A DNA stretch of 64,000 bases, from the NCBI RefSeq assembly GCF_003590875.1, contig NZ_QYUN01000002.1, positions 930,001 to 994,000 on the forward strand, in the 5' to 3' direction. Shown here one piece after another: positions 1-64,000 of this stretch (position 1 is the first letter of the stretch; the number at the start of each line of letters is the position of its first letter). The notes below the pieces were generated by a model, which was not told the DNA's origin, did no database searches, and was given only the letters and a program-made list of their open reading frames with translations. This stretch comes from Noviherbaspirillum cavernae (GTDB lineage: Bacteria; Pseudomonadota; Gammaproteobacteria; Burkholderiales; Burkholderiaceae_D). A program made the translations under genes and the position numbers.

Positions 1-1
1 C

Positions 2-1480
2 AAGCCACGTCTGACCTCGGCGCAGGAGGCGGCCATGGAGTACGTCATTCGCGAGACCTATCTCTCCAGCAAGGCACCTAATGCCAAGCATTGCTACCGG
101 AGCTTGCGTGTGTACTGCGCTCAGCAGGATATCAAAGCCCCGTCATATCCGACGCTGATTGCGCGTATCAAATCCTTGCCGCAACAACAAGCTGACCGGG
201 CGCGCCATGGCAACCGTATCGCGTATCAGAACAGCGAGTTCGTCAATGTACTGTACGCCGATACGCCGATTCATGGTTTGCGTGCTTTCCAGTACGTGCA
301 CATGGACCACACCCAGCTCGACATCGAACTCGTCTCGTTGCGCACCGGCAAGAGACTGGGCCGACCCTGGCTCTCGCTCGCCATCGATGCCTTCACGCGC
401 CGGATTCTCGGCGTCTACCTCTCCTTTGACGCGCCGTCGTATCGCTCGAACATGATGTTGCTGCGTGACATCGTCTACCGCCATCGACGGCTTCCCCAAT
501 TCATTGTGGTTGACAACGGTGCTGACTTCCGTAGCGAGAACTTCGCGCTCGCGGCAGAGATGATGTGCATTCATTTGCGCTACCGCCCGGTCGGCCAACC
601 TCGACACGGCGCGGTGATGGAACGCATCTTTGGGCATATGCACTCGACCTATATCTACAACCTTGCTGGTAACACCAAGGCGATGAAGGAAGTCCGCAGC
701 ACGACTGGCAAGTTTCTGCCGTCGCGACTGGCGGAGTGGACGCTGGAAGCGCTGTATTACGGCATCGAACATTGGGCTTTCACCTACTACGACACAGAGG
801 TGCACTCCGCGCTCGGCATGAGTCCTCGCGACGCCTCCACGCAAAGCGTTGAGGCATCTGGCTTGCGTGCGCATCGCATCGTGACTTTGACAGAGGATTT
901 CCTCATTTTGACGAGCCCTGCAGTCAAGCACATGGGTGGTCAGCGCATTGTGGACAGGCAGCGCGGCATCAAACTGCACAACACTTTTTACTACTGGTGC
1001 CCGGAGTTTCGTGACCCGAAGCTTCACGGCAAGAAGGTTCAGGTGCGCTGCGACCCGTGGGATGCCTCGACGGTCTATGTGCAGGTCGACAAACGTTGGA
1101 TGCCTGCACGCTGCAAGACCCTAGCCAGTCTTGGTCAACTCACCGACAAGGAACGCGAATTAGTGTCCGGGGAGCTGCGCATGCGGTACCGCATGGCTGA
1201 CAACGACGAGCCGTCATTGCAACGCTTGGCGGAGTTCATGCGCACCTTCACGCCGGAAGGCGCCATGGCGCTCGACATGGACCGCCAACAAGAGAACCGC
1301 GAGTTGTATGAGCATATCGGCCGCGGGGCAATTACCAGGCCAACGCCGATAACTCCCATGCTGCAGCGCGCAGAGCCAACTGTTGGCGTATCTAAGGCTG
1401 ACAAGGTGCCACGCTTGGTGCCGGTCGCACTGCCTATGGACTTCACTGACATTGACCCTCTGGACTTCGACACATTCTGA
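2..1480 (+). CDS. tnsB: TnsB-like DDE transposase (Tn7-like element), 5' end outside window
   Basis: This is the DNA-cutting and joining subunit of a Tn7-like transposase. The frame is open from base 2, so the true start lies to the left; the first in-window Met is at 35. Numbering from that Met, an rve/RNase H fold carries D91 (MDHTQLD), D160 (VVDNGADF) and E196 (VMERIFG), a D,D35E triad typical of retroviral-integrase-type transposases. A Mu-C-like beta-barrel region and a basic tail follow. It is 12 bp upstream of the TnsC-like ATPase, and a TniQ gene overlaps that one, giving the canonical B-C-Q order. No TnsA-like endonuclease is visible; one could lie left of the window. TniA of a Tn5053-type element is an alternative name for the same protein family. 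Confidence 0.85.
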   Translation, partial: KPRLTSAQEAAMEYVIRETYLSSKAPNAKHCYRSLRVYCAQQDIKAPSYPTLIARIKSLPQQQADRARHGNRIAYQNSEFVNVLYADTPIHGLRAFQYVHMDHTQLDIELVSLRTGKRLGRPWLSLAIDAFTRRILGVYLSFDAPSYRSNMMLLRDIVYRHRRLPQFIVVDNGADFRSENFALAAEMMCIHLRYRPVGQPRHGAVMERIFGHMHSTYIYNLAGNTKAMKEVRSTTGKFLPSRLAEWTLEALYYGIEHWAFTYYDTEVHSALGMSPRDASTQSVEASGLRAHRIVTLTEDFLILTSPAVKHMGGQRIVDRQRGIKLHNTFYYWCPEFRDPKLHGKKVQVRCDPWDASTVYVQVDKRWMPARCKTLASLGQLTDKERELVSGELRMRYRMADNDEPSLQRLAEFMRTFTPEGAMALDMDRQQENRELYEHIGRGAITRPTPITPMLQRAEPTVGVSKADKVPRLVPVALPMDFTDIDPLDFDTF

Positions 1481-1492
1481 AATTACAAAAAT

Positions 1493-2509
1493 ATGAACCA
1501 CAACACCTACACAAACCCGGCGTCCGCTAGTTCGTCGCTCATTGGTCAACGGATTAAGCATCCGCGTATCGCCACAACTATCGAGGAGTGCCGCCTTATG
1601 CTCGCAGCGGGTAGCAATGCCAATCTGATTTTGCTATGTGGTCCGACGGGTGTCGGTAAAACCACGCTCGGCGACTTCCTCGTTGAGGCTGAACTCAAGA
1701 GCCAAGTCGAAGAGTTGGCAGCAAATCCGGGATGCATCCCCGCTATCCGCGTAGAAGCCCCGGCCTCCGGTGAGAGGGAGTTTTCCTGGCGCTTGTTCTA
1801 CCAACGCATCCTGAATGCGCTGGAAGGAGAGCTCGATGCACCACGCACGGCCTACGGGGTCGACCCGGTAACTGGCCGTGTCGTGCGGCCCGCCGGTCCT
1901 CAAAGCAACCGGCTGTCCGGATTGCGAACGGCTGTAGAACGTTCGTTGCGCAATCGCGGCACCCGATTCATCGTCGTTGATGAGGCCGCTCATCTGATGC
2001 GTCAGTGCCACCCGACCCGGCTCGAGCAACAGCTGGATACGTTGAAATCGTTGTCGAATGAATACGGCGTCCAATGGATTCTGCTGGGCTCTTATGACCT
2101 GTTCGAATTGGTGTCGCTGAGCGGCCAACTGGCCCGTCGCACGCACGTCATTCACTTCGGTCGTTATCGAGAAGACGTTGTCGAGGACGTTCGCGCCTTC
2201 CGTGGCTGCCTGAAGAAGCTGGGAGAATGCATGCCGACCTTGAAGGACGTTGACTTGCTGCGCTACTCGGAGGTCTTCCATCAAAACACGTTGGGCTGCA
2301 TTGGGACGTTGCGTACGCTGTTGATGCGACTTGACCTGTTGGTTGCCGAGAAAGACTGGTCGGAGGAGACGTTGTGCACCGGCCTGTTGACTGAAGCGCA
2401 AGTGACACAAATTTTGCGTGAAATCGTTGAGGGTGAAGAACGCATTGCGCCGGGACTAAAGCGTCACCTCCTCGCTCCCAAGAACCTCCAAGCTAAACGG
2501 GTGGCATGA
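1493..2509 (+). CDS. tnsC: TnsC-like AAA+ ATPase (TniB family), transposition regulator
   Basis: This is an AAA+ ATPase that links the target-selection protein to the transposase in Tn7-like elements. The 338-residue protein has a Walker A motif GPTGVGKTT at residues 50-58 and a Walker B motif VVDEAAH at 161-167, with D163 and E164 positioned for Mg2+ binding and hydrolysis. The sensor-like segment WILLGSYDLFEL follows, as in TniB/TnsC proteins. The length is close to TniB (about 300) and shorter than Tn7 TnsC (about 555), so the long N- and C-terminal TnsC extensions that contact TnsA and TnsD are reduced. Its stop codon overlaps the start of the TniQ gene (ATGATGA), suggesting translational coupling. 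Confidence 0.85.
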   Translation: MNHNTYTNPASASSSLIGQRIKHPRIATTIEECRLMLAAGSNANLILLCGPTGVGKTTLGDFLVEAELKSQVEELAANPGCIPAIRVEAPASGEREFSWRLFYQRILNALEGELDAPRTAYGVDPVTGRVVRPAGPQSNRLSGLRTAVERSLRNRGTRFIVVDEAAHLMRQCHPTRLEQQLDTLKSLSNEYGVQWILLGSYDLFELVSLSGQLARRTHVIHFGRYREDVVEDVRAFRGCLKKLGECMPTLKDVDLLRYSEVFHQNTLGCIGTLRTLLMRLDLLVAEKDWSEETLCTGLLTEAQVTQILREIVEGEERIAPGLKRHLLAPKNLQAKRVA

Positions 2510-3786
2510 TGAATGCGATTCACAATCCCCGTTCTACCCTGCACGCAGTCACGCCCTATGGCGTTAGCACTTCGGACGTTGAAAGCCTGACCAGCTATTT
2601 CTGCCGTGTTGCACACTCGCATAGCATGACTGCGCAGAAGCTGGCCGAGTGGGTACTCAAACACTTTGAACAATCGGTCTGCGAAAAATATTACTGGTAT
2701 CAACGCAACTTCTCGAGCATGTCGGTCGAGAGCGAGCAGTGGGCAGCTTGGCTGGGTGAGCTCACGGGTGTCGGTTCGCTGGACCAACTGACGCTTGCCC
2801 CGTTGCGGAATCTGGTTGGTACGCCGGGGCTCGCGCCGCGCGCTGACCGATGGTGCCCGTGCTGTATCGAGGAAGATAGGTACGAAGGCCGGGACACCTA
2901 TTACCGACTGGCGTGGGACGTAGCACCGGTGACGGCCTGCCTGCGTCACAAGGTGCAGTTGGTCTCGACGTGCCCGCACTGCAATAAGGAAAATGTCCGC
3001 AACCGTGCGGCAATTGTGGTGCCGGGCTACTGCACGTCTTGTGGTGGGTTCTTGGGAGATGCGGAAGCTGAACCGGCCACGCCGGAAGAGTTGTGGGTGG
3101 TTCGCCAGGTCGGACAGACGTTGCAGCAGCGTCCGCAGGTGGCGGAGGATGGTCTGACTTCGTTGTTGGGTGTCGTCATCGAGCGCATGGCAGCCAACAA
3201 TATGGCGACTTTCGCAAAGCAGTATGGCTTTTCGAAGAGCGGCGTATGGCACTGGATGAACAAAGGTGGGTTACCCAGCCTCAAGGCATGGCTGACGATT
3301 GCACTACATGGCGGTATTGGCCTCGACAAGTTATTTGCAGGTGACGTTGAGAGCTGGGTTGTTCCCCGCGAGAAGCCGCAGTTCGAGATGCCACTCTCGG
3401 AATCTCCGCGTGCCGGAATCCGTTCTCGGGAACTGGACTGGGACGAGATTCGTACCAGTCTGATGAAGATGCTGGAGTTGCCGGTGCCAATTTCCATCAA
3501 CGAAGCGTGCGAGCGTGTCGGCGTCGGACGGAAGCATCTTTACTTGCGCGTCAATGCTGAGGCGCGAGCCATTGCTGACCGGTACAGTCGGTATCGGTCA
3601 GAGGTGAGGCTGCAGAAGGAAGTGCGGTTGCGAGAACAAATCGGCGAGATTCTCGATGCACGCCTGGCCGCCGGTTATGAAGGGATGAGTGCGCGCGACG
3701 TGTGGAGTCAGCTCGATGAGCAGGCGCGGTCAGTTGAAAGCGTGTTCCGACACATCAGCGTTGTGATGGCGGAGCGACAGAAATGA
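2506..3786 (+). CDS. tniQ: TniQ/TnsD-like target-selection protein
   Basis: This is a TniQ-family protein, expected to recognise the target site and recruit TnsC. The N-terminal TniQ domain has the usual SYFCRVAHSHSM segment (about residues 30-41). Zinc-ribbon ligands follow: C117/C120 (WCPCC), C145/H148 (CLRH), C156/C159 (CPHC) and C176/C179 (CTSC). Two helix-turn-helix-like segments lie C-terminal, around residues 225-250 (FAKQYGFSKSGVWHWMNKGG) and 330-350 (INEACERVGVGRKHLYLRV). The 426-residue length and C-terminal DNA-binding part favour a TnsD-like, site-specific reader over the short TniQ of Cascade-linked CAST elements. Given the adjacent tRNA-Ala gene, I infer that tRNA-Ala is its target. 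A second ATG at 2509 is an equally possible start. Confidence 0.8.
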   Translation: MMNAIHNPRSTLHAVTPYGVSTSDVESLTSYFCRVAHSHSMTAQKLAEWVLKHFEQSVCEKYYWYQRNFSSMSVESEQWAAWLGELTGVGSLDQLTLAPLRNLVGTPGLAPRADRWCPCCIEEDRYEGRDTYYRLAWDVAPVTACLRHKVQLVSTCPHCNKENVRNRAAIVVPGYCTSCGGFLGDAEAEPATPEELWVVRQVGQTLQQRPQVAEDGLTSLLGVVIERMAANNMATFAKQYGFSKSGVWHWMNKGGLPSLKAWLTIALHGGIGLDKLFAGDVESWVVPREKPQFEMPLSESPRAGIRSRELDWDEIRTSLMKMLELPVPISINEACERVGVGRKHLYLRVNAEARAIADRYSRYRSEVRLQKEVRLREQIGEILDARLAAGYEGMSARDVWSQLDEQARSVESVFRHISVVMAERQK

Positions 3787-3793
3787 CGCGCAC

Positions 3794-3796
3794 TTA
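3794..3796. repeat. Target-site duplication TTA, left copy (right copy 4709-4711)
   Basis: TTA directly precedes the left inverted repeat and directly follows the right one, as expected for a recent, precise IS5-type insertion into a TNA target. Confidence 0.85.
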
Positions 3797-3878
3797 GAGC
3801 CTATCCCGGTAGGCCGTCGGCAAGGGAAATTGCGAGGTAAATGGTGGTCCAAGCGCATGTTGGCGAAGGAGGTTCGAC

Positions 3879-4337
3879 ATGGGCATGGTCAAGCAGGACG
3901 ACGGCTGGCGTTTGCCAGACAGACTCTGGGCGCAAATGGAGCCGCTTTTACCGCCACGCAAGCCACATCCGCTGGGCTGCCATAACCCGCGTGTCTGCGA
4001 CCGGGCAGCCATGGATGCGATCTTGTTCGTGTTGCGTACCGGTTGCCAGTGGAATGCATTGAACGGTACCGGCATTTGTTCCAGCAGTTCGGCGCATCGG
4101 CGCTTTCAGGAATGGGTTGATGCCGGCGTGTTCGAGGAGTTCTGGATGCATGGGCTGTTGTCGGCAGCGGCGTTGCGGGAAATCGACTGGTCCTGGCTGT
4201 CACTCGACGGCGCGATGACCAAGGCTCCTCTGGGTGGGGAAAAAAATCGGCCCCAATCCAACGGATCGCGGCAAAGGCGGCGTCAAGCGCAGCCTGCTGA
4301 CGGACGCACACGGCATTCCCCTGGCCATCGTCATTGA
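3879..4337 (+). CDS. IS5-family transposase, first frame (orfA)
   Basis: This is the N-terminal part of an IS5-family DDE transposase. It begins MGMVKQDDGWRLPDRLW and continues through the DUF4096-type N-terminal domain with RTGCQWNAL to the first catalytic Asp in LSLDGAMTKAPLGG. Beyond that point the meaningful sequence switches to the +1 frame at a run of seven A's (4240-4246), so the remaining residues of this frame are probably not native. A fused transposase of normal length would result if one A of the run were skipped or absent. Confidence 0.85.
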   Translation: MGMVKQDDGWRLPDRLWAQMEPLLPPRKPHPLGCHNPRVCDRAAMDAILFVLRTGCQWNALNGTGICSSSSAHRRFQEWVDAGVFEEFWMHGLLSAAALREIDWSWLSLDGAMTKAPLGGEKNRPQSNGSRQRRRQAQPADGRTRHSPGHRH

Positions 4338-4704
4338 TGGTGCGAACCGCCATGACATGAAGCTGGCGCGACCGACACTGGAGTCGCTGGAAGTGGGGCG
4401 ACCGTCATTGCTTGCGGTGTGGCCACAAGGACTGTGCCTGGACAAGGGCTATGACTATCCGCAGATCCAGCAGTTGGCGCTTGAATTGGGCTACCGGGCG
4501 CACATCCGGTCACGCGGGGAGGAAGCGCAGCAGCGGCAGACGGGAACGAGAGCCCGCCGCTGGGTGGTGGAGCGTACGCATAGCTGGCTGAACCGGTTTC
4601 GTGGCTTGCTGATTCGTTGGGCCAAGAAGGCGAAGAACCATCTCGCGTTCCTTCATCTCGCCTGCGGCATTATCACCTGGCGAAGCATAGGCCTACTGGG
4701 ATAG
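4234..4704 (+). CDS. IS5-family transposase, second frame (orfB)
   Basis: This is the C-terminal catalytic part of the IS5 transposase. The frame opens at a GTG at 4234 and continues the family signature GPNPTDRGKGGVKRSLLTD. The second catalytic Asp is in LCLDKGYDYP. The Y-R-E-K-type end signature is in WVVERTHSWLNRFRGLLIRW followed by KKAKNHLAF, with the catalytic Glu in VVER. Expression is most likely as a fusion with the upstream frame by programmed or transcriptional slippage at the A7 run (4240-4246), not from the GTG alone. Independent translation as an inhibitor is possible. Confidence 0.85.
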   Translation: MGKKIGPNPTDRGKGGVKRSLLTDAHGIPLAIVIDGANRHDMKLARPTLESLEVGRPSLLAVWPQGLCLDKGYDYPQIQQLALELGYRAHIRSRGEEAQQRQTGTRARRWVVERTHSWLNRFRGLLIRWAKKAKNHLAFLHLACGIITWRSIGLLG

Positions 4705-4733
4705 GCTCTTAGTATCCCGGCTCAGCGCCGAAG

Positions 4734-4764
4734 AAAAACGGGACCCTTGGGTCCCGTTTTTTTA
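4734..4764 (+). terminator. Rho-independent terminator of the transposition operon
   Basis: The stem ACGGGACCC/GGGTCCCGT is followed by seven T's. It lies 26 bp beyond the IS element; without the 912-bp insertion it would follow tniQ closely. Confidence 0.85.
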
Positions 4765-4831
4765 CATCGTTAATCCGCAAAAATACCCAGTGCTCTAGGC
4801 AAAACCCATCAGGCTAGCACGCCACCCACGA

Positions 4832-4903
4832 TAAAACATAATGTGACCAAACGTGAAATAAAGCATAACCCGGCCATCTGGCCACTTTATGCTTTACGGC
4901 ACA
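4832..4903 (+). mobile_element. Putative right end of the Tn7-like transposon, with three 17-bp TnsB-site-like repeats
   Basis: Three copies of a motif close to TAAAGCATAAnnyGGCC are present: 4832-4848 (TAAAACATAATGTGACC), 4859-4875 (TAAAGCATAACCCGGCC) and, inverted, 4880-4896 (TAAAGCATAAAGTGGCC on the minus strand). The inverted copy leads to CGGCACA at 4897-4903; read inward this gives a TGTGCCG terminus, matching the 5'-TGT of Tn7-like ends. The point is 28 bp from the 3' end of tRNA-Ala. The call is inference: the other end lies outside the window, so no target duplication can be verified. The opposite orientation of the terminal copy is unlike the uniform direct repeats of Tn7 itself. 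Confidence 0.55.
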
Positions 4904-4931
4904 TGTTCGGTCATTCCTGCATGGCTGATGT

Positions 4932-5007
4932 TGGTGGAGCGGAGGAGGATCGAACTCCCGGCCTTCGCATTGCGAACGCGACGCTCTCCCAGCTGAGCTA
5001 CCGCCCC
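4932..5007 (-). tRNA. tRNA-Ala (anticodon CGC)
   Basis: This 76-nt gene includes an encoded CCA. The cloverleaf closes well: acceptor GGGGCGG/CCGCUCC with the G3:U70 pair that defines alanine tRNAs, D-arm GCUC/GAGC, anticodon loop UUCGCAA with CGC at positions 34-36, and T-arm GGGAG/CUCCU around UUCGAUC. It is transcribed leftward, so its 3' end faces the apparent transposon end 28 bp away. The gene is intact, as expected if the transposon inserts downstream of its target gene as Tn7 does with glmS. Confidence 0.95.
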
Positions 5008-5017
5008 ATTCGAACCG

Positions 5018-5046
5018 ATTTTATTAACTCATGTGTTCCAGCGCAA
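5018..5046 (-). promoter_or_regulatory. Sigma-70 promoter of tRNA-Ala
   Basis: On the minus strand a -35 TTGCGC (5041-5046) and a -10 TAAAAT (5018-5023) are separated by 17 bp. The start point would be a few bases before the tRNA 5' end at 5007. Confidence 0.7.
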
Positions 5047-5183
5047 GTACCCGAATGCATTCAATACTACAATTCGGATTCAATCGGTAAGTGTCGTGTG
5101 AACGGCGCAGGCCATCGATTGACGGGGACTGCCCACCAAGCCAAGACGCATTCTGAAAAAAATCCGCCAAGTGATTGAATCTA

Positions 5184-5213
5184 TTGACGGAAATTCGCTT
5201 GCACAACTATAGT
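5184..5213 (+). promoter_or_regulatory. Sigma-70 promoter of the zapB-like/zapA operon
   Basis: A -35 TTGACG (5184-5189), an 18-bp spacer and a -10 TATAGT (5208-5213) place the start point at about 5219-5220, essentially on the ATG. A perfect 10-bp palindrome, AACTATAGTT (5205-5214), covers the -10 and could be an operator. Confidence 0.65.
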
Positions 5214-5219
5214 TGCAGA

Positions 5220-5438
5220 ATGGTTTCCGAATTTCATCAGCTCTCCGAAAAAATCAGCCAATTGGCTGAACTCGCTCATTCTCTGCGGCGCGAGAATGCG
5301 GATCTTCGTCTGGGCATGGCGGCGCTGACCGCCGAAAATGCCGATTTGTCCTCACGCATAGATGAGGCGTACCAGCGCGTCGCGGCGCTGCTGGAAAAGC
5401 TTCCCGCGTCCGATGAGCAGAATGAGGAGGCGGCATGA
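5220..5438 (+). CDS. ZapB-like coiled-coil protein (TIGR02449-type)
   Basis: This 72-residue, almost entirely helical protein has heptad-like spacing throughout (LSEKISQLAELAHSLRREN and following), resembling the TIGR02449/ZapB-like proteins encoded directly before zapA in beta- and gammaproteobacteria. Its role is inferred to be in Z-ring organisation with ZapA. The ATG at 5220 was chosen because the predicted transcription start falls on it; an in-frame TTG at 5175 lies upstream of the -10 and could not be on that transcript. The stop overlaps the zapA start by 4 bp. Confidence 0.75.
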   Translation: MVSEFHQLSEKISQLAELAHSLRRENADLRLGMAALTAENADLSSRIDEAYQRVAALLEKLPASDEQNEEAA

Positions 5439-5746
5439 TTCAGCTCGATGTCACCATCATGGGACAGGCTTACAAGCTGGCCTGCAAGGAAGGCGAAGAA
5501 GCGGCGCTGCAGGAAGCGGTTGCCTATTTGGACGGCAAGATGTGCGCGATTCGCGATGCGGGAAAAATCAAGGGCAACGACAGAATTGCAGTGATGGCGG
5601 CGTTGGGTATTGCGGCAGAAATGCTGTCCGCAAAATCGAGCGACGGGCCGTTCGCCGACATGACGAATGCGGAAGTGCGACAGAAAATTGCTGTGATGCA
5701 TTCCGTTCTGGATGTTGCACTTGCACCGCAAGAAAATCTCTTTTAA
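5435..5746 (+). CDS. zapA: Cell division protein ZapA
   Basis: This FtsZ-binding protein bundles Z-ring filaments in the cytoplasm. The 103-residue length and layout fit ZapA: an N-terminal globular part beginning IQLDVTIMGQAYKLAC, with the conserved segment YLDGKMCAIRDAGKIKGNDR, then IAVMAALGIAAEML leading into a C-terminal coiled coil. It overlaps the upstream zapB-like gene (ATGA) and is followed 50 bp later by a 6S RNA gene, the usual beta/gammaproteobacterial order zapA-ssrS. Confidence 0.93.
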   Translation: MIQLDVTIMGQAYKLACKEGEEAALQEAVAYLDGKMCAIRDAGKIKGNDRIAVMAALGIAAEMLSAKSSDGPFADMTNAEVRQKIAVMHSVLDVALAPQENLF

Positions 5747-5761
5747 TTCCTCTCAAAGCCT

Positions 5762-5789
5762 TTGACAAGCGATTGGATTGGGGTACACT
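5762..5789 (+). promoter_or_regulatory. Sigma-70 promoter of 6S RNA
   Basis: A consensus -35 TTGACA (5762-5767), a 16-bp spacer and a -10 TACACT (5784-5789) place the start near 5796. Confidence 0.7.
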
Positions 5790-5793
5790 AAAT

Positions 5794-5980
5794 GCTCCTG
5801 CCGTGTTCGTGATTGTCATATATTCCTTGAACCATTCATGCGCATAGGTCGCGGAAATTTGTCGATGGGCGTGTTTCGTCGCTAGTCCGATGAACCCGAA
5901 ATTGCACTAACTGTGACCACCTTGGACCTTTCTAGGTTCGGGATGCCGGCAAAAACGGCACAGGCGGGACTGAACACTCT
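5794..5980 (+). ncRNA. ssrS: 6S RNA
   Basis: 6S RNA binds sigma-70 RNA polymerase in stationary phase by mimicking an open promoter. The call rests on position just after zapA, a strong promoter, a length of about 185 nt, complementary ends (CCTGCCGTG near 5797 against CGGCACAGGCGG near 5957-5968) enclosing a long imperfect stem, and a terminator directly after. The ends are approximate. A covariance-model scan with the Rfam 6S family would settle it. Confidence 0.75.
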
Positions 5981-6009
5981 AGCGGCTGCATTCGTGCAGC
6001 CGCTTTTTT
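5981..6009 (+). terminator. Rho-independent terminator after 6S RNA
   Basis: The stem AGCGGCTGCA/TGCAGCCGCT has a 4-nt loop and is followed by six T's. Confidence 0.85.
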
Positions 6010-6037
6010 ATGCCCGCTCCATTCATGCGAGGACAAC

Positions 6038-6493
6038 ATGCAGTATTGGCTGATGAAATCCGAGCCGGACGAGGTGAGTATCGACGATGCGCTGGAGGCG
6101 TCTGATCAGACGGTGCCCTGGACCGGCGTGCGCAACTACCAGGCGCGCAATTTCATGCGCGACGCAATGCAAGTGGGTGACGGTGTTTTGTTCTATCACT
6201 CCAGCTGTCCACAACCGGGAATCGCAGGCGTGGCAGAAGTTGCCAGCACGCCGTATCCCGACGACACGCAGTTTGATCGCAAGAGCAAATACTTCGACCC
6301 GAAAGCCACGCGCGAAAACCCGCGCTGGATGCTGGTCGATGTGAAGGCAATCCGGAAAACACGCTTGGTCACGCTCGATGAATTGCGCAGCCATGCCGAT
6401 CTTGGCGGCATGCAGATACTCAAGCGCGGCAATCGCCTGTCGATCACGCCTGTCACACCCGATGAGTGGCGACACATCGCGCGCCTGCTGTAA
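6038..6493 (+). CDS. EVE domain protein
   Basis: This 151-residue protein is composed of a single EVE domain, a PUA/YTH-like fold that binds modified bases in nucleic acids. Family signatures are YWLMKSEPDE at the N-terminus, WTGVRNYQARNFMRD (about residues 28-42), the HSSCPQPGIAGVAEV segment and the C-terminal LKRGNRLSITPVT. Standalone bacterial EVE proteins of this size are common near zapA/6S in betaproteobacteria. The ligand in this organism is not known; a role in recognising modified tRNA or DNA bases is inference from the family. Confidence 0.88.
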   Translation: MQYWLMKSEPDEVSIDDALEASDQTVPWTGVRNYQARNFMRDAMQVGDGVLFYHSSCPQPGIAGVAEVASTPYPDDTQFDRKSKYFDPKATRENPRWMLVDVKAIRKTRLVTLDELRSHADLGGMQILKRGNRLSITPVTPDEWRHIARLL

Positions 6494-6620
6494 CTACACA
6501 AGCCCCAGAAATACCGGACGCGCACACCTCATTGGCGTTTTTGCAAAGCATGCATGCTCTGAAAGAGCTGTGGGGCACTGATATGATTCGCTGGACTTCA
6601 ATCAATCAGAGCGTGTCTGG

Positions 6621-7424
6621 ATGGATATCACATTGATCATCGCCTTGCTGGCGCTGGGTGCGGCAGTGGGTTTTGCGGCAGGTTTGCTGGGCATCGGCGG
6701 CGGCATGCTGCTGGTGCCGTTCATAACGATGATCCTCGCGGCAAAGCACTTTCCCCAAGAGCTTGTCATACATATGGCGATCGCCACCTCATTGGCGACG
6801 ATCATGTTCACGTCGATCTCGTCGGTGCGCGCGCATCACGCGCGAGGTGCAGTGCTCTGGCGTGTCGTGAAACTGCTGGCCCCCGGTATTCTGATCGGTT
6901 CCTGGATCGGGCCATGGATCGGCGCCCAGATGGACTCCTCGACGCTGGCGGCGGCATTTGGCATTTTCGTCGCCTTTTCTGCGACCCAGATGCTGATCGA
7001 TAAAAAACCGGCTGCCTCGCGCGACTTGCCGAGCGCTCCCGGGATGTTCGGGGCGGGCGGCGTGATTGGCATGCTTGCAGGATTGGTCGGTGCTGGTGGC
7101 GGCTTTGTTTCCGTGCCCTTCATGACCTGGTGCAACGTCAGAATCCACAATGCCGTGGCGACCAGTGCAGCGCTCGGCTTCCCGATTGCACTGGCCGGCA
7201 CGCTGTCCAATATCTATTACGGAATGCGCGTGCCGGAGCTGCCTTCCGGTTCACTCGGCTATATCTATCTGCCAGCCCTGCTGGTGATTTCCATCGGCAG
7301 TGTGACCACCGCGCCGTTTGGTGCGAGGACCGCGCACAAGCTGCCCGTGAGATCGTTGAAGAAGGTGTTTGCCTTCACGCTGTATTCTCTGGCTGCGTAC
7401 ATGCTGTACAAGGCCTTGAGTTAA
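6621..7424 (+). CDS. TSUP (TauE/SafE) family membrane permease
   Basis: This 267-residue membrane protein of the TauE/SafE family exports sulfite/organosulfonates or similar small anions across the inner membrane. It has two homologous halves, each with the family's Gly-rich helix: GLLGIGGGMLLVPF (about 21-34) and GLVGAGGGFVSVPFM (about 155-169). About seven to eight hydrophobic segments are evident. The substrate cannot be told from sequence. The gene stands alone and converges on matB, with 8 bp between the stop codons. Confidence 0.85.
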   Translation: MDITLIIALLALGAAVGFAAGLLGIGGGMLLVPFITMILAAKHFPQELVIHMAIATSLATIMFTSISSVRAHHARGAVLWRVVKLLAPGILIGSWIGPWIGAQMDSSTLAAAFGIFVAFSATQMLIDKKPAASRDLPSAPGMFGAGGVIGMLAGLVGAGGGFVSVPFMTWCNVRIHNAVATSAALGFPIALAGTLSNIYYGMRVPELPSGSLGYIYLPALLVISIGSVTTAPFGARTAHKLPVRSLKKVFAFTLYSLAAYMLYKALS

Positions 7425-7432
7425 AGGGTGCT

Positions 7433-8941
7433 TCACGCGTCCTTGAACTGCTCCCTGAGCACGTTTTTCTGCACCTTGCCCATCGTGTTGCGGGGCAGGT
7501 CCGGCACGAAATGGACCCGCTTCGGCACCTTGAAGCCGGCGATCTTCAGCTTGAGCGCGCCGATCACGTCGGACTCCGACATCGCTGCATCGGGTTTGGT
7601 AACCACCACCGCTGTGACGGCCTCGCCGTAATCGGGATGCGGCACGCCGATCACGGCGGATTCAACCACGTCATCCAACTCGTCAATGAACGATTCGATC
7701 TCCTTCGGATAAACGTTGTAGCCGCCGGAAATGATCAGGTCCTTGCTGCGGCCGACGATGGACAGATAGCCCTTGTCGTCGACCCTGCCGACATCGCCGG
7801 TCTTGAAGTAGCCGTCCGCGGTGAATTCCTCTGAGGTCTTTTCCGGCATCCGCCAATAGCCCTTGAATACGTTCGGCCCCTTGACCTGTATGTCACCGAT
7901 CTCGCCGACTCCGCATGGCGTGCCGTCGCTCTTGACGACGCGCACCGCAACACCCGGCAGCGGCAAGCCGACCGTCCCGCCGATGCGTTCGCCGTCGCAG
8001 GGGTTGGATGTTTGCATCGCGGTTTCGCTCATGCCGTATCGTTCGAGAATCGTGTGGCCGGTGCGACGGGTGAATTCTTCGAAGGTGTCGAGCAAGAGCG
8101 GCGCGGAACCGGAAACGAACAGGCGCATGTTGGCGCAAGTGTTCGTGCCGAATTCCGGTTCGGCCAGCAGGCGCACATAGTAGGTCGGCACGCCCATGAA
8201 TACGGTCGCGCGCGGCAATTGACGCATCACTTGTGCGGCATCGAACTTCGGCAGGAAGATCATCTTGCTGCCATTGATCAGTGCGCCATGCGAGGCGACG
8301 AACAGGCCATGAATGTGAAACAGCGGCAGCGCATGCAGCAGCACATCGCCCTCCTGCCAGCGCCAGTAGTCGCGCAGCACTTTCGCATTGGAGGCGAGGT
8401 TGTCATGGGTAAGCATGACCCCCTTGCTGCGGCCCGTGGTGCCGGACGTGTACAGGATCGCGGCAAGCTCGTCCGGGCCTTTTTCCACGGTCTCGAAGGT
8501 GTCCGGCAAGTGCGCGGCGCGCGTCAGCAAGGAGCCATGCCGGTCGTCGCCCAGCGTGAACACATGGGTGGTGCCGGATTGGAACGCGATCTTCGACACC
8601 CAGCCGAAATTCTTCGGCGAACATACCACGACAGCCGGCTGAGCATCGTTGATGAAGTAATCGATTTCGGCTTCGCGGTAGGCGGTATTGAGCGGGAGAT
8701 AGACATGGCCGGCGCGCAGCGTCGCGAGGTACAGGATCAAGGCTTCCGGCGATTTTTCCACTTGCACCGCGATGCGTGAATCCTTCGGCAGCTTCAGGTT
8801 GGCCAGCAGGTTGGCGATTTTTGCGGTGGCGCGCTCGACGTCGCCCCAGGAATAGAAAAGCCCGTCATGCGTTTCGATGCAGCATGCGGAACGGTCTTGC
8901 GGGAAATGCGATTCGAAAAGAGCGTAGAGATTGGCGTTCAT
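7433..8941 (-). CDS. matB: Malonyl-CoA synthetase-like acyl-CoA synthetase
   Basis: This ANL-superfamily adenylating enzyme (502 residues) is predicted to make malonyl-CoA from malonate, ATP and CoA. Core motifs are ILYTSGTTGRSKGVM (residues 162-176), ERYGMSET, the TGDVGRVDDKGY hinge region, GGYNVYPKEIE and the C-terminal catalytic Lys in PRNTMGKVQK. The segment HALPLFHIHGLFVASHGAL and the 500-residue length resemble MatB more than longer acetyl-CoA or fatty acyl-CoA synthetases. Substrate assignment is by family resemblance and remains tentative. It is the last gene of a lysR-lgt-matB run with a 2-bp gap after lgt; no matA or matC is next to it. Confidence 0.78.
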   Translation of the reverse strand: MNANLYALFESHFPQDRSACCIETHDGLFYSWGDVERATAKIANLLANLKLPKDSRIAVQVEKSPEALILYLATLRAGHVYLPLNTAYREAEIDYFINDAQPAVVVCSPKNFGWVSKIAFQSGTTHVFTLGDDRHGSLLTRAAHLPDTFETVEKGPDELAAILYTSGTTGRSKGVMLTHDNLASNAKVLRDYWRWQEGDVLLHALPLFHIHGLFVASHGALINGSKMIFLPKFDAAQVMRQLPRATVFMGVPTYYVRLLAEPEFGTNTCANMRLFVSGSAPLLLDTFEEFTRRTGHTILERYGMSETAMQTSNPCDGERIGGTVGLPLPGVAVRVVKSDGTPCGVGEIGDIQVKGPNVFKGYWRMPEKTSEEFTADGYFKTGDVGRVDDKGYLSIVGRSKDLIISGGYNVYPKEIESFIDELDDVVESAVIGVPHPDYGEAVTAVVVTKPDAAMSESDVIGALKLKIAGFKVPKRVHFVPDLPRNTMGKVQKNVLREQFKDA

Positions 8942-8943
8942 GT

Positions 8944-9741
8944 TCAGCGCGGGTTTCTGCGATAGGTAACAAGCAGGGCGATCAGGCCGAAAGCGATCAT
9001 CGGCAGCGACAGCAGCTGTCCGGCGGAGATCGTGATGCCCGCAAACGACACCAGGTAATCGGGCGTACGGAAATACTCGGTAAAGAAGCGCGCCATCCCG
9101 TAGAGCATCACGAACATCGCGCCGACAGCGAGCGGCGGACGCGCCTTGCGTGCATACAGCCAGACGATGATGAATACCAGAACGCCATCAACCAGCGCCT
9201 GATAGATCGGCGAGGGATGACGCGGCAGGCTGTCAACATTGGGCCAGAGCATCGCCCATGGCAGAGAAGGATCAGCGGCGCGACCCGGCAACTCGGCATT
9301 GATGAAATTGCCGATGCGGCCGGCGGCGTAGCCGAGCGGCACGAGCGGCGCAATGAAGTCGAGGACATCGACCAGATTACGCCCGGCCTTGCGCGCCCAC
9401 AGCCACATCGCGAGAATGACGCCGAGGAATCCACCATGGAAGGACATGCCGCCTTTCCAGATCGCGATGATTTCCGCCGGATGCGAGAAGTAATAGCCCG
9501 GGTTGTAGAACAAGACCTCGCCCAGCCTGCCGCCGATCACCACGCCCAGCACGCCGTAGAACAGCATGTCGTCGAGGTCCTGATTCTTCCATCCCGCGGC
9601 CGCGATGTGCGGCTGGCGCACGCGCATTCTGCCGAGGACGAGGAATTGCACGAATGCGACCAGATACATCAGTCCGTACCAGTGGACGGACAGCGGCCCC
9701 AGTTTGAAGGCGATCGGATCGGGAAGAGGGTGTACAAGCAT
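8944..9741 (-). CDS. lgt: Prolipoprotein diacylglyceryl transferase
   Basis: This integral inner-membrane enzyme moves diacylglycerol from phosphatidylglycerol to the lipobox cysteine of prolipoproteins. The 265-residue protein has about seven membrane segments. Family motifs are [20 protein letters not shown] at the N-terminus, the SFHGGFLG segment with the essential His, the Lgt signature [14 protein letters not shown], and [13 protein letters not shown]. Its ATG directly abuts the lysR stop codon (TAG|ATG), and matB starts 2 bp after it, so the three are probably co-transcribed. Confidence 0.95.
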
Positions 9742-10644
9742 CTATCGTTTCTTTCGCAATAGTTCGAGGAAGGCACGCAGTATCGGCGACGCATTGTCGC
9801 GCCGCCAGGCAAGGCCGGTTTCCACCGACAGGGTCTTGCCGGTCAGGTTTTTGTATTCGACGCCGGGGCGCTTCAGATTCGACACCGATTGTGGCACAAG
9901 CGCGATGCCCATGCCGGCCGACACCAGGCCGACAATGGTCTGCATCTGAATCGCTTCCTGCCCGATGCGCGGCGTCAGGCCGGCGTCGCGGAAGGACGCC
10001 AGGATTGCATCGTGAAAGGCGGGGGCAATGCGACGCGGGAAAATGATCAAGGGCATGTCGGCGAGCGCCTGCAATGACACGCTGCTCTTGCTGCGCAATG
10101 GCTTGAGTCCCTGCGGCATCGCCACGATGAGCGGCTCGGACAGCACGGTCAGATAATCCAGTTCTGCCTTCGCCTTCTCCGGCAAGGGCGGGATCAGCAA
10201 TCCCGCATCGATTCTGCCCTGCATCAGGTCGTCGAGCTGGATGTCGGTCGTCGCTTCGCGCAGGTCGATCTGCACTTGCGGATAGCGTTCGCGGAATTCG
10301 CGCAGCAGTGGAGGCAGCAGGCTGTAGTCAGCCGTCGAGACGAACGACAGCGACAACAGGCCCGATTCGCCCGAGGCCGCGCGCCGCACGAGATCGGGCA
10401 AGGTGCCGGCTTGCTGCAGAATGCGGCGCGCCTCGGGCAGCAGGGCGATGCCCGCCGGCGTCAGGGCCACGCTGCGCTTGGTGCGGGCGAACAGCGGCGT
10501 GCCCAGTGCAGCCTCAAGCGACTGAATGGTCTGCGACAGCGGCGGCTGTGTCATGTGCAATCGAAGCGCCGCACGACCGAAGTGACTTTCTTCTGCCACC
10601 GCGACGAAATAGCGCAATTGCCGAAGTTCAATATTCATATGCAA
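9742..10644 (-). CDS. LysR-family transcriptional regulator
   Basis: This 300-residue LysR protein has an N-terminal winged HTH (LRQLRYFVAVAEESHFGRAA then LRLHMTQPPLSQTIQSLE) and a C-terminal periplasmic-binding-like effector domain. It lies divergently from ilvD with about 98 bp between start codons, the classical arrangement for LysR control of the neighbouring gene, so ilvD or branched-chain amino-acid metabolism is the likely target. The AT-rich interval upstream (10640-10690) would hold its operator. A second ATG two codons downstream is an alternative start. Its effector is unknown. Confidence 0.88.
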   Translation of the reverse strand: MHMNIELRQLRYFVAVAEESHFGRAALRLHMTQPPLSQTIQSLEAALGTPLFARTKRSVALTPAGIALLPEARRILQQAGTLPDLVRRAASGESGLLSLSFVSTADYSLLPPLLREFRERYPQVQIDLREATTDIQLDDLMQGRIDAGLLIPPLPEKAKAELDYLTVLSEPLIVAMPQGLKPLRSKSSVSLQALADMPLIIFPRRIAPAFHDAILASFRDAGLTPRIGQEAIQMQTIVGLVSAGMGIALVPQSVSNLKRPGVEYKNLTGKTLSVETGLAWRRDNASPILRAFLELLRKKR

Positions 10645-10742
10645 TTCATATTAATCGGTAATGAATCATATATTTGACAGATGGCTTTGCGCAAGGCACC
10701 CTAACGCTCTTCATATTATTCACCTGCCATTTTGGAGGCCTC

Positions 10743-12416
10743 ATGGCATTCAACCGCCGTTCGAAAAACGTCACGCAAGGCGTGGCCCGCAGCCCGAATC
10801 GCTCGATGTATTACGCGATGGGTTATCAGAAGGAAGACTTCGACAATCCGATGATCGGCATTGCCAACGGCCACTCGACCATCACTCCCTGCAACTCCGG
10901 CCTGCAAAAGCTGGCAGATATTGCCATCAAGACCGTCAAGGAATCCGGCGCGAATCCGCAAGTGTTCGGCACGCCGACCATTTCCGACGGCATGTCGATG
11001 GGTACGGAAGGCATGAAATTCTCGCTGATTTCGCGCGAAGTGATCGCCGACTGTATCGAGACGGCGGTCAATGGCCAGTGGATGGATGGCTGCGTGGTGA
11101 TCGGCGGCTGCGACAAGAACATGCCGGGTGGCATGATCGCCATGGCGCGTACCAATGTACCCAGCATCTACGTCTACGGCGGCACCATCAAACCGGGCAA
11201 ATGGAAGGGACAGGACCTGACCATCGTGTCTGCGTTCGAAGCCGTCGGTGAATTTACCGCTGGCCGCATGTCGCAGGAAGATTTCGAAGGCGTGGAAAAA
11301 AATGCCTGTCCGTCTTCCGGTTCCTGCGGCGGCATGTACACCGCCAACACCATGTCCTCGTCGTTTGAGGCGCTCGGCATGTCGCTGCTGTATTCCTCGA
11401 CCATGGCCAACCCGGATGACGAAAAGGTCGGCTCGGCCGCCGAATCCGCGCGTGTGCTGGTGGAAGCAGTCAAGCGCGACCTGAAGCCGCGCGACATCAT
11501 CACCCGCAAATCAATCGAGAATGCAGTCGCCGTGATCATGGCAACCGGCGGCTCGACCAATGCGGTGTTGCACTTTCTGGCGATTGCCCATGCCGCCGAG
11601 GTGGAGTGGACCATCGACGATTTCGAGCGGATGCGCCGCAAGGTTCCGGTGATCTGCGACCTGAAGCCGTCCGGCAAGTATGTCGCGACCGATCTCCACA
11701 AGGCCGGCGGCATTCCACAAGTGATGAAGATTCTGCTGAATGCCGGTCTGCTGCACGGCGATTGCATGACCATTACCGGCCGCACCATGGCGGAAGAGTT
11801 GGCGAACGTGCCGGACGTGCCGCGCGCCGATCAGGACGTGATTCGCACGATTGACAAGGCGCTGTACGATGAAGGACATCTCGCCATCCTGAAGGGCAAT
11901 CTGTCGCCGGACGGCTGCGTCGCCAAGATCAGCGGTTTGAAGAATCCGGTCATCACCGGACCGGCGCGCGTGTTCAATGACGAATACTCTGCGATGGACG
12001 CGATCCTTGCCGACAAGATCAAGGCAGGCGACATCCTCGTGTTGCGCTACCTCGGCCCGAAGGGCGGACCGGGCATGCCGGAAATGCTGGCGCCGACTTC
12101 CGCCATCATCGGCAAGGGCTTGGGCGAGTCGGTCGGACTCATTACTGACGGTCGTTTCTCCGGCGGCACCTGGGGCATGGTGGTTGGTCACGTTACACCG
12201 GAGGCTTTTGCTGGCGGCACCATCGCCTTGGTGCAGGAAGGCGACAGCATCACCATCGACGCGCACCAGCAATTGATCCAGCTGAATGTGGCGGACGAAG
12301 AAATCGCCCGTCGCCGTGCGAACTGGAAAGCGCCTGCGCCGAAGTACACGCGCGGTGTGCTGGCGAAGTTCGCCGCGCTGGCTTCGCCGGCAAGCAAAGG
12401 GGCAGTCACGGGCTGA
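10743..12416 (+). CDS. ilvD: Dihydroxy-acid dehydratase
   Basis: This enzyme dehydrates 2,3-dihydroxy-3-methyl(valer/butyr)ate to the 2-keto acid, the third common step of valine, isoleucine and leucine synthesis. With the start at 10743 it is 557 residues, the usual length. Fe-S ligands are evident at C50 (TITPCNSG), C123 ([10 protein letters not shown]) and C195 ([11 protein letters not shown]), the three-cysteine pattern of this family. The C-terminal [14 protein letters not shown] segment is also conserved. The longer in-frame extension upstream lacks family similarity; GGAGGCCTC just before 10743 supports this start. It stands alone with its own terminator and a divergent LysR gene. Confidence 0.96.
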
Positions 12417-12433
12417 TTGACTTTGTGCAAATG

Positions 12434-12462
12434 AAAAGGCCGGAGCGATTCCGGCCTTTTTT
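12434..12462 (+). terminator. Terminator after ilvD
   Basis: AAAAGGCCGGA/TCCGGCCTTTT forms a stem with a short loop followed by T's. The A-rich 5' side also allows it to serve the convergent small gene. Confidence 0.88.
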
Positions 12463-12491
12463 GTTTTGCATGTTGAAGTATGACGTGCAGT

Positions 12492-12716
12492 CTATTTTTT
12501 GAATGTCTTTTTGACACGCTCTTGTCGTGCTTTCTCCAGCTGCTCTGCCGCCTTGCGCTTGTCCAGTCCGAACATTTTCTCGATGAATTCGAACCACACG
12601 AAAGCAAGCGCAAACAGGCCCGCGACCCACCACCACGACAAATCGGCGAACAGTCCGATCTCGAAAAATCGCAGCAATGACAAAGCGACAATAAGAACAA
12701 TTAACGGCATATGCAT
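12492..12716 (-). CDS. Small Trp-rich membrane protein (TIGR04438-type)
   Basis: This 74-residue protein has an N-terminal membrane segment (PLIVLIVALSLLRFFEIGLF), a Trp cluster (LSWWWVAGLFALAFVWFEF) forming a second membrane helix, and a highly charged C-terminal tail (DKRKAAEQLEKARQERVKK). It matches my recollection of the TIGR04438 'small Trp-rich protein' family of betaproteobacteria. The function is unknown. It converges on ilvD and has its own short upstream region. Confidence 0.7.
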   Translation of the reverse strand: MHMPLIVLIVALSLLRFFEIGLFADLSWWWVAGLFALAFVWFEFIEKMFGLDKRKAAEQLEKARQERVKKTFKK

Positions 12717-12885
12717 TCCTTTGAATCAAGCATATTGTGAACGAGTGTAACGGTCAATCGAGACTGTCAACGCGCTGTTTCGGCCCGGAGTTATAGGGAG
12801 GCATGCTGTGTTTTTTGCGCGAATGCCAAGCTTGATTAAAACAGAAACACGGTAGAATCACCCAGTCATCATTTTGGAGAAGGTA

Positions 12886-13194
12886 ATGAAACGTTCCTTG
12901 TTGCTTTGTTTGGCTTTTGGCACACTGATTTCCAACGCGGCGATGGCGAATGCCGATCTGGCAAAAGCGAAGAACTGCATGGCCTGCCACGCGGTGGCAA
13001 ACAAGGTGGTCGGCCCCTCATTCAAGGACATTGCCGCGAAATACGCGGGTCAGAAGGATGCGGAAGACAAATTGACACAGAAAGTGTTGAAGGGAGGCAG
13101 CGGTGTGTGGGGCGCGGTCCCGATGCCGGCTAACGCACAAGTCAGCGACGCCGAAGCGCGCACGCTTGTGAAATGGGTGATGTCGCAGAAATAA
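12886..13194 (+). CDS. Class I cytochrome c (c551/c552 type)
   Basis: This small periplasmic electron carrier has a Sec signal peptide (residues 1-21, ending AMA), a haem-binding motif CMACH at residues 31-35, and the distal Met ligand M80 in GAVPMPANAQVS. The mature size is about 81 residues, as in cytochromes c551/c552 that donate electrons to cytochrome oxidases or nitrite reductase. The ATG at 12886 follows GGAGAAGGTA; an in-frame TTG 12 bp upstream is less likely. It is monocistronic with its own terminator. Confidence 0.9.
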   Translation: MKRSLLLCLAFGTLISNAAMANADLAKAKNCMACHAVANKVVGPSFKDIAAKYAGQKDAEDKLTQKVLKGGSGVWGAVPMPANAQVSDAEARTLVKWVMSQK

Positions 13195-13212
13195 CGATAC
13201 CCGACCCGTTCA

Positions 13213-13243
13213 AAAAGCGCTCTGATGAGCGCTTTTGTTTTTT
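13213..13243 (+). terminator. Terminator after cytochrome c gene
   Basis: The stem AAAAGCGCTC/GAGCGCTTTT is followed by a T-rich run. Confidence 0.85.
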
Positions 13244-13266
13244 GCAGGACACACAAGAAAGCGCAT

Positions 13267-13300
13267 AAAAAAACGCCCGATCCGAAGACCGGGCGTTTTC
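13267..13300 (-). terminator. Terminator after the amino-acid binding protein gene
   Basis: AACGCCCG/CGGGCGTT forms the stem, with seven A's on the left giving a T tract on the minus strand. It lies 23 bp past the stop codon. Confidence 0.85.
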
Positions 13301-13323
13301 ATGTCGAGGCGTGTGCTGATTGA

Positions 13324-14469
13324 TTAGCGCACCACAGCGATCTGTTCGCGCTTGCCACCCTTGTAGGTGTACAGCGTCAGTGCGCCGTTCTTGATGTCGC
13401 CCTTGGGGTCGAACACGATCTGGCCGGTGACGCCCTTGTAGTTGATCTTCGCCAGTTCCGGCAGATACTTGGCCGGATCGGTGGAGTTGGCTTTCTTCAT
13501 CGCTTCCACCATCACCAAGGTCGCGTCGTACACATACGGTGCATAGATCTGCACCTCGGTGCCGAACTTCTTCTTGTAGGCGGCACGGAAGTCTTCCATG
13601 CCTTTCTTCTGTGCGTCTTCCACGCCGCCGGCTTCGGCGCACACTACCTGTCCCTCGCCGAGTGCATCGCCCGCCAGCTTGATCAGGCCTTCGGTGCAGA
13701 CGCCGTCGCCACCCATGAACTTGGCATTGATGCCCAGCGCCTTCATCTGGCGCAGCATCGGACCGGCCACTGCATCCATGCCGCCGAAGAACACGACGTC
13801 CGGATTCTTGGCCTTGATCGCAGTCAGAATCGCATTGAAGTCGGTCGCCTTGTCGTTGGTGTATTGCTGGGCCACCACTTGCACGCCCTTGGCCTTGGCA
13901 CCCTTCATGAATTCATCAGCCACGCCTTGGCCGTATGCGGTACGGTCATCAATCACGGCCACTTTCTTGGCGCCCAGCTTGTCGGCTGCGTAGCGGCCCA
14001 GCGTGCCGCCCAGCTGGCCGTCATTGGCGACCACGCGGAACGCGGTCTTGAAGCCTTGTTGGGTGTATTTCGGGTTGGTAGCGGACGGAGAGATTTGCGG
14101 GATGCCGGCGTCGTGGTAAATCTTGGAAGCCGGAATGGTGGTGCCGGAGTTCAGGTGACCGATGACGCCGTTGATCTTGGCATCGACCAGTTTCTGGGCA
14201 GCGGAGGTACCTTGTTTCGGGTCGGCCGCATCGTCTTCGGCCAGCAGTTCAAACTTGACCTTCTTGCCGCCGATCGTCAGGCCCTTGGCATTCAACTCCT
14301 CGATGGCCATGCGAGCGCCGTTTTCATTGTCTTTTCCGAGGTGAGCGATGGGGCCGGAGATCGGGCCGACGTGGCCGATCTTGACGACTTGTTCCTGGGC
14401 GAAAGCAGCACCTGCAAAGGCAAAGGCCAGAGCGCCTGCCAGCGGGATCATTTTTGTTGTGACCTGCAT
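13324..14469 (-). CDS. livK: Branched-chain-type amino-acid ABC transporter binding protein
   Basis: This periplasmic substrate-binding protein of the Leu/Ile/Val-BP family has 381 residues. A signal peptide ends AFA at residue 24. The type I fold begins QVVKIGHVGPISGP and includes SGTTIPASKIYHDAGIPQIS, a ligand-contact region, and the hinge AVIDDRTAYGQGVADEF. No permease or ATPase genes are adjacent, so it either uses distant partners or serves an unlinked transporter. A strong ribosome site (GGAGGGT) precedes the ATG. A divergent Lrp-type regulator and nearby dadA hint at alanine or another neutral amino acid as ligand; this is inference. Confidence 0.85.
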   Translation of the reverse strand: MQVTTKMIPLAGALAFAFAGAAFAQEQVVKIGHVGPISGPIAHLGKDNENGARMAIEELNAKGLTIGGKKVKFELLAEDDAADPKQGTSAAQKLVDAKINGVIGHLNSGTTIPASKIYHDAGIPQISPSATNPKYTQQGFKTAFRVVANDGQLGGTLGRYAADKLGAKKVAVIDDRTAYGQGVADEFMKGAKAKGVQVVAQQYTNDKATDFNAILTAIKAKNPDVVFFGGMDAVAGPMLRQMKALGINAKFMGGDGVCTEGLIKLAGDALGEGQVVCAEAGGVEDAQKKGMEDFRAAYKKKFGTEVQIYAPYVYDATLVMVEAMKKANSTDPAKYLPELAKINYKGVTGQIVFDPKGDIKNGALTLYTYKGGKREQIAVVR

Positions 14470-14615
14470 AAAATACCCTCCTAAGGATTGAAAAAATACA
14501 AGGTTACTGCAACACTCACCTATTCAGATTTTCTGAACAAGCAGACGGTACAACATAAAAAACTGTTAGCAAAGAGTTTTCATATGGTTTTTTTGAAAAT
14601 TCATGACTTTTCTCT

Positions 14616-15125
14616 ATGCCTAAATTTCATGTCCTGGACAAGGTTGATCGCAAGCTGTTGAACCTTCTGCAGAAAGACAATCAGATCCCCACTCGCACTT
14701 TGGCCGAAAAAGTGCATATCTCCCAGCCCACCTGCCTGCGCCGCATTCGCGACTTGCGCGCGGCGGGGATTATCAGCGCGGACGTTGCCATGGTCGATCC
14801 ATTTGCACTTGGCTACGGCATGCTGGCGTTTCTTGAAGTGTCGTTGAACAACCAATCCGACGAACACATGCAGGAATTCGAAGCGCGCATGGCCAAGGAG
14901 TCCGAGGTCATGCAGTGCTATTTCGTCTCCGGGGACTATGACTATTTCCTGGTGGTCCATGTCATCGATATGGATGCCTACTATCAATTCGTGCGGCGCG
15001 TCATCTCAGGATCGGGAAATGTGCGGCATTTCCAGTCCAGATTTCCGATGAAACGCGCCAAATTCGCCACCCGCGTCGCCTTTGACGAAAAGCTTGCAGA
15101 GGTGCAAGTGCGCGTCTCCAAATAA
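14616..15125 (+). CDS. Lrp/AsnC-family transcriptional regulator
   Basis: This 169-residue feast/famine regulator has an N-terminal HTH (LNLLQKDNQIPTRTLAEKVH then ISQPTCLRRIRDLRAAG) and a C-terminal RAM domain (residues about 70-150; MAKESEVMQCYFVSGDYDYF) that binds amino acids and makes dimers/octamers. It lies divergently from the livK-like gene (146 bp between starts) and converges on dadA. In other proteobacteria Lrp homologues (DadR, Lrp) activate dadA, so control of D-amino-acid catabolism is likely. Confidence 0.9.
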   Translation: MPKFHVLDKVDRKLLNLLQKDNQIPTRTLAEKVHISQPTCLRRIRDLRAAGIISADVAMVDPFALGYGMLAFLEVSLNNQSDEHMQEFEARMAKESEVMQCYFVSGDYDYFLVVHVIDMDAYYQFVRRVISGSGNVRHFQSRFPMKRAKFATRVAFDEKLAEVQVRVSK

Positions 15126-15147
15126 TTCTTATACCCCTATAACGCAG

Positions 15148-15193
15148 ATGCGCCCCGAGAGATGACAGATTCTCTCGGGGCGCATCGGTTTTT
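15148..15193. terminator. Bidirectional terminator between lrp-like gene and dadA
   Basis: A perfect 14-bp stem, ATGCGCCCCGAGAG/CTCTCGGGGCGCAT, with a 10-nt loop lies between the two convergent stop codons. T's follow on the plus side. Confidence 0.85.
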
Positions 15194-15209
15194 CAGCACT
15201 GCAAGCTTG

Positions 15210-16526
15210 TTATGCTTGCTGTGGCCGGGAAGCACTGATCTGGCCCGGTACTCGGCGCGGCATGCCCGTAAATGCGAAGTCCACTTCCGGTTGACGACCG
15301 GATACGATTTCCGCAATGGCGCGGCCGGAACCGCAGCCCATGGTCCAGCCCAGCGTGCCATGACCGGTATTGAGGTACAGGTTGCTGAATCTGGTCTTGC
15401 CGATGTACGGCACGTTGGACGGTGTCAGCGGGCGCAATCCGGTCCAGTAGGTCGGATTCTCATAGTCGCATGCGTCGGGGAACAGTTCGCGCGTGCGGCG
15501 GGTGATTGCCTCACAGCGCCTCGTGTTGAGCTCGCGTGTGTACCCGTTCAGCTCGCAGGTGCCGGCCACGCGCAGGCGATCGCCCAAGCGGGATACCACC
15601 AGCTTGTAACCGTCATCGGTCAGCGAAACGGTCGGCGCTGCGTCCGGATTGGTGACCGTATAGGTGGCGGAGTAACCCTTGCCCGGATAGATCATCAGGT
15701 CGACGCCCAGCGGCTTCAGCAGCGGCACGGAGAAGCTGCCCATTGCCATGACGAAAGCGTCGGCGCGCAGCACTTGATGGCGGCCTTCGGGGTCGATGAT
15801 TTCGACGCCGGTGACTTTGGCCGATGCGCCACTGCCTTCGGTCAGCAAGCGGGTGATCGTGGTGTTGAAGCGGAAATCGACGCCGGCTTCCGCCGCTTTG
15901 CCGGCAAGGCCGGTTGTGAATTTGTAAACATCGCCCGACTCGTCGGTGGCGGTGAAATCGCCGCCGACGATCTTGTCGCGGATTCTTGCCAGAGCCGGTT
16001 CGATGCGCACGACTTCATCGGCGCTGATCGAGTCGCGCGGGCAGCCGAGATCGCGCATCAGCTTCGCGGCAGGCAGCGAATCGTCGAACTCCTTTTGCTC
16101 GGTATAGAAATGCAGAATGCCGCGTGTCAGTTCGTCATAGGCAATGCCGGTCTCCGCGCGAACCGCTTGCAGGGTCTGGCGGCTGTATTCGCAGATCGCG
16201 ACGATCTGGCGGATGTTGTCGTCGGTGCGGGCCGGTGTGCACTCGCGCAGAAAGTTCAGGCCCCAGCGCCATTGCAGCAGTTCCGGGCGGAGGCGAAACA
16301 GCAACGGCGCGTCTTCCTTGCCGAGCCACTTCAGGACTTTCATCGGAGCGGCGGGGTTCGCCCAGGGTTCGGCGTGCGATACGGAAATCTGGCAACCGTT
16401 GGCAAAGCTGGTTTCCTGCGCCACGCCCGGCTGGCGTTCCAGTACCGTGACGTCATGCCCTGCCTTGTTCAAGAACCACGAAGAAGCCGTGCCGATAATG
16501 CCTGAACCTAATACGATGACTTTCAT
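15210..16526 (-). CDS. dadA: D-amino-acid dehydrogenase small subunit
   Basis: This FAD enzyme oxidatively deaminates D-amino acids (mainly D-alanine) to keto acids and passes electrons to the respiratory chain at the inner membrane. The 438-residue length is typical. The N-terminal FAD motif is VIVLGSGIIGTASSWFL (residues 3-19); the DAO-type region includes ETSFANGCQIS and the C-terminal GLRPLTPSNVPYIG and NTGHGTLGWTMGCGSG, all diagnostic of DadA. No alanine racemase (dadX) adjoins it. The Lrp-type gene across the terminator is a candidate regulator. Confidence 0.95.
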   Translation of the reverse strand: MKVIVLGSGIIGTASSWFLNKAGHDVTVLERQPGVAQETSFANGCQISVSHAEPWANPAAPMKVLKWLGKEDAPLLFRLRPELLQWRWGLNFLRECTPARTDDNIRQIVAICEYSRQTLQAVRAETGIAYDELTRGILHFYTEQKEFDDSLPAAKLMRDLGCPRDSISADEVVRIEPALARIRDKIVGGDFTATDESGDVYKFTTGLAGKAAEAGVDFRFNTTITRLLTEGSGASAKVTGVEIIDPEGRHQVLRADAFVMAMGSFSVPLLKPLGVDLMIYPGKGYSATYTVTNPDAAPTVSLTDDGYKLVVSRLGDRLRVAGTCELNGYTRELNTRRCEAITRRTRELFPDACDYENPTYWTGLRPLTPSNVPYIGKTRFSNLYLNTGHGTLGWTMGCGSGRAIAEIVSGRQPEVDFAFTGMPRRVPGQISASRPQQA

Positions 16527-16661
16527 GAACAGCTCCGTAATGTGATGCCGGAATTGTAGAAAGTTATCGCTTGCTTATGTGTTCAATCCGGCGATTGAAA
16601 TTTTCATGGATCGATAAAATTTCGCAGAGATTGTTTTAAAAAACAAAAAATACGGGGAATT

Positions 16662-17039
16662 TTATTTCTTTGAAGACTGGAGTTTTGATATTTCCTGCGA
16701 AACTGCGCGGGCGACGACGTCCCGAATGGTGTGATGCAAGCCGCTCCTGATGTCCGCAGTCAAACTTTCCACCGCAGTCTGCAGAACGTCGGCCAGACTG
16801 TCGCGCACGCGCTGTTCGAGCACGAAGTCGATGCGCTCCAGCACCTGTTGCAGAACGCGTTCCCTGATGTCGCGCTCGAGTTCGGTCCATTGCTCGCCGT
16901 CCTGTGCCGGCGATGTCTGCGTTTCCTGAGGGACATGATTCGGCCTGGCCATCGGGGCGGGGGGCGGGCTGCCATTGCCTGCGGCGGGAATGATTTCGGT
17001 CAGGACCGGAATGCCGGCGTCATGCGTGGAATTGTTCAT
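16662..17039 (-). CDS. DUF2486-type hypothetical protein linked to holC
   Basis: This 125-residue protein of unknown function begins with a short conserved-looking segment (HDAGIPVLTEIIPAAG), continues with a Pro-rich linker (about 22-48), and ends in a long amphipathic helix (ERDIRERVLQQVLERIDFV onwards) that probably forms a coiled coil. It resembles the DUF2486 proteins found beside holC in Burkholderiales. Its start overlaps the holC stop by 4 bp, so the two are translated together. A link to the polymerase clamp loader is guilt by association only. Confidence 0.65.
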   Translation of the reverse strand: MNNSTHDAGIPVLTEIIPAAGNGSPPPAPMARPNHVPQETQTSPAQDGEQWTELERDIRERVLQQVLERIDFVLEQRVRDSLADVLQTAVESLTADIRSGLHHTIRDVVARAVSQEISKLQSSKK

Positions 17040-17461
17040 GCTTGTTCGGCGACGAAATGGGTCAGCGGGTAGCCCCGCTGCTGATAATAGCGATACCGCT
17101 CGCGTCCGGCTGCCTTGTCCGCATCGTCTGCGGAAACGATCTCGAACATGCGTTCGAAGCTGGCAAAGTACGCCGGCGTGGTGACCGATAGATTGATCAG
17201 GATTTGGTGATGCGGCAGTTCGGCGCTGTCGCTGTCGGTCAGGATGATCGGCGTCGTTTGCGCGTTCGCATCGTCGGCCATCACATGCGGCAGGAAATCC
17301 AGTTCGGAAAAAGTCCAGAGCGCCTGATCCAGGGTTGCAAGCGCGGCTTTGTCATCGGCATATAGCACAATGCGGCAATCCGCGGCGCGCGCCTTGCGCA
17401 CCAGCCGGCAGGCGTATGCGATCTTGTCCGGGACATTGCTGTGAAAATCGATTCGGGTCAT
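17036..17461 (-). CDS. holC: DNA polymerase III chi subunit
   Basis: This clamp-loader accessory protein bridges SSB and the psi/tau subunits. The 141-residue protein has the HolC layout: RIDFHSNVPDKIAYACRLVRKA at the N-terminus, the dinucleotide-fold-like DALWTFSELDFLPHV segment, and LTDSDSAELPHHQILINLS. The C-terminus ends RYYQQRGYPLTHFVAEQA, a common HolC ending. It is usually next to pepA; here a thioredoxin-like gene precedes it by 48 bp instead. Confidence 0.92.
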   Translation of the reverse strand: MTRIDFHSNVPDKIAYACRLVRKARAADCRIVLYADDKAALATLDQALWTFSELDFLPHVMADDANAQTTPIILTDSDSAELPHHQILINLSVTTPAYFASFERMFEIVSADDADKAAGRERYRYYQQRGYPLTHFVAEQA

Positions 17462-17509
17462 GGTGCTGGTGAGGCGAAGGATGGCCAGCGCCTCGCTGGT
17501 TGCAAGAGG

Positions 17510-18142
17510 TCAGAAGCGGAAGCCAGGCGGCGCATTGCCTGTGGCGGGCGGCAATTCGCTCGCGGTGTTGTCTGCGGTTCTGCTTTCCCTGGCCGATGGC
17601 TTTTCCGTTTTTGCGGCAACGGATTTCGCCTGGCCGGCAGCGGCTTCGGCTTGCGGATTGCTGTAGCCCTTCGGCAGGCGATTCGTTTCCGGATAGCCTG
17701 CCGAAGTCAGGGCCGCATTCCACGCGTCCGTGTCGAACCCGCGTTCCTTGCCGCGGCCGACCAGCAGGAACGGCAGCTTGCCGTCAGCACTGATCTTCTT
17801 GAACTGTTCGGAGTCGTCCTTGCTCGTCACGGTCTTTTCAGTGAAGGGGATGCCGCGCTGGGAGAGCAGGGTGCGCCCTTCGTTGCACGGCGCGCAGTCC
17901 GTTGTCGTGTAGAGCGTGACAGGATGGTTCCTTGCGGCTTCTGCCAATTCGTAAGGGAGACCTGCGGTGTTGACGCCGCCGGCACTCAGCGATTTCGTTT
18001 CGACACGCGTTGCCGATTTGGGCGGCGGCGTGTCGCTGTAGGTGACTTTGCCGTCGGGCCCGACCCATTTATACATCTGTGCCTGGGCGCTTGCGGCGCA
18101 CACCAGCAATACCAGTGAACACAATGGCAATGTGCGTTTCAT
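17510..18142 (-). CDS. Exported DUF4124/glutaredoxin-like protein
   Basis: This 210-residue periplasmic protein has a signal peptide (residues 1-21, ending AQA) and a DUF4124 segment (MYKWVGPDGKVTYSDTPPP, about 23-41). A glutaredoxin-like domain from about residue 74 carries a CxxC redox pair, C83/C86 (TTDCAPCNEG), and ends in a low-complexity Ala/Lys tail. A role in periplasmic thiol chemistry is likely, but the substrate is unknown. The ATG at 18142 follows GGGAGATGAC and starts a clean signal peptide; the frame extends upstream into prlC but that part is not credible. Confidence 0.82.
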   Translation of the reverse strand: MKRTLPLCSLVLLVCAASAQAQMYKWVGPDGKVTYSDTPPPKSATRVETKSLSAGGVNTAGLPYELAEAARNHPVTLYTTTDCAPCNEGRTLLSQRGIPFTEKTVTSKDDSEQFKKISADGKLPFLLVGRGKERGFDTDAWNAALTSAGYPETNRLPKGYSNPQAEAAAGQAKSVAAKTEKPSARESRTADNTASELPPATGNAPPGFRF

Positions 18143-18174
18143 GTCATCTCCCTTGTTTCGCCGTGTTTTCGCTT

Positions 18175-20253
18175 TTATGAAGTCATGCCGCTGTGGCGCA
18201 GCAGCGCGTCGATGCTGGGTTCGCGGCCGCGGAATGCCTTGAACGACTCCAGCGCCGGGCGCGAGCCACCCATGCCCAATATCTCTCGATGGAATTTCTC
18301 GCCGGTTTCGGCGGAGAGGATATTGCCGCTGAGGGTGCCTGCTTCCTCGAACGCGCTGTAGGCATCGGCCGACAGCACTTCCGCCCACTTGTAGCTATAG
18401 TAGCCCGCCGCATAGCCGCCGGCAAAGATATGCCCGAACGAATGCTGGAAGCGGTTGAATTCGGGCGGGATCACGACCGCCACCTGATGGCGCACATCCC
18501 GCAGCACATCCTGCACGGTCTCGCTGCCGTGCGGGTCGTGTCCATAGTGCAGATGCATGTCGAACAGCGCGAACTCGACCTGGCGCAGGGTCTGCAGGCC
18601 GGACTGGAAGTTCTTCGCCAAGATCATCTTGTCAAACAGTTCACGCGGCAGCGGCTTGCCGGTGTCGACATGCGCTGTCATGTGTTGCAGCACATCCCAT
18701 TCCCAGCAAAAGTTTTCCATGAACTGCGATGGCAGTTCCACCGCGTCCCATTCCACGCCGGAGATGCCCGACACGCCGAGCTCGTCCACCTGCGTGAGCA
18801 TGTGATGCAGGCCGTGTCCGAATTCATGAAACAGCGTGATGACCTCATCGTGCGTGAACAGCGCCGGCTTGGCCTTGCCGTTGACGACCACCGGTTCGGA
18901 GAAGTTGCAGGTCAGATAGGCGACCGGCGTCTGCACGCCCTTGCCGGTCAGGCGCCGCCCGCGCGCGTCGTCCATCCATGCGCCGCCGCGCTTGCCGCTG
19001 CGTGCATACAGATCGAGATAGAACTGGCCGACCAGCTGGCCGTTGCGCTCGATGCGGAAGAACTTCACGTCCTTGTGCCAGGTCGGTGCGTTGTCGGGCT
19101 TGATCTCGACGGCGAACAGGGTCTGTATCACGCGGAACAGGCCGTCGATCACCTTCGGTTCAGGGAAGTATTCCTTCACTTCCTGCTCGGAAAACGCGTA
19201 CCTCTGCTCGCGCAGTTTTTCCGCGGCATAGGCCATGTCCCATGCTTCCAGCGTATCGAGCGCGAGTTCCTTGCCGGCGAAGGTGCGCAATTCGGCGAGG
19301 TCGCTTTCCGCGAATGGGCGTGCGCGTGTCGCCAGGTCTTCGAGAAAGTCGATGACCTGCTGCGGCGTTTCGGCCATTTTCGGCACCAGCGACACTTCGG
19401 CGAAATTCCTGAAGTCGAGCAGCTTGGCTTCCTCGTCGCGCAGTTTCAGGATCTCGACGATGTTCTGCGTGTTATCCCATTCAGCAAACTTGCTGAACAC
19501 GGTGCCGAGTTCCGATGCCTTGGTCGCGTTGGCGCGGTAGATCGTTTCGCGCAGCGCGCGGTTGTCGGCGTACTGCAGGATCGGGAAGTAGGACGGGAAG
19601 TGCAGCGTGAACTTGAAGCCGGGCTTGCCATCCTTTTCGGCAGCGGTGCGTGCCGCCTGCTTGACGTCGTCCGGCAGACCGGCCAGCTCGGTTTCGTCCT
19701 CGACGAAGAGCGCGTAGTCATTGGTGGCGTCCAGCACGTTTTCCGAGAAGCGCGTGGTCAATGCGGCGTGCTTTTCCTGAATCTCGGCGTAGCGCACCTT
19801 CTTGTCGTCGGGCAGTTCCGCGCCGCCGAGGCGGAAGTCGCGCACGGCATTCTCGATGATCTTCTTGCGCGCCGGCGACAGGCTTGCGTATTCGGCGCTC
19901 GCGCGCAGCGCCTTGTACTTGTCGAACAGCGCGAGATTCTGTCCCAGCTCGGTCCAGAATTCGGTCACTTTCGGCAGGTTTTCATTGTAGGCGGCGCGCA
20001 GTTCCGGCGTGTCGACCACGGCGTTCAGATGCCCGACGATGCCCCATGCCCGGCCCAGTTTTTCAGTCGAGTTTTCCAGCGGTTCGACAAAATTGTTCCA
20101 TGTGACCTCGTCCATCGGCTTTTCAAGGACGGCGACGACCGCCCGGTTCGCATCGAGCAGTTCGGCGATTGCCGGCGTGACATGTTCGGGCTTGACCGCG
20201 TCGAAACGCGGGAGGTCGGAAAAATCGAGCAGGGGATTCAGGGCGGAGTTCAT
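18175..20253 (-). CDS. prlC: Oligopeptidase A (M3 metallopeptidase)
   Basis: This cytoplasmic zinc peptidase degrades signal peptides and other short peptides. With the start at 20253 it is 692 residues, near the 680 of E. coli OpdA. The zinc motif HEFGH is at residues 476-480 (LFHEFGHGLHHML), with the family's downstream Glu region FMENFCWEWDVL. The N-terminal LLDFSDLPRFDAVKPEHVTP is also typical. A start nine codons upstream would overlap folD; the chosen ATG lies 4 bp after the folD stop, indicating a folD-prlC operon. Confidence 0.94.
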   Translation of the reverse strand: MNSALNPLLDFSDLPRFDAVKPEHVTPAIAELLDANRAVVAVLEKPMDEVTWNNFVEPLENSTEKLGRAWGIVGHLNAVVDTPELRAAYNENLPKVTEFWTELGQNLALFDKYKALRASAEYASLSPARKKIIENAVRDFRLGGAELPDDKKVRYAEIQEKHAALTTRFSENVLDATNDYALFVEDETELAGLPDDVKQAARTAAEKDGKPGFKFTLHFPSYFPILQYADNRALRETIYRANATKASELGTVFSKFAEWDNTQNIVEILKLRDEEAKLLDFRNFAEVSLVPKMAETPQQVIDFLEDLATRARPFAESDLAELRTFAGKELALDTLEAWDMAYAAEKLREQRYAFSEQEVKEYFPEPKVIDGLFRVIQTLFAVEIKPDNAPTWHKDVKFFRIERNGQLVGQFYLDLYARSGKRGGAWMDDARGRRLTGKGVQTPVAYLTCNFSEPVVVNGKAKPALFTHDEVITLFHEFGHGLHHMLTQVDELGVSGISGVEWDAVELPSQFMENFCWEWDVLQHMTAHVDTGKPLPRELFDKMILAKNFQSGLQTLRQVEFALFDMHLHYGHDPHGSETVQDVLRDVRHQVAVVIPPEFNRFQHSFGHIFAGGYAAGYYSYKWAEVLSADAYSAFEEAGTLSGNILSAETGEKFHREILGMGGSRPALESFKAFRGREPSIDALLRHSGMTS

Positions 20254-20257
20254 GGCG

Positions 20258-21103
20258 TCAGGTTCTTTCTGCGGCTTCAATAGTGTTGACCAGCAACATC
20301 GTGATCGTCATCGGTCCCACGCCGCCCGGCACCGGCGTGATGTAACCGGCCGCTTCACTGGCACTGGCGAAATCAACGTCGCCGCACAACTTGCCGTTGT
20401 CGTCGCGGTTGATGCCGACGTCGATCACGACTGCGCCCGGCTTGACCATGTCGCCGGTCACGGTGTTGCGTTTGCCGGTGGCGACGACGAGGATGTCGGC
20501 CTGGCGCGTGTGATGACCGAGATCACGTGTTTTCGAATTGCAGATGGTGACGGTTGCACCGGCCTGCAAGAGCAGCATCGCCTGCGGTTTGCCGACGATA
20601 TTGGAGGCGCCGACGACAACGGCGTGGGCACCGCGCACCGGATAGTTGATCGATTCCAGCATTTTCATTACGCCATAAGGGGTGCAGGGGCGGAACAGCG
20701 GTTGCCCTGTCATCAACAAACCGGCGTTGCTGATATGGAAACCATCCACATCCTTTTCCGGTGCGATGGCTTCGATCACCTTGTGTGCATCGATATGCGG
20801 CGGCAGCGGAAGCTGCACCAGGATGCCGTTGATTTTCGGATCGCGATTCAATGCATCGATACGGGCCAGCAATGCCGTTTCGCTCATGTCGGCGTCGTAT
20901 TTCTCCAGTACCGAATGAATGCCGTTGTCCTCGCAGGCCTTGACCTTGTTGCGCACGTAGACCTGCGAAGCCGGGCTGTCGCCGACCAGAATGACGGCCA
21001 GGCCGGGTTGCTTGCCCTTGGCGGTCAGTGCGGCTGCGCGTTTGGCGACATCGGCGCGCAATTGGTGGGAGAGCTCGGTTCCGTTGATGAGTTGTGCAGG
21101 CAT
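20258..21103 (-). CDS. folD: Bifunctional methylenetetrahydrofolate dehydrogenase/cyclohydrolase
   Basis: This enzyme interconverts 5,10-methylene-THF, 5,10-methenyl-THF and 10-formyl-THF, supplying one-carbon units. The 281-residue protein has the FolD signatures [20 protein letters not shown] (catalytic Lys near residue 55), [24 protein letters not shown] for NADP binding, and the C-terminal [11 protein letters not shown]. It is the first gene of a leftward run folD-prlC-thioredoxin-like-holC and is divergent from aceE across 254 bp. Confidence 0.97.
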
Positions 21104-21236
21104 GGTTTGCGTTGGGATAAGAACGATGAAAAGGAGATTATATAAGTTGAACGTCTTGAGAACCTGTCCGGATTGGGTGACCTGAGGTGCGTGCGTGGTC
21201 GAAATAATTTCACATTATAAAAAGTAATACCGTATT

Positions 21237-21265
21237 TTGAAAAATTGAAAGAGTGCTGTTAGAAT
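21237..21265 (+). promoter_or_regulatory. Probable promoter of the pyruvate dehydrogenase operon
   Basis: A -35 TTGAAA (21237-21242), a 17-bp spacer and a -10 TAGAAT (21260-21265) give a leader of about 85 nt before aceE. Confidence 0.55.
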
Positions 21266-21357
21266 ATTTTCACCGCGCACCGCCACGGCAAACGTTGTTA
21301 AAACAAATCCCGACCGCGATCCCGAATCGGGTAGGCCCTTATATCAGGAGACAAACC

Positions 21358-24054
21358 ATGTCCGCCCAGCTCGACCAAGTGTTGGCGCAAGCCGCCAACG
21401 ACCCCGATGTATTGGAAACACAAGAATGGCTTGATGCGCTCGAAGCCGTGATTGAAACCGAAGGTCCGGAGCGTGCTCACTACCTGATGGAGCGCATGGT
21501 CGATCTGGCCCGCCGTCGCGGCGCCCACATCCCGTTCTCCAGCAATACCGCTTACGTCAATACCATCCCGGCCCATCTCGGCGAACACTGCCCGGGCAAT
21601 CTCGAATACGAAGAGCGCCTGCGCTCCTGGATGCGCTGGAACGCGATGGCGATGGTGGTCAAGGCCAACCGTGCCGATGGCGATCTCGGCGGTCACATTT
21701 CCAGTTTTGCTTCATTGGCCAACATGCTTGGCATCGGCTTCAATCATTTCTGGCATGCGCCGACCGCAGAACACGGCGGCGACCTGCTCTATATTCAGGG
21801 CCACTCATCGCCCGGCGTCTATGCGCGTGCCTTCCTCGAAGGTCGCTTGACGGAAGATCAATTGCTCAATTTCCGCCGCGAGGTCGATGGCAAGGGCCTG
21901 TCCTCCTATCCGCATCCGAAGCTGATGCCGGATTTCTGGCAATTCCCGACCGTGTCGATGGGACTGGGACCGCTGATGGCGATTTACCAGGCGCGCTTCC
22001 TCAAGTATCTGCATGCGCGCAACATCGCCGACACGGCATCGCGCAAGGTGTGGGCATTCTGCGGCGACGGCGAAATGGACGAGCCGGAGTCGATGGGCGC
22101 GATCGGCATGGCCGGACGCGAGCAGCTCGACAACCTGGTCATGGTCGTCAACTGCAATCTGCAACGACTGGACGGTCCGGTACGTGGCAACGGCAAGATC
22201 ATCCAGGAGTTGGAGGCCGATTTCCGCGGCGCCGGCTGGAACGTGGTCAAGGTCATCTGGGGCAGCTACTGGGATGAGCTGCTGGCGCGCGACAAGGACG
22301 GCATCCTGCAGCGCGTGATGATGGAAACCGTGGACGGCGAGTACCAGAACTACAAGGCGAAGGACGGCGCCTACGTGCGCAAGCACTTCTTCGGCAAGCA
22401 TCCGAAGCTGCTTGAACTGGTCAGCAAGATGTCCGACGACGATATCTGGCGTCTGAACCGCGGCGGCCACGATCCGCACAAGATTTATGCCGCTTTCAAG
22501 CAGGCGCAGGAGCACAAGGGCCAGCCGACCGTCTTGCTGGTCAAGACCATCAAGGGCTTCGGCATGGGCAAGTCGGGCGAGGCGCGCAACACTGCGCACC
22601 AGACCAAGAAGCTCGACGATGCGGCAGTGCGCGAAATGCGCGACCGCTTCGCGATCCCGATCCCCGACGACAAGCTGGCGGAAGTGCCGTTCTTCAAGCC
22701 GGCCGACGACGCGCCGGAAATGAAATACCTGCACGAGCGCCGCAAGGCCCTGGGCGGCTACCTGCCGCAGCGCCGCGTGAAGGCGGAAGAAACGCTGCCG
22801 GTGCCGGATCTGTCGACGTTCAAGGCAGTGTTGGAGCCGACCGCGGAAGGTCGCGAAATCTCGACGACGCAGGCTTACGTCCGCATCATCACCGCGCTGC
22901 TGCGCGACGCCAATCTCGGACCGCGCGTCGTGCCGATTCTGGTCGACGAAGCGCGCACCTTCGGCATGGAAGGCCTGTTCCGCCAGATCGGCATCTTCAA
23001 TCAGCAAGGACAGCTGTACGAGCCGGTCGACCGCGATCAGGTGATGTACTACCGCGAAGACAAGGCCGGTCAGATCCTGCAGGAAGGCATCAACGAGGCG
23101 GGTGCGATGAGTTCGTGGATCGCGGCGGCGACCTCGTATTCGACCAACAACCGGGTCATGATCCCGTTCTACACCTTCTACTCGATGTTCGGCCTGCAGC
23201 GCGTCGGCGACCTCGCATGGGCGGCTGGCGACATGCGGGCGCGCGGCTTCCTGCTGGGCGGTACCGCAGGGCGCACCACGCTCAACGGCGAAGGCTTGCA
23301 GCACGAAGACGGTCACAGCCATGTGCTGGCATCGACGATCCCGAACTGCATTCCCTACGACCCGACTTTCGCGCATGAAGTTGCCGTCATCATGCACGAC
23401 GGTCTGAAGCGCATGGTCGAAAATCAGGAAGACGTGTTCTACTACATCACCCTGATGAACGAGAACTACGCTCATCCGGGCCTGAAGGAAGGGCAGGAGC
23501 AGGACATTCTGAAGGGCCTGTATCTCTTGCAGGAAGGTGATAAGAAGGCGAAGCATCGCGTGCAGCTGATGGGTTCCGGCACGGTCCTGCGCGAGGTGAT
23601 CGAGGCAGCCGAGCTGCTCAAGAACGACTGGGGCGTCGGTGCCGATGTCTGGTCAGCGCCGTCCTTCACGCTGCTGGCGCGCGATGGCCAGGATGCGGAG
23701 CGGTGGAACATGCTGCATCCGGTCGAGCAGCCGCGCGTCGCGCATGTCACGAAGTCGCTGCAATCCACCAAAGGCCCAATCATTGCGTCGAGCGACTACA
23801 TGCGCACCTTTGCAGAACAGATTCGCGCCTTCATGCCGAAGGGACGCAGCTACAAGGTGCTGGGCACCGATGGCTTCGGCCGCTCCGACACGCGTGCAAA
23901 GCTGCGCGAGTTCTTCGAAGTGAACCGATACTTCGTGACCATCGCGGCATTGAAGTCGCTTGCCGATGAAGGAGCGATTGCACCCACGATCGTCGCCGAG
24001 GCGATTGCAAAGTACGGCATCAATCCGAACAAACCGAATCCGGTTACGCTGTAA
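21358..24054 (+). CDS. aceE: Pyruvate dehydrogenase E1 component
   Basis: This thiamine-diphosphate enzyme decarboxylates pyruvate and acetylates the lipoyl groups of E2. With the start at 21358 (after an AGGAGA ribosome site) it is 898 residues, the homodimeric E1p type. The ThDP motif runs GDGEMDEPESMG to NCNLQRLDG (about residues 236-280). IPFSSNTAYVNTIP, GHISSFASLANMLG and the C-terminal LGTDGFGRSDTRAKLREFF are diagnostic. It is the first gene of aceE-aceF-(proteasome homologue)-lpdA. An intergenic repeat separates it from aceF. Confidence 0.97.
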   Translation: MSAQLDQVLAQAANDPDVLETQEWLDALEAVIETEGPERAHYLMERMVDLARRRGAHIPFSSNTAYVNTIPAHLGEHCPGNLEYEERLRSWMRWNAMAMVVKANRADGDLGGHISSFASLANMLGIGFNHFWHAPTAEHGGDLLYIQGHSSPGVYARAFLEGRLTEDQLLNFRREVDGKGLSSYPHPKLMPDFWQFPTVSMGLGPLMAIYQARFLKYLHARNIADTASRKVWAFCGDGEMDEPESMGAIGMAGREQLDNLVMVVNCNLQRLDGPVRGNGKIIQELEADFRGAGWNVVKVIWGSYWDELLARDKDGILQRVMMETVDGEYQNYKAKDGAYVRKHFFGKHPKLLELVSKMSDDDIWRLNRGGHDPHKIYAAFKQAQEHKGQPTVLLVKTIKGFGMGKSGEARNTAHQTKKLDDAAVREMRDRFAIPIPDDKLAEVPFFKPADDAPEMKYLHERRKALGGYLPQRRVKAEETLPVPDLSTFKAVLEPTAEGREISTTQAYVRIITALLRDANLGPRVVPILVDEARTFGMEGLFRQIGIFNQQGQLYEPVDRDQVMYYREDKAGQILQEGINEAGAMSSWIAAATSYSTNNRVMIPFYTFYSMFGLQRVGDLAWAAGDMRARGFLLGGTAGRTTLNGEGLQHEDGHSHVLASTIPNCIPYDPTFAHEVAVIMHDGLKRMVENQEDVFYYITLMNENYAHPGLKEGQEQDILKGLYLLQEGDKKAKHRVQLMGSGTVLREVIEAAELLKNDWGVGADVWSAPSFTLLARDGQDAERWNMLHPVEQPRVAHVTKSLQSTKGPIIASSDYMRTFAEQIRAFMPKGRSYKVLGTDGFGRSDTRAKLREFFEVNRYFVTIAALKSLADEGAIAPTIVAEAIAKYGINPNKPNPVTL

Positions 24055-24085
24055 CTCGCATCAATAAAATAGAAGACAAATAATT

Positions 24086-24165
24086 CCCTCCCTTCAAGGG
24101 AGGGTCGGGGAGAGGTGGGTCCTTGGTCTTGAAGGAAACCCACCTCCATCCCGGCCCGGTCTCTG
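24086..24165. repeat. Intergenic hairpin repeat between aceE and aceF
   Basis: The perfect palindrome CCCTCCCTTCAAGGGAGGG lies at 24086-24104. A second inverted pair, AGGTGGGT (24113-24120) and ACCCACCT (24138-24145), follows. No T tract follows, so this is not a strong terminator. It may adjust the aceE/aceF transcript ratio or be a dispersed repeat element. Confidence 0.6.
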
Positions 24166-24194
24166 AAGCAGAGGGTGATAACGGAGCTAAAGCC

Positions 24195-25859
24195 ATGAGC
24201 GTAATCGAAGTCAAAGTCCCGGATATCGGCGATTTCAAGGAAGTCGAAGTCATCGAGCTGCTGGTCAAACCGGGCGACAGAATCAAGATCGATCAATCGC
24301 TGATCACGGTCGAGTCCGACAAGGCCAGCATGGAGATTCCATCGAGCCACGCCGGTGTGGTGAAGGAACTGAAGGTCAAGGTTGGCGACAAGGTCGCGGA
24401 AGGAACACTGTTGCTGACGTTGGAGGCGGACGCCGCCGGTGCGTCGGCTCCGGCTCCTGCAGCAGAGGCCCCGAAAGAGGCCGCTGCGCCGGTTCCCGCC
24501 CCTGCAGCATCTCAGCCGGCGGCTGCACCCGCAGCGGCATCCATCGTGGAAGTGAAGGTCCCCGATATCGGCGACTTCAAGGAAGTGGAAGTCATCGAGC
24601 TGATGGTCAAGCCGGGTGATACGATCAAGGTCGATCAGTCGCTGATCACGGTCGAATCCGACAAGGCCAGCATGGAAATCCCCTCCAGCCATGCCGGCGT
24701 GGTCAAGGAAGTCAAGGTGAAGGTCGGCGACAAGGTTGCGGAAGGAACGCTGCTACTGGTTGTAGAAACCGCCGGGACAAACGGAACCGCGGCAGCAGCC
24801 AAGGCTGCAGCGCCGGCTGCTGCCAGCGTGGCGAGCGTATCGGCATCTGCGCCACCGGCCCCGCCGTTACAGGCCCAGGTTGAATCCAGGTCGGCACCGA
24901 CCGCGTCGTTGGAGCCGGTCGAGCCAAATGGGACCAAGCCGCATGCGTCGCCCTCGGTACGAAAGTTTTCCCGCGAGCTCGGCGTCGATCTGGCGCGCAT
25001 CAAGGGCACGGGTGTAAAGGGCCGGATCGTGCATGACGACGTCCAGAATTATGTGAAGGCAGTGATGTCGGGCGCCGCTGCTGCGCCTGCTGCTGCCGCG
25101 CCGGTATCCAGAGGCGGCGGCATGGATCTGCTGCCATGGCCGTCGCTCGACTTCTCCAAATTCGGCGCGACCGAGTTGCAGCCGCTGTCCCGCATCAAGA
25201 AAATCAGCGGCCCCAACCTGCATCGCAACTGGGTGATGATTCCGCATGTGACGCAGTTCGACGAAGCCGATGTCACCGAGCTGGAAGAGTTCCGCAAGGA
25301 ATCGAATACAGCAATGGCGAAGTCCGGCGTCAAGCTGACCATGCTCGCTTTTGTCATCAAGGCCAGCGTCGCCGCGCTGAAGAAATTCCCTGCGTTCAAC
25401 GCATCGCTCGATGCCAAGGGCGAGAACCTGATTCTCAAGCAGTATTGCCACATCGGCTTTGCCGCTGACACGCCGAACGGTCTCGTCGTCCCGGTGATCA
25501 AGGACGCCGACAAGAAAGGCATCGTGCAGATTGCGCAAGAGATGACGGATTTGTCGGCGCAGGCACGCGAAGGCAAACTGAAGCCGGCCGACATGCAGGG
25601 AGCGAGCTTCACCATTTCGTCGCTGGGCGGCATCGGCGGCACGGCGTTCACGCCGATCATCAACGCGCCGGAAGTGGCGATTCTCGGCCTGTCGAAATCC
25701 GACATCAAGCCGGTGTGGGACGGCAAGCAGTTTGCGCCGCGACTCATGCTGCCCTTGTCACTGTCCTACGATCACCGCGTGATCGATGGCGCGATGGGCG
25801 CCCGCTTCGCGGTCTATCTGGCAGAAGTGCTGGCTGACATGCGCAAGACATTGCTGTGA
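24195..25859 (+). CDS. aceF: Dihydrolipoamide acetyltransferase (pyruvate dehydrogenase E2)
   Basis: This is the core of the pyruvate dehydrogenase complex, moving acetyl groups from lipoyl-lysine to CoA. The 554-residue protein has two lipoyl domains with lipoyl-lysines K43 and K157 (both in ESDKASME), Ala/Pro-rich linkers, a peripheral-subunit-binding domain (SPSVRKFSRELGVDLARIKG) and a C-terminal catalytic domain with the active-site His in SLSYDHRVIDGAMG. The start at 24195 gives [14 protein letters not shown] directly. The two lipoyl domains are nearly identical to each other and to the one in the neighbouring lpdA product. Confidence 0.97.
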   Translation: MSVIEVKVPDIGDFKEVEVIELLVKPGDRIKIDQSLITVESDKASMEIPSSHAGVVKELKVKVGDKVAEGTLLLTLEADAAGASAPAPAAEAPKEAAAPVPAPAASQPAAAPAAASIVEVKVPDIGDFKEVEVIELMVKPGDTIKVDQSLITVESDKASMEIPSSHAGVVKEVKVKVGDKVAEGTLLLVVETAGTNGTAAAAKAAAPAAASVASVSASAPPAPPLQAQVESRSAPTASLEPVEPNGTKPHASPSVRKFSRELGVDLARIKGTGVKGRIVHDDVQNYVKAVMSGAAAAPAAAAPVSRGGGMDLLPWPSLDFSKFGATELQPLSRIKKISGPNLHRNWVMIPHVTQFDEADVTELEEFRKESNTAMAKSGVKLTMLAFVIKASVAALKKFPAFNASLDAKGENLILKQYCHIGFAADTPNGLVVPVIKDADKKGIVQIAQEMTDLSAQAREGKLKPADMQGASFTISSLGGIGGTAFTPIINAPEVAILGLSKSDIKPVWDGKQFAPRLMLPLSLSYDHRVIDGAMGARFAVYLAEVLADMRKTLL

Positions 25860-25972
25860 CGCGACAGGTGGAAGAGGGGAGTGAGCGACATTAAAGGCAT
25901 GAGAGCGGGTGCAAGCTTGTTCCGCTTTCTTGCCGTTGCCATCGCTGCTCGCCTTGATCACGGAGACTAACA

Positions 25973-26542
25973 ATGACCACTTGCGTTGTCGTCAAAAAGC
26001 AGAACGAAATTGCGATCGCATCCGATTCGCTGGTGACGTTCGGCGACACTCGTCTCTCGCATGCGTACGAGGTGAACGAGAAAATTTTTCCGGTTGGCGA
26101 ATCCTATGTCACGCTGGCAGGCACTGCCGCCCATTTCCCTGTCATGCGCAAGCTGTTGACCGGCATGGGTGAAGAATGCAGGTTGTGCAGCCGTGACGAG
26201 GTATTCGAAACTTTTTCGAAGGTGCACGAGATCCTGAAGGAAAAGTATTTCCTGAACACGAAAGAGGATGAGGACGACCCTTACGAATCGTCGCAGATCA
26301 CCGCGCTGATTGCGAATCCGCACGGGATTTTCGGTGTGTATTCGTATCGCGAAGTGTTCAGCTTCGATCGCTTCTGGGGCATCGGCAGCGGGCGCAATTT
26401 CGCATTGGGCGCGATGTATGCCGCGTACGACCGCACCGAAACCGCAAGGGAGATCGCGGAAATCGGTGTGCAGGCGGGGGCGGAGTTCGACAAGAGTTCG
26501 TCGGCACCTTTCCGCATCTACAGTTTTCCAATGAAACAATAA
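25973..26542 (+). CDS. Proteasome-type Ntn-hydrolase (beta-proteobacterial proteasome homologue, HslV-like)
   Basis: This 189-residue protein is a self-compartmentalising peptidase of the proteasome beta/HslV superfamily. After loss of Met1 the N-terminus is TTCVVVKK, giving the nucleophile Thr1; Asp17 (IASDSLVTFGD) falls at the proteasome position, and a Lys at mature position 36 (NEKIFPV) matches the catalytic Lys region. A Gly motif, WGIGSGRNFALGAMYAAYD, corresponds to the conserved GSG segment. It is close in length to HslV (about 175) and shorter than Anbu (about 240). I assign it to the beta-proteobacterial proteasome homologue group from memory; no hslU or other unfoldase gene is adjacent. 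It lies between aceF and lpdA in the same direction. Confidence 0.82.
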   Translation: MTTCVVVKKQNEIAIASDSLVTFGDTRLSHAYEVNEKIFPVGESYVTLAGTAAHFPVMRKLLTGMGEECRLCSRDEVFETFSKVHEILKEKYFLNTKEDEDDPYESSQITALIANPHGIFGVYSYREVFSFDRFWGIGSGRNFALGAMYAAYDRTETAREIAEIGVQAGAEFDKSSSAPFRIYSFPMKQ

Positions 26543-26587
26543 AAATCGCTTTGCCATCGCGGCGAAGCGGCATATGGAGCCAACGCT

Positions 26588-28351
26588 ATGAGCTTGATTG
26601 AAGTGAAAGTCCCCGACATTGGCGACTTCAAGGAAGTGGAAGTCATTGAACTGCTGGTCAAGCCCGGCGACACGATCAAGGTCGATCAATCGCTGATCAC
26701 GGTCGAATCCGACAAGGCCAGCATGGAGATTCCCTCCAGCCACGCCGGTGTCGTGAAGGAATTGAAGGTCAAGGTTGGCGACAAGGTGGCTGAAGGTTCA
26801 TTGCTGCTGTCGCTCGACGCTGCGGAAGCGACCGCAGCAACTACGCCGGCCGCTGCACCTGCACCTGCCGCTTCTCCGTCCGCCGCAGCCGCACCTGTCC
26901 CGGCGGCAGGCAGTTACGCAGGCACGTCCGATATCGAATGCGACATGCTGGTGCTGGGTGCCGGTCCGGGCGGATACTCTGCTGCGTTCCGCTCTGCCGA
27001 CCTCGGCATGGCGACCGTGCTGGTCGAGCGTTATCCAACCCTGGGCGGCGTGTGTCTGAACGTCGGCTGCATTCCATCCAAGGCCTTGCTCCACGTTGCC
27101 GCAGTCGTCGATGAGGCGGCGACGATGGCAGAGCACGGCATCAGTTTCGGCAAGCCGCAGGTCGATCTCGACAAGCTGCGCGGCTGGAAGGATAAAGTTG
27201 TCGGCAAGATGACCGGCGGCCTGGCCGGCATGGCCAAGGCGCGCAAGGTGAACGTGGTGCAAGGCGTCGGACAATTCGTCAGCCCGAACCACATGGAAGT
27301 TGCCTCGCCTGATGGCAGCAAGAAAACCATCCGCTTCAAGCAAGCAATCATCGCCGCCGGTTCGTCGGTCGTGAACCTGCCATTCGTGCCGCAGGATCCA
27401 CGCATTGTCGACTCTACGGGCGCACTCGAACTGCGTTCGATGCCAAAGCGCATGCTGGTCATCGGCGGCGGCATCATCGGTCTGGAAATGGCGACAGTCT
27501 ATTCGACGCTGGGTGCGCGCATCGATGTGGTCGAGATGATGGATGGATTGATGCAAGGCGCTGATCGCGATATGGTCCGCGTGTGGCAGAAGTTCAATGA
27601 GAAGCGCTTCGACAAGATCATGTTGAAGACCAAGACTGTCGCCGTCGAAGCATTGGCGGAAGGAATCAAGGTATCGTTCGAAAGCGCCGATCCCTCAGTG
27701 ACGGCACCCGAGCCGCAGCTCTACGACATGGTACTCGTCGCGGTGGGACGCAGCCCGAACGGCAAAAAGATTGCCGCCGACAAGGCAGGCGTTGCCGTTA
27801 CCGATCGCGGCTTCATCGATGTCGATACACAGATGCGCACCAATGTGCCGCATATCTTCGCGATTGGTGACGTGGTGGGGCAGCCGATGCTGGCGCACAA
27901 GGCGGTTCACGAAGCGCATGTCGCAGCGGAAGCGGCGGCGGGCGAGAAATCGCATTTCGATGCGCGCGTCATTCCCTCGGTTGCCTACACGGACCCCGAA
28001 ATCGCATGGGTCGGCATCACCGAAGATGAGGCGAAGAGCAAGGGGATCAAGCTGGAGAAAGGCCTGTTCCCGTGGGGCGCGAGCGGCCGGGCAGTGGCCA
28101 ATGGCCGCGACGAAGGCTTCACCAAGCTGCTGTTCGATGCCGAAACGCATCGCATCGTCGGCGGCGGCATCGTCGGTACGCATGCCGGCGACCTGATCGG
28201 CGAAATCGCGCTGGCGATTGAAATGGGGGCGGATGCCGTGGACATCGGCAAGACCATACATCCGCATCCGACTCTGGGCGAGTCGATCGGCATGGCGGCG
28301 GAGGTGTTTGAAGGCGTTTGCACCGATTTGCCGCCAATGCGGAAGAAGTGA
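26588..28351 (+). CDS. lpdA: Dihydrolipoyl dehydrogenase with N-terminal lipoyl domain
   Basis: This E3 flavoenzyme reoxidises dihydrolipoyl groups using NAD+. The 587-residue protein is longer than ordinary Lpd (about 475) because of an N-terminal lipoyl domain (K43 in ESDKASME) and an Ala/Pro linker (about 80-112). The FAD motif is [19 protein letters not shown], the redox disulfide pair is in [13 protein letters not shown], the NAD motif is [15 protein letters not shown], and the C-terminal catalytic His is in [15 protein letters not shown]. This fused form is characteristic of beta/gammaproteobacterial pdh operons. A strong terminator follows. Confidence 0.96.
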
Positions 28352-28376
28352 TTCTGTCAACCTCCATGCATGAAGA

Positions 28377-28411
28377 AAAGGGCGATGCCAAGAGGCATCG
28401 CCCTTTTTATT
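28377..28411 (+). terminator. Terminator of the pyruvate dehydrogenase operon
   Basis: AAAAGGGCGATGCC/GGCATCGCCCTTTT forms a stem with a 4-nt loop, with T's after. The A-rich left side may also stop the convergent DUF1835 gene. Confidence 0.9.
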
Positions 28412-28436
28412 TTTGTGTCGCCATGTTCACCGATAG

Positions 28437-29759
28437 CTATTTACTGTCGAAGCGCCAGACCGGACTGGTGCGCGAATCGATGTGCATGCCGCCGACCCAC
28501 CGATCTATCCGGTTGAGTGCGAGCCAGTCGGCTGTTCCCGTCAGCAGCTCACGACCGAGTTGCGTGACGCTGACCATCCATTCAACAGGTTTGCTCCCTT
28601 TGCGGTCGATGACAATCGCCGCTCTTTCCGCATCGGCCAATCCGGAAAGAATTTTCCAGTACTGCAAGTCTCCAAGAAACGGCAAGGGCTCATGGTAATT
28701 GGTGTACCTGGTGAAGAGCCGGGACGCATTCATTGCGCCTTCTTCAGTCAGGGTTTTTAATGTCAGATGCTCCGTCAGGCTCAGGCCATTCCGCGTGGAT
28801 GGTAGCTCCTCGAGGTGGCGTGCGAGTGCTTTCGCCATCACTGGAATGGCTGGTGTCTGCGTTGCGATCAGATCCCGCAATGGGGCCGGCGTTGGCGCAG
28901 TGATGGCATCCCAGGCTTGCTTGCCCAGTGACAGTTGAGCGGGACCTGCGTTCGAGAATTGATTCCATAGCACGCGCATTGCCTCTGCGGGCAGTTGACC
29001 GATGCCGTTGAAACGCTTGACGCCGGGGAACCGGCTCACGCAGATCAGGCGCAGTTGCTGCGGACGCTGCGCGGCATGCTGGAAAAAATGAAAGAGCTTT
29101 GCGAGGATCAGCTGATCGTATGAGTCATGCTCGAACCACAGCATGACTCGCGGATAGTCTGTCGCCATTTCAAGAGCTGCGTAATCCTGCGTCAGGCGTT
29201 CCAGTGCCGCTTCCGGCGATTCGAACCAGGGGCGAAGAAATCGCGCGCGGATGCGGATGAATTCCTGCAAGGAATCCGTGTGCGGCACCGGCCCTTGCAC
29301 GTACGGGTCGGCAAAGGCAAGAAAGTCTCCGGTAAAGCCGGCGACCGCGAGCTTGTGCATGATGTCGTGACCGCAGCGGATATGCAGAGTGCGGACATCA
29401 CCATCCAGCGCGGATGGGCTTCCTTCCGCAACGCTTTTGAACGCGATGCGGACATATTCGCAATGCGCATGCAACTCCGACCATTTGCAAAAGCCGTTTT
29501 CCCGCGCAACGATTTGCTGGGCATCGCATAAGCGCGGAGTTGCGTCTGCCGACAGCGTGACTTCCGGAAGATGCAAACGATGGCGACTGATCGCTTCCGG
29601 ATCGGTGCGACGCAATCCGCGCAGCAACTCCTTTGCGCGTTTCTTCTGTTGTTCAAGCGAGAGGGGTTGCAGCTTGCGCGGATCGCCATCCTGAAATTCC
29701 GGAGACGAAAGTGGTGCGGAGGAAAATTGCTGACGGAGCTGGGCGAGACTGATGATCAT
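28437..29759 (-). CDS. DUF1835 domain protein
   Basis: This 440-residue protein of unknown function has an N-terminal helical region (residues 1-105) resembling ankyrin-like or DUF-type helices. A DUF1835-type segment (about 125-250) contains HIRCGHDIMHKLAVAG, FADPYVQGPVPHTDSLQEF and the conserved WFEHDSYDQLILAKLFHFF. A C-terminal helical part (DUF3658-like; about 300-425) ends in RELLTGTADWLALNRIDRW, a segment typical of that family. No catalytic assignment is possible. It stands alone, converging on lpdA. Confidence 0.78.
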   Translation of the reverse strand: MIISLAQLRQQFSSAPLSSPEFQDGDPRKLQPLSLEQQKKRAKELLRGLRRTDPEAISRHRLHLPEVTLSADATPRLCDAQQIVARENGFCKWSELHAHCEYVRIAFKSVAEGSPSALDGDVRTLHIRCGHDIMHKLAVAGFTGDFLAFADPYVQGPVPHTDSLQEFIRIRARFLRPWFESPEAALERLTQDYAALEMATDYPRVMLWFEHDSYDQLILAKLFHFFQHAAQRPQQLRLICVSRFPGVKRFNGIGQLPAEAMRVLWNQFSNAGPAQLSLGKQAWDAITAPTPAPLRDLIATQTPAIPVMAKALARHLEELPSTRNGLSLTEHLTLKTLTEEGAMNASRLFTRYTNYHEPLPFLGDLQYWKILSGLADAERAAIVIDRKGSKPVEWMVSVTQLGRELLTGTADWLALNRIDRWVGGMHIDSRTSPVWRFDSK

Positions 29760-30028
29760 GACGATCTCCTTAGGGTATCCCGTGCCCGCGATTCAGGATT
29801 CAAGGAAATCGAACGATTCGTTGAGAGTTTGATGGGCGCAGCCCTTCCCGCGGGCGGGACGCTGACAAACCAGCGTGAGCTTCGATACTAAGCGCTCCGC
29901 CGGCTGCTGGCAAGAATGGAAACCCTGGGGAGACGGCTGTTGCCGCCGAATTGAAGTGAAGCAGCGCAGTCACGATTGCCCGGATGTGATGCTTTCAACC
30001 GGACTGCGCCTTGTTGCATGAAACCGGA
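29760..30028. other. Gene-free interval
   Basis: No plausible coding frame or strong RNA structure is seen here. It presumably holds the promoter of the leftward DUF1835 gene and the 3' region of argD. A short GC-rich dyad (CCCGCGGG, about 29849-29856) is too short to interpret. Confidence 0.5.
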
Positions 30029-31231
30029 TCAGTGTCCCAGTTTTTTCAGAACATCCGACAGCATCGAAATCATCTGGTCGATTTCCGCTGTCGTCACATT
30101 CAGTGCCGGCATGAAGCGCAGCAGATCGGGACGTGGCGAGTTCAGCAGCAGACCTTCCGGATTGATATCGCGAGCGGTTTCGACGATCTGCGCGCCGATA
30201 TTCTTGCCGAGCTTGAGCGCGCGCAACAGTCCTTCGCCGCGATCGCCTTCCAGTCCGTGCTTCTCGCTCAACTTCACCAGTTCCGCGCCGAGGTAGGCAC
30301 CCTTGTCCTTGACCGACTGCAGAAAGCCCGGCTTCAACAGTTCGTCCAGTACTGCACCGCCGACGGCGGTCATCAGCGGATTGCCGTTATAGGTGCCGCC
30401 CTGATCGCCCGCTTCGAATACGGCAACCTCTTCGCGGCACAGCATGGCCGCCAGCGGGACGCCGCCGCCGATGCCCTTGCCGAGCGTCATGATGTCCGGC
30501 GTGACGTCCGACAACTGGTAGGCAAACAATTCGCCGGTGCGACCCATGCCCGCTTGCACTTCATCGACGATCAGCAGCAGGCCATGCTGTTTGGTGAGCG
30601 CGCGCAAGGCTTGCATGAATTCGCGCGATGCCGGAATCACGCCGCTTTCGCCTTGCACCGGCTCCAGCATCACGGCGATCGTCTTGTCGGTGATCAGCTT
30701 CTCGACGCTGGCGAGGTCGTTCAATTCGGCTTTCGGGAAACCCGGCACCTGCGGCGCGAAGATCGTGTCCCAGCCTGCCTTGCCGCTGGCCGACATGGTG
30801 GCCAGCGTGCGGCCGTGGAAGCTGTGGTTGAAGGTGATGATTTCGTAGCGGTCGGCACCGGCTGCGTTCTTGTGCTTCTTGCCCCACTTGCGCGCCAATT
30901 TGATGGCGCTCTCGTTGGCTTCCGCACCGCTGTTGGCGAAGAACACGCGATCGAAGCAGGAGTGCTTCACCAGCGACGACGCCAGTGCGATCGACGGTTC
31001 GTTGTAAAACGCCGGCGACGGATTGATCAGCTTCCTTGCTTGTTCTGTCAGCGCGTCCTGAATGCATTGCGGCGAGTGGCCGAGGCAGTTCACTGCCCAG
31101 CCCTGCAGATAGTCGAGGTAGCGCTTGCCCTTGTGATCGGTCAGCCACATGCCGTGGCCTTCGGTGAAGACCAGCGACGGCCGGTTGGTGATGTTTAACA
31201 GTGCATCGACGTGATACTGGCTGAATTCCAT
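30029..31231 (-). CDS. argD: Acetylornithine/succinyldiaminopimelate-type aminotransferase
   Basis: This class III PLP aminotransferase (400 residues) is predicted to convert N-acetylglutamate semialdehyde to N-acetylornithine in arginine synthesis. Signatures are [34 protein letters not shown], the PLP Asp in [15 protein letters not shown], and the PLP-binding Lys in [16 protein letters not shown]. The family also includes ornithine and GABA aminotransferases, so the substrate is not absolutely certain. Upstream lie a consensus promoter, a 22-codon leader frame and a terminator hairpin, suggesting control by attenuation. Confidence 0.88.
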
Positions 31232-31289
31232 ATCGGGCTCCTGGAAAAGGGCAATTGATGAATTGGTTAAAAGGCGGGAAAAAAGTTCA

Positions 31290-31320
31290 AAAAAAAAGCC
31301 ACAGGGAGGACCTGTGGCTT
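31290..31320 (-). terminator. Terminator/attenuator hairpin before argD
   Basis: On the minus strand AAGCCACAGG/CCTGTGGCTT (10-bp perfect stem, 5-nt loop) is followed by nine T's, 59 bp before the argD start. A competing pairing exists between GCCAGGGA (31351-31358, inside the leader frame) and TCCCTGTGGC, the 3' arm of this stem, so it could be an attenuator and not only the end of the upstream reductase transcript. Confidence 0.85.
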
Positions 31321-31336
31321 GATGATCAGCTAACGC

Positions 31337-31405
31337 TTACATGCACGGCATCCCTGGCTGAGGCAGCGAGGAAGGGCGTCGCAAGAGTCTGACTGTCGTT
31401 TTCAT
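31337..31405 (-). CDS. Putative 22-residue leader peptide upstream of argD
   Basis: This short frame starts ATG at 31405 and stops TAA at 31337. The predicted transcription start of the promoter at 31413-31441 falls on or next to its ATG, so it would be leaderless. It contains three Arg codons, AGA at position 6 and adjacent CGA-CGC at 9-10 (RLLRRP), and ends with GMPCM. A terminator hairpin follows 17 bp after its stop. The layout is that of a ribosome-mediated attenuator, which would fit arginine control of argD. It is untested and may be fortuitous. Confidence 0.4.
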   Translation of the reverse strand: MKTTVRLLRRPSSLPQPGMPCM

Positions 31406-31412
31406 GCGGCCA

Positions 31413-31441
31413 ATAGTAGGACTTTTTGCGCAATGCGTCAA
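31413..31441 (-). promoter_or_regulatory. Sigma-70 promoter in front of argD leader
   Basis: On the minus strand a -35 TTGACG (31436-31441), a 17-bp spacer and a -10 TACTAT (31413-31418) lie 7 nt before the leader ATG at 31405. Confidence 0.65.
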
Positions 31442-31484
31442 AAGTTTTTCCTGCCGCTCGCATGACTTGAGGGAAAGGCGAGGT

Positions 31485-32513
31485 CTAGCCTTTGGCCAGA
31501 TCGGCTTCCGTCGTGAATGCGTCGGCATAAAACTCATCCTCCGGCAGCCCGCATTGTGCGACGTAATCCTGCATGGCCGCATCCACCATCACCGGCGCGC
31601 CGCAGGCATACACCTGATGGCCCGACAGGTCCGGCAGGTCTTCCATCACGGCGCGATGCACGAAGCCGCTGCGCCCGGTCCATGCATCCTCCGGCAAGGC
31701 GTCCGACACGACCGGAACGTACTTGAAGTTCGGCAGCGTACGCGCCCACTCTTCGCACAGCGCATGCATGTACAAATCCTTCGGACGGCGGCCGCCCCAG
31801 TACAGCACCATTGGGCGCTCGGTTTTCTGATGGACGGCATGCTCGATGATGGCCTTGATCGGCGCAAAGCCGGTGCCCGATGCCAGCAGCACCATCGGCT
31901 TGTCGGAATCCTCGCGCAGGAAGAAGGTTCCTTGCGGTCCTTCGAAGCGCAGAATGTCGCGTTCCTTCATCGTGCCGAATACGTGATCGGTGAACGTGCC
32001 GCCCGGCAGATGACGGATGTGCAATGTCACATGCTCGTCGAGATGCGGCGCATTGGCCATGCTGTAGCTGCGGCGCTTGCCGTCCTTCAGCAGGAATTCG
32101 ATGTATTGGCCAGCACGGTATTGCAGACGCTCGTTGGCGGGAAGCTGCAGCGACACGACCAACACGTCATCGGCCACCTTGTCCAGCTTCGCGACGCGCG
32201 TCGGCAGCTTCTTGATCGGGAATTCGCCGACGCCCAATACCTCGCGCGCCTCGATCACGATGTCCGAATGCGGGTGAGCGCAGCAGAAGAGTGCAGCACC
32301 TTTCTGCTCCTCCGCCTCCGACAGCGCCTTCTGCTGATGCGCGCTGTGCGTGACCGAACCCTCCAGCAGCTTGCCCTTGCAGGTGCCACATGCGCCGTTC
32401 TTGCAGCCGTAGGGCAAGCCCACGCCGGCGCGAATGGCGGCGGAGAGCACGGTTTCGCCTTCGTCGCAGGTGAATTGCCGACCGCTCGGCTGAACAGTAA
32501 CTTCGAAAGACAT
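31485..32513 (-). CDS. 2Fe-2S/FAD/NAD(P)H reductase (AscD/CDP-6-deoxyglucoseen-reductase-like)
   Basis: This 342-residue electron-transfer flavoprotein has an N-terminal plant-type 2Fe-2S domain with ligands C37, C42, C45 (YGCKNGACGTC) and C77 or C78 (ALFCCAHPHSD). A ferredoxin-reductase domain follows: FAD motif RSYSMANAP, then the NAD(P) motif VLLASGTGFAPIKAIIEH. Betaproteobacterial homologues are often labelled CDP-6-deoxy-delta-3,4-glucoseen reductase, but no dideoxysugar genes adjoin it, so the real partner oxygenase or dehydratase is unknown. Its start is only 9 bp from that of the divergent dehydrogenase gene. Confidence 0.85.
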   Translation of the reverse strand: MSFEVTVQPSGRQFTCDEGETVLSAAIRAGVGLPYGCKNGACGTCKGKLLEGSVTHSAHQQKALSEAEEQKGAALFCCAHPHSDIVIEAREVLGVGEFPIKKLPTRVAKLDKVADDVLVVSLQLPANERLQYRAGQYIEFLLKDGKRRSYSMANAPHLDEHVTLHIRHLPGGTFTDHVFGTMKERDILRFEGPQGTFFLREDSDKPMVLLASGTGFAPIKAIIEHAVHQKTERPMVLYWGGRRPKDLYMHALCEEWARTLPNFKYVPVVSDALPEDAWTGRSGFVHRAVMEDLPDLSGHQVYACGAPVMVDAAMQDYVAQCGLPEDEFYADAFTTEADLAKG

Positions 32514-32522
32514 ACAATCCTG

Positions 32523-33455
32523 ATGATGAAAAAGAATGAAATTAAGGAAATGGGTGCCCCGCGTTTTGGCAAACCGCGCCTGCTGATTCTCGGCTGCGGC
32601 GACGTCGGCATGCGTCTCCTGCCGCTGGTGCGCGAGCGTTTTCGCGTATTCGCCGTTACCAGCCAGGAATCACGTCGCGAAGAACTGCGCGCCGCCGGGG
32701 CCGTGCCGGTCATTGCCGATCTTGACCGGCCAGCCAGCCTCGCCCGCCTTGCCGGACTTGCATCCCGGATCATCCATCTTGCACCGCCGCAGGCGGAAGG
32801 CGCGAAAGACAGGCGCACCCGTAATTTGACCGCCATTTTACCCGAGCGGGCGCAGCTCGTTTATGTCAGTACGACTGGCGTGTACGGCGATTGCGGAGGT
32901 GCGCTGGTCGATGAAACCCGCTCCGTGAACCCGAAAACGGCCCGCGCCAGGCGGCGTGTCGATGCGGAAATTTCCCTGCGTCGCTGGGCCAGAAGGTCCG
33001 GTTCGCGGTTGGCAATTTTACGCACACCCGGCATCTATGCCGCCGATCGTCTGCCGCTCGAACGCTTGCAGAAGGGAATGCCTGCACTGGAGGAAAAAGA
33101 CGACGTCTACTCGAATCACATTCATGCAGACGATCTGGCGCATATCGTTGCGCGGGCCTTGTTCCAGGCCTTGCCTTGCCGGGTCTATCATGCGAGCGAT
33201 GATTCGGACATGAAGATGGGGGACTATTTCGACGCGGTGGCCGATGCCTGCGATTTACCACGACCGCCGCGCCTGCCCCGTGACGAATTGACGAAAGCGG
33301 TTTCGCCAATGTTGTTGTCCTTCATGTCGGAGTCGCGTCGTCTGAGGAATGCAAGAATGAAACAGGAGCTTGGCGTGCGGTTGCGGTATGCAAAGGTGGA
33401 AGATTTGCTGCAAGGCATTGGCCGCGGGCAAACTTGCTTTGCGATGACTCAATAA
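32523..33455 (+). CDS. YeeZ-like NAD(P)-binding epimerase/dehydrogenase family protein
   Basis: This 310-residue atypical/extended SDR protein of the YeeZ type has a Rossmann motif, LLILGCGDVGMRLLP (about residues 19-33), the VSTTGVYGDCGG segment where extended SDRs have their active-site Ser/Thr and Tyr, and SNHIHADDLAHIVARAL further on. The substrate is unknown. The start is ambiguous: 32523 lacks a ribosome site; the in-frame ATG at 32550 is preceded by AAGGAA but at very short spacing. It diverges from the 2Fe-2S reductase gene, an arrangement that implies shared control. Confidence 0.8.
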   Translation: MMKKNEIKEMGAPRFGKPRLLILGCGDVGMRLLPLVRERFRVFAVTSQESRREELRAAGAVPVIADLDRPASLARLAGLASRIIHLAPPQAEGAKDRRTRNLTAILPERAQLVYVSTTGVYGDCGGALVDETRSVNPKTARARRRVDAEISLRRWARRSGSRLAILRTPGIYAADRLPLERLQKGMPALEEKDDVYSNHIHADDLAHIVARALFQALPCRVYHASDDSDMKMGDYFDAVADACDLPRPPRLPRDELTKAVSPMLLSFMSESRRLRNARMKQELGVRLRYAKVEDLLQGIGRGQTCFAMTQ

Positions 33456-33479
33456 ATAAATATAGAGAGTTGCGTCAAT

Positions 33480-33750
33480 CAGTCGAACTCGCCGCGGCCT
33501 TTCAAGAATGTCGCGCTCTTCGGTCACGCGCTTGATCTGTGCCTTCAGATGCCGTATCTCCGCTTGTTGAGCCTTGGCAGCTTCCCGCCGCTGCCAGCGG
33601 AACGATGTATTGCTTGAGCCCCTGATACAGGTTGTGCATCGTTACCATCCGGTTGGCCGCTTCTGCCTTCGGATGGCCGCGTTTGGTGAGTGGCTTGACC
33701 GCTTCAATCTTGAACTCTTCCGTATCCGCTTTGCACTCGTCACGCCCCCA
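33480..33750 (-). pseudogene. Decayed IS3-family transposase orfA (left island border)
   Basis: Reading leftward, fragments of an IS3-type OrfA can be followed: TEEFKIEAVKPLTKRGHPKA then MHNLYQGLKQYIVP, and after a frame change AQQAEIRHLKAQIKRVTEER then DILERP. The start codon region, reading frame and all of orfB are missing. The stretch 33456-33869 holds nothing else recognisable. It marks the left side of the island that ends with a second such remnant near 49.2 kb. Confidence 0.8.
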
Positions 33751-33869
33751 TAAACAAAACTGATAGGTTCAAGGGTGTCTGGCAAGCCGGTGCGATGTAC
33801 TTTCGCGGGTGCAACTTGATATGATGTGCCAGCCGCAAAGCGTGGCGTCCCTCGGCCCTGTTTTTCGAA

Positions 33870-35795
33870 ATGAAATCAAAACGCCATGCAATAAAGCGAT
33901 ATCTGATCCTGCTCATGTTTGGCTTGATCTGTCTGCTTCCGGGCTTGAGAACGGCCTGGGCTGCTGTTGCCGATCCGTTGCGCTTGCAAGCGCCCAACGC
34001 GACCTGGCTGCGGGATTCCGGCGCTCGTCTGACGATAGACGAGGCAGCAGCGCGTGCAGACGAATTCCAACCGCTGTACCACAGTCTGAGCCGCGGCTAC
34101 ACACGCGACGCGTACTGGTTGCGCCTGACGCTTCCCGCCGATATGAAGGAAGGCGAACTCTGGCTGGAGGTGCCGTCGACTGTGCTCGACGATGTACGCC
34201 TTTACGAGCCACGTACCGGTGGCTGGACCGTGCGCCGCAGTGGCGACACGCTGCCGTTCGATACGCATGAAGGCCCCTATCGCACGGCCAGCTTCCGGCT
34301 GGCGCAGCCGCACCCGGGCGAAGTGATGTATCTGCGCATCGAGACCACCAGCGTCATGGCGGTGTCGCCACGCCTGTGGCGTGCGCCTGCGTTGCAAACC
34401 GCCAACAACGCTGCGAATCTGGGCTATGGCTGGTATTTGGGGTTCATGTTTACCGTGGCGCTGTTCAATCTGGTCAGTTGGGCAACGACCCGGCACGGTA
34501 TTTACGGAATATTCGCGATGTCGGTGGTAGCCACGGCAACGCGCTGGTTTGCTGTCGATGGACTTGCCGGCGAATTCGTGTTCCCGCATGACGCCTCCGT
34601 GCCGGCACTGCTCACCAATTCGCTGCTTGGCCTGCAGGCGCTATGTGATTGCCTGTGTCAGGCGCGATTGCTCCAGTTGCGGGGCAACTTTCCGCGCCTG
34701 CTGCATTTTTACCGCCTCGTCATGCTGCTGGGCGTGCTGATCATTTTCTCGCCCTTGTATGGCTATTACGGCTTGCTGGCAACCATGGTCTTCATCTGCG
34801 CCATGTTGGCTCCCTTGTTATCGATACCAGCCTACCTGCGCCTGTGGCGAACCGGCAATCTGTCGGGTCGCCTGATCGCCGTGTCGCTGCCGCTCTATTT
34901 CGTTGTCATGCTGCCAAATTATCTGGGCTCTCTGGGCTTCATGCCCCACGATCCCGCAACCATGAACAGCGCCCACCTGGCCAGTCTCCCGCTGGTTCTA
35001 GCGCTGCATCTGAGCCTCGTGCTGCGCGCGCGCGATGTCGAGCGCGCACGCAATGAGGCGCAGCGCCAGGCCAACGATGCGTTGGCGACGTCGCGGCGCG
35101 AGCGCAGCGCACGCGAAGAGCAGGATCGCTTCCTTTCCATGATTACCCACGAGGTGCGCACGCCGGTGGCCGTGATCGACGCTGCCGCGCACAGCCTGCG
35201 TCTGCTTGATCAAATCGGTGCCGATCCTGCGCAGCGCAATAGCCGCTATCAAAGCATCAAGCAGGCCGTCGGACGCATGAAGACCTTGATGGAACTGGCT
35301 GAGGTGCAGGATCGTCTCCTGCCGGGGACATCTCAGAGCAACACAGGATCGCTCGACCTGGCAACGCTCAGCCGCGATGCCCTGAGCGCGCTCGAACCCG
35401 TGGCTGCCGCCCGTGTGGCGATCGAAGCCGATGTTGCCCTGCCTCCGCTCAAGGGCGATACCCGTCTGCTGTACTTCGCGCTGCTCAACCTGCTCGACAA
35501 CGCCGTCAAGTACGCGCATCCAGACACGCTGATCCGGATAGGAATCGTTACCGATATGAAGACGCGCGGCGTGCTCTGGCGCATCAAGGATCACGGACCC
35601 GGCATCCCGACGGGCAAGGAGGAAGCCATCTTTGAAAAATATCGCCGCCTCGATGAAACCGCCGCCCAGTCGGGTCTTGGCCTGGGCCTGTCGCTGGCAA
35701 GGCAAATCGTCGAAAAACATGATGGCCATTTGCGGCTCGACCGCAGCTGGCCTCACGGCGCTTGCTTCGAGATCTGGCTGCCGGAGGCTGCATGA
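33870..35795 (+). CDS. Sensor histidine kinase with 7TMR-DISM-type input domain
   Basis: This membrane histidine kinase has 641 residues. A signal/TM segment (about 10-31) precedes a periplasmic DISMED2-like domain (about 40-170; AYWLRLTLPADMKEGELWLE), then about seven membrane helices (about 185-385), a short coiled coil, a HisKA domain with phospho-acceptor H427 (SMITHEVRTPVAV) and an HATPase domain with N box LLNLLDNAVKYA and G boxes DHGPGIP and GLGLGLSLARQ. Ligands of DISMED2 kinases are often carbohydrates or surface signals; that is family knowledge, not shown here. Its stop overlaps the response regulator start by 4 bp. Confidence 0.9.
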   Translation: MKSKRHAIKRYLILLMFGLICLLPGLRTAWAAVADPLRLQAPNATWLRDSGARLTIDEAAARADEFQPLYHSLSRGYTRDAYWLRLTLPADMKEGELWLEVPSTVLDDVRLYEPRTGGWTVRRSGDTLPFDTHEGPYRTASFRLAQPHPGEVMYLRIETTSVMAVSPRLWRAPALQTANNAANLGYGWYLGFMFTVALFNLVSWATTRHGIYGIFAMSVVATATRWFAVDGLAGEFVFPHDASVPALLTNSLLGLQALCDCLCQARLLQLRGNFPRLLHFYRLVMLLGVLIIFSPLYGYYGLLATMVFICAMLAPLLSIPAYLRLWRTGNLSGRLIAVSLPLYFVVMLPNYLGSLGFMPHDPATMNSAHLASLPLVLALHLSLVLRARDVERARNEAQRQANDALATSRRERSAREEQDRFLSMITHEVRTPVAVIDAAAHSLRLLDQIGADPAQRNSRYQSIKQAVGRMKTLMELAEVQDRLLPGTSQSNTGSLDLATLSRDALSALEPVAAARVAIEADVALPPLKGDTRLLYFALLNLLDNAVKYAHPDTLIRIGIVTDMKTRGVLWRIKDHGPGIPTGKEEAIFEKYRRLDETAAQSGLGLGLSLARQIVEKHDGHLRLDRSWPHGACFEIWLPEAA

Positions 35796-36511
35796 AAGCC
35801 GTGGCAGCTCCCATCGCGCTGGTGGAAGACAACGACAGCCTGCGCACCGAACTGGCCTTTCATCTGACATGCGCCGGCCATGCGGTCACCGGCTTGGCCG
35901 ACGGCGCCGCGCTCGACTTGCACCTGGCTACTCAGCCGTGCCGACTGGTGGTGCTCGACCTGGGCCTGCCGGGTGAAGACGGCCTGTCCATCTGCGCGCG
36001 CCTGCGCCAGAGCCGGCCGGAAATCGGCATCGTCATGCTCACCGCGCGCGGCATGGCGCATGACAGGCTGGCAGGCCTGCAAGGCGGCGCCGATGCCTAT
36101 CTGGTCAAACCGGCGCCGGCGGAAGAACTGCTGGCCGTGATTACCAACCTGCTGCGCCGTCTGGCCGCAGCCGGCAGCGTGCCTGCTGCGGCCCCCGCGC
36201 CTGCCTGGATTTTCAATCAGCGCAAGCTCACGCTCACTGCCCCGAACGGCGAAATGCTGACGCTGACCCATGCCGAGAGCCTGTTGTTGCAAACCCTGCA
36301 ACGCAACGCCCCCGAACCGGCCAGCCGCCGGCAATTGGTGGAAGCGCTGGGCGGCAACTACCTCGACTTCGCCGAGCACCGGCTCGAAGTCGCCATCAGC
36401 CGTCTGCGTCGCAAGCTCTCGCAAGCCTGGCCCGAAGCCGAAGCAATCCGCGCCGCCCGTGGCGTCGGTTATCTGCTGACCCAACCCTGCCTGCTGCAAA
36501 ACGACGAATAA
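35792..36511 (+). CDS. OmpR/PhoB-family response regulator
   Basis: This 239-residue two-component regulator has a receiver domain with acidic pocket E12/D13, phospho-acceptor D56 (VVLDLGLPGEDG), a Thr at LTAR and K106 (YLVKPAP). An Ala/Pro linker (about 125-138) leads to a C-terminal winged HTH (about 145-235; RLEVAISRLRRKLSQAW, GVGYLL). It is translationally coupled to the kinase gene (ATGA). The autotransporter gene that follows 214 bp later in the same direction is a natural candidate target. Confidence 0.92.
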   Translation: MKAVAAPIALVEDNDSLRTELAFHLTCAGHAVTGLADGAALDLHLATQPCRLVVLDLGLPGEDGLSICARLRQSRPEIGIVMLTARGMAHDRLAGLQGGADAYLVKPAPAEELLAVITNLLRRLAAAGSVPAAAPAPAWIFNQRKLTLTAPNGEMLTLTHAESLLLQTLQRNAPEPASRRQLVEALGGNYLDFAEHRLEVAISRLRRKLSQAWPEAEAIRAARGVGYLLTQPCLLQNDE

Positions 36512-36725
36512 GCTCCGGTGCGCGCCGTGCCGTCGAAGCGATCGCCCGATCGCAGGGAGACTGTTAGCTTTTGTGAGCATTTCCGGACGGCAATCCGATA
36601 GCATCGGGCCGTTGCGCCTTGGCTTGGAATCGTCCGGGATGCCGATGTGGCGCAGCTTGTTGCCGGCAAATCGCCATGATTTGGAACGGTAGCAATAGCT
36701 GGCTTTCAAAGATACCAACAACACT

Positions 36726-39700
36726 ATGAATCACATTTATCGACTGGTTTGGAACAAGAAACGCAATATGCTCGTCGCTGTCGCCGAAGTGGCGAGTTCG
36801 CAAGGCAAGGATGCAAACGGAGAAACGACGTCGACCGGCGTGAAAAAGCAGGGGCGGGAGGAATCCGGGAAGTGCGCTCACCTGACAGGCAAGACAAGTC
36901 TTCTGGGAGCAGCGATTCTCTCGATCTTCCCGCTGGTTTCCCTGGCCCAGGCACCTGTCCCCCATTACAACGACGGGTACCTGACACTATCCGATGGCGA
37001 CGGTTCCAATGCGACCGCAGCAAACTGGGCCCTGACCAACGACGGTATCCTGGATATCTCGAACACCAATAGCGGTTCCAGCCTCCAGAGCCTGGGCGGC
37101 TCTGGCGGCGTCATCCTGGGAGATATGACGCTGACCCTGAGCAATGCCAATGACACGTTCGTCGGCAGCTTGAGCGGTTCGGGCGGCTTGGCGATCACGG
37201 GCGGCACGGAGATCCTCAGCGGCAACAACGATTACATCGGCGTCACGACCATTGGCACCAATAGCGTTCTGGGGCTCTCGGGTAGCGGAGCAATTGCCCA
37301 TTCCTTCGGACTCGACAATAACGGCATCTTCGACATTTCCGCGACCAATGCCGGTGCCAGCATTCAGAGCCTGTCCGGCTCGGGCGCTGTAATCCTCGGT
37401 GGCCAGACGCTGACCCTGACCAATGCGAGCGGCACGTTCGCCGGCAGCCTGAGCGGTTCGGGCGGCCTGGCGATCACGGGCGGCACGGAGGTCCTCAGCG
37501 AGATCAATAGCTATACCGGCGCTACCAATATTGGCCAAGGTGGGACGCTGGTGTTGGCCGGCAACGGCAGCATTGCCGATTCCAGCGGCGTGGCAAACAA
37601 CGGCACGTTCAATATCGCGGCAACGGCCGGCGGCGCATCGGTGCAGAGCCTGTCGGGTTCGGGTGCGGTAATCCTCGGCGGACAGACCTTGACCCTGACC
37701 AATGCAAGCGGCACGTTCGCCGGCAGCTTGAGCGGCTCGGGGGGGCTGGCAATTACCGGCGGCATCGAGACCTTGAGCGGCAACAATACCTACACGGGCG
37801 GCACGACCGTGGCGAATGGTGCCATCCTCAAGGTGTCGTCCAATGCGAATCTCGGTGCGCCAAGCTCCGCGCTGACTCTGAATGACGGCACTCTCCAGGC
37901 CAATGGCAACATCACGATGGCGCGTGACATCACGCTGACCAATTCCGGTACGTTCGACGTGGGCAATACCTTCACGGTCACTAACACGAGTTCCGCGTCG
38001 GGAAGCGGCACGTTGATTAAAAACGGCGGCGGCACCCTTATCCTGGGTGGAAGCGTGTCGAACAGCGGCGGTGTTCAAGTCAATCAGGGCACATTGGGCT
38101 TGAATGGCAACAATACCTATACCGGCGGCACTACCATCAACGGCGGCACGGTGAAGGTCGGAGCAGACAACAATCTTGGAGCGGTCAGCAGCAATGTGAC
38201 TCTGAATGGCGGCAGGCTGCAAACCACCGCCTCATTCACGTCGGATCGCGACCTCGCCATCACCAGCCAGAACGGCGCCATCGACACCGTGGGCGCGGAC
38301 AACACGCTGACGTGGACCGGCAATCTCTCGGGCAGCGGACGACTGACCAAAGAGGGCGACGGGACACTGATTCTGGGCGGTGACAACGCCGGTGGCCAAG
38401 GATCGGGAAACACCGTGGGTTCCGGCTGGACCGGCGGTCTGACCCTCAATGGAGGGCTGGTCAAAGTCACCAATTCGTACGGGTTGGGTTGGGGCACCGT
38501 GATATGGAACGGGGGAACCATCCAGGCCACGGTGGATATTCTGACAGGGCAGAACCTCGCCGTCGGACTGGGTACGGGGATAGATACGGCGGCCAACACC
38601 ACGACCACACTTTCGGGCAATATCGTTTCGACAGGCGGCGGCAGTGGCTGCTTCACCAAGACGGGGCTCGGCACGCTCAACGTCGCGGGCAATGCCGCGT
38701 TCAACTCCACTTGCGTGCTCGCTGGCCGATTGCTGGCGAACGGCAGCCTGGACAGCATGGTGACAGTCGAACAAGGCGGCACGCTGGGCGGTAGCGGCGT
38801 CATCAATGGCCCGGTCCTTGTCAGAGGCACGCTGTCTCCGGGTAACTCTCCCGGCATGCTGACGGCCAACTCGACGGTCACGATGGCCCCTGGCAGTACA
38901 TTCAAGGAAGATATCGCCGGCACGCAGCAGGCGTCCGCAAGCACGCCGATCGGCGTCACCGGTTATTACTCGTACCTGCATGTGACGGGTAACAATCAAT
39001 TTGTGATTCAGCCGGGAGTGACTCTGGCACCGGCGCTCAAGAATATCTTCAGTGTCGGCGAAGCCGGCTACGGTTCGACGCCATTCGTGCCATCGATTGG
39101 CCAGGGCTACCGCATCATTACTGCCGACGGCGGCATCTCGGGCCGCTTCGACACGCTGGCGCAGCCCGATGGTCTGGCGGCCGATACGCGCATGGCTGTG
39201 TTCTATAACGTCGGCGGCAGCAACAGCATCGACCTGAAGGTATTGCCCTTGTCGTACAGCGCCTGGCTCAAGGGTGCCAACGCCAACAGCCGCTCGGCTG
39301 CTGCGGCTCTCGATCAGATTACCGATCTGGAGCAATCCGGAACCGGCAGCACCGCACAAAGCCAATTGCTGTACGTTGCGGCGAGCCAGAACGCCGGCAC
39401 ACTGAGTAATTTTGTCAAAGGCTTGAGCGGTGAAGTCCACGGTGCCCTGGCAGCGGCAACGCCGCAGGCGGGATGGGCAGTCCAGAACATCGTCGGCAAA
39501 CACCTGGCCGATTCCCAGGGAGCCGGCGCAAACCGCAACACCGACCGTGCGCTGTGGATCGACCTCAACGGCAACCACGGCAACTGGAGCGGAGACGACA
39601 CCGCATCCGGATTCAGTGCGAACCGTACCCAGTTCACTCTGGGAGCGGACGTGCTGGAGACCGCAGGCGCACGACTCGGCTTCGGTTTCAGCCATGCCAA

Positions 39701-40361
39701 CTCGAATGTGTCCGCCGATATGGGGTCAGGCTCGGTGAAGCAGAACATGGGCTTCGTGTACGGCCAGTATGGATGGAACGGGTTCATTGTGGATGGTCTG
39801 GCCAGCTACGGCAGGGACAATGCGGAGAGCAATCGTGCGGACCCCACCGCATCCGCTCCAGTGCTTGCGACCAACGCCGACGGCAACAGCAGTCTGATCG
39901 GCATCGGCCTGCGCGCGCCGTGGCAGTTCAACGGCGCGACCTATGAACCGTTTGCCCGCCTGACATTCCAGCGAGTGAAGCGCGACGCCGCCAATGAGGG
40001 AAGTGCTTCTGCGGCTGCATTGGGGCTGAATGGCTTCTCGTCCACGGGCACGCGCCTGGTGGCCGGTCTGGCCGGCGCATCCGGCAAGACCGATCCGCTG
40101 GCAACGCGCTACACCTACAAGTTCAGCGTAGGCGTCGGAGTGGATGGCGGCGATCTGTCGCGGGTGAGTCAGCAAGCCACCCTGGCGGGTGTGGCGACGA
40201 CCATCAGCGCACCGAACGTCGGCCGGGTATTCTTGCAGGGCGGTGTCACGGGAACGATGCAACTTAACCGGCAGTCCTATGTCTATCTCGGGCTGACGGG
40301 GGAGGCACGCAGTGGCTATACCGACATCGGCGGAAATGTCGGGGTGCGTGTGTCCTTCTAA
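36726..40361 (+). CDS. Type V autotransporter with ESPR signal and PATR repeats
   Basis: This 1211-residue surface protein has an extended signal peptide region (ESPR: MNHIYRLVWNKKRNMLVAVA) with hydrophobic core LLGAAILSIFPLVSLAQA and likely cleavage after A76. A Gly/Ser/Thr/Asn-rich beta-helical passenger (about 77-900) contains passenger-associated repeats such as SGNNTYTGGTTVANGAILKV and NGNNTYTGGTTINGGTVKVG. The C-terminal autotransporter beta-barrel (about 930-1211) ends GYTDIGGNVGVRVSF with the terminal Phe recognised by BAM. Cysteine is nearly absent. No protease triad or RGD is apparent, so adhesion or aggregation is the default guess. A two-component pair precedes it and glycosyltransferases follow. 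Confidence 0.92.
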   Translation: MNHIYRLVWNKKRNMLVAVAEVASSQGKDANGETTSTGVKKQGREESGKCAHLTGKTSLLGAAILSIFPLVSLAQAPVPHYNDGYLTLSDGDGSNATAANWALTNDGILDISNTNSGSSLQSLGGSGGVILGDMTLTLSNANDTFVGSLSGSGGLAITGGTEILSGNNDYIGVTTIGTNSVLGLSGSGAIAHSFGLDNNGIFDISATNAGASIQSLSGSGAVILGGQTLTLTNASGTFAGSLSGSGGLAITGGTEVLSEINSYTGATNIGQGGTLVLAGNGSIADSSGVANNGTFNIAATAGGASVQSLSGSGAVILGGQTLTLTNASGTFAGSLSGSGGLAITGGIETLSGNNTYTGGTTVANGAILKVSSNANLGAPSSALTLNDGTLQANGNITMARDITLTNSGTFDVGNTFTVTNTSSASGSGTLIKNGGGTLILGGSVSNSGGVQVNQGTLGLNGNNTYTGGTTINGGTVKVGADNNLGAVSSNVTLNGGRLQTTASFTSDRDLAITSQNGAIDTVGADNTLTWTGNLSGSGRLTKEGDGTLILGGDNAGGQGSGNTVGSGWTGGLTLNGGLVKVTNSYGLGWGTVIWNGGTIQATVDILTGQNLAVGLGTGIDTAANTTTTLSGNIVSTGGGSGCFTKTGLGTLNVAGNAAFNSTCVLAGRLLANGSLDSMVTVEQGGTLGGSGVINGPVLVRGTLSPGNSPGMLTANSTVTMAPGSTFKEDIAGTQQASASTPIGVTGYYSYLHVTGNNQFVIQPGVTLAPALKNIFSVGEAGYGSTPFVPSIGQGYRIITADGGISGRFDTLAQPDGLAADTRMAVFYNVGGSNSIDLKVLPLSYSAWLKGANANSRSAAAALDQITDLEQSGTGSTAQSQLLYVAASQNAGTLSNFVKGLSGEVHGALAAATPQAGWAVQNIVGKHLADSQGAGANRNTDRALWIDLNGNHGNWSGDDTASGFSANRTQFTLGADVLETAGARLGFGFSHANSNVSADMGSGSVKQNMGFVYGQYGWNGFIVDGLASYGRDNAESNRADPTASAPVLATNADGNSSLIGIGLRAPWQFNGATYEPFARLTFQRVKRDAANEGSASAAALGLNGFSSTGTRLVAGLAGASGKTDPLATRYTYKFSVGVGVDGGDLSRVSQQATLAGVATTISAPNVGRVFLQGGVTGTMQLNRQSYVYLGLTGEARSGYTDIGGNVGVRVSF
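37060..37890 (+). repeat. Three tandem ~280-bp repeats inside the autotransporter passenger
   Basis: Units of about 93 codons recur, with the marker CAGAGCCTG near 37086, 37364 and 37644. Each contains SLSGSGAVILGGQTLTLTNA-like and FAGSLSGSGGLAITGG-like segments. Units two and three are almost identical over about 130 bp, pointing to recent duplication or gene conversion. Confidence 0.8.
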
Positions 40362-40400
40362 GCCACTTGTGCTTCAGCCTGTTCGCACAGGCGTGTGTGA

Positions 40401-40430
40401 AACAGGCCGACATTCGTCGGCCTGTTTTTT
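40401..40430 (+). terminator. Terminator of the autotransporter gene
   Basis: ACAGGCCGAC/GTCGGCCTGT forms a 10-bp stem with a 4-nt loop and a T6 tract. The final T's are part of the target duplication of the adjoining MITE. Confidence 0.88.
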
Positions 40431-40431
40431 A

Positions 40432-40542
40432 GAGCGTCTAACAAAATGATTCTGAGGGTGTTGCGCCGCCTTGCCGTACAGTCGTACTGTCTGCGGCGGC
40501 GCGCCTACTCAGAACCGCTTCGCTTCATTTTGTTAGGCGCTC
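40432..40542. mobile_element. 111-bp MITE-like element with TTA duplication
   Basis: The 18-bp ends GAGCGTCTAACAAAATGA and the complement of GAGCGCCTAACAAAATGA differ at one base. TTA flanks both sides (40429-40431 and 40543-40545). The centre is a GC-rich dyad, GCGCCGCC against GGCGGCGC, around ACAGTCGTACTGT. There is no coding capacity. The ends and TNA target suggest mobilisation by an IS5-type transposase, but not the one at 3.8 kb, whose terminal repeats differ after GAGC. Confidence 0.75.
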
Positions 40543-40571
40543 TTATATGGGTTATTTGACTGCTTGCCACC

Positions 40572-41348
40572 ATGTTGAACGGACTTCCTCACTTCTGGAT
40601 CAATCGACAATCCGACACGGAGCGGCGCATGCTGATCGAAGCCTACTTTGCGCGCGGTGGCGTGGCCAACAGTCGCGTCGAAGCGATCACGCCGGAGTCG
40701 CTCCCCAGGATCAGCGTACGCAAGCCGTTCGCCAACTCGATACCCGAGCTGGCGATTCTGACATCGCACCTTGATGCGATCGGCATGGCCTGCCAATCGG
40801 GCCATGAGACCGCCGTCATCATGGAAGACGATGTGCGTTCCCGTTATGTTTTCGATGCGCTGACGCTCATCTCTTCCGCGCCGCACGACTGGGAAATATT
40901 GCAGCTGCACGTCAGCAACCGGCCGGTCGTGCTGGAGCTTGGCGAGATGTATTTACGCCACGGCGTGTTGTGGCATGAATGGGAGCCGACCTGCTATTCT
41001 GCCGGCGCTTACGTGATCAACCGGAAAGGGGCGGCACGCATTCTTTCCCACTATCGTCCGAATGGAACGGACATCGATCTGACCGGAGTGCATGCGTTCG
41101 GCAAGCTCGTGGCGGATCATCTTCTTTACCGGCGCAGCTGCTGTTATACGGCGACGATTCCTTATTTCATGAACGATATCGCGCTGACATCGACGCATGC
41201 ACCCCATCGAGACGAGACGCATCACCGGCCCGGCGCACTCGGTGTGGAGAGCATCATGCAGCAGATCGAAAGCCAGGCAGTTGCTGGTTCCGGCCACGCC
41301 CGTCCGCTGTTGCAAGCAGGATATCCTTTTGCACTGCGCGCGTTATGA
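40572..41348 (+). CDS. GT25-like glycosyltransferase
   Basis: This 258-residue protein resembles family 25 (LPS beta-galactosyltransferase-like) enzymes: an N-terminal FWINRQSDTERRMLIEAYF, the GT25 acidic motif AVIMEDDV (about residues 78-85) and the segment YSAGAYVINRKGAARIL. Such enzymes add galactose to LPS core, O-antigen or protein-linked glycans. The acceptor here is unknown. It lies in the same direction as the next GT2 gene, 59 bp away, and just after the MITE, which may supply or disrupt its promoter. Confidence 0.78.
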   Translation: MLNGLPHFWINRQSDTERRMLIEAYFARGGVANSRVEAITPESLPRISVRKPFANSIPELAILTSHLDAIGMACQSGHETAVIMEDDVRSRYVFDALTLISSAPHDWEILQLHVSNRPVVLELGEMYLRHGVLWHEWEPTCYSAGAYVINRKGAARILSHYRPNGTDIDLTGVHAFGKLVADHLLYRRSCCYTATIPYFMNDIALTSTHAPHRDETHHRPGALGVESIMQQIESQAVAGSGHARPLLQAGYPFALRAL

Positions 41349-41407
41349 CCGGATTGACAATGGTCGGCGGCAGCAAGCTGAGTTGAAACGGCAGAATGAT
41401 TTAAACA

Positions 41408-42169
41408 ATGAGAAACAGTCTTGCAGTCGTGATCGTGACCACGTGTCGCGAAACCCTGTGCCGCTCCGTGCGCTCGGTATTCAATCAGCAGTTTTCGGGG
41501 CGCATGCAGATCTTGATCGGCGTGGACTGCGATCCGCACAAGAGGCTTGATGCGCTGTTGCCGGCCTTGGCGGCCGAATGCCCGAGTCATATCACGATCA
41601 CGCTGATCAACCTGGGATACTCCACATCGCAACGTCACGGCGGTCCGCATGCGTCGTTCTATGGCGGCTCGCTGCGTTCGGCGCTCACGCTGCTCGCTGA
41701 TAGCGACATCGTGATCTACCTGGATGACGACGACTGGCTCAAGGAAGACCATTGCGCCCGGATTCTGCGCGCCATCGAAGGAAAGAAGTGGGCGTACTCC
41801 TATTCCATTTACGCCGACGGCAACACGGGCGAAGGCTTGTGCGTGGACGAAATTGAAAGCGTGGGTGTAGGCAAAGGCATTTACGCCAAAAACTTCGGCG
41901 GCTTTGTGCGGCCGAGCGGCCTGGCCATCAATAAAATGCAGTTATTGCATATCGTCCATCTCTGGTCCTGTTCGGCATTTGCCACCGGAGACGGGGAAGA
42001 CAGACTGATATTCGAGCAGTTGCGCAACGAGCCGCATGGCTGCACGGAGGCGGCGACCGTCTATTGCGCGCTGGACCCCAAGGATATGCTGCACGACTAT
42101 CGCGTGTCTTTCATGCGTTCCAAGGGCGTGGAGTTCGTCAGCACAGCCAAGGCGGAATCGACGCGATGA
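41408..42169 (+). CDS. GT2-type glycosyltransferase
   Basis: This 253-residue GT-A fold enzyme begins LAVVIVTTCRETLCRSVRSV then FNQQFSG, a family 2 opening, with the metal/nucleotide-sugar motif SDIVIYLDDDDWLKEDHC (about 99-116). The C-terminal part (ATGDGEDRLIFEQL) resembles the ED-box region. No membrane helices are seen, so it is a cytoplasmic single-sugar transferase of unknown donor. It converges on the leftward GT2 gene, with 14 bp between the stop codons. Confidence 0.82.
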   Translation: MRNSLAVVIVTTCRETLCRSVRSVFNQQFSGRMQILIGVDCDPHKRLDALLPALAAECPSHITITLINLGYSTSQRHGGPHASFYGGSLRSALTLLADSDIVIYLDDDDWLKEDHCARILRAIEGKKWAYSYSIYADGNTGEGLCVDEIESVGVGKGIYAKNFGGFVRPSGLAINKMQLLHIVHLWSCSAFATGDGEDRLIFEQLRNEPHGCTEAATVYCALDPKDMLHDYRVSFMRSKGVEFVSTAKAESTR

Positions 42170-42183
42170 CGCGCAATCCAGCA

Positions 42184-43032
42184 TCATCCAGCCACGGGCA
42201 GCATCGCTCCATGATGTGAAGCGCAAGCGTGCGCATAGGCCTGATGCGGCCCGGTCGATGCTGCCGCGAGCATGGCGGCCTCGTAATTTTCCGTCGTCTC
42301 CACAAAACTGGCCGCTTTCCAGATCGCATCGAAATGATTGTCCGACCAGGTATTCGCACCCGTCTGCACATAGGTGTACAGCCATGGCGCATCCGCCAGG
42401 ACCACGCGGCCCGCCGCGATCATTGTCTGCGTGACCGCCGTATCCTCGCCTCGCGCAAGAGCGGGATAGGCAGGGATGCTGTCCTTTCTCGCCAACATCG
42501 ATCCTTCCCATTCCCTGGCGCCCGATACGCCGATCTTGCGTGCAAGGGGCGACCAGAGCAGCCAGCGGCTCAGAAAGAGTGCGTCGGTCTGCATGGACTG
42601 GCAGATGGCCATCCCGAGGTCAAGCCGCTGCGGATGGTAAAGATCGTCGTCATCCCATTGGCAAATCCATTCGCCCTGCGCGGCCCGCAGGGACAGATTG
42701 CGCAGCTCGCCCAGGCTGGATGAGGGTGCGTCCGGATAGACGATGCGAATGCGCGGATCGTTCAATTCCCGGCAATGCCGCTCGATTTCCGTGCCGGGCG
42801 TATCGCATACCAGAACGAGTTCCCGGTTTGCATAGGTCTGCCGCTGGAAGCATTCCACCGCAAAGCGGGAAGGAAAGAGTCTGCCTCGCGTCACCATCAG
42901 ACAGGAGACGAGAGGAAGCCGCCCGGGAAATACCACCAGGTCGAGTGATCCCCGCTGGATCAGGACATTCCTGATCCCGAGCTTGAAATCAATGCGGCGG
43001 TTGGTTTGCAGAAGATAGTCGGCGAGCTTCAT
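42184..43032 (-). CDS. GT2-type glycosyltransferase
   Basis: This 282-residue family 2 enzyme has an N-terminal region after an unconventional 45-residue lead (LPLVSCLMVTRGRLFPSRFA), VECFQRQTYANRELVLVCD, and the acidic motif GEWICQWDDDDLYHPQRLDL. The ATG at 43032 overlaps the stop of the upstream gene (ATGA) and gives MKLADYLLQTNRRIDFKLG; the longer frame upstream only repeats the neighbouring gene in another frame. It is the last gene of a five-gene leftward glycosyltransferase run. Confidence 0.82.
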   Translation of the reverse strand: MKLADYLLQTNRRIDFKLGIRNVLIQRGSLDLVVFPGRLPLVSCLMVTRGRLFPSRFAVECFQRQTYANRELVLVCDTPGTEIERHCRELNDPRIRIVYPDAPSSSLGELRNLSLRAAQGEWICQWDDDDLYHPQRLDLGMAICQSMQTDALFLSRWLLWSPLARKIGVSGAREWEGSMLARKDSIPAYPALARGEDTAVTQTMIAAGRVVLADAPWLYTYVQTGANTWSDNHFDAIWKAASFVETTENYEAAMLAAASTGPHQAYAHACASHHGAMLPVAG

Positions 43033-43874
43033 GCGGCGTTTTGGATCGTCGGCAGGAACCGTCTGGCGAGCATGGCATACGTGGATGCGCCTGCGCGTAC
43101 ATATTCCTCGGTAAGAAGCCCGGCATGGAAACGGGTGAAATCGGTGCGGTGTTCGTCCCACCAGAGATGGCTGCACAGATGCAGGCTGAACACATCGCGC
43201 ACGTCCGGGTCGCATCGCTCGAACAGGCTCTGGATGCCAGCCGGCGTCCACGGGTGGCGATAGAAATACCGGCGCGGCGCGACATGGACCAGTTCCGGGT
43301 GCGCCTCCCACAAGCGGGAGGCAAGCTGGCAGGAATGACTTGTCCATTTGCCGTCAAACGTGGCATACGCGGCATCCAGCCATTTCGCGACAAATGGTGC
43401 ACCCGGCACAGCGACGATGAGCGCATTGCAAAGCGATGGCCGCAAGATTCCTCGCTCGTCCGGCAAGGCACCTTCCTCGCCCAGCACGCAATCGTACTGA
43501 TAGAGATGGCTCGGCATGGGCGCGACAAAAAGGGTATCCATATCGGCATACACGCCGCCGTGCTTCAGTAGCACTTTGAGACGGATGAAGTCTGCTTCGT
43601 GCGCGTAACTCCAACCTTGCTGCGCGATCAGTTTCCCCTCCGCCGATTTGTCATAGGCGGCAAGCGGCAAAGGCTCGCGCTGGACAGGCAAGAGCGTCAG
43701 ATGCGGCTTGATGGCGTCCCAAAGGGGACCATACGGCTCGTTGGCGTAATGAAAATAAATCGCTTCCGGCTGATTGACCTGGCGGCACGATTCAAGACAC
43801 AGGTAATGCGCCAGATGGAAAGGCTCGGTTTGCTCTTTCAGGCCGAAGATGAAATGGAAAATGCGTGAAATCAT
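43029..43874 (-). CDS. GT32-like DXD sugar transferase
   Basis: This 281-residue protein has the 'Gly_transf_sug' DXD fold: IFHFIFGLKEQTEPFHLAHY at the start, AHEADFIRLKVLLKHGGVY then ADMDTLFVAP containing the intact DXD motif (GGVYADMD), and PGAPFVAKWLDAAYATFDG. Relatives act in capsule, LPS or toxin glycosylation. No signal peptide is seen. It is translationally coupled to the downstream GT2 gene. Confidence 0.82.
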   Translation of the reverse strand: MISRIFHFIFGLKEQTEPFHLAHYLCLESCRQVNQPEAIYFHYANEPYGPLWDAIKPHLTLLPVQREPLPLAAYDKSAEGKLIAQQGWSYAHEADFIRLKVLLKHGGVYADMDTLFVAPMPSHLYQYDCVLGEEGALPDERGILRPSLCNALIVAVPGAPFVAKWLDAAYATFDGKWTSHSCQLASRLWEAHPELVHVAPRRYFYRHPWTPAGIQSLFERCDPDVRDVFSLHLCSHLWWDEHRTDFTRFHAGLLTEEYVRAGASTYAMLARRFLPTIQNAA

Positions 43875-43939
43875 GGATCAGGACTCGAAGTGTTCGATGC
43901 GATGGATATCGTTAATGCAGGCCGGCGATTGGCCGGCCA

Positions 43940-45145
43940 TCACGCGCCGATAATCGCCCGGTACTGCCGCATGATGACTGCCTCGGAATACTGACTGCAC
44001 ATCTTTTCGCTCAGGCGCATGGCATGCTCATCGGGCTGGTTGCGGCGCTCGAACAGCTCGCGCATTTTCCTGCGTGTATCGTCGATGTCGGCAACAGCCC
44101 AGCGGTGATCCGGTCCATAAGAAGTGCCGGGCCAATCGATGGGCTCCAAGCTGTAATCGATCAGTCCGGGATGGTCATGACCGAGGAAATCCAGTTGACC
44201 GCTCCAGCCTGTCATCAGTACCGGCCGACCCAGCACCGTCGCTTCAAATGCGCCCATCCCCCATCCCTCGGCGCGAGACAAGGAGATATACGCGTCGCCG
44301 ACCTGATGCAGGCAATCCAGCCAGGCCCCGCTGACTCCGTCGCCGGCCAACAAGGCGATGGTGGCGCGCGAGCGTTGATGCTTGCTGGCGAATGCCTGAA
44401 TCGATTCCTGCACCAGTTGCAGGGATGTCTTTCCCTGTTCATGGGGCAGAGGAAAATGGACGGGCTTGCTCGACGTCTTCAGAAGAAGAGCAACTGGCTC
44501 ATCTTCCCCGAACTCCTGAAGGAAGGCTTCGATCAGCCGGGGAAAATCCTTGCGCAGCATCCAGGCGCCGATGCTGTAAAACACGAATCGGTCTTCATCG
44601 ATGCCTAGCTGGCGTCGCATGTCACTACGCTGCTCGGGGGTGATGTCTTCATGCGCATGACGCCGGATGTGCGGCACGACGTGGATCGGCACAGTAACCC
44701 CGCCCGCGCGAAAAACGTCTGCGTTGAACTGAGAAGGCACGAGGACAGCATGGAATTTATTCAGAATGGCCGGCCAGTGCGCCGGAATGGTATCGGACTC
44801 CCAGGCGCAATATGCAAAGTTCGTCTTGCCTTCTTCAAAGCAGCTTGGCAGGTATTCCGGGACGATATGCGAAATGACAATGTCGTAGTCCTTCGGAGCG
44901 GTCGTCAATTGCATGATGGCTTGCAGGTCGCGCAAGGATGGATCACCCTGGCTGGCGCGAACGGCTTCCAGCACATTCGCCCCCATCTCTGGCGACCAGA
45001 ACTGCAACCCGTGGCTGCCCCAGAACACGGGCCGCCAATAGACGGAGAACCCGAGATTCAACAGGCCTCGGAGATATGCCAGGCCCGACAGGCCGTAGCC
45101 GGTGGTGTCGCCATAGGAAATGTACTTGATGGACGTGAGGGACAT
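43940..45145 (-). CDS. GT4-type glycosyltransferase
   Basis: This 401-residue GT-B fold enzyme of the family 4 type has an N-terminal Rossmann part (YGDTTGYGLSGLAYLRGLLN), the middle RFVFYSIGAWMLRKDFPRLI, and the C-terminal nucleotide-sugar motif SRAEGWGMGAFEATVLGRPV (an E-x7-E type element). The ATG at 45145 was preferred to a TTG eight codons upstream. The gap to the previous gene is about 110 bp, so it may have its own promoter. Donor and acceptor are unknown. Confidence 0.82.
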   Translation of the reverse strand: MSLTSIKYISYGDTTGYGLSGLAYLRGLLNLGFSVYWRPVFWGSHGLQFWSPEMGANVLEAVRASQGDPSLRDLQAIMQLTTAPKDYDIVISHIVPEYLPSCFEEGKTNFAYCAWESDTIPAHWPAILNKFHAVLVPSQFNADVFRAGGVTVPIHVVPHIRRHAHEDITPEQRSDMRRQLGIDEDRFVFYSIGAWMLRKDFPRLIEAFLQEFGEDEPVALLLKTSSKPVHFPLPHEQGKTSLQLVQESIQAFASKHQRSRATIALLAGDGVSGAWLDCLHQVGDAYISLSRAEGWGMGAFEATVLGRPVLMTGWSGQLDFLGHDHPGLIDYSLEPIDWPGTSYGPDHRWAVADIDDTRRKMRELFERRNQPDEHAMRLSEKMCSQYSEAVIMRQYRAIIGA

Positions 45146-45257
45146 GATGGAATATGAAAGCAAGGTCAACAGGCCAACTCCCGGCCCGCATGAATTGTAA
45201 TCGGCGTGTTGATCATGGTGTCCAGTGGATTGCCGGATTCAGGCACGTTCGCCGGCA

Positions 45258-46442
45258 TCATCCATTGGTACAGACCATCGCCTGAGTCGGCTGCGTTTGC
45301 CCGCCGCCGTCATCATGCATTGCCGATGTGCGGTCGATGCGCAGCTGTTTGATGGACAGGGATGCGCAACGGTTAACCGCGACGCCGATAGAGATGTCGT
45401 TGCGGCTCGCAGGCAAATCGAAATGCATGGACAAGGTCGCGGGGCCGCTATGCTCGATCCTCAGGGTTGCGCGCGACAATTCCTTTCTGTCCTCGGCCTG
45501 GGCTGCAAACAATGTCAATACCGAACCGGCCGCGATTGCCGATAAATCCACAAAAATCGTATAGGCCCCGGCGGTGAAGGGGAGCAGATTGCCGAGCACC
45601 AAAAGTTTGTCTGTGGCGTCCGTCGGATTTTCGCCCTGATATGCCAATTCGCCATTGATCAATGCGCACTTCGTATGTCCGTGCTTTTGGAGATAGTCGG
45701 CAGGGACCGTCACCGGAAAATCATGCGCATATATGACTCCAGCGTAATAGAAATCGTTGTAGTTGTTGACGCCGTAGCGCAATCCCAACTCGCTCAGGCC
45801 TGCCTTGGTTTTGGATCGATAACCAATCATTCGGCCATCGGTAGTGTCGACAAACACCAGCGATTCTGTCGTTTCCCGAGCGGCGACGTTGGTCACTTCG
45901 CCCAGATGGATCTGTTCAGGAGCGCAGTGCATGGCGATGGCCTTGCCGAACAAGACTGGTCCTGTCGGGCAAAGCGGCGATGTGCCGCGATTGCGTGCAT
46001 GGCAATTCGCCAGGATCATGCGGATCGCGGCTTCGATTGCCGGGAAGCGCGGCGGTGCAGCGATGATGGTATTGCTGACAATCCAGGGCGCGACATAGGC
46101 GCGGTCGCGGAAGATGGAAATCTTCCCCGGAAGGACGTTCCAGGGACCATGAAAGTAAACGGAAAGGTCGGCGTAAATGCCGCCAAATTCGTACAACAGG
46201 CATAGCCGCGCCAAGTCGGCCTTGTAGGCATAGGGCAGCAACTGATCGAATGCCCACAGGACGTCCTTGCCCATGCTGGCCGCCAGAAAATGCCGGATCG
46301 CGTGCTTGTCGAAAAACCGATGAGGCAAATCCGGGTGGCAAGCCTTGAAGGATGCGATATTCCGGGAAATGACCGGCGAGAGCGTTTCCGTTGACAAGTC
46401 TCCCTCGGGATTATCCGCAATGAGAATGCTGAAAAGATTCAT
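45258..46442 (-). CDS. GT32-like sugar transferase with variant DXD and C-terminal extension
   Basis: This 394-residue protein has the GT32-type opening ISRNIASFKACHPDLPHRFF, then AYKADLARLCLLYEFGGIYA, but the usual DXD reads DLS (GGIYADLSVYFHG), so the second Asp is replaced by Ser. The catalytic part ends near residue 285. A C-terminal beta-rich region (about 290-375; TAGAYTIFVDLSAIAAGSVLT then SMHFDLPA) may be a carbohydrate- or acceptor-binding module. Activity could be altered or rely on another acidic residue. It sits between the TPR-glycosyltransferase and the GT4 gene. Confidence 0.75.
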   Translation of the reverse strand: MNLFSILIADNPEGDLSTETLSPVISRNIASFKACHPDLPHRFFDKHAIRHFLAASMGKDVLWAFDQLLPYAYKADLARLCLLYEFGGIYADLSVYFHGPWNVLPGKISIFRDRAYVAPWIVSNTIIAAPPRFPAIEAAIRMILANCHARNRGTSPLCPTGPVLFGKAIAMHCAPEQIHLGEVTNVAARETTESLVFVDTTDGRMIGYRSKTKAGLSELGLRYGVNNYNDFYYAGVIYAHDFPVTVPADYLQKHGHTKCALINGELAYQGENPTDATDKLLVLGNLLPFTAGAYTIFVDLSAIAAGSVLTLFAAQAEDRKELSRATLRIEHSGPATLSMHFDLPASRNDISIGVAVNRCASLSIKQLRIDRTSAMHDDGGGQTQPTQAMVCTNG

Positions 46443-46489
46443 ATCAGGTGATGACGCGACAAAACGAATGATTTAGTGACGGGCAGAGT

Positions 46490-48997
46490 TTATCGGGCCC
46501 TGACCCATGCAGCGAGATCGGATGCAAGCACTTGAATCATGCCTGACCAGTCATCCGGTCTCGTTTGACGATACAGTTTCACGACCCCGGGATACCATGG
46601 CGAATCCGCTCTGCCATCCATCCAGCGCCAATCCGGATGCGTGAATGGCAACAGCACCCAACAAGGTTTGCCAAGGGCACCGGCCACGTGGGCCGCGGCG
46701 GTATCCACGCAAATGACCAGATCGAGCTGCGAGACGATGGCCGCCGTATCCGCGAAATCCTCGATATCCGCACCGAGATCGAGAAGGGGCAGTTCCGGAT
46801 TCCGGACAAGGGCAGATTCCTTTTCCATGCCCCTTTGCAGACTGATGAAGGAGACTCCTGCAACAGACCATAGCGGCGCCAGGCAGCCGAGGTTCGGTAA
46901 GGACCGGTTCGCATCGTTGACGTGTCCGCCGAATCCCTTCCAGACCAGGCCGACCTTTACACTCTCGTCAGCCACTCTTTCACGCCAGTGCCCGACCCTG
47001 GCCTGGTCCGGCGCAAGATAAGGGAGTTTCGCCGGAATCGTTTCCACGGTGGTGCGGCAATGCAGCGGCAGGCTGAGGATAAAAGTCCAGTAGTCATGGG
47101 CTTGCAGTTGCCCTGTTGCCTCGCTATCTGCAAGCACCTGGTCCGCGCCCGCCGCAGATCGAAGAAGCGGCACCAGCGCTGCCTTGCACACCAGGGTAAC
47201 GCGCGCCGCGCCGGCAGCCTTCAAGAGTGGAAGGTAACGGACGAACTGGATTTCGTCGCCGAAGCCCTGTTCCGGCCAAACAAGAATCGACTTTCCGGCG
47301 AGGTCTTCGCCGGACCATTGCGGAAACGGCAGATCGGGCTTGGCGGCAATCGGCTTGGCCAGCGCCTTGTCATAGCGCGTTTCCATGAGAGGCCATCCTT
47401 CGTCCAGGCGGCCAAGATACAGCAATAAAAAGCCAAGGTTCCATTTCGGCTCCGGATAATCCGGAGCGATGGAGATTGCACGCCGATAGCTCGCTTCGGC
47501 TTCCGGGAAGCGCTGCACCTGCTGCAGGAGCGTTGCCAGGTTGTTGAGTGTGGCGGCATGCTCAGGGCGCAATGCCAGGGCGCGGCGATAGGCCTCCTCT
47601 GCCTCGTGCGCGCGATTGGCACGCTGGAGTAAATTCCCCAGGCTGTTGCAGGCATCCGTGTCGTCCGGTTTGAAGCGAAGCAAAGTCCGCAGCGACGCTT
47701 CCGCGTCCTCGAACCGCTTGAGCTGCAGATACAGCAGCGCGAGATTATGAAGCGCCTCCGCATACTCCGGGCGAAGGGAGAGGGCGCGGCGATAAGCCGA
47801 TTCCGCATCCGCGAAATGCTTCTGTTTCGCCAACAGCACGCCCAAGTTGTTGTGCAAGTCGGCGTTCTCGGGCCGGCAGGTGAGCGCACGGCGATAGCAG
47901 GCTTGTGCCTCGGGCAAGTGATTTGCCTTCTGCAGCAGGTTGCCCTGATTAAGAAGAGCCTCAACATAATCCGGGCGCAGGTCAATGGCGCGTTGGTACG
48001 CATCGAGCGCCTCCAATACATTCCCAGCCTCCTGATACACCAACCCCAGATTGTAGAAGGCCTCCGCATACTTCGGGCGAAGGGATAGGACGCTCCGGCA
48101 GGCGGCCTCGGCGTCGACGAAACGCTTCGTCTCCCGCAGAATCATGCCGAAATTGTTGAGTGCTTCGGCGTAGTCCGGCTTGATTGCCAAGGCGCGTCGA
48201 TAACAGTTCTCTGCCTCGTCCAGGTGCCTTGTCCGGTGGAAGAGCTGCCCCAGGCCGAACAGGATTTCCGCGTTATCCGGTGCAAGGGACAAGGCCTGCA
48301 GATGAGCTGCTTGCGCCTCGGCGAAACGCTGCATCTCTTGCAGCACGAGTCCCAGATTATTATTTGCCGCAGCGAGATCCGGACGAAGGGCCACAGCCTG
48401 CCGACAGGACGTTTCCGCCTCACTCAGGCGCGTTAACTTCGCAAGGACAAAGCCAAGGTTGTTGTGTGCCTCCGCGTATGCCGGCTCGACGGCCACCGCT
48501 TGTCGAAAGCAGGCTTCAGCCTGCTCCCAAAGCGCCTGCTCCTGGAAGAGGATGCCTAGATTATTGTGCGCCTGCGCATAATGAGGCCGAACGCGCAAGG
48601 CGTTGCGGTAGCAGGCGTCGGCATCCTGAAGCTTTCCTGCCTCCTGGTAAAGAAGGCCGAGATTGTAATGCGCTTCCGCGTAATCCGGGCGCAGGGACAG
48701 GGCATGCCGGTAAGCTGCTTCGGCTTCGACAAGCCGCTTTGTTTGATGGAACAGAATGCCAAGATTGTTATGCGAGTGGGCATGACTTGGATCGGCCCGC
48801 AGAGCGCTTTCCCAGTATCGCTCTGCGTCCTGCAAGCTTCCCATCCCGCGAGCACACGCAGCCGCGATATTCAGCATCTCGGCAGATGCCAAATCGGAAC
48901 CGGGCAATACATCGAGTAAGGCTAAAGCCTCCCTGAATTCTCCCCTTGAATAAAATGCAATCGCGGCGTCGAGAGAGCCGGCTTTTCTGATGGCCAT
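46490..48997 (-). CDS. TPR-repeat protein with C-terminal glycosyltransferase-like domain
   Basis: This 835-residue protein has an array of about fifteen tetratricopeptide repeats (34 residues each; for example AYRRALSLRPEYAEALHNLA) over residues of about 35-545. A C-terminal GT-B-like domain follows (about 560-835): ILVWPEQGFGDEIQFVRYLP, VGLVWKGFGGHVNDANRS, and LDLVICVDTAAAHVAGALG then KPCWVLLP, as in GT9/GT41-like enzymes. Such fusions are seen in proteins that glycosylate flagellin or other secreted proteins, or assemble surface glycans. The repeats give a 102-bp periodicity in the DNA. It is the first gene of the leftward cluster. Confidence 0.85.
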   Translation of the reverse strand: MAIRKAGSLDAAIAFYSRGEFREALALLDVLPGSDLASAEMLNIAAACARGMGSLQDAERYWESALRADPSHAHSHNNLGILFHQTKRLVEAEAAYRHALSLRPDYAEAHYNLGLLYQEAGKLQDADACYRNALRVRPHYAQAHNNLGILFQEQALWEQAEACFRQAVAVEPAYAEAHNNLGFVLAKLTRLSEAETSCRQAVALRPDLAAANNNLGLVLQEMQRFAEAQAAHLQALSLAPDNAEILFGLGQLFHRTRHLDEAENCYRRALAIKPDYAEALNNFGMILRETKRFVDAEAACRSVLSLRPKYAEAFYNLGLVYQEAGNVLEALDAYQRAIDLRPDYVEALLNQGNLLQKANHLPEAQACYRRALTCRPENADLHNNLGVLLAKQKHFADAESAYRRALSLRPEYAEALHNLALLYLQLKRFEDAEASLRTLLRFKPDDTDACNSLGNLLQRANRAHEAEEAYRRALALRPEHAATLNNLATLLQQVQRFPEAEASYRRAISIAPDYPEPKWNLGFLLLYLGRLDEGWPLMETRYDKALAKPIAAKPDLPFPQWSGEDLAGKSILVWPEQGFGDEIQFVRYLPLLKAAGAARVTLVCKAALVPLLRSAAGADQVLADSEATGQLQAHDYWTFILSLPLHCRTTVETIPAKLPYLAPDQARVGHWRERVADESVKVGLVWKGFGGHVNDANRSLPNLGCLAPLWSVAGVSFISLQRGMEKESALVRNPELPLLDLGADIEDFADTAAIVSQLDLVICVDTAAAHVAGALGKPCWVLLPFTHPDWRWMDGRADSPWYPGVVKLYRQTRPDDWSGMIQVLASDLAAWVRAR

Positions 48998-49129
48998 GCG
49001 AACAAGGGGAGCAAATCAATCAGTATAGAGAGGAGCCATATTTTCTCACAGGTAACCAAAGACATACTTTGACCATCCCCGATTTTCCAGACGTTTCCGA
49101 GTCTTGCCATCTGGTTAAACGGAGGTGTT

Positions 49130-49350
49130 ATGAGTGCGAAGCGGTGCACGGAAGAATTCGAGGTTGAAGCGGTCAGGCAAGTGGCCGAGCGCAGCCATTC
49201 AGTAGTGGAAATGGCAAGCCGTCTTGAGGTAACGACGCATGGCCCGCAACTAAAGCCTGTCAGCTCGCAGGAACATGCACGTCAGAAAGCGGATGGGAGC
49301 GGCAGAATTGCACGGCGAATTTTGCGAAGCAAATGCAGAATTGCGGAGCA
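49130..49350 (+). pseudogene. Decayed IS3-family transposase orfA (right island border)
   Basis: The frame begins MSAKRCTEEFEVEAVRQVAE then RSHSVVEMASRLEVTTHG, the N-terminal HTH of an IS3-type OrfA, behind a good ribosome site (GGAGGTGTT). It then degenerates (expected continuation SLYxWLKRY is lost) and no orfB remains. Its orientation is opposite to the remnant at 33.5 kb. The rest of the interval 48998-49389 holds only the tRNA-Lys terminator. Confidence 0.82.
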
Positions 49351-49354
49351 AAAG

Positions 49355-49379
49355 AAAAAAGCCTCCATCGCTGGAGGCC
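49355..49379 (-). terminator. Terminator of tRNA-Lys
   Basis: On the minus strand GCCTCCAG/ATGGAGGC (with flanking AGG) forms a stem, followed by six T's, 10 bp after the tRNA 3' end. Confidence 0.85.
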
Positions 49380-49389
49380 TTGAATTCGT

Positions 49390-49465
49390 TGGTGGGTCGT
49401 GAGTGGCTCGAACACTCGACCTACGGATTAAGAGTCCGCTGCTCTACCAACTGAGCTAACGACCC
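49390..49465 (-). tRNA. tRNA-Lys (anticodon CTT)
   Basis: This 76-nt gene has an encoded CCA. Acceptor GGGUCGU pairs with the 3' ACGACCC; the anticodon loop CUCUUAA carries CUU; the T-loop is UUCGAGC. It forms the right-hand neighbour of the accessory island. Confidence 0.95.
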
Positions 49466-49477
49466 AACGCGGCGTAG

Positions 49478-49507
49478 ATTATAGCGCAATTAGCCAGTTG
49501 GGTTCAA
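49478..49507 (-). promoter_or_regulatory. Sigma-70 promoter of tRNA-Lys
   Basis: On the minus strand a -35 TTGAAC (49502-49507), an 18-bp spacer and a perfect -10 TATAAT (49478-49483) start transcription about 6-7 bp before the tRNA. Confidence 0.75.
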
Positions 49508-49515
49508 GAAAATGC

Positions 49516-51297
49516 TTACGTCAGCGTGGAAGTGACCTTCAATACTTCTTCGGCAGTGGTTGCGCCTTCCGCAACCTTCATTGCGCCGGCCACGGCGAGG
49601 GTCTTCATGCCGTCTTTGATGCTTTGCTGCCGCAGCGCGTGGATGTCGGTTTCTTCCTTGATCAGCTTGGAGAAGGGTTGCGTGACGGTCAACAGCTCGT
49701 ACAGGCCGGTGCGGCCGCGGTAGCCGGTCTGGCGGCATTCGGGGCAGCCGACGGGGCGGTAGGTCTTGTCAGGCTTGGGCATGGGCCAGCCGTCGGTCAG
49801 GCTTTGCCAGATATCGTCCGGCAATTCCTCCCCCGGTGTCTTGCAGTTCGGGCACAGGGTGCGCACCAGGCGCTGCGCCATGATGCCGATGAGCGTGGCT
49901 TCCAGCAGGTAATACGGGACGCCGAGTTCGAGCAGGCGCATCACTGCCGATGGCGCGTCGTTGGTGTGCAGGGTCGACAGCACAAGGTGGCCGGTCAGTG
50001 CGGCCTGGATCGCCATTTCGGCGGTTTCCAGGTCGCGGATTTCGCCGACCATGATGATGTCGGGGTCTTGCCGCATCAGGGCGCGCACGCCGTCGGCGAA
50101 CGAGAGGTCGATGCCGTGCTGCACCTGCATCTGGTTGAACGAGCCTTCCACCATTTCGATCGGATCTTCGACCGTGCAGACGTTCACTTCCGAGGTGGCC
50201 AAGGCCTTCAGCGTGGTGTAGAGCGTGGTGGTCTTGCCGGAGCCGGTCGGGCCGGTGACGAGGATGATGCCGTGCGGGCGCTTGGTGAGCGCATCCCAGC
50301 GTTCGGCATCGTCCGGTGGAAAGCCGAGTTCCGGCAGGGTCTTGACGACGACTTCTGGATCGAAAATCCGCATCACGAGTTTTTCACCGAAGGCGGTCGG
50401 CAGGGTGGACAGGCGCAACTCGATCTCCTGACCGTCGGCGGTGCGGGTCTTGATGCGGCCATCCTGCGGACGGCGTTTCTCGATGACATCCATGCGGCCC
50501 AGCAGCTTGATGCGCGCCGTCATGGCAATCATGACGATGGCCGGCACCTGGTACACCTGATGCAGCACGCCGTCGATGCGGAAGCGGATCGCGCCGAAAT
50601 CGCGCTTGGGTTCGAGATGGATGTCGGAGGCGCGCTGGTCGAAGGCGTATTGCCACAGCCAGTCGACGATGTTGATGATGTGCTGGTCGTTGGCATCGAC
50701 CTGTTTGTTGCTTTTGCCGAGCTCGACCAGTTGCTCGAAATTGTTGCGCAGCGCGAGGTCCTGGCCGTTCTGCTTGTGCGCGCCCTTGATCGATTTGGCG
50801 AGCGCGAAGAACTGGGCGGTGTATTGCGCGATGTCGAGCGGATTGGCGATCACCAGCTTGACGTTGCGGCGTGTGATCTTCGAAATCTCCGCTTCCCATT
50901 CGATGATGAACGGTTCGGCGGTGGCGATGGTGACTTCGGTCGCGTTCATTTCCAGCGGCAAGATGTTGAAACGCGCCGCGTAAGTGGCCGACATCACGTC
51001 CGCGACGCGGGTGAAGTCGATCTTGAGCGGGTCGATGCGGTAGAACGGCAACTTGACCCTGGCTGCCAGCCATTCAGTGAGCCAGTCCAGCGTCAGCAGC
51101 TTGTTGGGCGGCAGCGTCGACTGAATCTTGCATTGCGCAATCACGCCCAGCGGATGCAGCGCAATTGCCGCATTCTTGTGCAGCGCTTGCGCCTGGTTGT
51201 ACAGGGCCTTGACGCTCGCCTTTTCAACCACGCCGTCGGCCAGTAGCCAGGTGAAGAGTTGCTGCAAGTCGAGGTGTTTCGGCGCGGTTGCATTCAT
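49516..51297 (-). CDS. GspE/PilB-family secretion ATPase (orphan)
   Basis: This 593-residue hexameric assembly ATPase is of the type II secretion/type IV pilus class. An N-terminal N1E-like domain (to about 190) precedes the ATPase core: ASDIHLEP, Walker A GPTGSGKTT at residues 349-357, Asp box EDPIEMVEGSFNQMQV, Walker B MRQDPDIIMVGEIRD, His box LVLSTLHTNDAPSAVMRL. A zinc-binding tetracysteine (LCPNC, GCPEC) lies C-terminal. No gsp or pil genes surround it, so it either serves unlinked machinery or a pilus-like system encoded elsewhere. The next gene on this strand starts far upstream. Confidence 0.88.
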   Translation of the reverse strand: MNATAPKHLDLQQLFTWLLADGVVEKASVKALYNQAQALHKNAAIALHPLGVIAQCKIQSTLPPNKLLTLDWLTEWLAARVKLPFYRIDPLKIDFTRVADVMSATYAARFNILPLEMNATEVTIATAEPFIIEWEAEISKITRRNVKLVIANPLDIAQYTAQFFALAKSIKGAHKQNGQDLALRNNFEQLVELGKSNKQVDANDQHIINIVDWLWQYAFDQRASDIHLEPKRDFGAIRFRIDGVLHQVYQVPAIVMIAMTARIKLLGRMDVIEKRRPQDGRIKTRTADGQEIELRLSTLPTAFGEKLVMRIFDPEVVVKTLPELGFPPDDAERWDALTKRPHGIILVTGPTGSGKTTTLYTTLKALATSEVNVCTVEDPIEMVEGSFNQMQVQHGIDLSFADGVRALMRQDPDIIMVGEIRDLETAEMAIQAALTGHLVLSTLHTNDAPSAVMRLLELGVPYYLLEATLIGIMAQRLVRTLCPNCKTPGEELPDDIWQSLTDGWPMPKPDKTYRPVGCPECRQTGYRGRTGLYELLTVTQPFSKLIKEETDIHALRQQSIKDGMKTLAVAGAMKVAEGATTAEEVLKVTSTLT

Positions 51298-51363
51298 GGC
51301 GTTGTGCTCTCTTAATGCTCTGTGGCAACTAGTGGAACGATGCTAACACAGCCAACGCATGCG

Positions 51364-52185
51364 TCAGCGCGTCGATTGTCCGGCTTTCAGACCGTTGACC
51401 CAGGACTTGGCGGGGAGCTTCGTCGCTTCGGTGATCTGCGCGGCCGTTTCGTACAGCGCCGGGAAGTCAAGACTGGGTGGCGTCTTGAAAGCGACGGCGG
51501 CGACATTGCCTTCGTGGACTTCCGGCAGGCAGATGACTTCGGGAAATGCATAGCGCATTGCCTTCAGGTTCTTCGCGTAACTCGGATGATCGCCGAACAG
51601 ATTGACGGTCATGATGCCGACGGATGTCAAGCAGGCCGCGCAGGCTTGATAGAACTCGGGCGTGTCCAGTACCGGACCTTTTACGGTGGCGTCGTACAGG
51701 TCCACCTGCAAGGCATCGAGCGTGTCGTGGTTGGCTGCATCGGTGACGAAATCCATCGCATCCATTTCGATGACCGACAGGCGTTCGTCATCGGCCGGCA
51801 GCTTGAACATGGAGCGGCAGATCGCGATCACGGAAGGGTTGAGTTCGATGGTGGTGACGCGCGTTTGCGGAAACTGGCGATAACAGAATTTGGTCAGTGC
51901 GCCGGTGCCGAGTCCGAGCTGGACGACATGCCGCGGATCGTCGTTGAACAGCATCCACGCCATCATCTGTTGCGCGTATTCCAGCTCGATCCAGTCCGGT
52001 TTGCGGATGCGCATCGCGCCTTGCACCCACTCGTTGCCGAAATGGAGGAAGCGCACGCCGTCCTGTTCGGAGAGCGTGACGGGCGCGAACTTCGGTTTGC
52101 GAGGCGGCTTGGGCGGCGCTTCGGATTTTCCGGGGCCGGATTTGCGGTTGGCTTGCGCTTCGATGGATTTGCGTTTGATGAGCAT
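51364..52185 (-). CDS. Spermidine-synthase-like (class I methyltransferase-fold) protein
   Basis: This 273-residue protein has a basic, Pro/Lys-rich N-terminus (to about 35) followed by a spermine/spermidine-synthase-type Rossmann domain. The nucleotide motif is HVVQLGLGTGALTKFCY, with an acidic loop TTIELNPSVIAICRSMF and a segment DALQVDLYDATVKGP at the position of the aminopropyltransferase catalytic Asp region. Betaproteobacterial proteins of this type are annotated as spermidine synthase, but the catalytic match is weak. The ATG at 52185 avoids an implausible Arg-rich extension. Confidence 0.75.
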   Translation of the reverse strand: MLIKRKSIEAQANRKSGPGKSEAPPKPPRKPKFAPVTLSEQDGVRFLHFGNEWVQGAMRIRKPDWIELEYAQQMMAWMLFNDDPRHVVQLGLGTGALTKFCYRQFPQTRVTTIELNPSVIAICRSMFKLPADDERLSVIEMDAMDFVTDAANHDTLDALQVDLYDATVKGPVLDTPEFYQACAACLTSVGIMTVNLFGDHPSYAKNLKAMRYAFPEVICLPEVHEGNVAAVAFKTPPSLDFPALYETAAQITEATKLPAKSWVNGLKAGQSTR

Positions 52186-52381
52186 GAATGTGTCAATGCG
52201 CCTGCGTTCGCGCCGGCGGCTTGTCGTTCGTTTAACTTGTGTGCAGCGACGCTGCAAATTGCCACGCAATTCTACCGAATGATGTTCGCCCGCAACGGCG
52301 GTTTCCGGTCGATCGAGAATCGGGTGTCGGCTGCGCGACGGATCTCAAGCACGCGACGTGACCGTGTCTGGTCCGTTGTGC

Positions 52382-52921
52382 TTATCGCTCAAGTCCGGAC
52401 ATGGCGAGGGGGCGCAGGTGTCGCCACGCCGTCAATTTCTCCGCAAAGGGCAGGGTATATGCCGGACTGCTCGACGGCAGTTTGATGATTTGATAGCGAT
52501 CGGCACACTCCGTGAGTGCCTTCAAGCCGATGCGGGCCGCGGTTCCGCCATTGAAGGCGATTGCCGACAAGTTGGGCAGGGTGGCCACCAGACTGACGAG
52601 ATCATTGCGCGCATGACCACGGATTCTGCTGTCGAGACTGCCGTCCCGATACGCCTCGGCCACCACATCCCACAAGCCGATGCCGTTGGCCAGGAGTGCT
52701 TCCAGTCGCAGCGGGTAGGCGAGTGCGGGTAAATCCGTGCCGATGACATCGGACATCAAGGCCCAGAAACGATTCTGCGGATTGGCGTAATACTGATTGT
52801 GGGCGAGCGACAGTTCGCCGGGCAGGCTGCCCAGGATCAACAGGCGGATATGTTCATTGACAATGGGCGCGAAGCTGCGTTTGCGGTGCATTTGGTCAGC
52901 GTCGTTTCCTGAACCGGACAT
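52382..52921 (-). CDS. Mug-type DNA-deoxyinosine/uracil glycosylase
   Basis: This 179-residue protein belongs to the uracil-DNA-glycosylase superfamily (family 6/DNA-deoxyinosine glycosylase type). Motif 1 is ILGSLPGELSLAHNQYYANP then QNRFWALM; the middle segment GIGLWDVVAEAYRDGSLDS is conserved; motif 2 is KLPSSSPAYTLPFAEKLTAW. It would remove deaminated bases (hypoxanthine or uracil) from DNA. The ATG at 52921 was preferred to a longer frame that adds 64 unconvincing residues; another ATG lies ten codons further in (MHRKRSFAPIV). Confidence 0.82.
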   Translation of the reverse strand: MSGSGNDADQMHRKRSFAPIVNEHIRLLILGSLPGELSLAHNQYYANPQNRFWALMSDVIGTDLPALAYPLRLEALLANGIGLWDVVAEAYRDGSLDSRIRGHARNDLVSLVATLPNLSAIAFNGGTAARIGLKALTECADRYQIIKLPSSSPAYTLPFAEKLTAWRHLRPLAMSGLER

Positions 52922-53169
52922 GGTCAATTTGATACCTGCCAAAGCCCCGCATTGTTGCGACGATGGACACAATGCAGCCGCGCGATGATGGCCGGGAGGC
53001 AGGTGGAGAAAGGATTGGGCGCAGTGATCGTGAGCATCGGCATATTTTACTGAAAGGCGGGCAAGGGTTATGCTCCACAGGCCCGTGCATGCATTCCTCC
53101 AATGCGCCGTCATCGGCAGCGGGCTTGTTGTTTATGCAATCATGACGCGATTCGAAGAACAGGTGACGC

Positions 53170-53919
53170 ATGCGTGACAAGGTGATCCTCATTACGGGTG
53201 GCGGCCGCGGTATTGGCGCCGCGACTGCCGTGCTGGCGGCGGAACAAGGCTACACGGTGTGCGTCAGCTATCGGCAGAATCGCGATGCCGCGCACGCGGT
53301 CGTTGGCGATATCGAACAGCGCGGCGGCGAGGCAATGGCGGTTGCGGCAGACGTGGCCTCGGAGGCCGACGTGGTGCGCCTGTTCGAAACGCTCGATCGG
53401 CGCTTCGGGCCGCTCACGGCGCTGGTCAACAACGCCGGCATTCTGGAGCGCCAGATGCGGGTCGAGGACATGGATGCGGCGCGCCTGGCAAGGATTTTTG
53501 CGACGAACGGCACCGGCAGTTTCGTCTGCGCACGCGAAGCGATCCGGCGCATGTCGACAAGGCATGGCGGCAAGGGCGGCGCGATCGTCAATGTGTCTTC
53601 TGTTGCGGCGCGGCTCGGCGCACCCGACGAATATGTCGATTACGCGGCATCCAAGGCGGCCATCGATGCGCTGACCATCGGCTTGTCGAAGGAGGTCGCG
53701 GCGGAAGGCATCCGCGTCAATGCGGTTCGGCCCGGCGTCATCCATACCGACATCCATGCCAGCGGCGGCGAGCCGGGGCGGGTGGATCGGGTCAAGGATG
53801 CAGTGCCGATGAAACGCGGCGGACAGGCGGCGGAAGTGGCCAACGCCATCCTGTGGCTGCTGTCGGAGCAGGCCTCCTACACGACGGGCGCGTTCATCGA
53901 TGTGGCCGGCGGCCGATAG
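53170..53919 (+). CDS. SDR-family oxidoreductase
   Basis: This 249-residue classical short-chain dehydrogenase/reductase has an NAD(P) motif, ITGGGRGIGAATAVLAA (about residues 8-24), NNAGILE, catalytic Ser in IVNVSSVAARLG, and the YxxxK active site in DYAASKAAIDAL. An Arg in VSYRQNRD after beta-2 suggests NADP preference. The substrate is unknown. An AraC-type gene starts 6 bp after the stop codon, so the two are probably one unit. Confidence 0.9.
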   Translation: MRDKVILITGGGRGIGAATAVLAAEQGYTVCVSYRQNRDAAHAVVGDIEQRGGEAMAVAADVASEADVVRLFETLDRRFGPLTALVNNAGILERQMRVEDMDAARLARIFATNGTGSFVCAREAIRRMSTRHGGKGGAIVNVSSVAARLGAPDEYVDYAASKAAIDALTIGLSKEVAAEGIRVNAVRPGVIHTDIHASGGEPGRVDRVKDAVPMKRGGQAAEVANAILWLLSEQASYTTGAFIDVAGGR

Positions 53920-53925
53920 CCCCGC

Positions 53926-54681
53926 ATGAGTCTGCGGCGCTCCAGCCTGTTCCTGTGGCACGGCCGCGCGCTGGTGGTCGGGCCGGGCATCGACTCGACC
54001 CCGCATGCGCATTTTGCGGCGCAGCTGACACTGGCGCTGGAACGCCCGTTCCGGGCGCGGCTGGATGTGCAGCAAGCCTGGATCGAAACCGATGCGGCGA
54101 TTTTTGCGCCCAACAGCGCGCATCAGCTCGACTGCGGCGGCGGCATGCTGGCGCACCTGTTCATTGAATTGCCGCTATCCATCGGCAGCGTGTTGAACGC
54201 GCAATATCATTGCCTGCAAGAGTTCATGCCCGTGCGCGAGGCGCTTGCCGCCGCGCAGCAGGGGCGCTTGGACATGGACGCCGCGCAACTGGCGGCGCAG
54301 CAATGGATCGCCAGCGCCTTGCCGGATGCAGCGATGCCTTGCGGTTACGACCCGCGCATCACGCGCTCGCTCGACTGGATCGCGGCGCATCCGGGCGCGC
54401 CGGTCAGCGGTGAATTGCTGGCATCGATCGTCCATTTGTCGGAAAGCCGATTCACCCATTTGTTCCGCCAGCAGACCGGGCTCTCGCTGTCGCGCTATCT
54501 GCTGTGGGCGCGCCTGCTGGACGGGGTGGCGGCGGTGGCGCGCGGGGAAAGCATGACGGCGGCGGCGCATTCGGCGGGATTCTCGGATCTCGCGCACATG
54601 AGCCGCACCTTTCGCGGCACCTTCGGCGTGGTGCCGTCGGAACTGCACAAGATGACGATTGCGTTCAAGCAGACGCAGTGA
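53926..54681 (+). CDS. AraC-family transcriptional regulator
   Basis: This 251-residue regulator has an N-terminal cupin-like sensing domain (HAHFAAQLTLALERPFRARL; HQLDCGGGMLAHLFIELP) and a C-terminal double HTH of the AraC type: GELLASIVHLSESRFTHLFR, GLSLSRYLLWARL, and AAAHSAGFSDLAHMSRTFR. It follows the SDR gene by 6 bp and may control it. The effector is unknown. Confidence 0.88.
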   Translation: MSLRRSSLFLWHGRALVVGPGIDSTPHAHFAAQLTLALERPFRARLDVQQAWIETDAAIFAPNSAHQLDCGGGMLAHLFIELPLSIGSVLNAQYHCLQEFMPVREALAAAQQGRLDMDAAQLAAQQWIASALPDAAMPCGYDPRITRSLDWIAAHPGAPVSGELLASIVHLSESRFTHLFRQQTGLSLSRYLLWARLLDGVAAVARGESMTAAAHSAGFSDLAHMSRTFRGTFGVVPSELHKMTIAFKQTQ

Positions 54682-54748
54682 TGGCGGCCTAAGATGTATT
54701 CATGCCGGGCAAAAGATCCCGCGCTGCAATAACAAACAGGAGATGACC

Positions 54749-55192
54749 ATGGAACATGCCGCACAACGACAGATCAACGCGCTGCTTGCCACGTATGCCG
54801 AAAGCCATCGCAACGCCACCAACGAAATCATTCATTTCATCTGCATCCCGGCCATCGTCTTTTCCCTGCTCGGCCTGTTGTGGGCAGCCCATCCGTATCT
54901 TGCGCTGGGCTGCGTGATTGCATCGCTGCTGTATTACCTCAAGCTGTCGGTGCCGTTTGCGCTCGGCATGCTGCTGATGTCGGGCGCGATGCTGTGGGCG
55001 CTTTCCATCTTGCCGCAAGGGACGATCTGGCAGGTGTCGCTGGCGGTCTTCGTCGTTGCCTGGATCGGCCAGTTCGTCGGGCACAAGATTGAAGGGAAGA
55101 AGCCGTCGTTCTTTGACGACTTGCGTTTCCTGCTGATCGGGCCGCTGTTCGTGCTGAGTTTCCTGTATCGCCGCCTGCATATCGCGTACTGA
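54749..55192 (+). CDS. DUF962/Mpo1-like membrane protein
   Basis: This 147-residue inner-membrane protein of the DUF962 (YGL010w/Mpo1-like) family has about four hydrophobic helices and the family motifs YAESHRNATNEIIHFICIPA (conserved His residues) and WIGQFVGHKIEGKKPSFFDD. The yeast homologue Mpo1 is an Fe2+-dependent dioxygenase in sphingoid-base alpha-oxidation; whether the bacterial protein shares this is unknown. The ATG at 54749 is placed 6 nt after AGGAG; an ATG at 54743 is too close to that site. Confidence 0.85.
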   Translation: MEHAAQRQINALLATYAESHRNATNEIIHFICIPAIVFSLLGLLWAAHPYLALGCVIASLLYYLKLSVPFALGMLLMSGAMLWALSILPQGTIWQVSLAVFVVAWIGQFVGHKIEGKKPSFFDDLRFLLIGPLFVLSFLYRRLHIAY

Positions 55193-55202
55193 CGCAAGCA
55201 AC

Positions 55203-56237
55203 ATGAAAATCGCGGTCTTCGGTGCCGGGTCGATTGGCGTCTACATCGGCACGTCGCTGCTTGCCGCCGGCGGCGATGTGTTACTCGTCGGTCGGTCGCG
55301 CATGCGGGAACGCATTGCCCGGCATGACGTGCTGCTGACGGATCTGCAGGGGCGGCAGATGAAGGTGCATGGTTCACAAGTCCCTTATGAGGAAGATGCT
55401 GCCGCGATTGCCACCGCCGACTTGATTCTGGTGACAGTCAAAAGTGCCGACACGCCAACCGCCGCCAATGCCATTGCCGCGCACGCAAAACCGTCCGCGC
55501 TTGTCCTCAGTCTGCAAAACGGTGTCGGCAATGTCGATGTGATGCGGGCCCGGCTGTCCGACCGGACAGTACTGGGCGGCATGGTTCCCTTCAACGTGGT
55601 GCAGATGACGGACGGACGCTTGCACCGGGGCACGGCAGGAGAATTGATGGTCGAGGCCTCGCCCGCGATTGCACCATGGCATGCGTTGTTCCGTGCGGCG
55701 CATTTGCCGCTCATGGAGCGCGACGATTTTGCCGCGGTGCAGTGGGGCAAGCTGCTGCTTAATCTGAACAACGCCGTCAATGCGCTTTCCGGCTTGCCGC
55801 TGAAAACGGAATTGTCACAGCGCGCATACCGGCGATGTCTGGCGTTGCTGATCGAAGAAGCCCTGAAGGTGCTGCGTGCTGCCGGCATACGGCCGGCGAA
55901 AGTGGCGCGTGTGGCGCCGCATTTATTGCCGATGTTGATGCGCCTGCCCGATGCAATGTTCACGCGTATTGCAGCATCGATGCTGCGCATCGATCCGGAG
56001 GCGCGTTCTTCGATGTGGGAAGATTTGCAGGCAGGACGGCGGACCGAAGTGAACCATCTGAACGGTGCGGTAGTGGCGCTTGCGAAGCAGGCAGGCATGG
56101 ATGCACCGTTCAATCGACGCATGGTGGAGTTGGTCCATGCGGTGGAAAGTCGCGGAGGGGAGATGCAAGGCCCGTCGTTGTATCGCGCGCTCAAAACCGG
56201 AATGGAGAATGGCGGGACGGCAACCGCGAGTAATTAG
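55203..56237 (+). CDS. panE: 2-dehydropantoate 2-reductase family protein
   Basis: This 344-residue ketopantoate reductase-type protein has an N-terminal NADPH motif (VFGAGSIGVYIGTSLLAAG), the GVGNVDVM segment, and the catalytic Lys region AAVQWGKLLLNLNNAVNAL. The C-terminal domain contains RTEVNHLNGAVVALAKQAG, where the family has a conserved Glu and Asn near the active site. It could make pantoate for CoA synthesis; many paralogues have other 2-keto acid substrates, so the symbol is tentative. It starts 10 bp after the DUF962 gene. Confidence 0.85.
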   Translation: MKIAVFGAGSIGVYIGTSLLAAGGDVLLVGRSRMRERIARHDVLLTDLQGRQMKVHGSQVPYEEDAAAIATADLILVTVKSADTPTAANAIAAHAKPSALVLSLQNGVGNVDVMRARLSDRTVLGGMVPFNVVQMTDGRLHRGTAGELMVEASPAIAPWHALFRAAHLPLMERDDFAAVQWGKLLLNLNNAVNALSGLPLKTELSQRAYRRCLALLIEEALKVLRAAGIRPAKVARVAPHLLPMLMRLPDAMFTRIAASMLRIDPEARSSMWEDLQAGRRTEVNHLNGAVVALAKQAGMDAPFNRRMVELVHAVESRGGEMQGPSLYRALKTGMENGGTATASN

Positions 56238-56757
56238 TGCTATGTCGTAGAACTGCACCAGCTCGTCCCTTGGCAGTTGGCAGCCTGCGAGAAGTCGTGC
56301 AGGGAGTAAGGTCTATTGCGCAATCCTCGTGCGCATCTTCTGCAAGCAGAGGCACTTTTTTTCGCATTCTTCCCGGCGGCGGCATGCCGTTCAGCCGTGT
56401 GCCTGAAACGCAAGTTTTTCTGTCAGGCACGGAATATTTCAAACACGGTTGACAAAAAGAGTGTGAACACTCGAACCAATAGTCCCGCGACCAAATAATC
56501 AGCAAACCTTTTGATCGGCGTCTCATTCAAGTCGCAGAATTTCTGCTTGTATTTGCTCAGACGTGATCAGACAAGCCGCATCGCTTCGGTCTGAATCCTA
56601 ATCGCATTTGAGGCCGGGAGAGTGGTCGGTTGAACGGCAGCTTCAAGGCAGTCATTGCATCAAAAAATTCCATGTCAGAGAACATGTTTGACATGATGCA
56701 TGTCGTCACGTATTGATCACTGAATATCCATTGAAAATTCATTGGTTGAGGGTTGGC
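56238..56757. other. 520-bp gene-free, AT-richer interval
   Basis: No convincing coding frame is seen. One imperfect hairpin, CCGTGTGCCTGA (about 56394) with TCAGGCACGG (about 56433), lacks a T tract. The stretch from 56440 to 56700 is AT-richer than its surroundings. It presumably includes the promoter of the decarboxylase gene and perhaps decayed sequence. Confidence 0.5.
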
Positions 56758-58119
56758 ATGAAAGAACTGTTGACAATGACTGCCGAGCGGGCAATTTGTT
56801 ATCTCCAATCCCTGGAGGCCCGGCGTGTTGCACCAACAAGAGATGCAGTTGCCCGCCTCGCTTCATTTGACATGCCGCTTCAAGACGAGCCAACCAGTCC
56901 GGAATCGGTCTTGCAACAATTGGATGAAATAGGTTCGCCGGCGACCATGGCGATGGCCGGGCCGCGTTTTTTCGGCTTTGTTATCGGCGGTTCGCTTCCT
57001 GCTGCGTTGGCTGCCAACTGGTTGGCAAGCGCATGGGACCAGAATAGCGGTCTCTACAATATTACGCCGGCGACTGCGGCGCTTGAGCAGATTGCGCTTG
57101 GCTGGCTCCTTGATGTCCTGAAATTGCCCCCCGAGAGTGGAGGCGCATTCGTTACGGGGACGACAGTGGCTCATTTCACTGCACTTGCTGCCGCGCGGCA
57201 TGCCATTCTGGAAAAGGTCGGCTGGAACGTGGAAGCGGATGGATTGTTTGGTGCTCCACCTCTTGCGGTTATCGTCGGCGAAGAAGCGCATCCCACCATG
57301 CTGAAGGCCTTGGGCATGCTGGGTCTGGGGCGTAATCGTGTCGTGAGGGTCCCTGTCGACGGTCAAGGCTGCATGCGCGTTGATGCATTGCCGCCCATGA
57401 CCAATCTCACAATCGTATGCGCGCAGGCGGGAAACGTGAATACGGGCGCGTTCGATCCGATCCGGCAGATCTGCGAACGCGCACATGACGCGGGCGCATG
57501 GGTGCATGTCGATGGCGCATTCGGGCTGTGGGCTGCCGCCGCCCCGTCGCGCGCATGGCTTGTCGAGGGCATCGAAGATGCCGACTCCTGGGCAACCGAT
57601 GCCCACAAGTGGCTTAACGTGCCCTACGACAGCGGCGTGGCATTTGTCCGAGACCAACATGCATTGCGCGCTGCCATGGCGATTACTGCCGACTATCTCC
57701 CGACGACAAGTGCGTGTCGTAACCCCGCAGACTTCACTCCGGAACTTTCGAGACGAGGGCGCGGCGTCGAGGTCTGGGCGGCTTTGCATTCATTGGGGCG
57801 AACCGGATTGAGCGATCTGATTGAACGGACGTGTCGCCACGCCCGGCGTTTTGCCGAGGCGCTTGCGGCTGCGGGATATCAGGTGTTGAACGAAGTCGTG
57901 CTCAATCAGGTTCTGGTTTCGTTCGGTACGTCTGAGATAACGATGCGCGTGATCGACGACATCCAGACCGACGGGACGTGCTGGTGCGGAAGCACAGTAT
58001 GGCAGGGCCACACGGCGATGCGGATCAGCGTTGTATGCTGGGCCACAACCGAAGCGGACGTCGAGCAGAGCATCGACGCGATCTTGCGTATGGCAGCGAA
58101 GCACCGGCAACAGACATGA
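56758..58119 (+). CDS. PLP-dependent group II decarboxylase-like protein
   Basis: This 453-residue fold-type I PLP enzyme is of the aromatic-amino-acid/glutamate decarboxylase superfamily. PRFFGFVIGGSLPAALAANW at the start, GAFVTGTTVAHFTALAAARH for phosphate binding, the PLP Asp region WVHVDGAFGLWAAAAP, and the Schiff-base Lys K284 in TDAHKWLNVPYDSG are all present. The substrate is unknown. The ATG at 56758 follows GAGGGTTGGC; 15 extra codons upstream lack support. It is monocistronic and the upstream region is unusually long. Confidence 0.85.
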   Translation: MKELLTMTAERAICYLQSLEARRVAPTRDAVARLASFDMPLQDEPTSPESVLQQLDEIGSPATMAMAGPRFFGFVIGGSLPAALAANWLASAWDQNSGLYNITPATAALEQIALGWLLDVLKLPPESGGAFVTGTTVAHFTALAAARHAILEKVGWNVEADGLFGAPPLAVIVGEEAHPTMLKALGMLGLGRNRVVRVPVDGQGCMRVDALPPMTNLTIVCAQAGNVNTGAFDPIRQICERAHDAGAWVHVDGAFGLWAAAAPSRAWLVEGIEDADSWATDAHKWLNVPYDSGVAFVRDQHALRAAMAITADYLPTTSACRNPADFTPELSRRGRGVEVWAALHSLGRTGLSDLIERTCRHARRFAEALAAAGYQVLNEVVLNQVLVSFGTSEITMRVIDDIQTDGTCWCGSTVWQGHTAMRISVVCWATTEADVEQSIDAILRMAAKHRQQT

Positions 58120-58207
58120 CACTGCCGCTTTGGATCGCGCTTTGTAGCGATTTGCAACGTCGAGTCCTGACCTGTCCGGTCGCATCAAGTCACGATCCAG
58201 CTCGATG

Positions 58208-58246
58208 AAAAAACCGCTGTCCGTTCATCACGGGCAGCGGTTTTTT
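58208..58246. terminator. Bidirectional terminator between the decarboxylase gene and htpG
   Basis: AAAAAACCGCTG(T)CC.../..GGGCAGCGGTTTTTT forms a symmetric stem with A6/T6 flanks between the convergent genes. Confidence 0.9.
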
Positions 58247-58277
58247 CTGTTGGTACTTCTGTTGGTATCAAGCAGAC

Positions 58278-60191
58278 TTATTTCCCGGCCATCCCCAGCA
58301 GCATCTCATTCAAGCGCTTCACGAATCCCGCCGGATCGGCAAGGTTGCCGCCTTCGGCCAGCGTCGCCTGGTCAAACAGGATGTGCGTCCAGTCGCTGAA
58401 CTTCGCCTCTTCATATTTCAGGCGCTGCACCAGTGGGTGATCCGGATTGATTTCGAGAATGGGCTTGGACTCCGGTGCGTTCTGGCCCGCAGCTTTCAAC
58501 ATGCGCAGCAGGTTGCCGGACAGTTCGTGCTCGTCGGCGACCAGGCAGGAAGGGGAATCGGTCAGGCGGAAGGTGACGCGCACGTCCTTGGCCTTGTCGA
58601 TCAGGACGGTCTTCATCTTCTCGATCAGGTCCTTGTACTGCGCTTCGGTTTCCTCGTGCTGCTTCTTTTCGGCTTCATCTTCCAGCTTGCCGAGGTCGAG
58701 GTCGCCCTTGGCGACCGACACCAGTTCCTTGCCGTCGAAGTCCTGCAGGAAGGACAGCATCCACTCATCCACGCGGTCGGTCAGCAGCAGCACTTCGACA
58801 CCTTTCTTGCGGAAGATTTCGAGGTGCGGGCTGTTCTTTGCTGCGGCATAGGATTCCGCCGCGACGTAGTAGATCTTGTCCTGGCCTTCCTTCACGCGGC
58901 CGAGGTATTCGGCGAACGAGACGTTCTGCACGTCGTTATCGTTGTGTGTGGACGCGAAGCGCAGCAACTTGGCGATGCGTTCCTTGTTGGTCTGGTCTTC
59001 GCCGATGCCTTCCTTCAGCACCTGGCCGAATTCCTTCCAGAAGGTCGCGTACTTGTCGCGCTGTTCCTGTTCGTCACTGTTGGCCAGTTCTTCCAGCAAG
59101 CCAAGCACGCGCTTGGTCGAGCCTTCACGCATCGCCTTGATGTCACGCGACTCTTGCAGAATCTCGCGCGAAACGTTCAGCGGCAGGTCGGCGGAATCGA
59201 TCACGCCTTTGACGAAGCGCAGGTACACCGGCATCAATTGCTCGGCGTCGTCCATGATGAAGACGCGCTTGACGTATAGCTTGAGGCCGCCGCGCTTGTT
59301 GCGGTCCCACAGATCGAATGGCGCATGCGCCGGGATGTAGAGCAGCTGCGTGTATTCGCTGCGGCCTTCGACGCGGTTGTGAGTGTAGGCCAGCGGCGGG
59401 TCGAAATCGTGCGCGACGTGCTTGTAGAACTCGTTGTACTGTTCCGCCGTGACTTCGGAGCGGTTGCGCGCCCACAGTGCGCTGGCCTGGTTGATGGTTT
59501 CGAACTCATCCTTGATGACGTTTTCCTTCTTGTCCTCGTCCCATTCCTCCTTCTGCATCAGGATCGGCAAAGAGATGTGGTCGGAGTATTTGCGGATGAT
59601 GGATTTCAGCTTCCAGCTCGACAGCAGCTCGTCTTCGCCTTCGCGCAGATGCAGGATGATGTCGGTGCCGCGCGCGGGCTTGGCGATGCTTTCCACGCTG
59701 AAGTCGCCTTCGCCGGCGGATTCCCAGCGCACGCCCTCATTGGCGGGCAGGCCGGCACGGCGGGTTTCGACAGTGATCCTGTCGGCGACGATGAAGGCGG
59801 AGTAGAAGCCGACGCCGAACTGGCCGATCAGCGCCGCATCCTTCTGCTGGTCGCCCGACAGGCGCGAGAAGAATTCCTTGGTGCCGGACTTGGCGATGGT
59901 GCCGAGATGCTCGATCGCCTCTTCGCGACTCATGCCGATGCCGTTGTCCGAGATCGTGATGGTGCGGGCGGCCTTGTCGTAGGTGATCTTGATCTTCAGG
60001 TCAGGGTCGTTTTCAAGCAGTTCGCCATGCTTGATTGCTTCAAAGCGCAATTTGTCGGCGGCATCGGATGCGTTGGAGATCAGTTCGCGCAGGAAAATTT
60101 CCTTGTTGGAATACAAGGAATGAATCATCAACTGCAACAGTTGTTTCACTTCTGCCTGAAAGCCCAGGGTTTGCTTTTCGGATACGGCCAT
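58278..60191 (-). CDS. htpG: HSP90-family chaperone HtpG
   Basis: This cytoplasmic ATP-dependent chaperone has 637 residues from the ATG at 60191. The GHKL ATPase N-domain has [20 protein letters not shown] (ATP-contacting Asn/Asp), [11 protein letters not shown] and [16 protein letters not shown]. The middle domain has [11 protein letters not shown] and [11 protein letters not shown], and the C-terminal domain dimerises. The frame extends 37 codons further upstream across the promoter, so that longer start is wrong. A sigma-32-type promoter lies 69-96 bp upstream. Confidence 0.97.
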
Positions 60192-60259
60192 TTTTACCTC
60201 GAGAGTCGATTGATGGAGTGCAAAGAAAACTTGTCTGATTGGAATGACAATGTTGATGT

Positions 60260-60287
60260 AAATAGGGACGAAGAGAGTGATTTCAAG
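60260..60287 (-). promoter_or_regulatory. Sigma-32 (RpoH) heat-shock promoter of htpG
   Basis: On the minus strand CTTGAAA (60281-60287, with one more base at 60287) is followed after 13 bp by CCCTATTT (60260-60267), matching the RpoH pattern CTTGAAA-N11-16-CCCCATNT at all but one fixed position. Confidence 0.75.
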
Positions 60288-60408
60288 TTCGCACCTTTTC
60301 AAGCTTGCGCCAAGCGCTTGTCATTTTTCCCATCATTTGCAGGCGATACTCTACCGTAGTTACAATGTTTGCTTTCATTGTTCGCAGCGTCATTGAGCGA
60401 CTGTAACG

Positions 60409-60786
60409 ATGCGCCACTTCTTTTCATCTTTTTGCCGCCTGATCGCGTGCCTGCTGGTGATGACGGTTCTAACATCCAGAATCGCCATGGCCGCATACGC
60501 CTGCCCACAGCTTGTGCAAGCACCAATGCAGGAGATGATGGAAGGGATGCCCTGTGCCGGGATGGATGCAGAAAAGCCTGTCCAATGTTCCGAGTACCAG
60601 GCAGGTGAAAAGCCGACGCTCAAGCATCTTGCGGGCGCACCTGACCTGCCACCCGTAACGATTTCCTTCGTCATGCCGGCACCAGCGCCGGTTGTGCCTG
60701 CTGACCTCGTTTCGTCATGGCCCGATGCACATGTTGAGACAGGTGCCGATCCGCCCTTCCTCCGAACGCGCAGACTGCGCATTTGA
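60409..60786 (+). CDS. Small exported Met/Cys-containing protein at the head of the cus operon
   Basis: This 125-residue protein has a signal peptide (CRLIACLLVMTVLTSRIAMA, about residues 9-28) and a short mature part with a Met/Cys-rich segment, MQEMMEGMPCAGM (about 40-52), which could bind Cu(I)/Ag(I), plus C32 and C60. The C-terminus is Pro-rich and ends basic (RTRRLRI). I do not recognise a named family; similar small proteins precede Cus/Czc efflux genes in betaproteobacteria. It lies 72 bp before the TolC-family gene in the same direction. Confidence 0.65.
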   Translation: MRHFFSSFCRLIACLLVMTVLTSRIAMAAYACPQLVQAPMQEMMEGMPCAGMDAEKPVQCSEYQAGEKPTLKHLAGAPDLPPVTISFVMPAPAPVVPADLVSSWPDAHVETGADPPFLRTRRLRI

Positions 60787-60858
60787 TTTTCCCCCGTTGT
60801 TGTTTCGCCGGCCGGCGCTGTGCCGAGGCCGGTGTTCGTCATTTTCAACGGGGAAATC

Positions 60859-62169
60859 ATGGTCCAAATCATCGAGACGCCGCTGCATGCAGATCATCGG
60901 CTGCGTCGTCTATATCAATGTGGCGTCCTGGCGGCGCTGATATTTAGCGGAAACACTACCCATGCCCAATCGCGCGGCCTCACGCTGGAATCTGCGCTGC
61001 AGTTGTCGCTGCAGCATTCCGCTCTGACCAAGGCTGCCGATGCATCGGTTCAGGCCAGCCGTGAGATGGTCGCGAAATCCGGCCAGTTGCCCGATCCGAT
61101 GCTGAAGGTCGGCATCGATAACTTGCCGGTGAATGGGCCGGACCGCTACAGCGTGGACCGCGACTTCATGACAATGCGGCGAATCGGCGTCGAGCAGCAG
61201 TGGGTCTCCTCCGACAAGCGCGCGGCACGTACCGAACGAGCGCAACGCGTGGTAGACGTCGAAGAAGGCAATTACCTGACCAACGTCGCCAAGGTGCGCG
61301 AAGAAACCGCGATGGCGTGGATCAACACGCTATATGCGCAGCGCGGGTTGGCACTTTACAAGGCGCTGGAAAGCGAAACCAGCCAGGACTTGCTCGCGGC
61401 ACAGGCGGCCTATCGCGGCGCCAAGGCTGCGGCGGTGGATGTCGGCCAGGCGCAATTGGTTTTGTCGCAGACACAAGACCGGATTCGCAAGGGCGAGCAG
61501 GCATTGAAAAGCGCCCGTATCGGATTGAGTCGCTGGACTACCGTGCCCGTTGAGTCGGTTGCCGCCGCGATGCCGCCGCTCGTATCTCATTTAGCGCGCC
61601 TGCCTGCAGAAGAGCTTGAAAAAATTCACCCGACATTGCTTACCGCGCGGCGTGCCGTTGCACTGGCCGACTCCGATGCCGCCGTTGCGACACGCGAACG
61701 CCGCCCCGACTGGACCTTCGAAGCCGCTTTCAGTCAGCGCGGCAGCCAGTATTCCAACATGGTGTCGGTTGGCGTCAGTATTCCGCTGCCGGTCAATCCA
61801 TCGCAACGGCAAGACCGTGACATTGCGGAAAAATCCGCGCTCGCAACAAAGGCGAGATTGCAATATGAAGATGCAATGCGCGAGCTGCAAACCGATATTC
61901 AGGAGCAGTCATCGACGCTGGACAGCCTGAATCAACGTGTGTCGCAGCTGACGACCGAGCTGCTGCCACAAGCGAATCAGCAGGTAGAACTGGCGACCGC
62001 CGCATACCGTGCAGGTACCGGCAACCTCAGTGCCGTCTTCAATGCAAAGAAAGCGGCGCTGGAAATGCAACTGCAGATATTGGACGTCGAGAAAGAGGCG
62101 GCGTTGATGTGGACAAAGCTGGAGTACCACGTGATCCCCCACGACTTTATTCGGAGGGCCGCACCATGA
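60859..62169 (+). CDS. cusC: TolC-family outer-membrane efflux protein (CusC/CzcC-like)
   Basis: This outer-membrane channel of a tripartite heavy-metal RND pump has 436 residues from the ATG at 60859 (GGGG 5 nt before). A signal peptide ends near THAQS. Two OEP repeats of long amphipathic helices follow: LTLESALQLSLQHSALTKAA ... and GNLSAVFNAKKAALEMQLQI. CusC-type proteins often carry a lipobox; none is evident here. It overlaps the cusB start (ATGA), showing operon organisation. An in-frame GTG 13 codons upstream is less likely. Confidence 0.85.
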   Translation: MVQIIETPLHADHRLRRLYQCGVLAALIFSGNTTHAQSRGLTLESALQLSLQHSALTKAADASVQASREMVAKSGQLPDPMLKVGIDNLPVNGPDRYSVDRDFMTMRRIGVEQQWVSSDKRAARTERAQRVVDVEEGNYLTNVAKVREETAMAWINTLYAQRGLALYKALESETSQDLLAAQAAYRGAKAAAVDVGQAQLVLSQTQDRIRKGEQALKSARIGLSRWTTVPVESVAAAMPPLVSHLARLPAEELEKIHPTLLTARRAVALADSDAAVATRERRPDWTFEAAFSQRGSQYSNMVSVGVSIPLPVNPSQRQDRDIAEKSALATKARLQYEDAMRELQTDIQEQSSTLDSLNQRVSQLTTELLPQANQQVELATAAYRAGTGNLSAVFNAKKAALEMQLQILDVEKEAALMWTKLEYHVIPHDFIRRAAP

Positions 62170-63704
62170 AATCGGCATCCACATTGAAAGCTGTTAAAGC
62201 TGTTGCCTTGTTGTTTGCAGGCGCTGGATTGGCGTTTGGCGGCTATTGGACAGGCATGCACAAGAGTGCTGGCGACGCCCCGCCCTCCTCAGCAGTTGCA
62301 GACAAGATCGATCCCGCGACAGGCCGCAAGGTGTTGTACTGGCATGACCCGATGGTGCCCGGCCACAAATTCGACAAGCCGGGCAAGTCACCCTTCATGG
62401 ACATGCAACTCGTGCCGGTCTATGCGGACGAAGCTGCGGCGGACGGGGTGAAGATCAATCCGTCACTGCAGCAGAACCTGGGGATCCGATTTGCCGCCGT
62501 GCGGCGCGAAGACGCACGCGATTCGTTCGAGATGGTGGGCACGACCCAATTCGACGAAAGCGTCGCGGAAGTCGTGCAGAGCCGCGTTACCGGCTATATC
62601 GAACGCCTTCATGCACGCGCGCCAATGCAGCGCGTGAAGCGCGGCGAGCCCATAGCTTCACTGTTTGTTCTTGACTGGATCGCGCCGCAGGAAGAATACC
62701 TGGCGCTCAAGCGAGCCGGCAATAACGATCTGGCCGCCGCGGCGCGTCAAAGGATGAGGGCGTTGTCCATACCGGATGGCCTCGTCGCCCAAGCGGAGCG
62801 CACCGGGCAGGCGCAGAAGCATTTCACGATCACGTCGCCAGTCACTGGCGTCATCACCGAGCTGGCGGTGCGCGACGGCGCGATGGTGTCCCCAGGCGTG
62901 ACAATCGCGAAGGTCGCAGGCTTGCAAAAGCTGTGGCTGATCGCGGAAGTGCCTGAGCTGTTGGCTACATCCGTGCGCCCTGCAATGACCGTGGAAGCGA
63001 CGTTCGCCGGCGACCCGAGCCATAAATACTCAGGCAAGGTGCGCGAAGTCCTGCCAGGCGTCAGCACGGCAACCCGTACGGTGCAGGCGAGGCTTGAGCT
63101 CGACAACCGTGACGGCAAGCTCACTCCGGGAATGCTCATGCGTGTTCGTCTGGGCGCGGAACAGTCGGTCAGCCGGCTGCTGGTTCCCACTGAAGCGGTG
63201 ATCACGACCGGCAAGCGTTCGGTGGTGCTGGTGGCTGGCGACAACAACAGCATGCAGCCGGTGACTGTTACCACCGGGCGCGACATCAGCGGTGATACTG
63301 AGATATTGAGCGGACTGAGCGAAGGGCAGAGGGTGGTTGCCTCAGGCCAGTTCCTGATCGATTCGGAGGCAAGCCTGAAGGCGGTGTTGCCCAGGCTGGC
63401 CGTAGCGCAGGCAAATGCGCAGGCCGCCGGCACGAGCGCATCTCCCTCGTCCCCGAAGGCAAGCAGCGCACCTGCATACCACGGCGTTGGCAAGGTCGAG
63501 CGCATCGACAAGGATGCCTTCACCATTTCGCATCAGCCTATTCCTGCGCTGCAGTGGGGAGCGATGACGATGGGCTTCAAAAAGCAGCGGCCCGACGCTT
63601 TCCCCGACATCAAGGTGGGGCAGAGCGTCGAGTTCTCCTTTACCCAGGCCAACGACGACTATGTGCTGGTCGAAGTGAAACCCGCGTCCGGAGGTGCGAA
63701 ATGA
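62166..63704 (+). CDS. cusB: CusB-like periplasmic adaptor with N-terminal metal-binding segment and C-terminal CusF domain
   Basis: This membrane-fusion protein of a Cu(I)/Ag(I) RND pump has 512 residues. An N-terminal anchor (about 10-28) precedes a heavy-metal-binding segment (about 54-88; YWHDPM ... [12 protein letters not shown]), then the barrel-sandwich and beta-barrel adaptor core ([40 protein letters not shown]). A C-terminal CusF-like domain carries H456, W464, M467 and M469 ([14 protein letters not shown]), exactly the H-x7-W-x2-M-x1-M spacing of CusF. The fusion replaces a separate cusF gene. It overlaps both neighbours by 4 bp. Confidence 0.9.
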
Positions 63705-64000
63705 TTGCGCGGATTATCCGGGGATCGATCGCGAACCGCTTTTGGGTATTGGCGGCGACGCTGGTGCTGGCCGGGTGGGGCTTGTGGTCGCTCGGCAGCA
63801 CGCCGCTGGATGCCTTGCCTGACTTGTCCGACACGCAAGTCATCATCCGCGCCCAGTATCCGGGGCAGGCGCCGCAGATTGTCGAAGACCAGGTAACGTA
63901 TCCGTTGACCACCGCTTTGCTCGCCGTTCCCGGCGCGAAAACGGTCAGGGGATACTCCTTCTTCGGCGATGCATTCGTCTATGTGCTGTTTGACGACGCC
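63701..64000 (+). CDS. cusA: CusA/CzcA-family RND pump, cut by window end
   Basis: These are the first 100 residues of the inner-membrane proton-driven pump. The first membrane helix ([19 protein letters not shown]) is followed by the HME-RND hallmark [40 protein letters not shown] and the start of the porter domain. The DLSDTQVII sequence and upstream CusB/CusF favour monovalent copper/silver over Czc-type divalent transport. The start overlaps the cusB stop (ATGA). The remaining roughly 950 codons are outside the window. Confidence 0.92.

Follow-up and report, generated by a model that had tools for sequence, protein, structure and literature searches.

The stretch between positions 4832 and 4903 of the window (the whole 64,000-nucleotide stretch of DNA that was analysed, C2:930001-994000 of the 4.66-Mb genome) represents, with high confidence, the target-proximal end of a Tn7-like transposon which carries a TnsAB-TnsC-TniQ operon and whose TniQ would home to tRNA-Ala(CGC). 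An earlier note had proposed that a TniQ/TnsD protein may use this tRNA gene here, and not glmS, a view that sequence comparison with relatives supports.

Right end, operon and cargo of the element

The genes and sites leading up to the right end are arranged as follows (positions of the window):

2..1480, + strand: C-terminal part of tnsAB (fused TnsA-TnsB transposase, 895 aa; gene start at C2:928793, outside the window)
1493..2509, + strand: tnsC (AAA+ ATPase of the TniB family, 338 aa; Pfam AAA_22, TniB)
2506..3786, + strand: tniQ/tnsD (426 aa; Pfam TniQ), putative selector of tRNA-Ala(CGC)
3879..4704, + strand: IS4/5-type transposase in two overlapping frames, 3879-4337 and 4234-4704 (Pfam DUF4096, DDE_Tnp_1)
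4832..4848, + strand: end site R3, predicted TnsB site, pointing outward (TAAAACATAATGTGACC)
4859..4875, + strand: end site R2, predicted TnsB site, pointing outward (TAAAGCATAACCCGGCC)
4880..4896, - strand: terminal end site R1, predicted TnsB site, pointing inward (TAAAGCATAAAGTGGCC)
4897..4903: transposon terminus CGGCACA (inward reading TGTGCCG)
4904..4908: TGTTC, the expected 5-bp target duplication, right side
4904..4931: spacer of 28 bp from the terminus to the tRNA 3' end
4932..5007, - strand: tRNA-Ala(CGC), intact, CCA encoded, attachment gene (ARAGORN; Rfam RF00005)

Three copies of a 17-bp motif had been placed in the earlier note at 4832-4848, 4859-4875 and, inverted, 4880-4896, together with a CGGCACA ending at 4903 and a tRNA-Ala 3' end at 4932 behind a gap of 28 bp; all of these features were confirmed at those positions. 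The end sites and the gene content are directly observed, the order toward the right end being tnsAB, tnsC, tniQ, the IS4/5-type transposase and then the terminus.

The fused TnsA-TnsB transposase is present: the full TnsAB protein (L008:13793-16480) contains the Pfam domains Mu-transpos_C, HTH_Tnp_Mu_2, rve and TnsA-like N (scores versus cut-offs of 38.4 versus 21.7 bits for Mu-C, 26.4 versus 32.6 for rve and 25.0 versus 26.5 for TnsA-like N) and matches PDB chain 9bw1_M near full length (phmmer E=1.1e-135, residues 6-859). TnsC matches 8fcu_Q (phmmer E=2.9e-43), and its gene overlaps by 4 bp with that of the long (>400 aa) TniQ/TnsD in the same operon. Residues 8-389 of TniQ align with the TnsD chain 8v32_J (E=1.9e-30), and the AlphaFold2 model of TniQ (mean pLDDT 85, pTM 0.66) superimposes on this chain of a TnsD-TnsC-DNA complex over 459 alignment columns (E=5.7e-23, TM 0.60), the TnsD fold being matched along the full TniQ length at a sequence identity of 21%. 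Assignment to Tn7 proper was rejected, since tRNA-Ala and not glmS lies beside the end and TnsAB is fused. A third TniQ gene of the genome (C2:794489-794929, - strand, L009) has no tblastn match to the window TniQ in the surrounding 20 kb and no tRNA there.

The cargo, which likely includes defence genes, comprises (i) LmuA-, LmuC- and LmuB-like proteins (Lamassu defence system) and (ii) a 1491-aa helicase-nuclease resembling PDC-S37 and Hhe, and also ProA, the latter below the NCBIfam cut-off. The Cas effectors and array of a CRISPR-associated transposon (CAST; types I-B2, I-D, V-K) were not found: no Cas domains occur among the left-part proteins scanned (12 with Pfam and 10 with PADLOC, a subset of the ORFs), and no CRISPR-like direct repeats occur in the element.

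A sibling element in the same genome ends 29 bp from the CCA end of tRNA-Ser(TGA); its TnsAB and TniQ are 48% and 39% identical, respectively, to those of the window element (aligned parts). With a weight matrix trained on the right-end copies of both elements, 120 kb of the same chromosome were scanned on both strands. Six matches exceeded 17 bits, three of them being the window copies from the training set and the other three (C2:911035, 911122 and 911152) untrained matches at the left end, so that the right-end motif is more than a chance resemblance. The 17-mer TGTGCCGTAAAGCATAA with at most one mismatch has two sites in the 4.66-Mb genome, one in the window and one in the sibling (C2:2146054-2146070); at up to three mismatches, seven matches compare with nine for the reversed control over the whole genome, and only near-exact matches are therefore meaningful. 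The left end of the sibling was not found in C2:2095001-2146070 (~51 kb upstream), neither by matrix clusters nor by CTTAA+TG[TC].

Targets of related elements

The window TniQ served as query against 294 genomes of the family, 399 of the order and 369 of the class (at 1e-12, the class-level search returned only the window's own genome), and a 12-row TniQ profile against 13, 117, 299 (phylum) and 43 genomes, these draws overlapping and being samples of larger groups. Further TniQ rows came from genome contigs, IMG/VR and plasmids; named host genomes among the matches are Trinickia and Caballeronia (Burkholderiales type). Position in the tree and possession of the common end motif defined the close family of 22 rows; 11 distant rows were used as outgroups, and weaker or partial matches (e.g., L045-L048, L138, L140) were left out. 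Right end and flank were readable in 19 of the 22 rows, those left out being G1059 (second left end), L141 and G627 (no end found in the available sequence).

All 19 ends, that of the window element included, have a minus-strand terminal site and a TG-type terminus, and in each case a tRNA or tmRNA gene, or a fragment of one, on the opposite strand has its 3' end 26-31 bp from this terminus; this fixed distance is a direct observation. The targets are:

tRNA-Ala(CGC): 4 rows
tRNA-Ser(TGA): 5 rows
CAT-anticodon tRNA (Met or Ile2): 4 rows (L044 with a 3' fragment only, labelled by resemblance)
tmRNA: 6 rows (L142 with a 3' fragment only, Rfam E=1e-9, below the gathering score)

The target gene is intact in 17 of the 19, L044 and L142 lying beside 3' fragments only. 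Three relatives with TniQ proteins 59-68% identical to that of the window use the same tRNA-Ala(CGC) gene at 26-29 bp in other genomes, bringing the window-type TniQ at this gene to four genomes. In six of the 11 outgroups, tRNA-Ala(CGC) or tRNA-Ser(TGA) lies on the downstream side of tniQ, and in the other five (G668, G475, G268, G239, L144) no tRNA was seen within 2 kb downstream; element ends of these five were located in L144 only.

The TniQ tree unites the Ala rows of the family in one clade (100/100) and the Ser rows in another (99/91). The CAT rows fall inside a 99/99 group together with G627 (target unread), their own node being weak (92/85, then 67/32 with two more rows and without most of the outgroups). 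The tmRNA rows occupy three places in the tree, or two if fragment L142 is set aside; a single tmRNA clade for all six rows was rejected (AU p = 6e-57, a value qualified by long branches, by a group named after the tree was seen and by L142 being labelled from a 3' fragment). In the TnsC and TnsAB trees (fewer rows, quick search), Ala and CAT rows again stand together and Ser rows do not form one group. Judged from the TniQ tree, the target follows the TniQ clade, with tmRNA recurring, and from this directly observed pattern we infer that insertion is directed by TnsD bound to the tRNA gene. The pattern fits tmRNA as the common state, in which case three changes suffice for the four targets (family rows, unrooted tree), with the caution that distant relatives sit at tRNA-Ala.

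The TniQ proteins of L042 and L043 are identical in 413 of 432 positions (96%) and are found beside two distinct CAT tRNA genes, one of 88 nt and one of 76 nt; over the last 29 bp these genes coincide in 26 positions, and further inward the similarity is lost. This suggests, but does not prove, that TniQ recognises the T-arm/acceptor end, since CCA and the T loop are common to all tRNA genes and 26 of 29 is therefore little above background (18-24 among 134 pairs of different target types, mean 20.7; 23-29 among 37 pairs of the same type). The same zone is also favoured by the tmRNA targets, as tmRNA shares T arm and acceptor end with tRNAs and has no anticodon arm, and the 3' fragments next to L044 and L142 agree with it. 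According to PMC12585508, the nearest solved TnsD bends its att DNA by means of an arginine that intercalates at a CC/GG step; steps of this type are present in the targets here, all 19 of which start with TGG[TC]GG (part of the search pattern).

In the mechanism proposed, TniQ (a TnsD) would bind the tRNA-Ala(CGC) gene at its 3' end, probably in the last ~30 bp comprising the acceptor 3' strand and the T arm, and would then recruit TnsC, whereupon TnsAB, with its TnsB part presumably occupying the repeat arrays, would insert the element ~28 bp beyond CCA. Such an insertion would place the right end facing the tRNA, keep the tRNA gene intact and create a 5-bp duplication. Related TniQs would send their elements to tRNA-Ser(TGA), CAT-anticodon tRNAs or tmRNA at the same distance.

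The earlier note had considered that the sequence at 4832-4903 might be conserved beside tRNA-Ala in relatives devoid of the transposon; the right end was, instead, found in 2 of 15 congeneric genomes, both with a close TniQ. The tRNA-Ala(CGC) flank of these 15 genomes displays the window-type right end in two (G000, G141), another end-like pair in two (G162, G184) and neither in 11. No TniQ related to that of the window at E<=1e-3 was detected in G162 and G184, and their end-like pairs may therefore be remnants. In G162 (L115), the sequence that is homologous to G000 as far as C2:909682 stops 295 bp short of tRNA-Ala, indicating that most of the intervening 25 kb is an addition in the window's genome. 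G162 was rejected as a clean empty site, since a different right-end-like pair lies between.

The variability of this flank among congeners (of 13 congeners, one has the gene that neighbours the site in the window's genome at 295 bp from the tRNA, five have it 4-10 kb away, and in seven it was not found within the stretch examined) would suit a tyrosine-integrase island that used the tRNA, with the Tn7-like end as its passenger and the proximity merely incidental, as would the two family members beside tRNA/tmRNA 3' fragments, which integrase islands can leave. This explanation is extremely improbable in view of the constant gap of 26-31 bp with the tRNA always on the opposite strand (19 of 19), the intact target gene in 17 of 19 and the 5-bp duplication that relatives have directly at this terminus. 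Very little probability is likewise assigned to RNA-guided homing, in which a guide RNA of the element would pair with the tRNA gene in the style of type V-K. One candidate would be the rare structured RNA RF02932, encoded in both elements of this genome:

L007:4420-4537 = C2:914420-914537, - strand: RF02932 (Betaproteobacteria-1), inside the window element
L010:3932-4048 = C2:2138932-2139048, + strand: RF02932, ~1.7 kb upstream of the sibling tnsAB

RF02932 is also present in the element loci L043, L044 and L143, i.e., in five family loci altogether, and near two distant Tn7-like operons (1.6-2.3 kb from the tniQ matches in G068 and G058), and V-K CASTs home to tRNA genes by crRNA, as stated in part of PMC11406308. 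Against this, the longest element-target match is 12 nt for the window element and 11 nt for the sibling (9.1 kb tested), no longer than in 40 site shuffles, none of the five RF02932 RNAs has more than 8 nt in common with its own target, CRISPR-like repeats are absent, and TniQ matches a full-length TnsD. Moreover, RF02932 does not reach the gathering score in the complete element G127 or in the scanned stretches of G141, G194, G099, G456, G1073, G1119 and L042. Protein-directed homing by TniQ is the preferred reading.

RF02932 occurs in 7 of 145 genomes of the family. It is treated here as cargo, because no protein gene is conserved beside it across 11 loci compared (six only ~3 kb long) and no Tns match lies near it in G077, G022, G018 and G087; it may represent a Tn7-associated cargo RNA. 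No literature was found under the name Betaproteobacteria-1. Near this RNA, both elements share a 314-bp segment of 93% identity (C2:913858-914167 and 2138380-2138693); the rest of the two elements is 68-83% identical, plus an inverted piece of the 314-bp repeat at 84%. A small DUF6471 gene (L010:5389-5658, - strand) is located upstream of the sibling tnsAB and divergent from it; its product is possibly a regulator. Related genes stand close to tnsAB in L043 and L044, and the left part of the window element contains a weaker relative.

Left end, flanking sequences and opposed end sites

A left end flanked by TGTTC had been predicted from the right end. The left end itself was found at C2:911006 (TGTGCCGTTAAGTAT, TGTGCCGTTAAGTATTTCCCGCCC), outside the window and 23.9 kb away, but it is preceded by CTCAA in place of TGTTC. 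The window element accordingly spans C2:911006-934903 (23.9 kb), with three transposase-type sites at the right end, four at the left end (all pointing inward, the outermost weak with 9 bits) and TGT...ACA termini. As the two flanks differ, the 5-bp duplication is absent in the window copy; searching ~105 kb of the chromosome arm for an alternative left end with TGTTC+TG[TC] yielded one match, which did not fit the terminus pattern.

Perfect 5-bp duplications are directly observed in three relatives, G127 (TGCTT), G099 (CGTGC) and G1073 (AGGCC), whose termini beside the duplication belong to the set CGGCACA, CGGGACA and CGTCACA. These three are the only relatives with both termini found, the window element being the fourth such case. 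Left ends flanked by a matching duplication were not found in the available sequence of G141, G1118 (left end truncated, two sites only), G456, L042, L043, L044, L143, G194 and G1119; the search left out G582, G172, L142, G1423 and G1439. The G1073 element (L147) has ~5.6 kb between its ends, a perfect duplication at tmRNA and no TnsAB by tblastn, and is possibly non-autonomous.

Since family relatives have the duplication and the window copy does not, the latter may not be a single intact insertion. It is probably a chimera, with left and right ends that stem from different insertions. Repeated insertion into one site does happen, as the G127 element lies within an older right-end copy and G1059 (L134, ~1427-1672) has a right end followed 4 bp on by another left end of the same family, i.e., tandem elements. 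That the window copy is instead one transposition unit, the duplication of which was erased by mutation, is rather unlikely: just one left and one right end are present and the length of 23.9 kb is close to those of G127 (27.3 kb) and G099 (25.5 kb), but CTCAA and TGTTC bear no resemblance to each other, and serial insertion is known from G127 and G1059.

The inverted terminal copy, which the earlier note had singled out as deserving attention, does merit it, the inverted pair being kept in the family and in more distant elements. R2 and R1 form this pair with a start-to-start spacing of 21 bp. Eight of the 19 family sites were examined: seven have the pair in register with arms matching in 12-16 of 17 positions, and in the eighth (L063) the best pair is in another register, though the R2/R1 sites are present. 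Pairs at 20-22 bp beside a tRNA recur, with different core motifs, in distant TniQ elements and end-like remnants (L076, L081, L082, G476, G440, G1121, L115, L117), and 0-3 of 200 single-base shuffles reach them. Eleven congeners have no such end at the site; nine of them have no such pair, and two have one at other offsets (L123, reached by 7 of 200 shuffles; L125, by 1 of 200). In L144, a cyanobacterial plasmid relative, the end sites read +, -, -, the first with 4 mismatches; an opposed pair may thus exist there too, with the middle site reversed. The L144 element (Allocoleopsis franciscana pMIC7113.03, ~11206-16310) measures ~5 kb, with TnsAB, TnsC and TniQ as the only genes listed between its ends; CRISPR-type repeats lie on either side of it, next to a type III-B cas locus.

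An opposed pair could also be a transcription terminator or hairpin, or an insulator of tRNA versus transposon transcription, in place of a pair of transposase sites. R2/R1 does fold as a single-stranded DNA hairpin (z -4.5), and a weak minus-strand terminator match overlaps the pair, at the chance rate for the region (3 found, 1.8 expected). This function is nevertheless improbable: with arms matching in only 12-16 of 17 positions in seven family members, R2/R1 is not kept as a perfect hairpin, R3 represents the same motif without a partner, and the left end repeats this motif in a single orientation. Transposase binding sites, as predicted for R1-R3, are the preferred reading.

Taken jointly, these results allow the tentative reading that one TnsD lineage reads a ~30-bp T-arm/acceptor code of tRNA and tmRNA genes and was switched between tmRNA, tRNA-Ala, tRNA-Ser and CAT tRNAs by small protein changes, and that the target-proximal end consists of opposed transposase sites, so that end identity may follow site orientation. 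It is held as possible rather than probable, the control with pairs of different targets having lowered our confidence in it.

Relation to known Tn7-like systems

Homing of TnsD to tRNA genes is already known from CASTs of types I-B2 and I-D, and the window element is a member of this known kind without detected CRISPR parts and with its own target set. The interesting part is the wider family, the window copy itself being without duplication. TnsD of tRNA-homing elements is a protein-only, site-specific DNA inserter, and related TnsDs with four natural targets make a TnsD recognition code directly testable, to which the near-identical TniQs of L042 and L043 add by being found at two tRNA genes alike only in their last 29 bp. 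For the tRNA-homing TnsD subfamily, the review PMC11406308 cites Hsieh and Peters (2022). No TnsD homing to tmRNA was found in the literature searched (without Hsieh and Peters 2022 and Saito 2021), and tmRNA, if confirmed as a TnsD site, would be an added target; the sections of PMC10121019 considered here list phages, satellites, integrative elements and transposons among the users of a hotspot at the tmRNA locus and do not mention TnsD.

According to parts of PMC11406308, tRNA-homing Tn7-like elements are the stock of two CRISPR-associated transposon types, the origin of I-D and I-B2 CASTs lying in a subfamily whose TnsAB is fused and whose TnsD makes use of different tRNA genes; insertion downstream of tRNAs is also noted in PMC8649781. 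The window family shares with the relatives of CAST I-B2/I-D the fused TnsAB, TnsC, the long TnsD/TniQ and the attachment beside different tRNA genes. It differs from them by its occurrence in Burkholderiales-type genomes and by its targets (tRNA-Ala(CGC), tRNA-Ser(TGA), CAT tRNA and tmRNA), and the window element also by having no CRISPR-like repeats and no Cas among the scanned proteins.

The closest solved proteins are TnsD, TnsC and TnsAB-type chains of the type I-B CAST structures PDB 8v32, 8fcu and 9bw1. In view of PMC12585508, we take 8v32 and 9bw1 to belong to Tn7744/PmcCAST (type I-B2), which provides the closest solved TnsD and TnsAB by sequence and an equal best TnsC; in contrast to it, the window element has no Cascade, and its TniQ is 21% identical in the structural alignment. 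Tn7745/CyCAST (type I-D) is alike in that its TnsD homes just downstream of a tRNA gene, measured at 30-33 nt downstream of tRNA-Leu in the part of PMC10293859 concerned, and possesses a CRISPR-Cas I-D system, whereas none was found in the window element.

With Tn7 (glmS) the window element has in common the TnsD insertion at a fixed distance past the 3' end of a conserved gene, the TGT-type terminus and, in its relatives, the 5-bp duplication. It deviates from Tn7 by another attachment gene, the fusion of TnsA and TnsB, the opposed end sites and an operon transcribed toward the target-proximal end.
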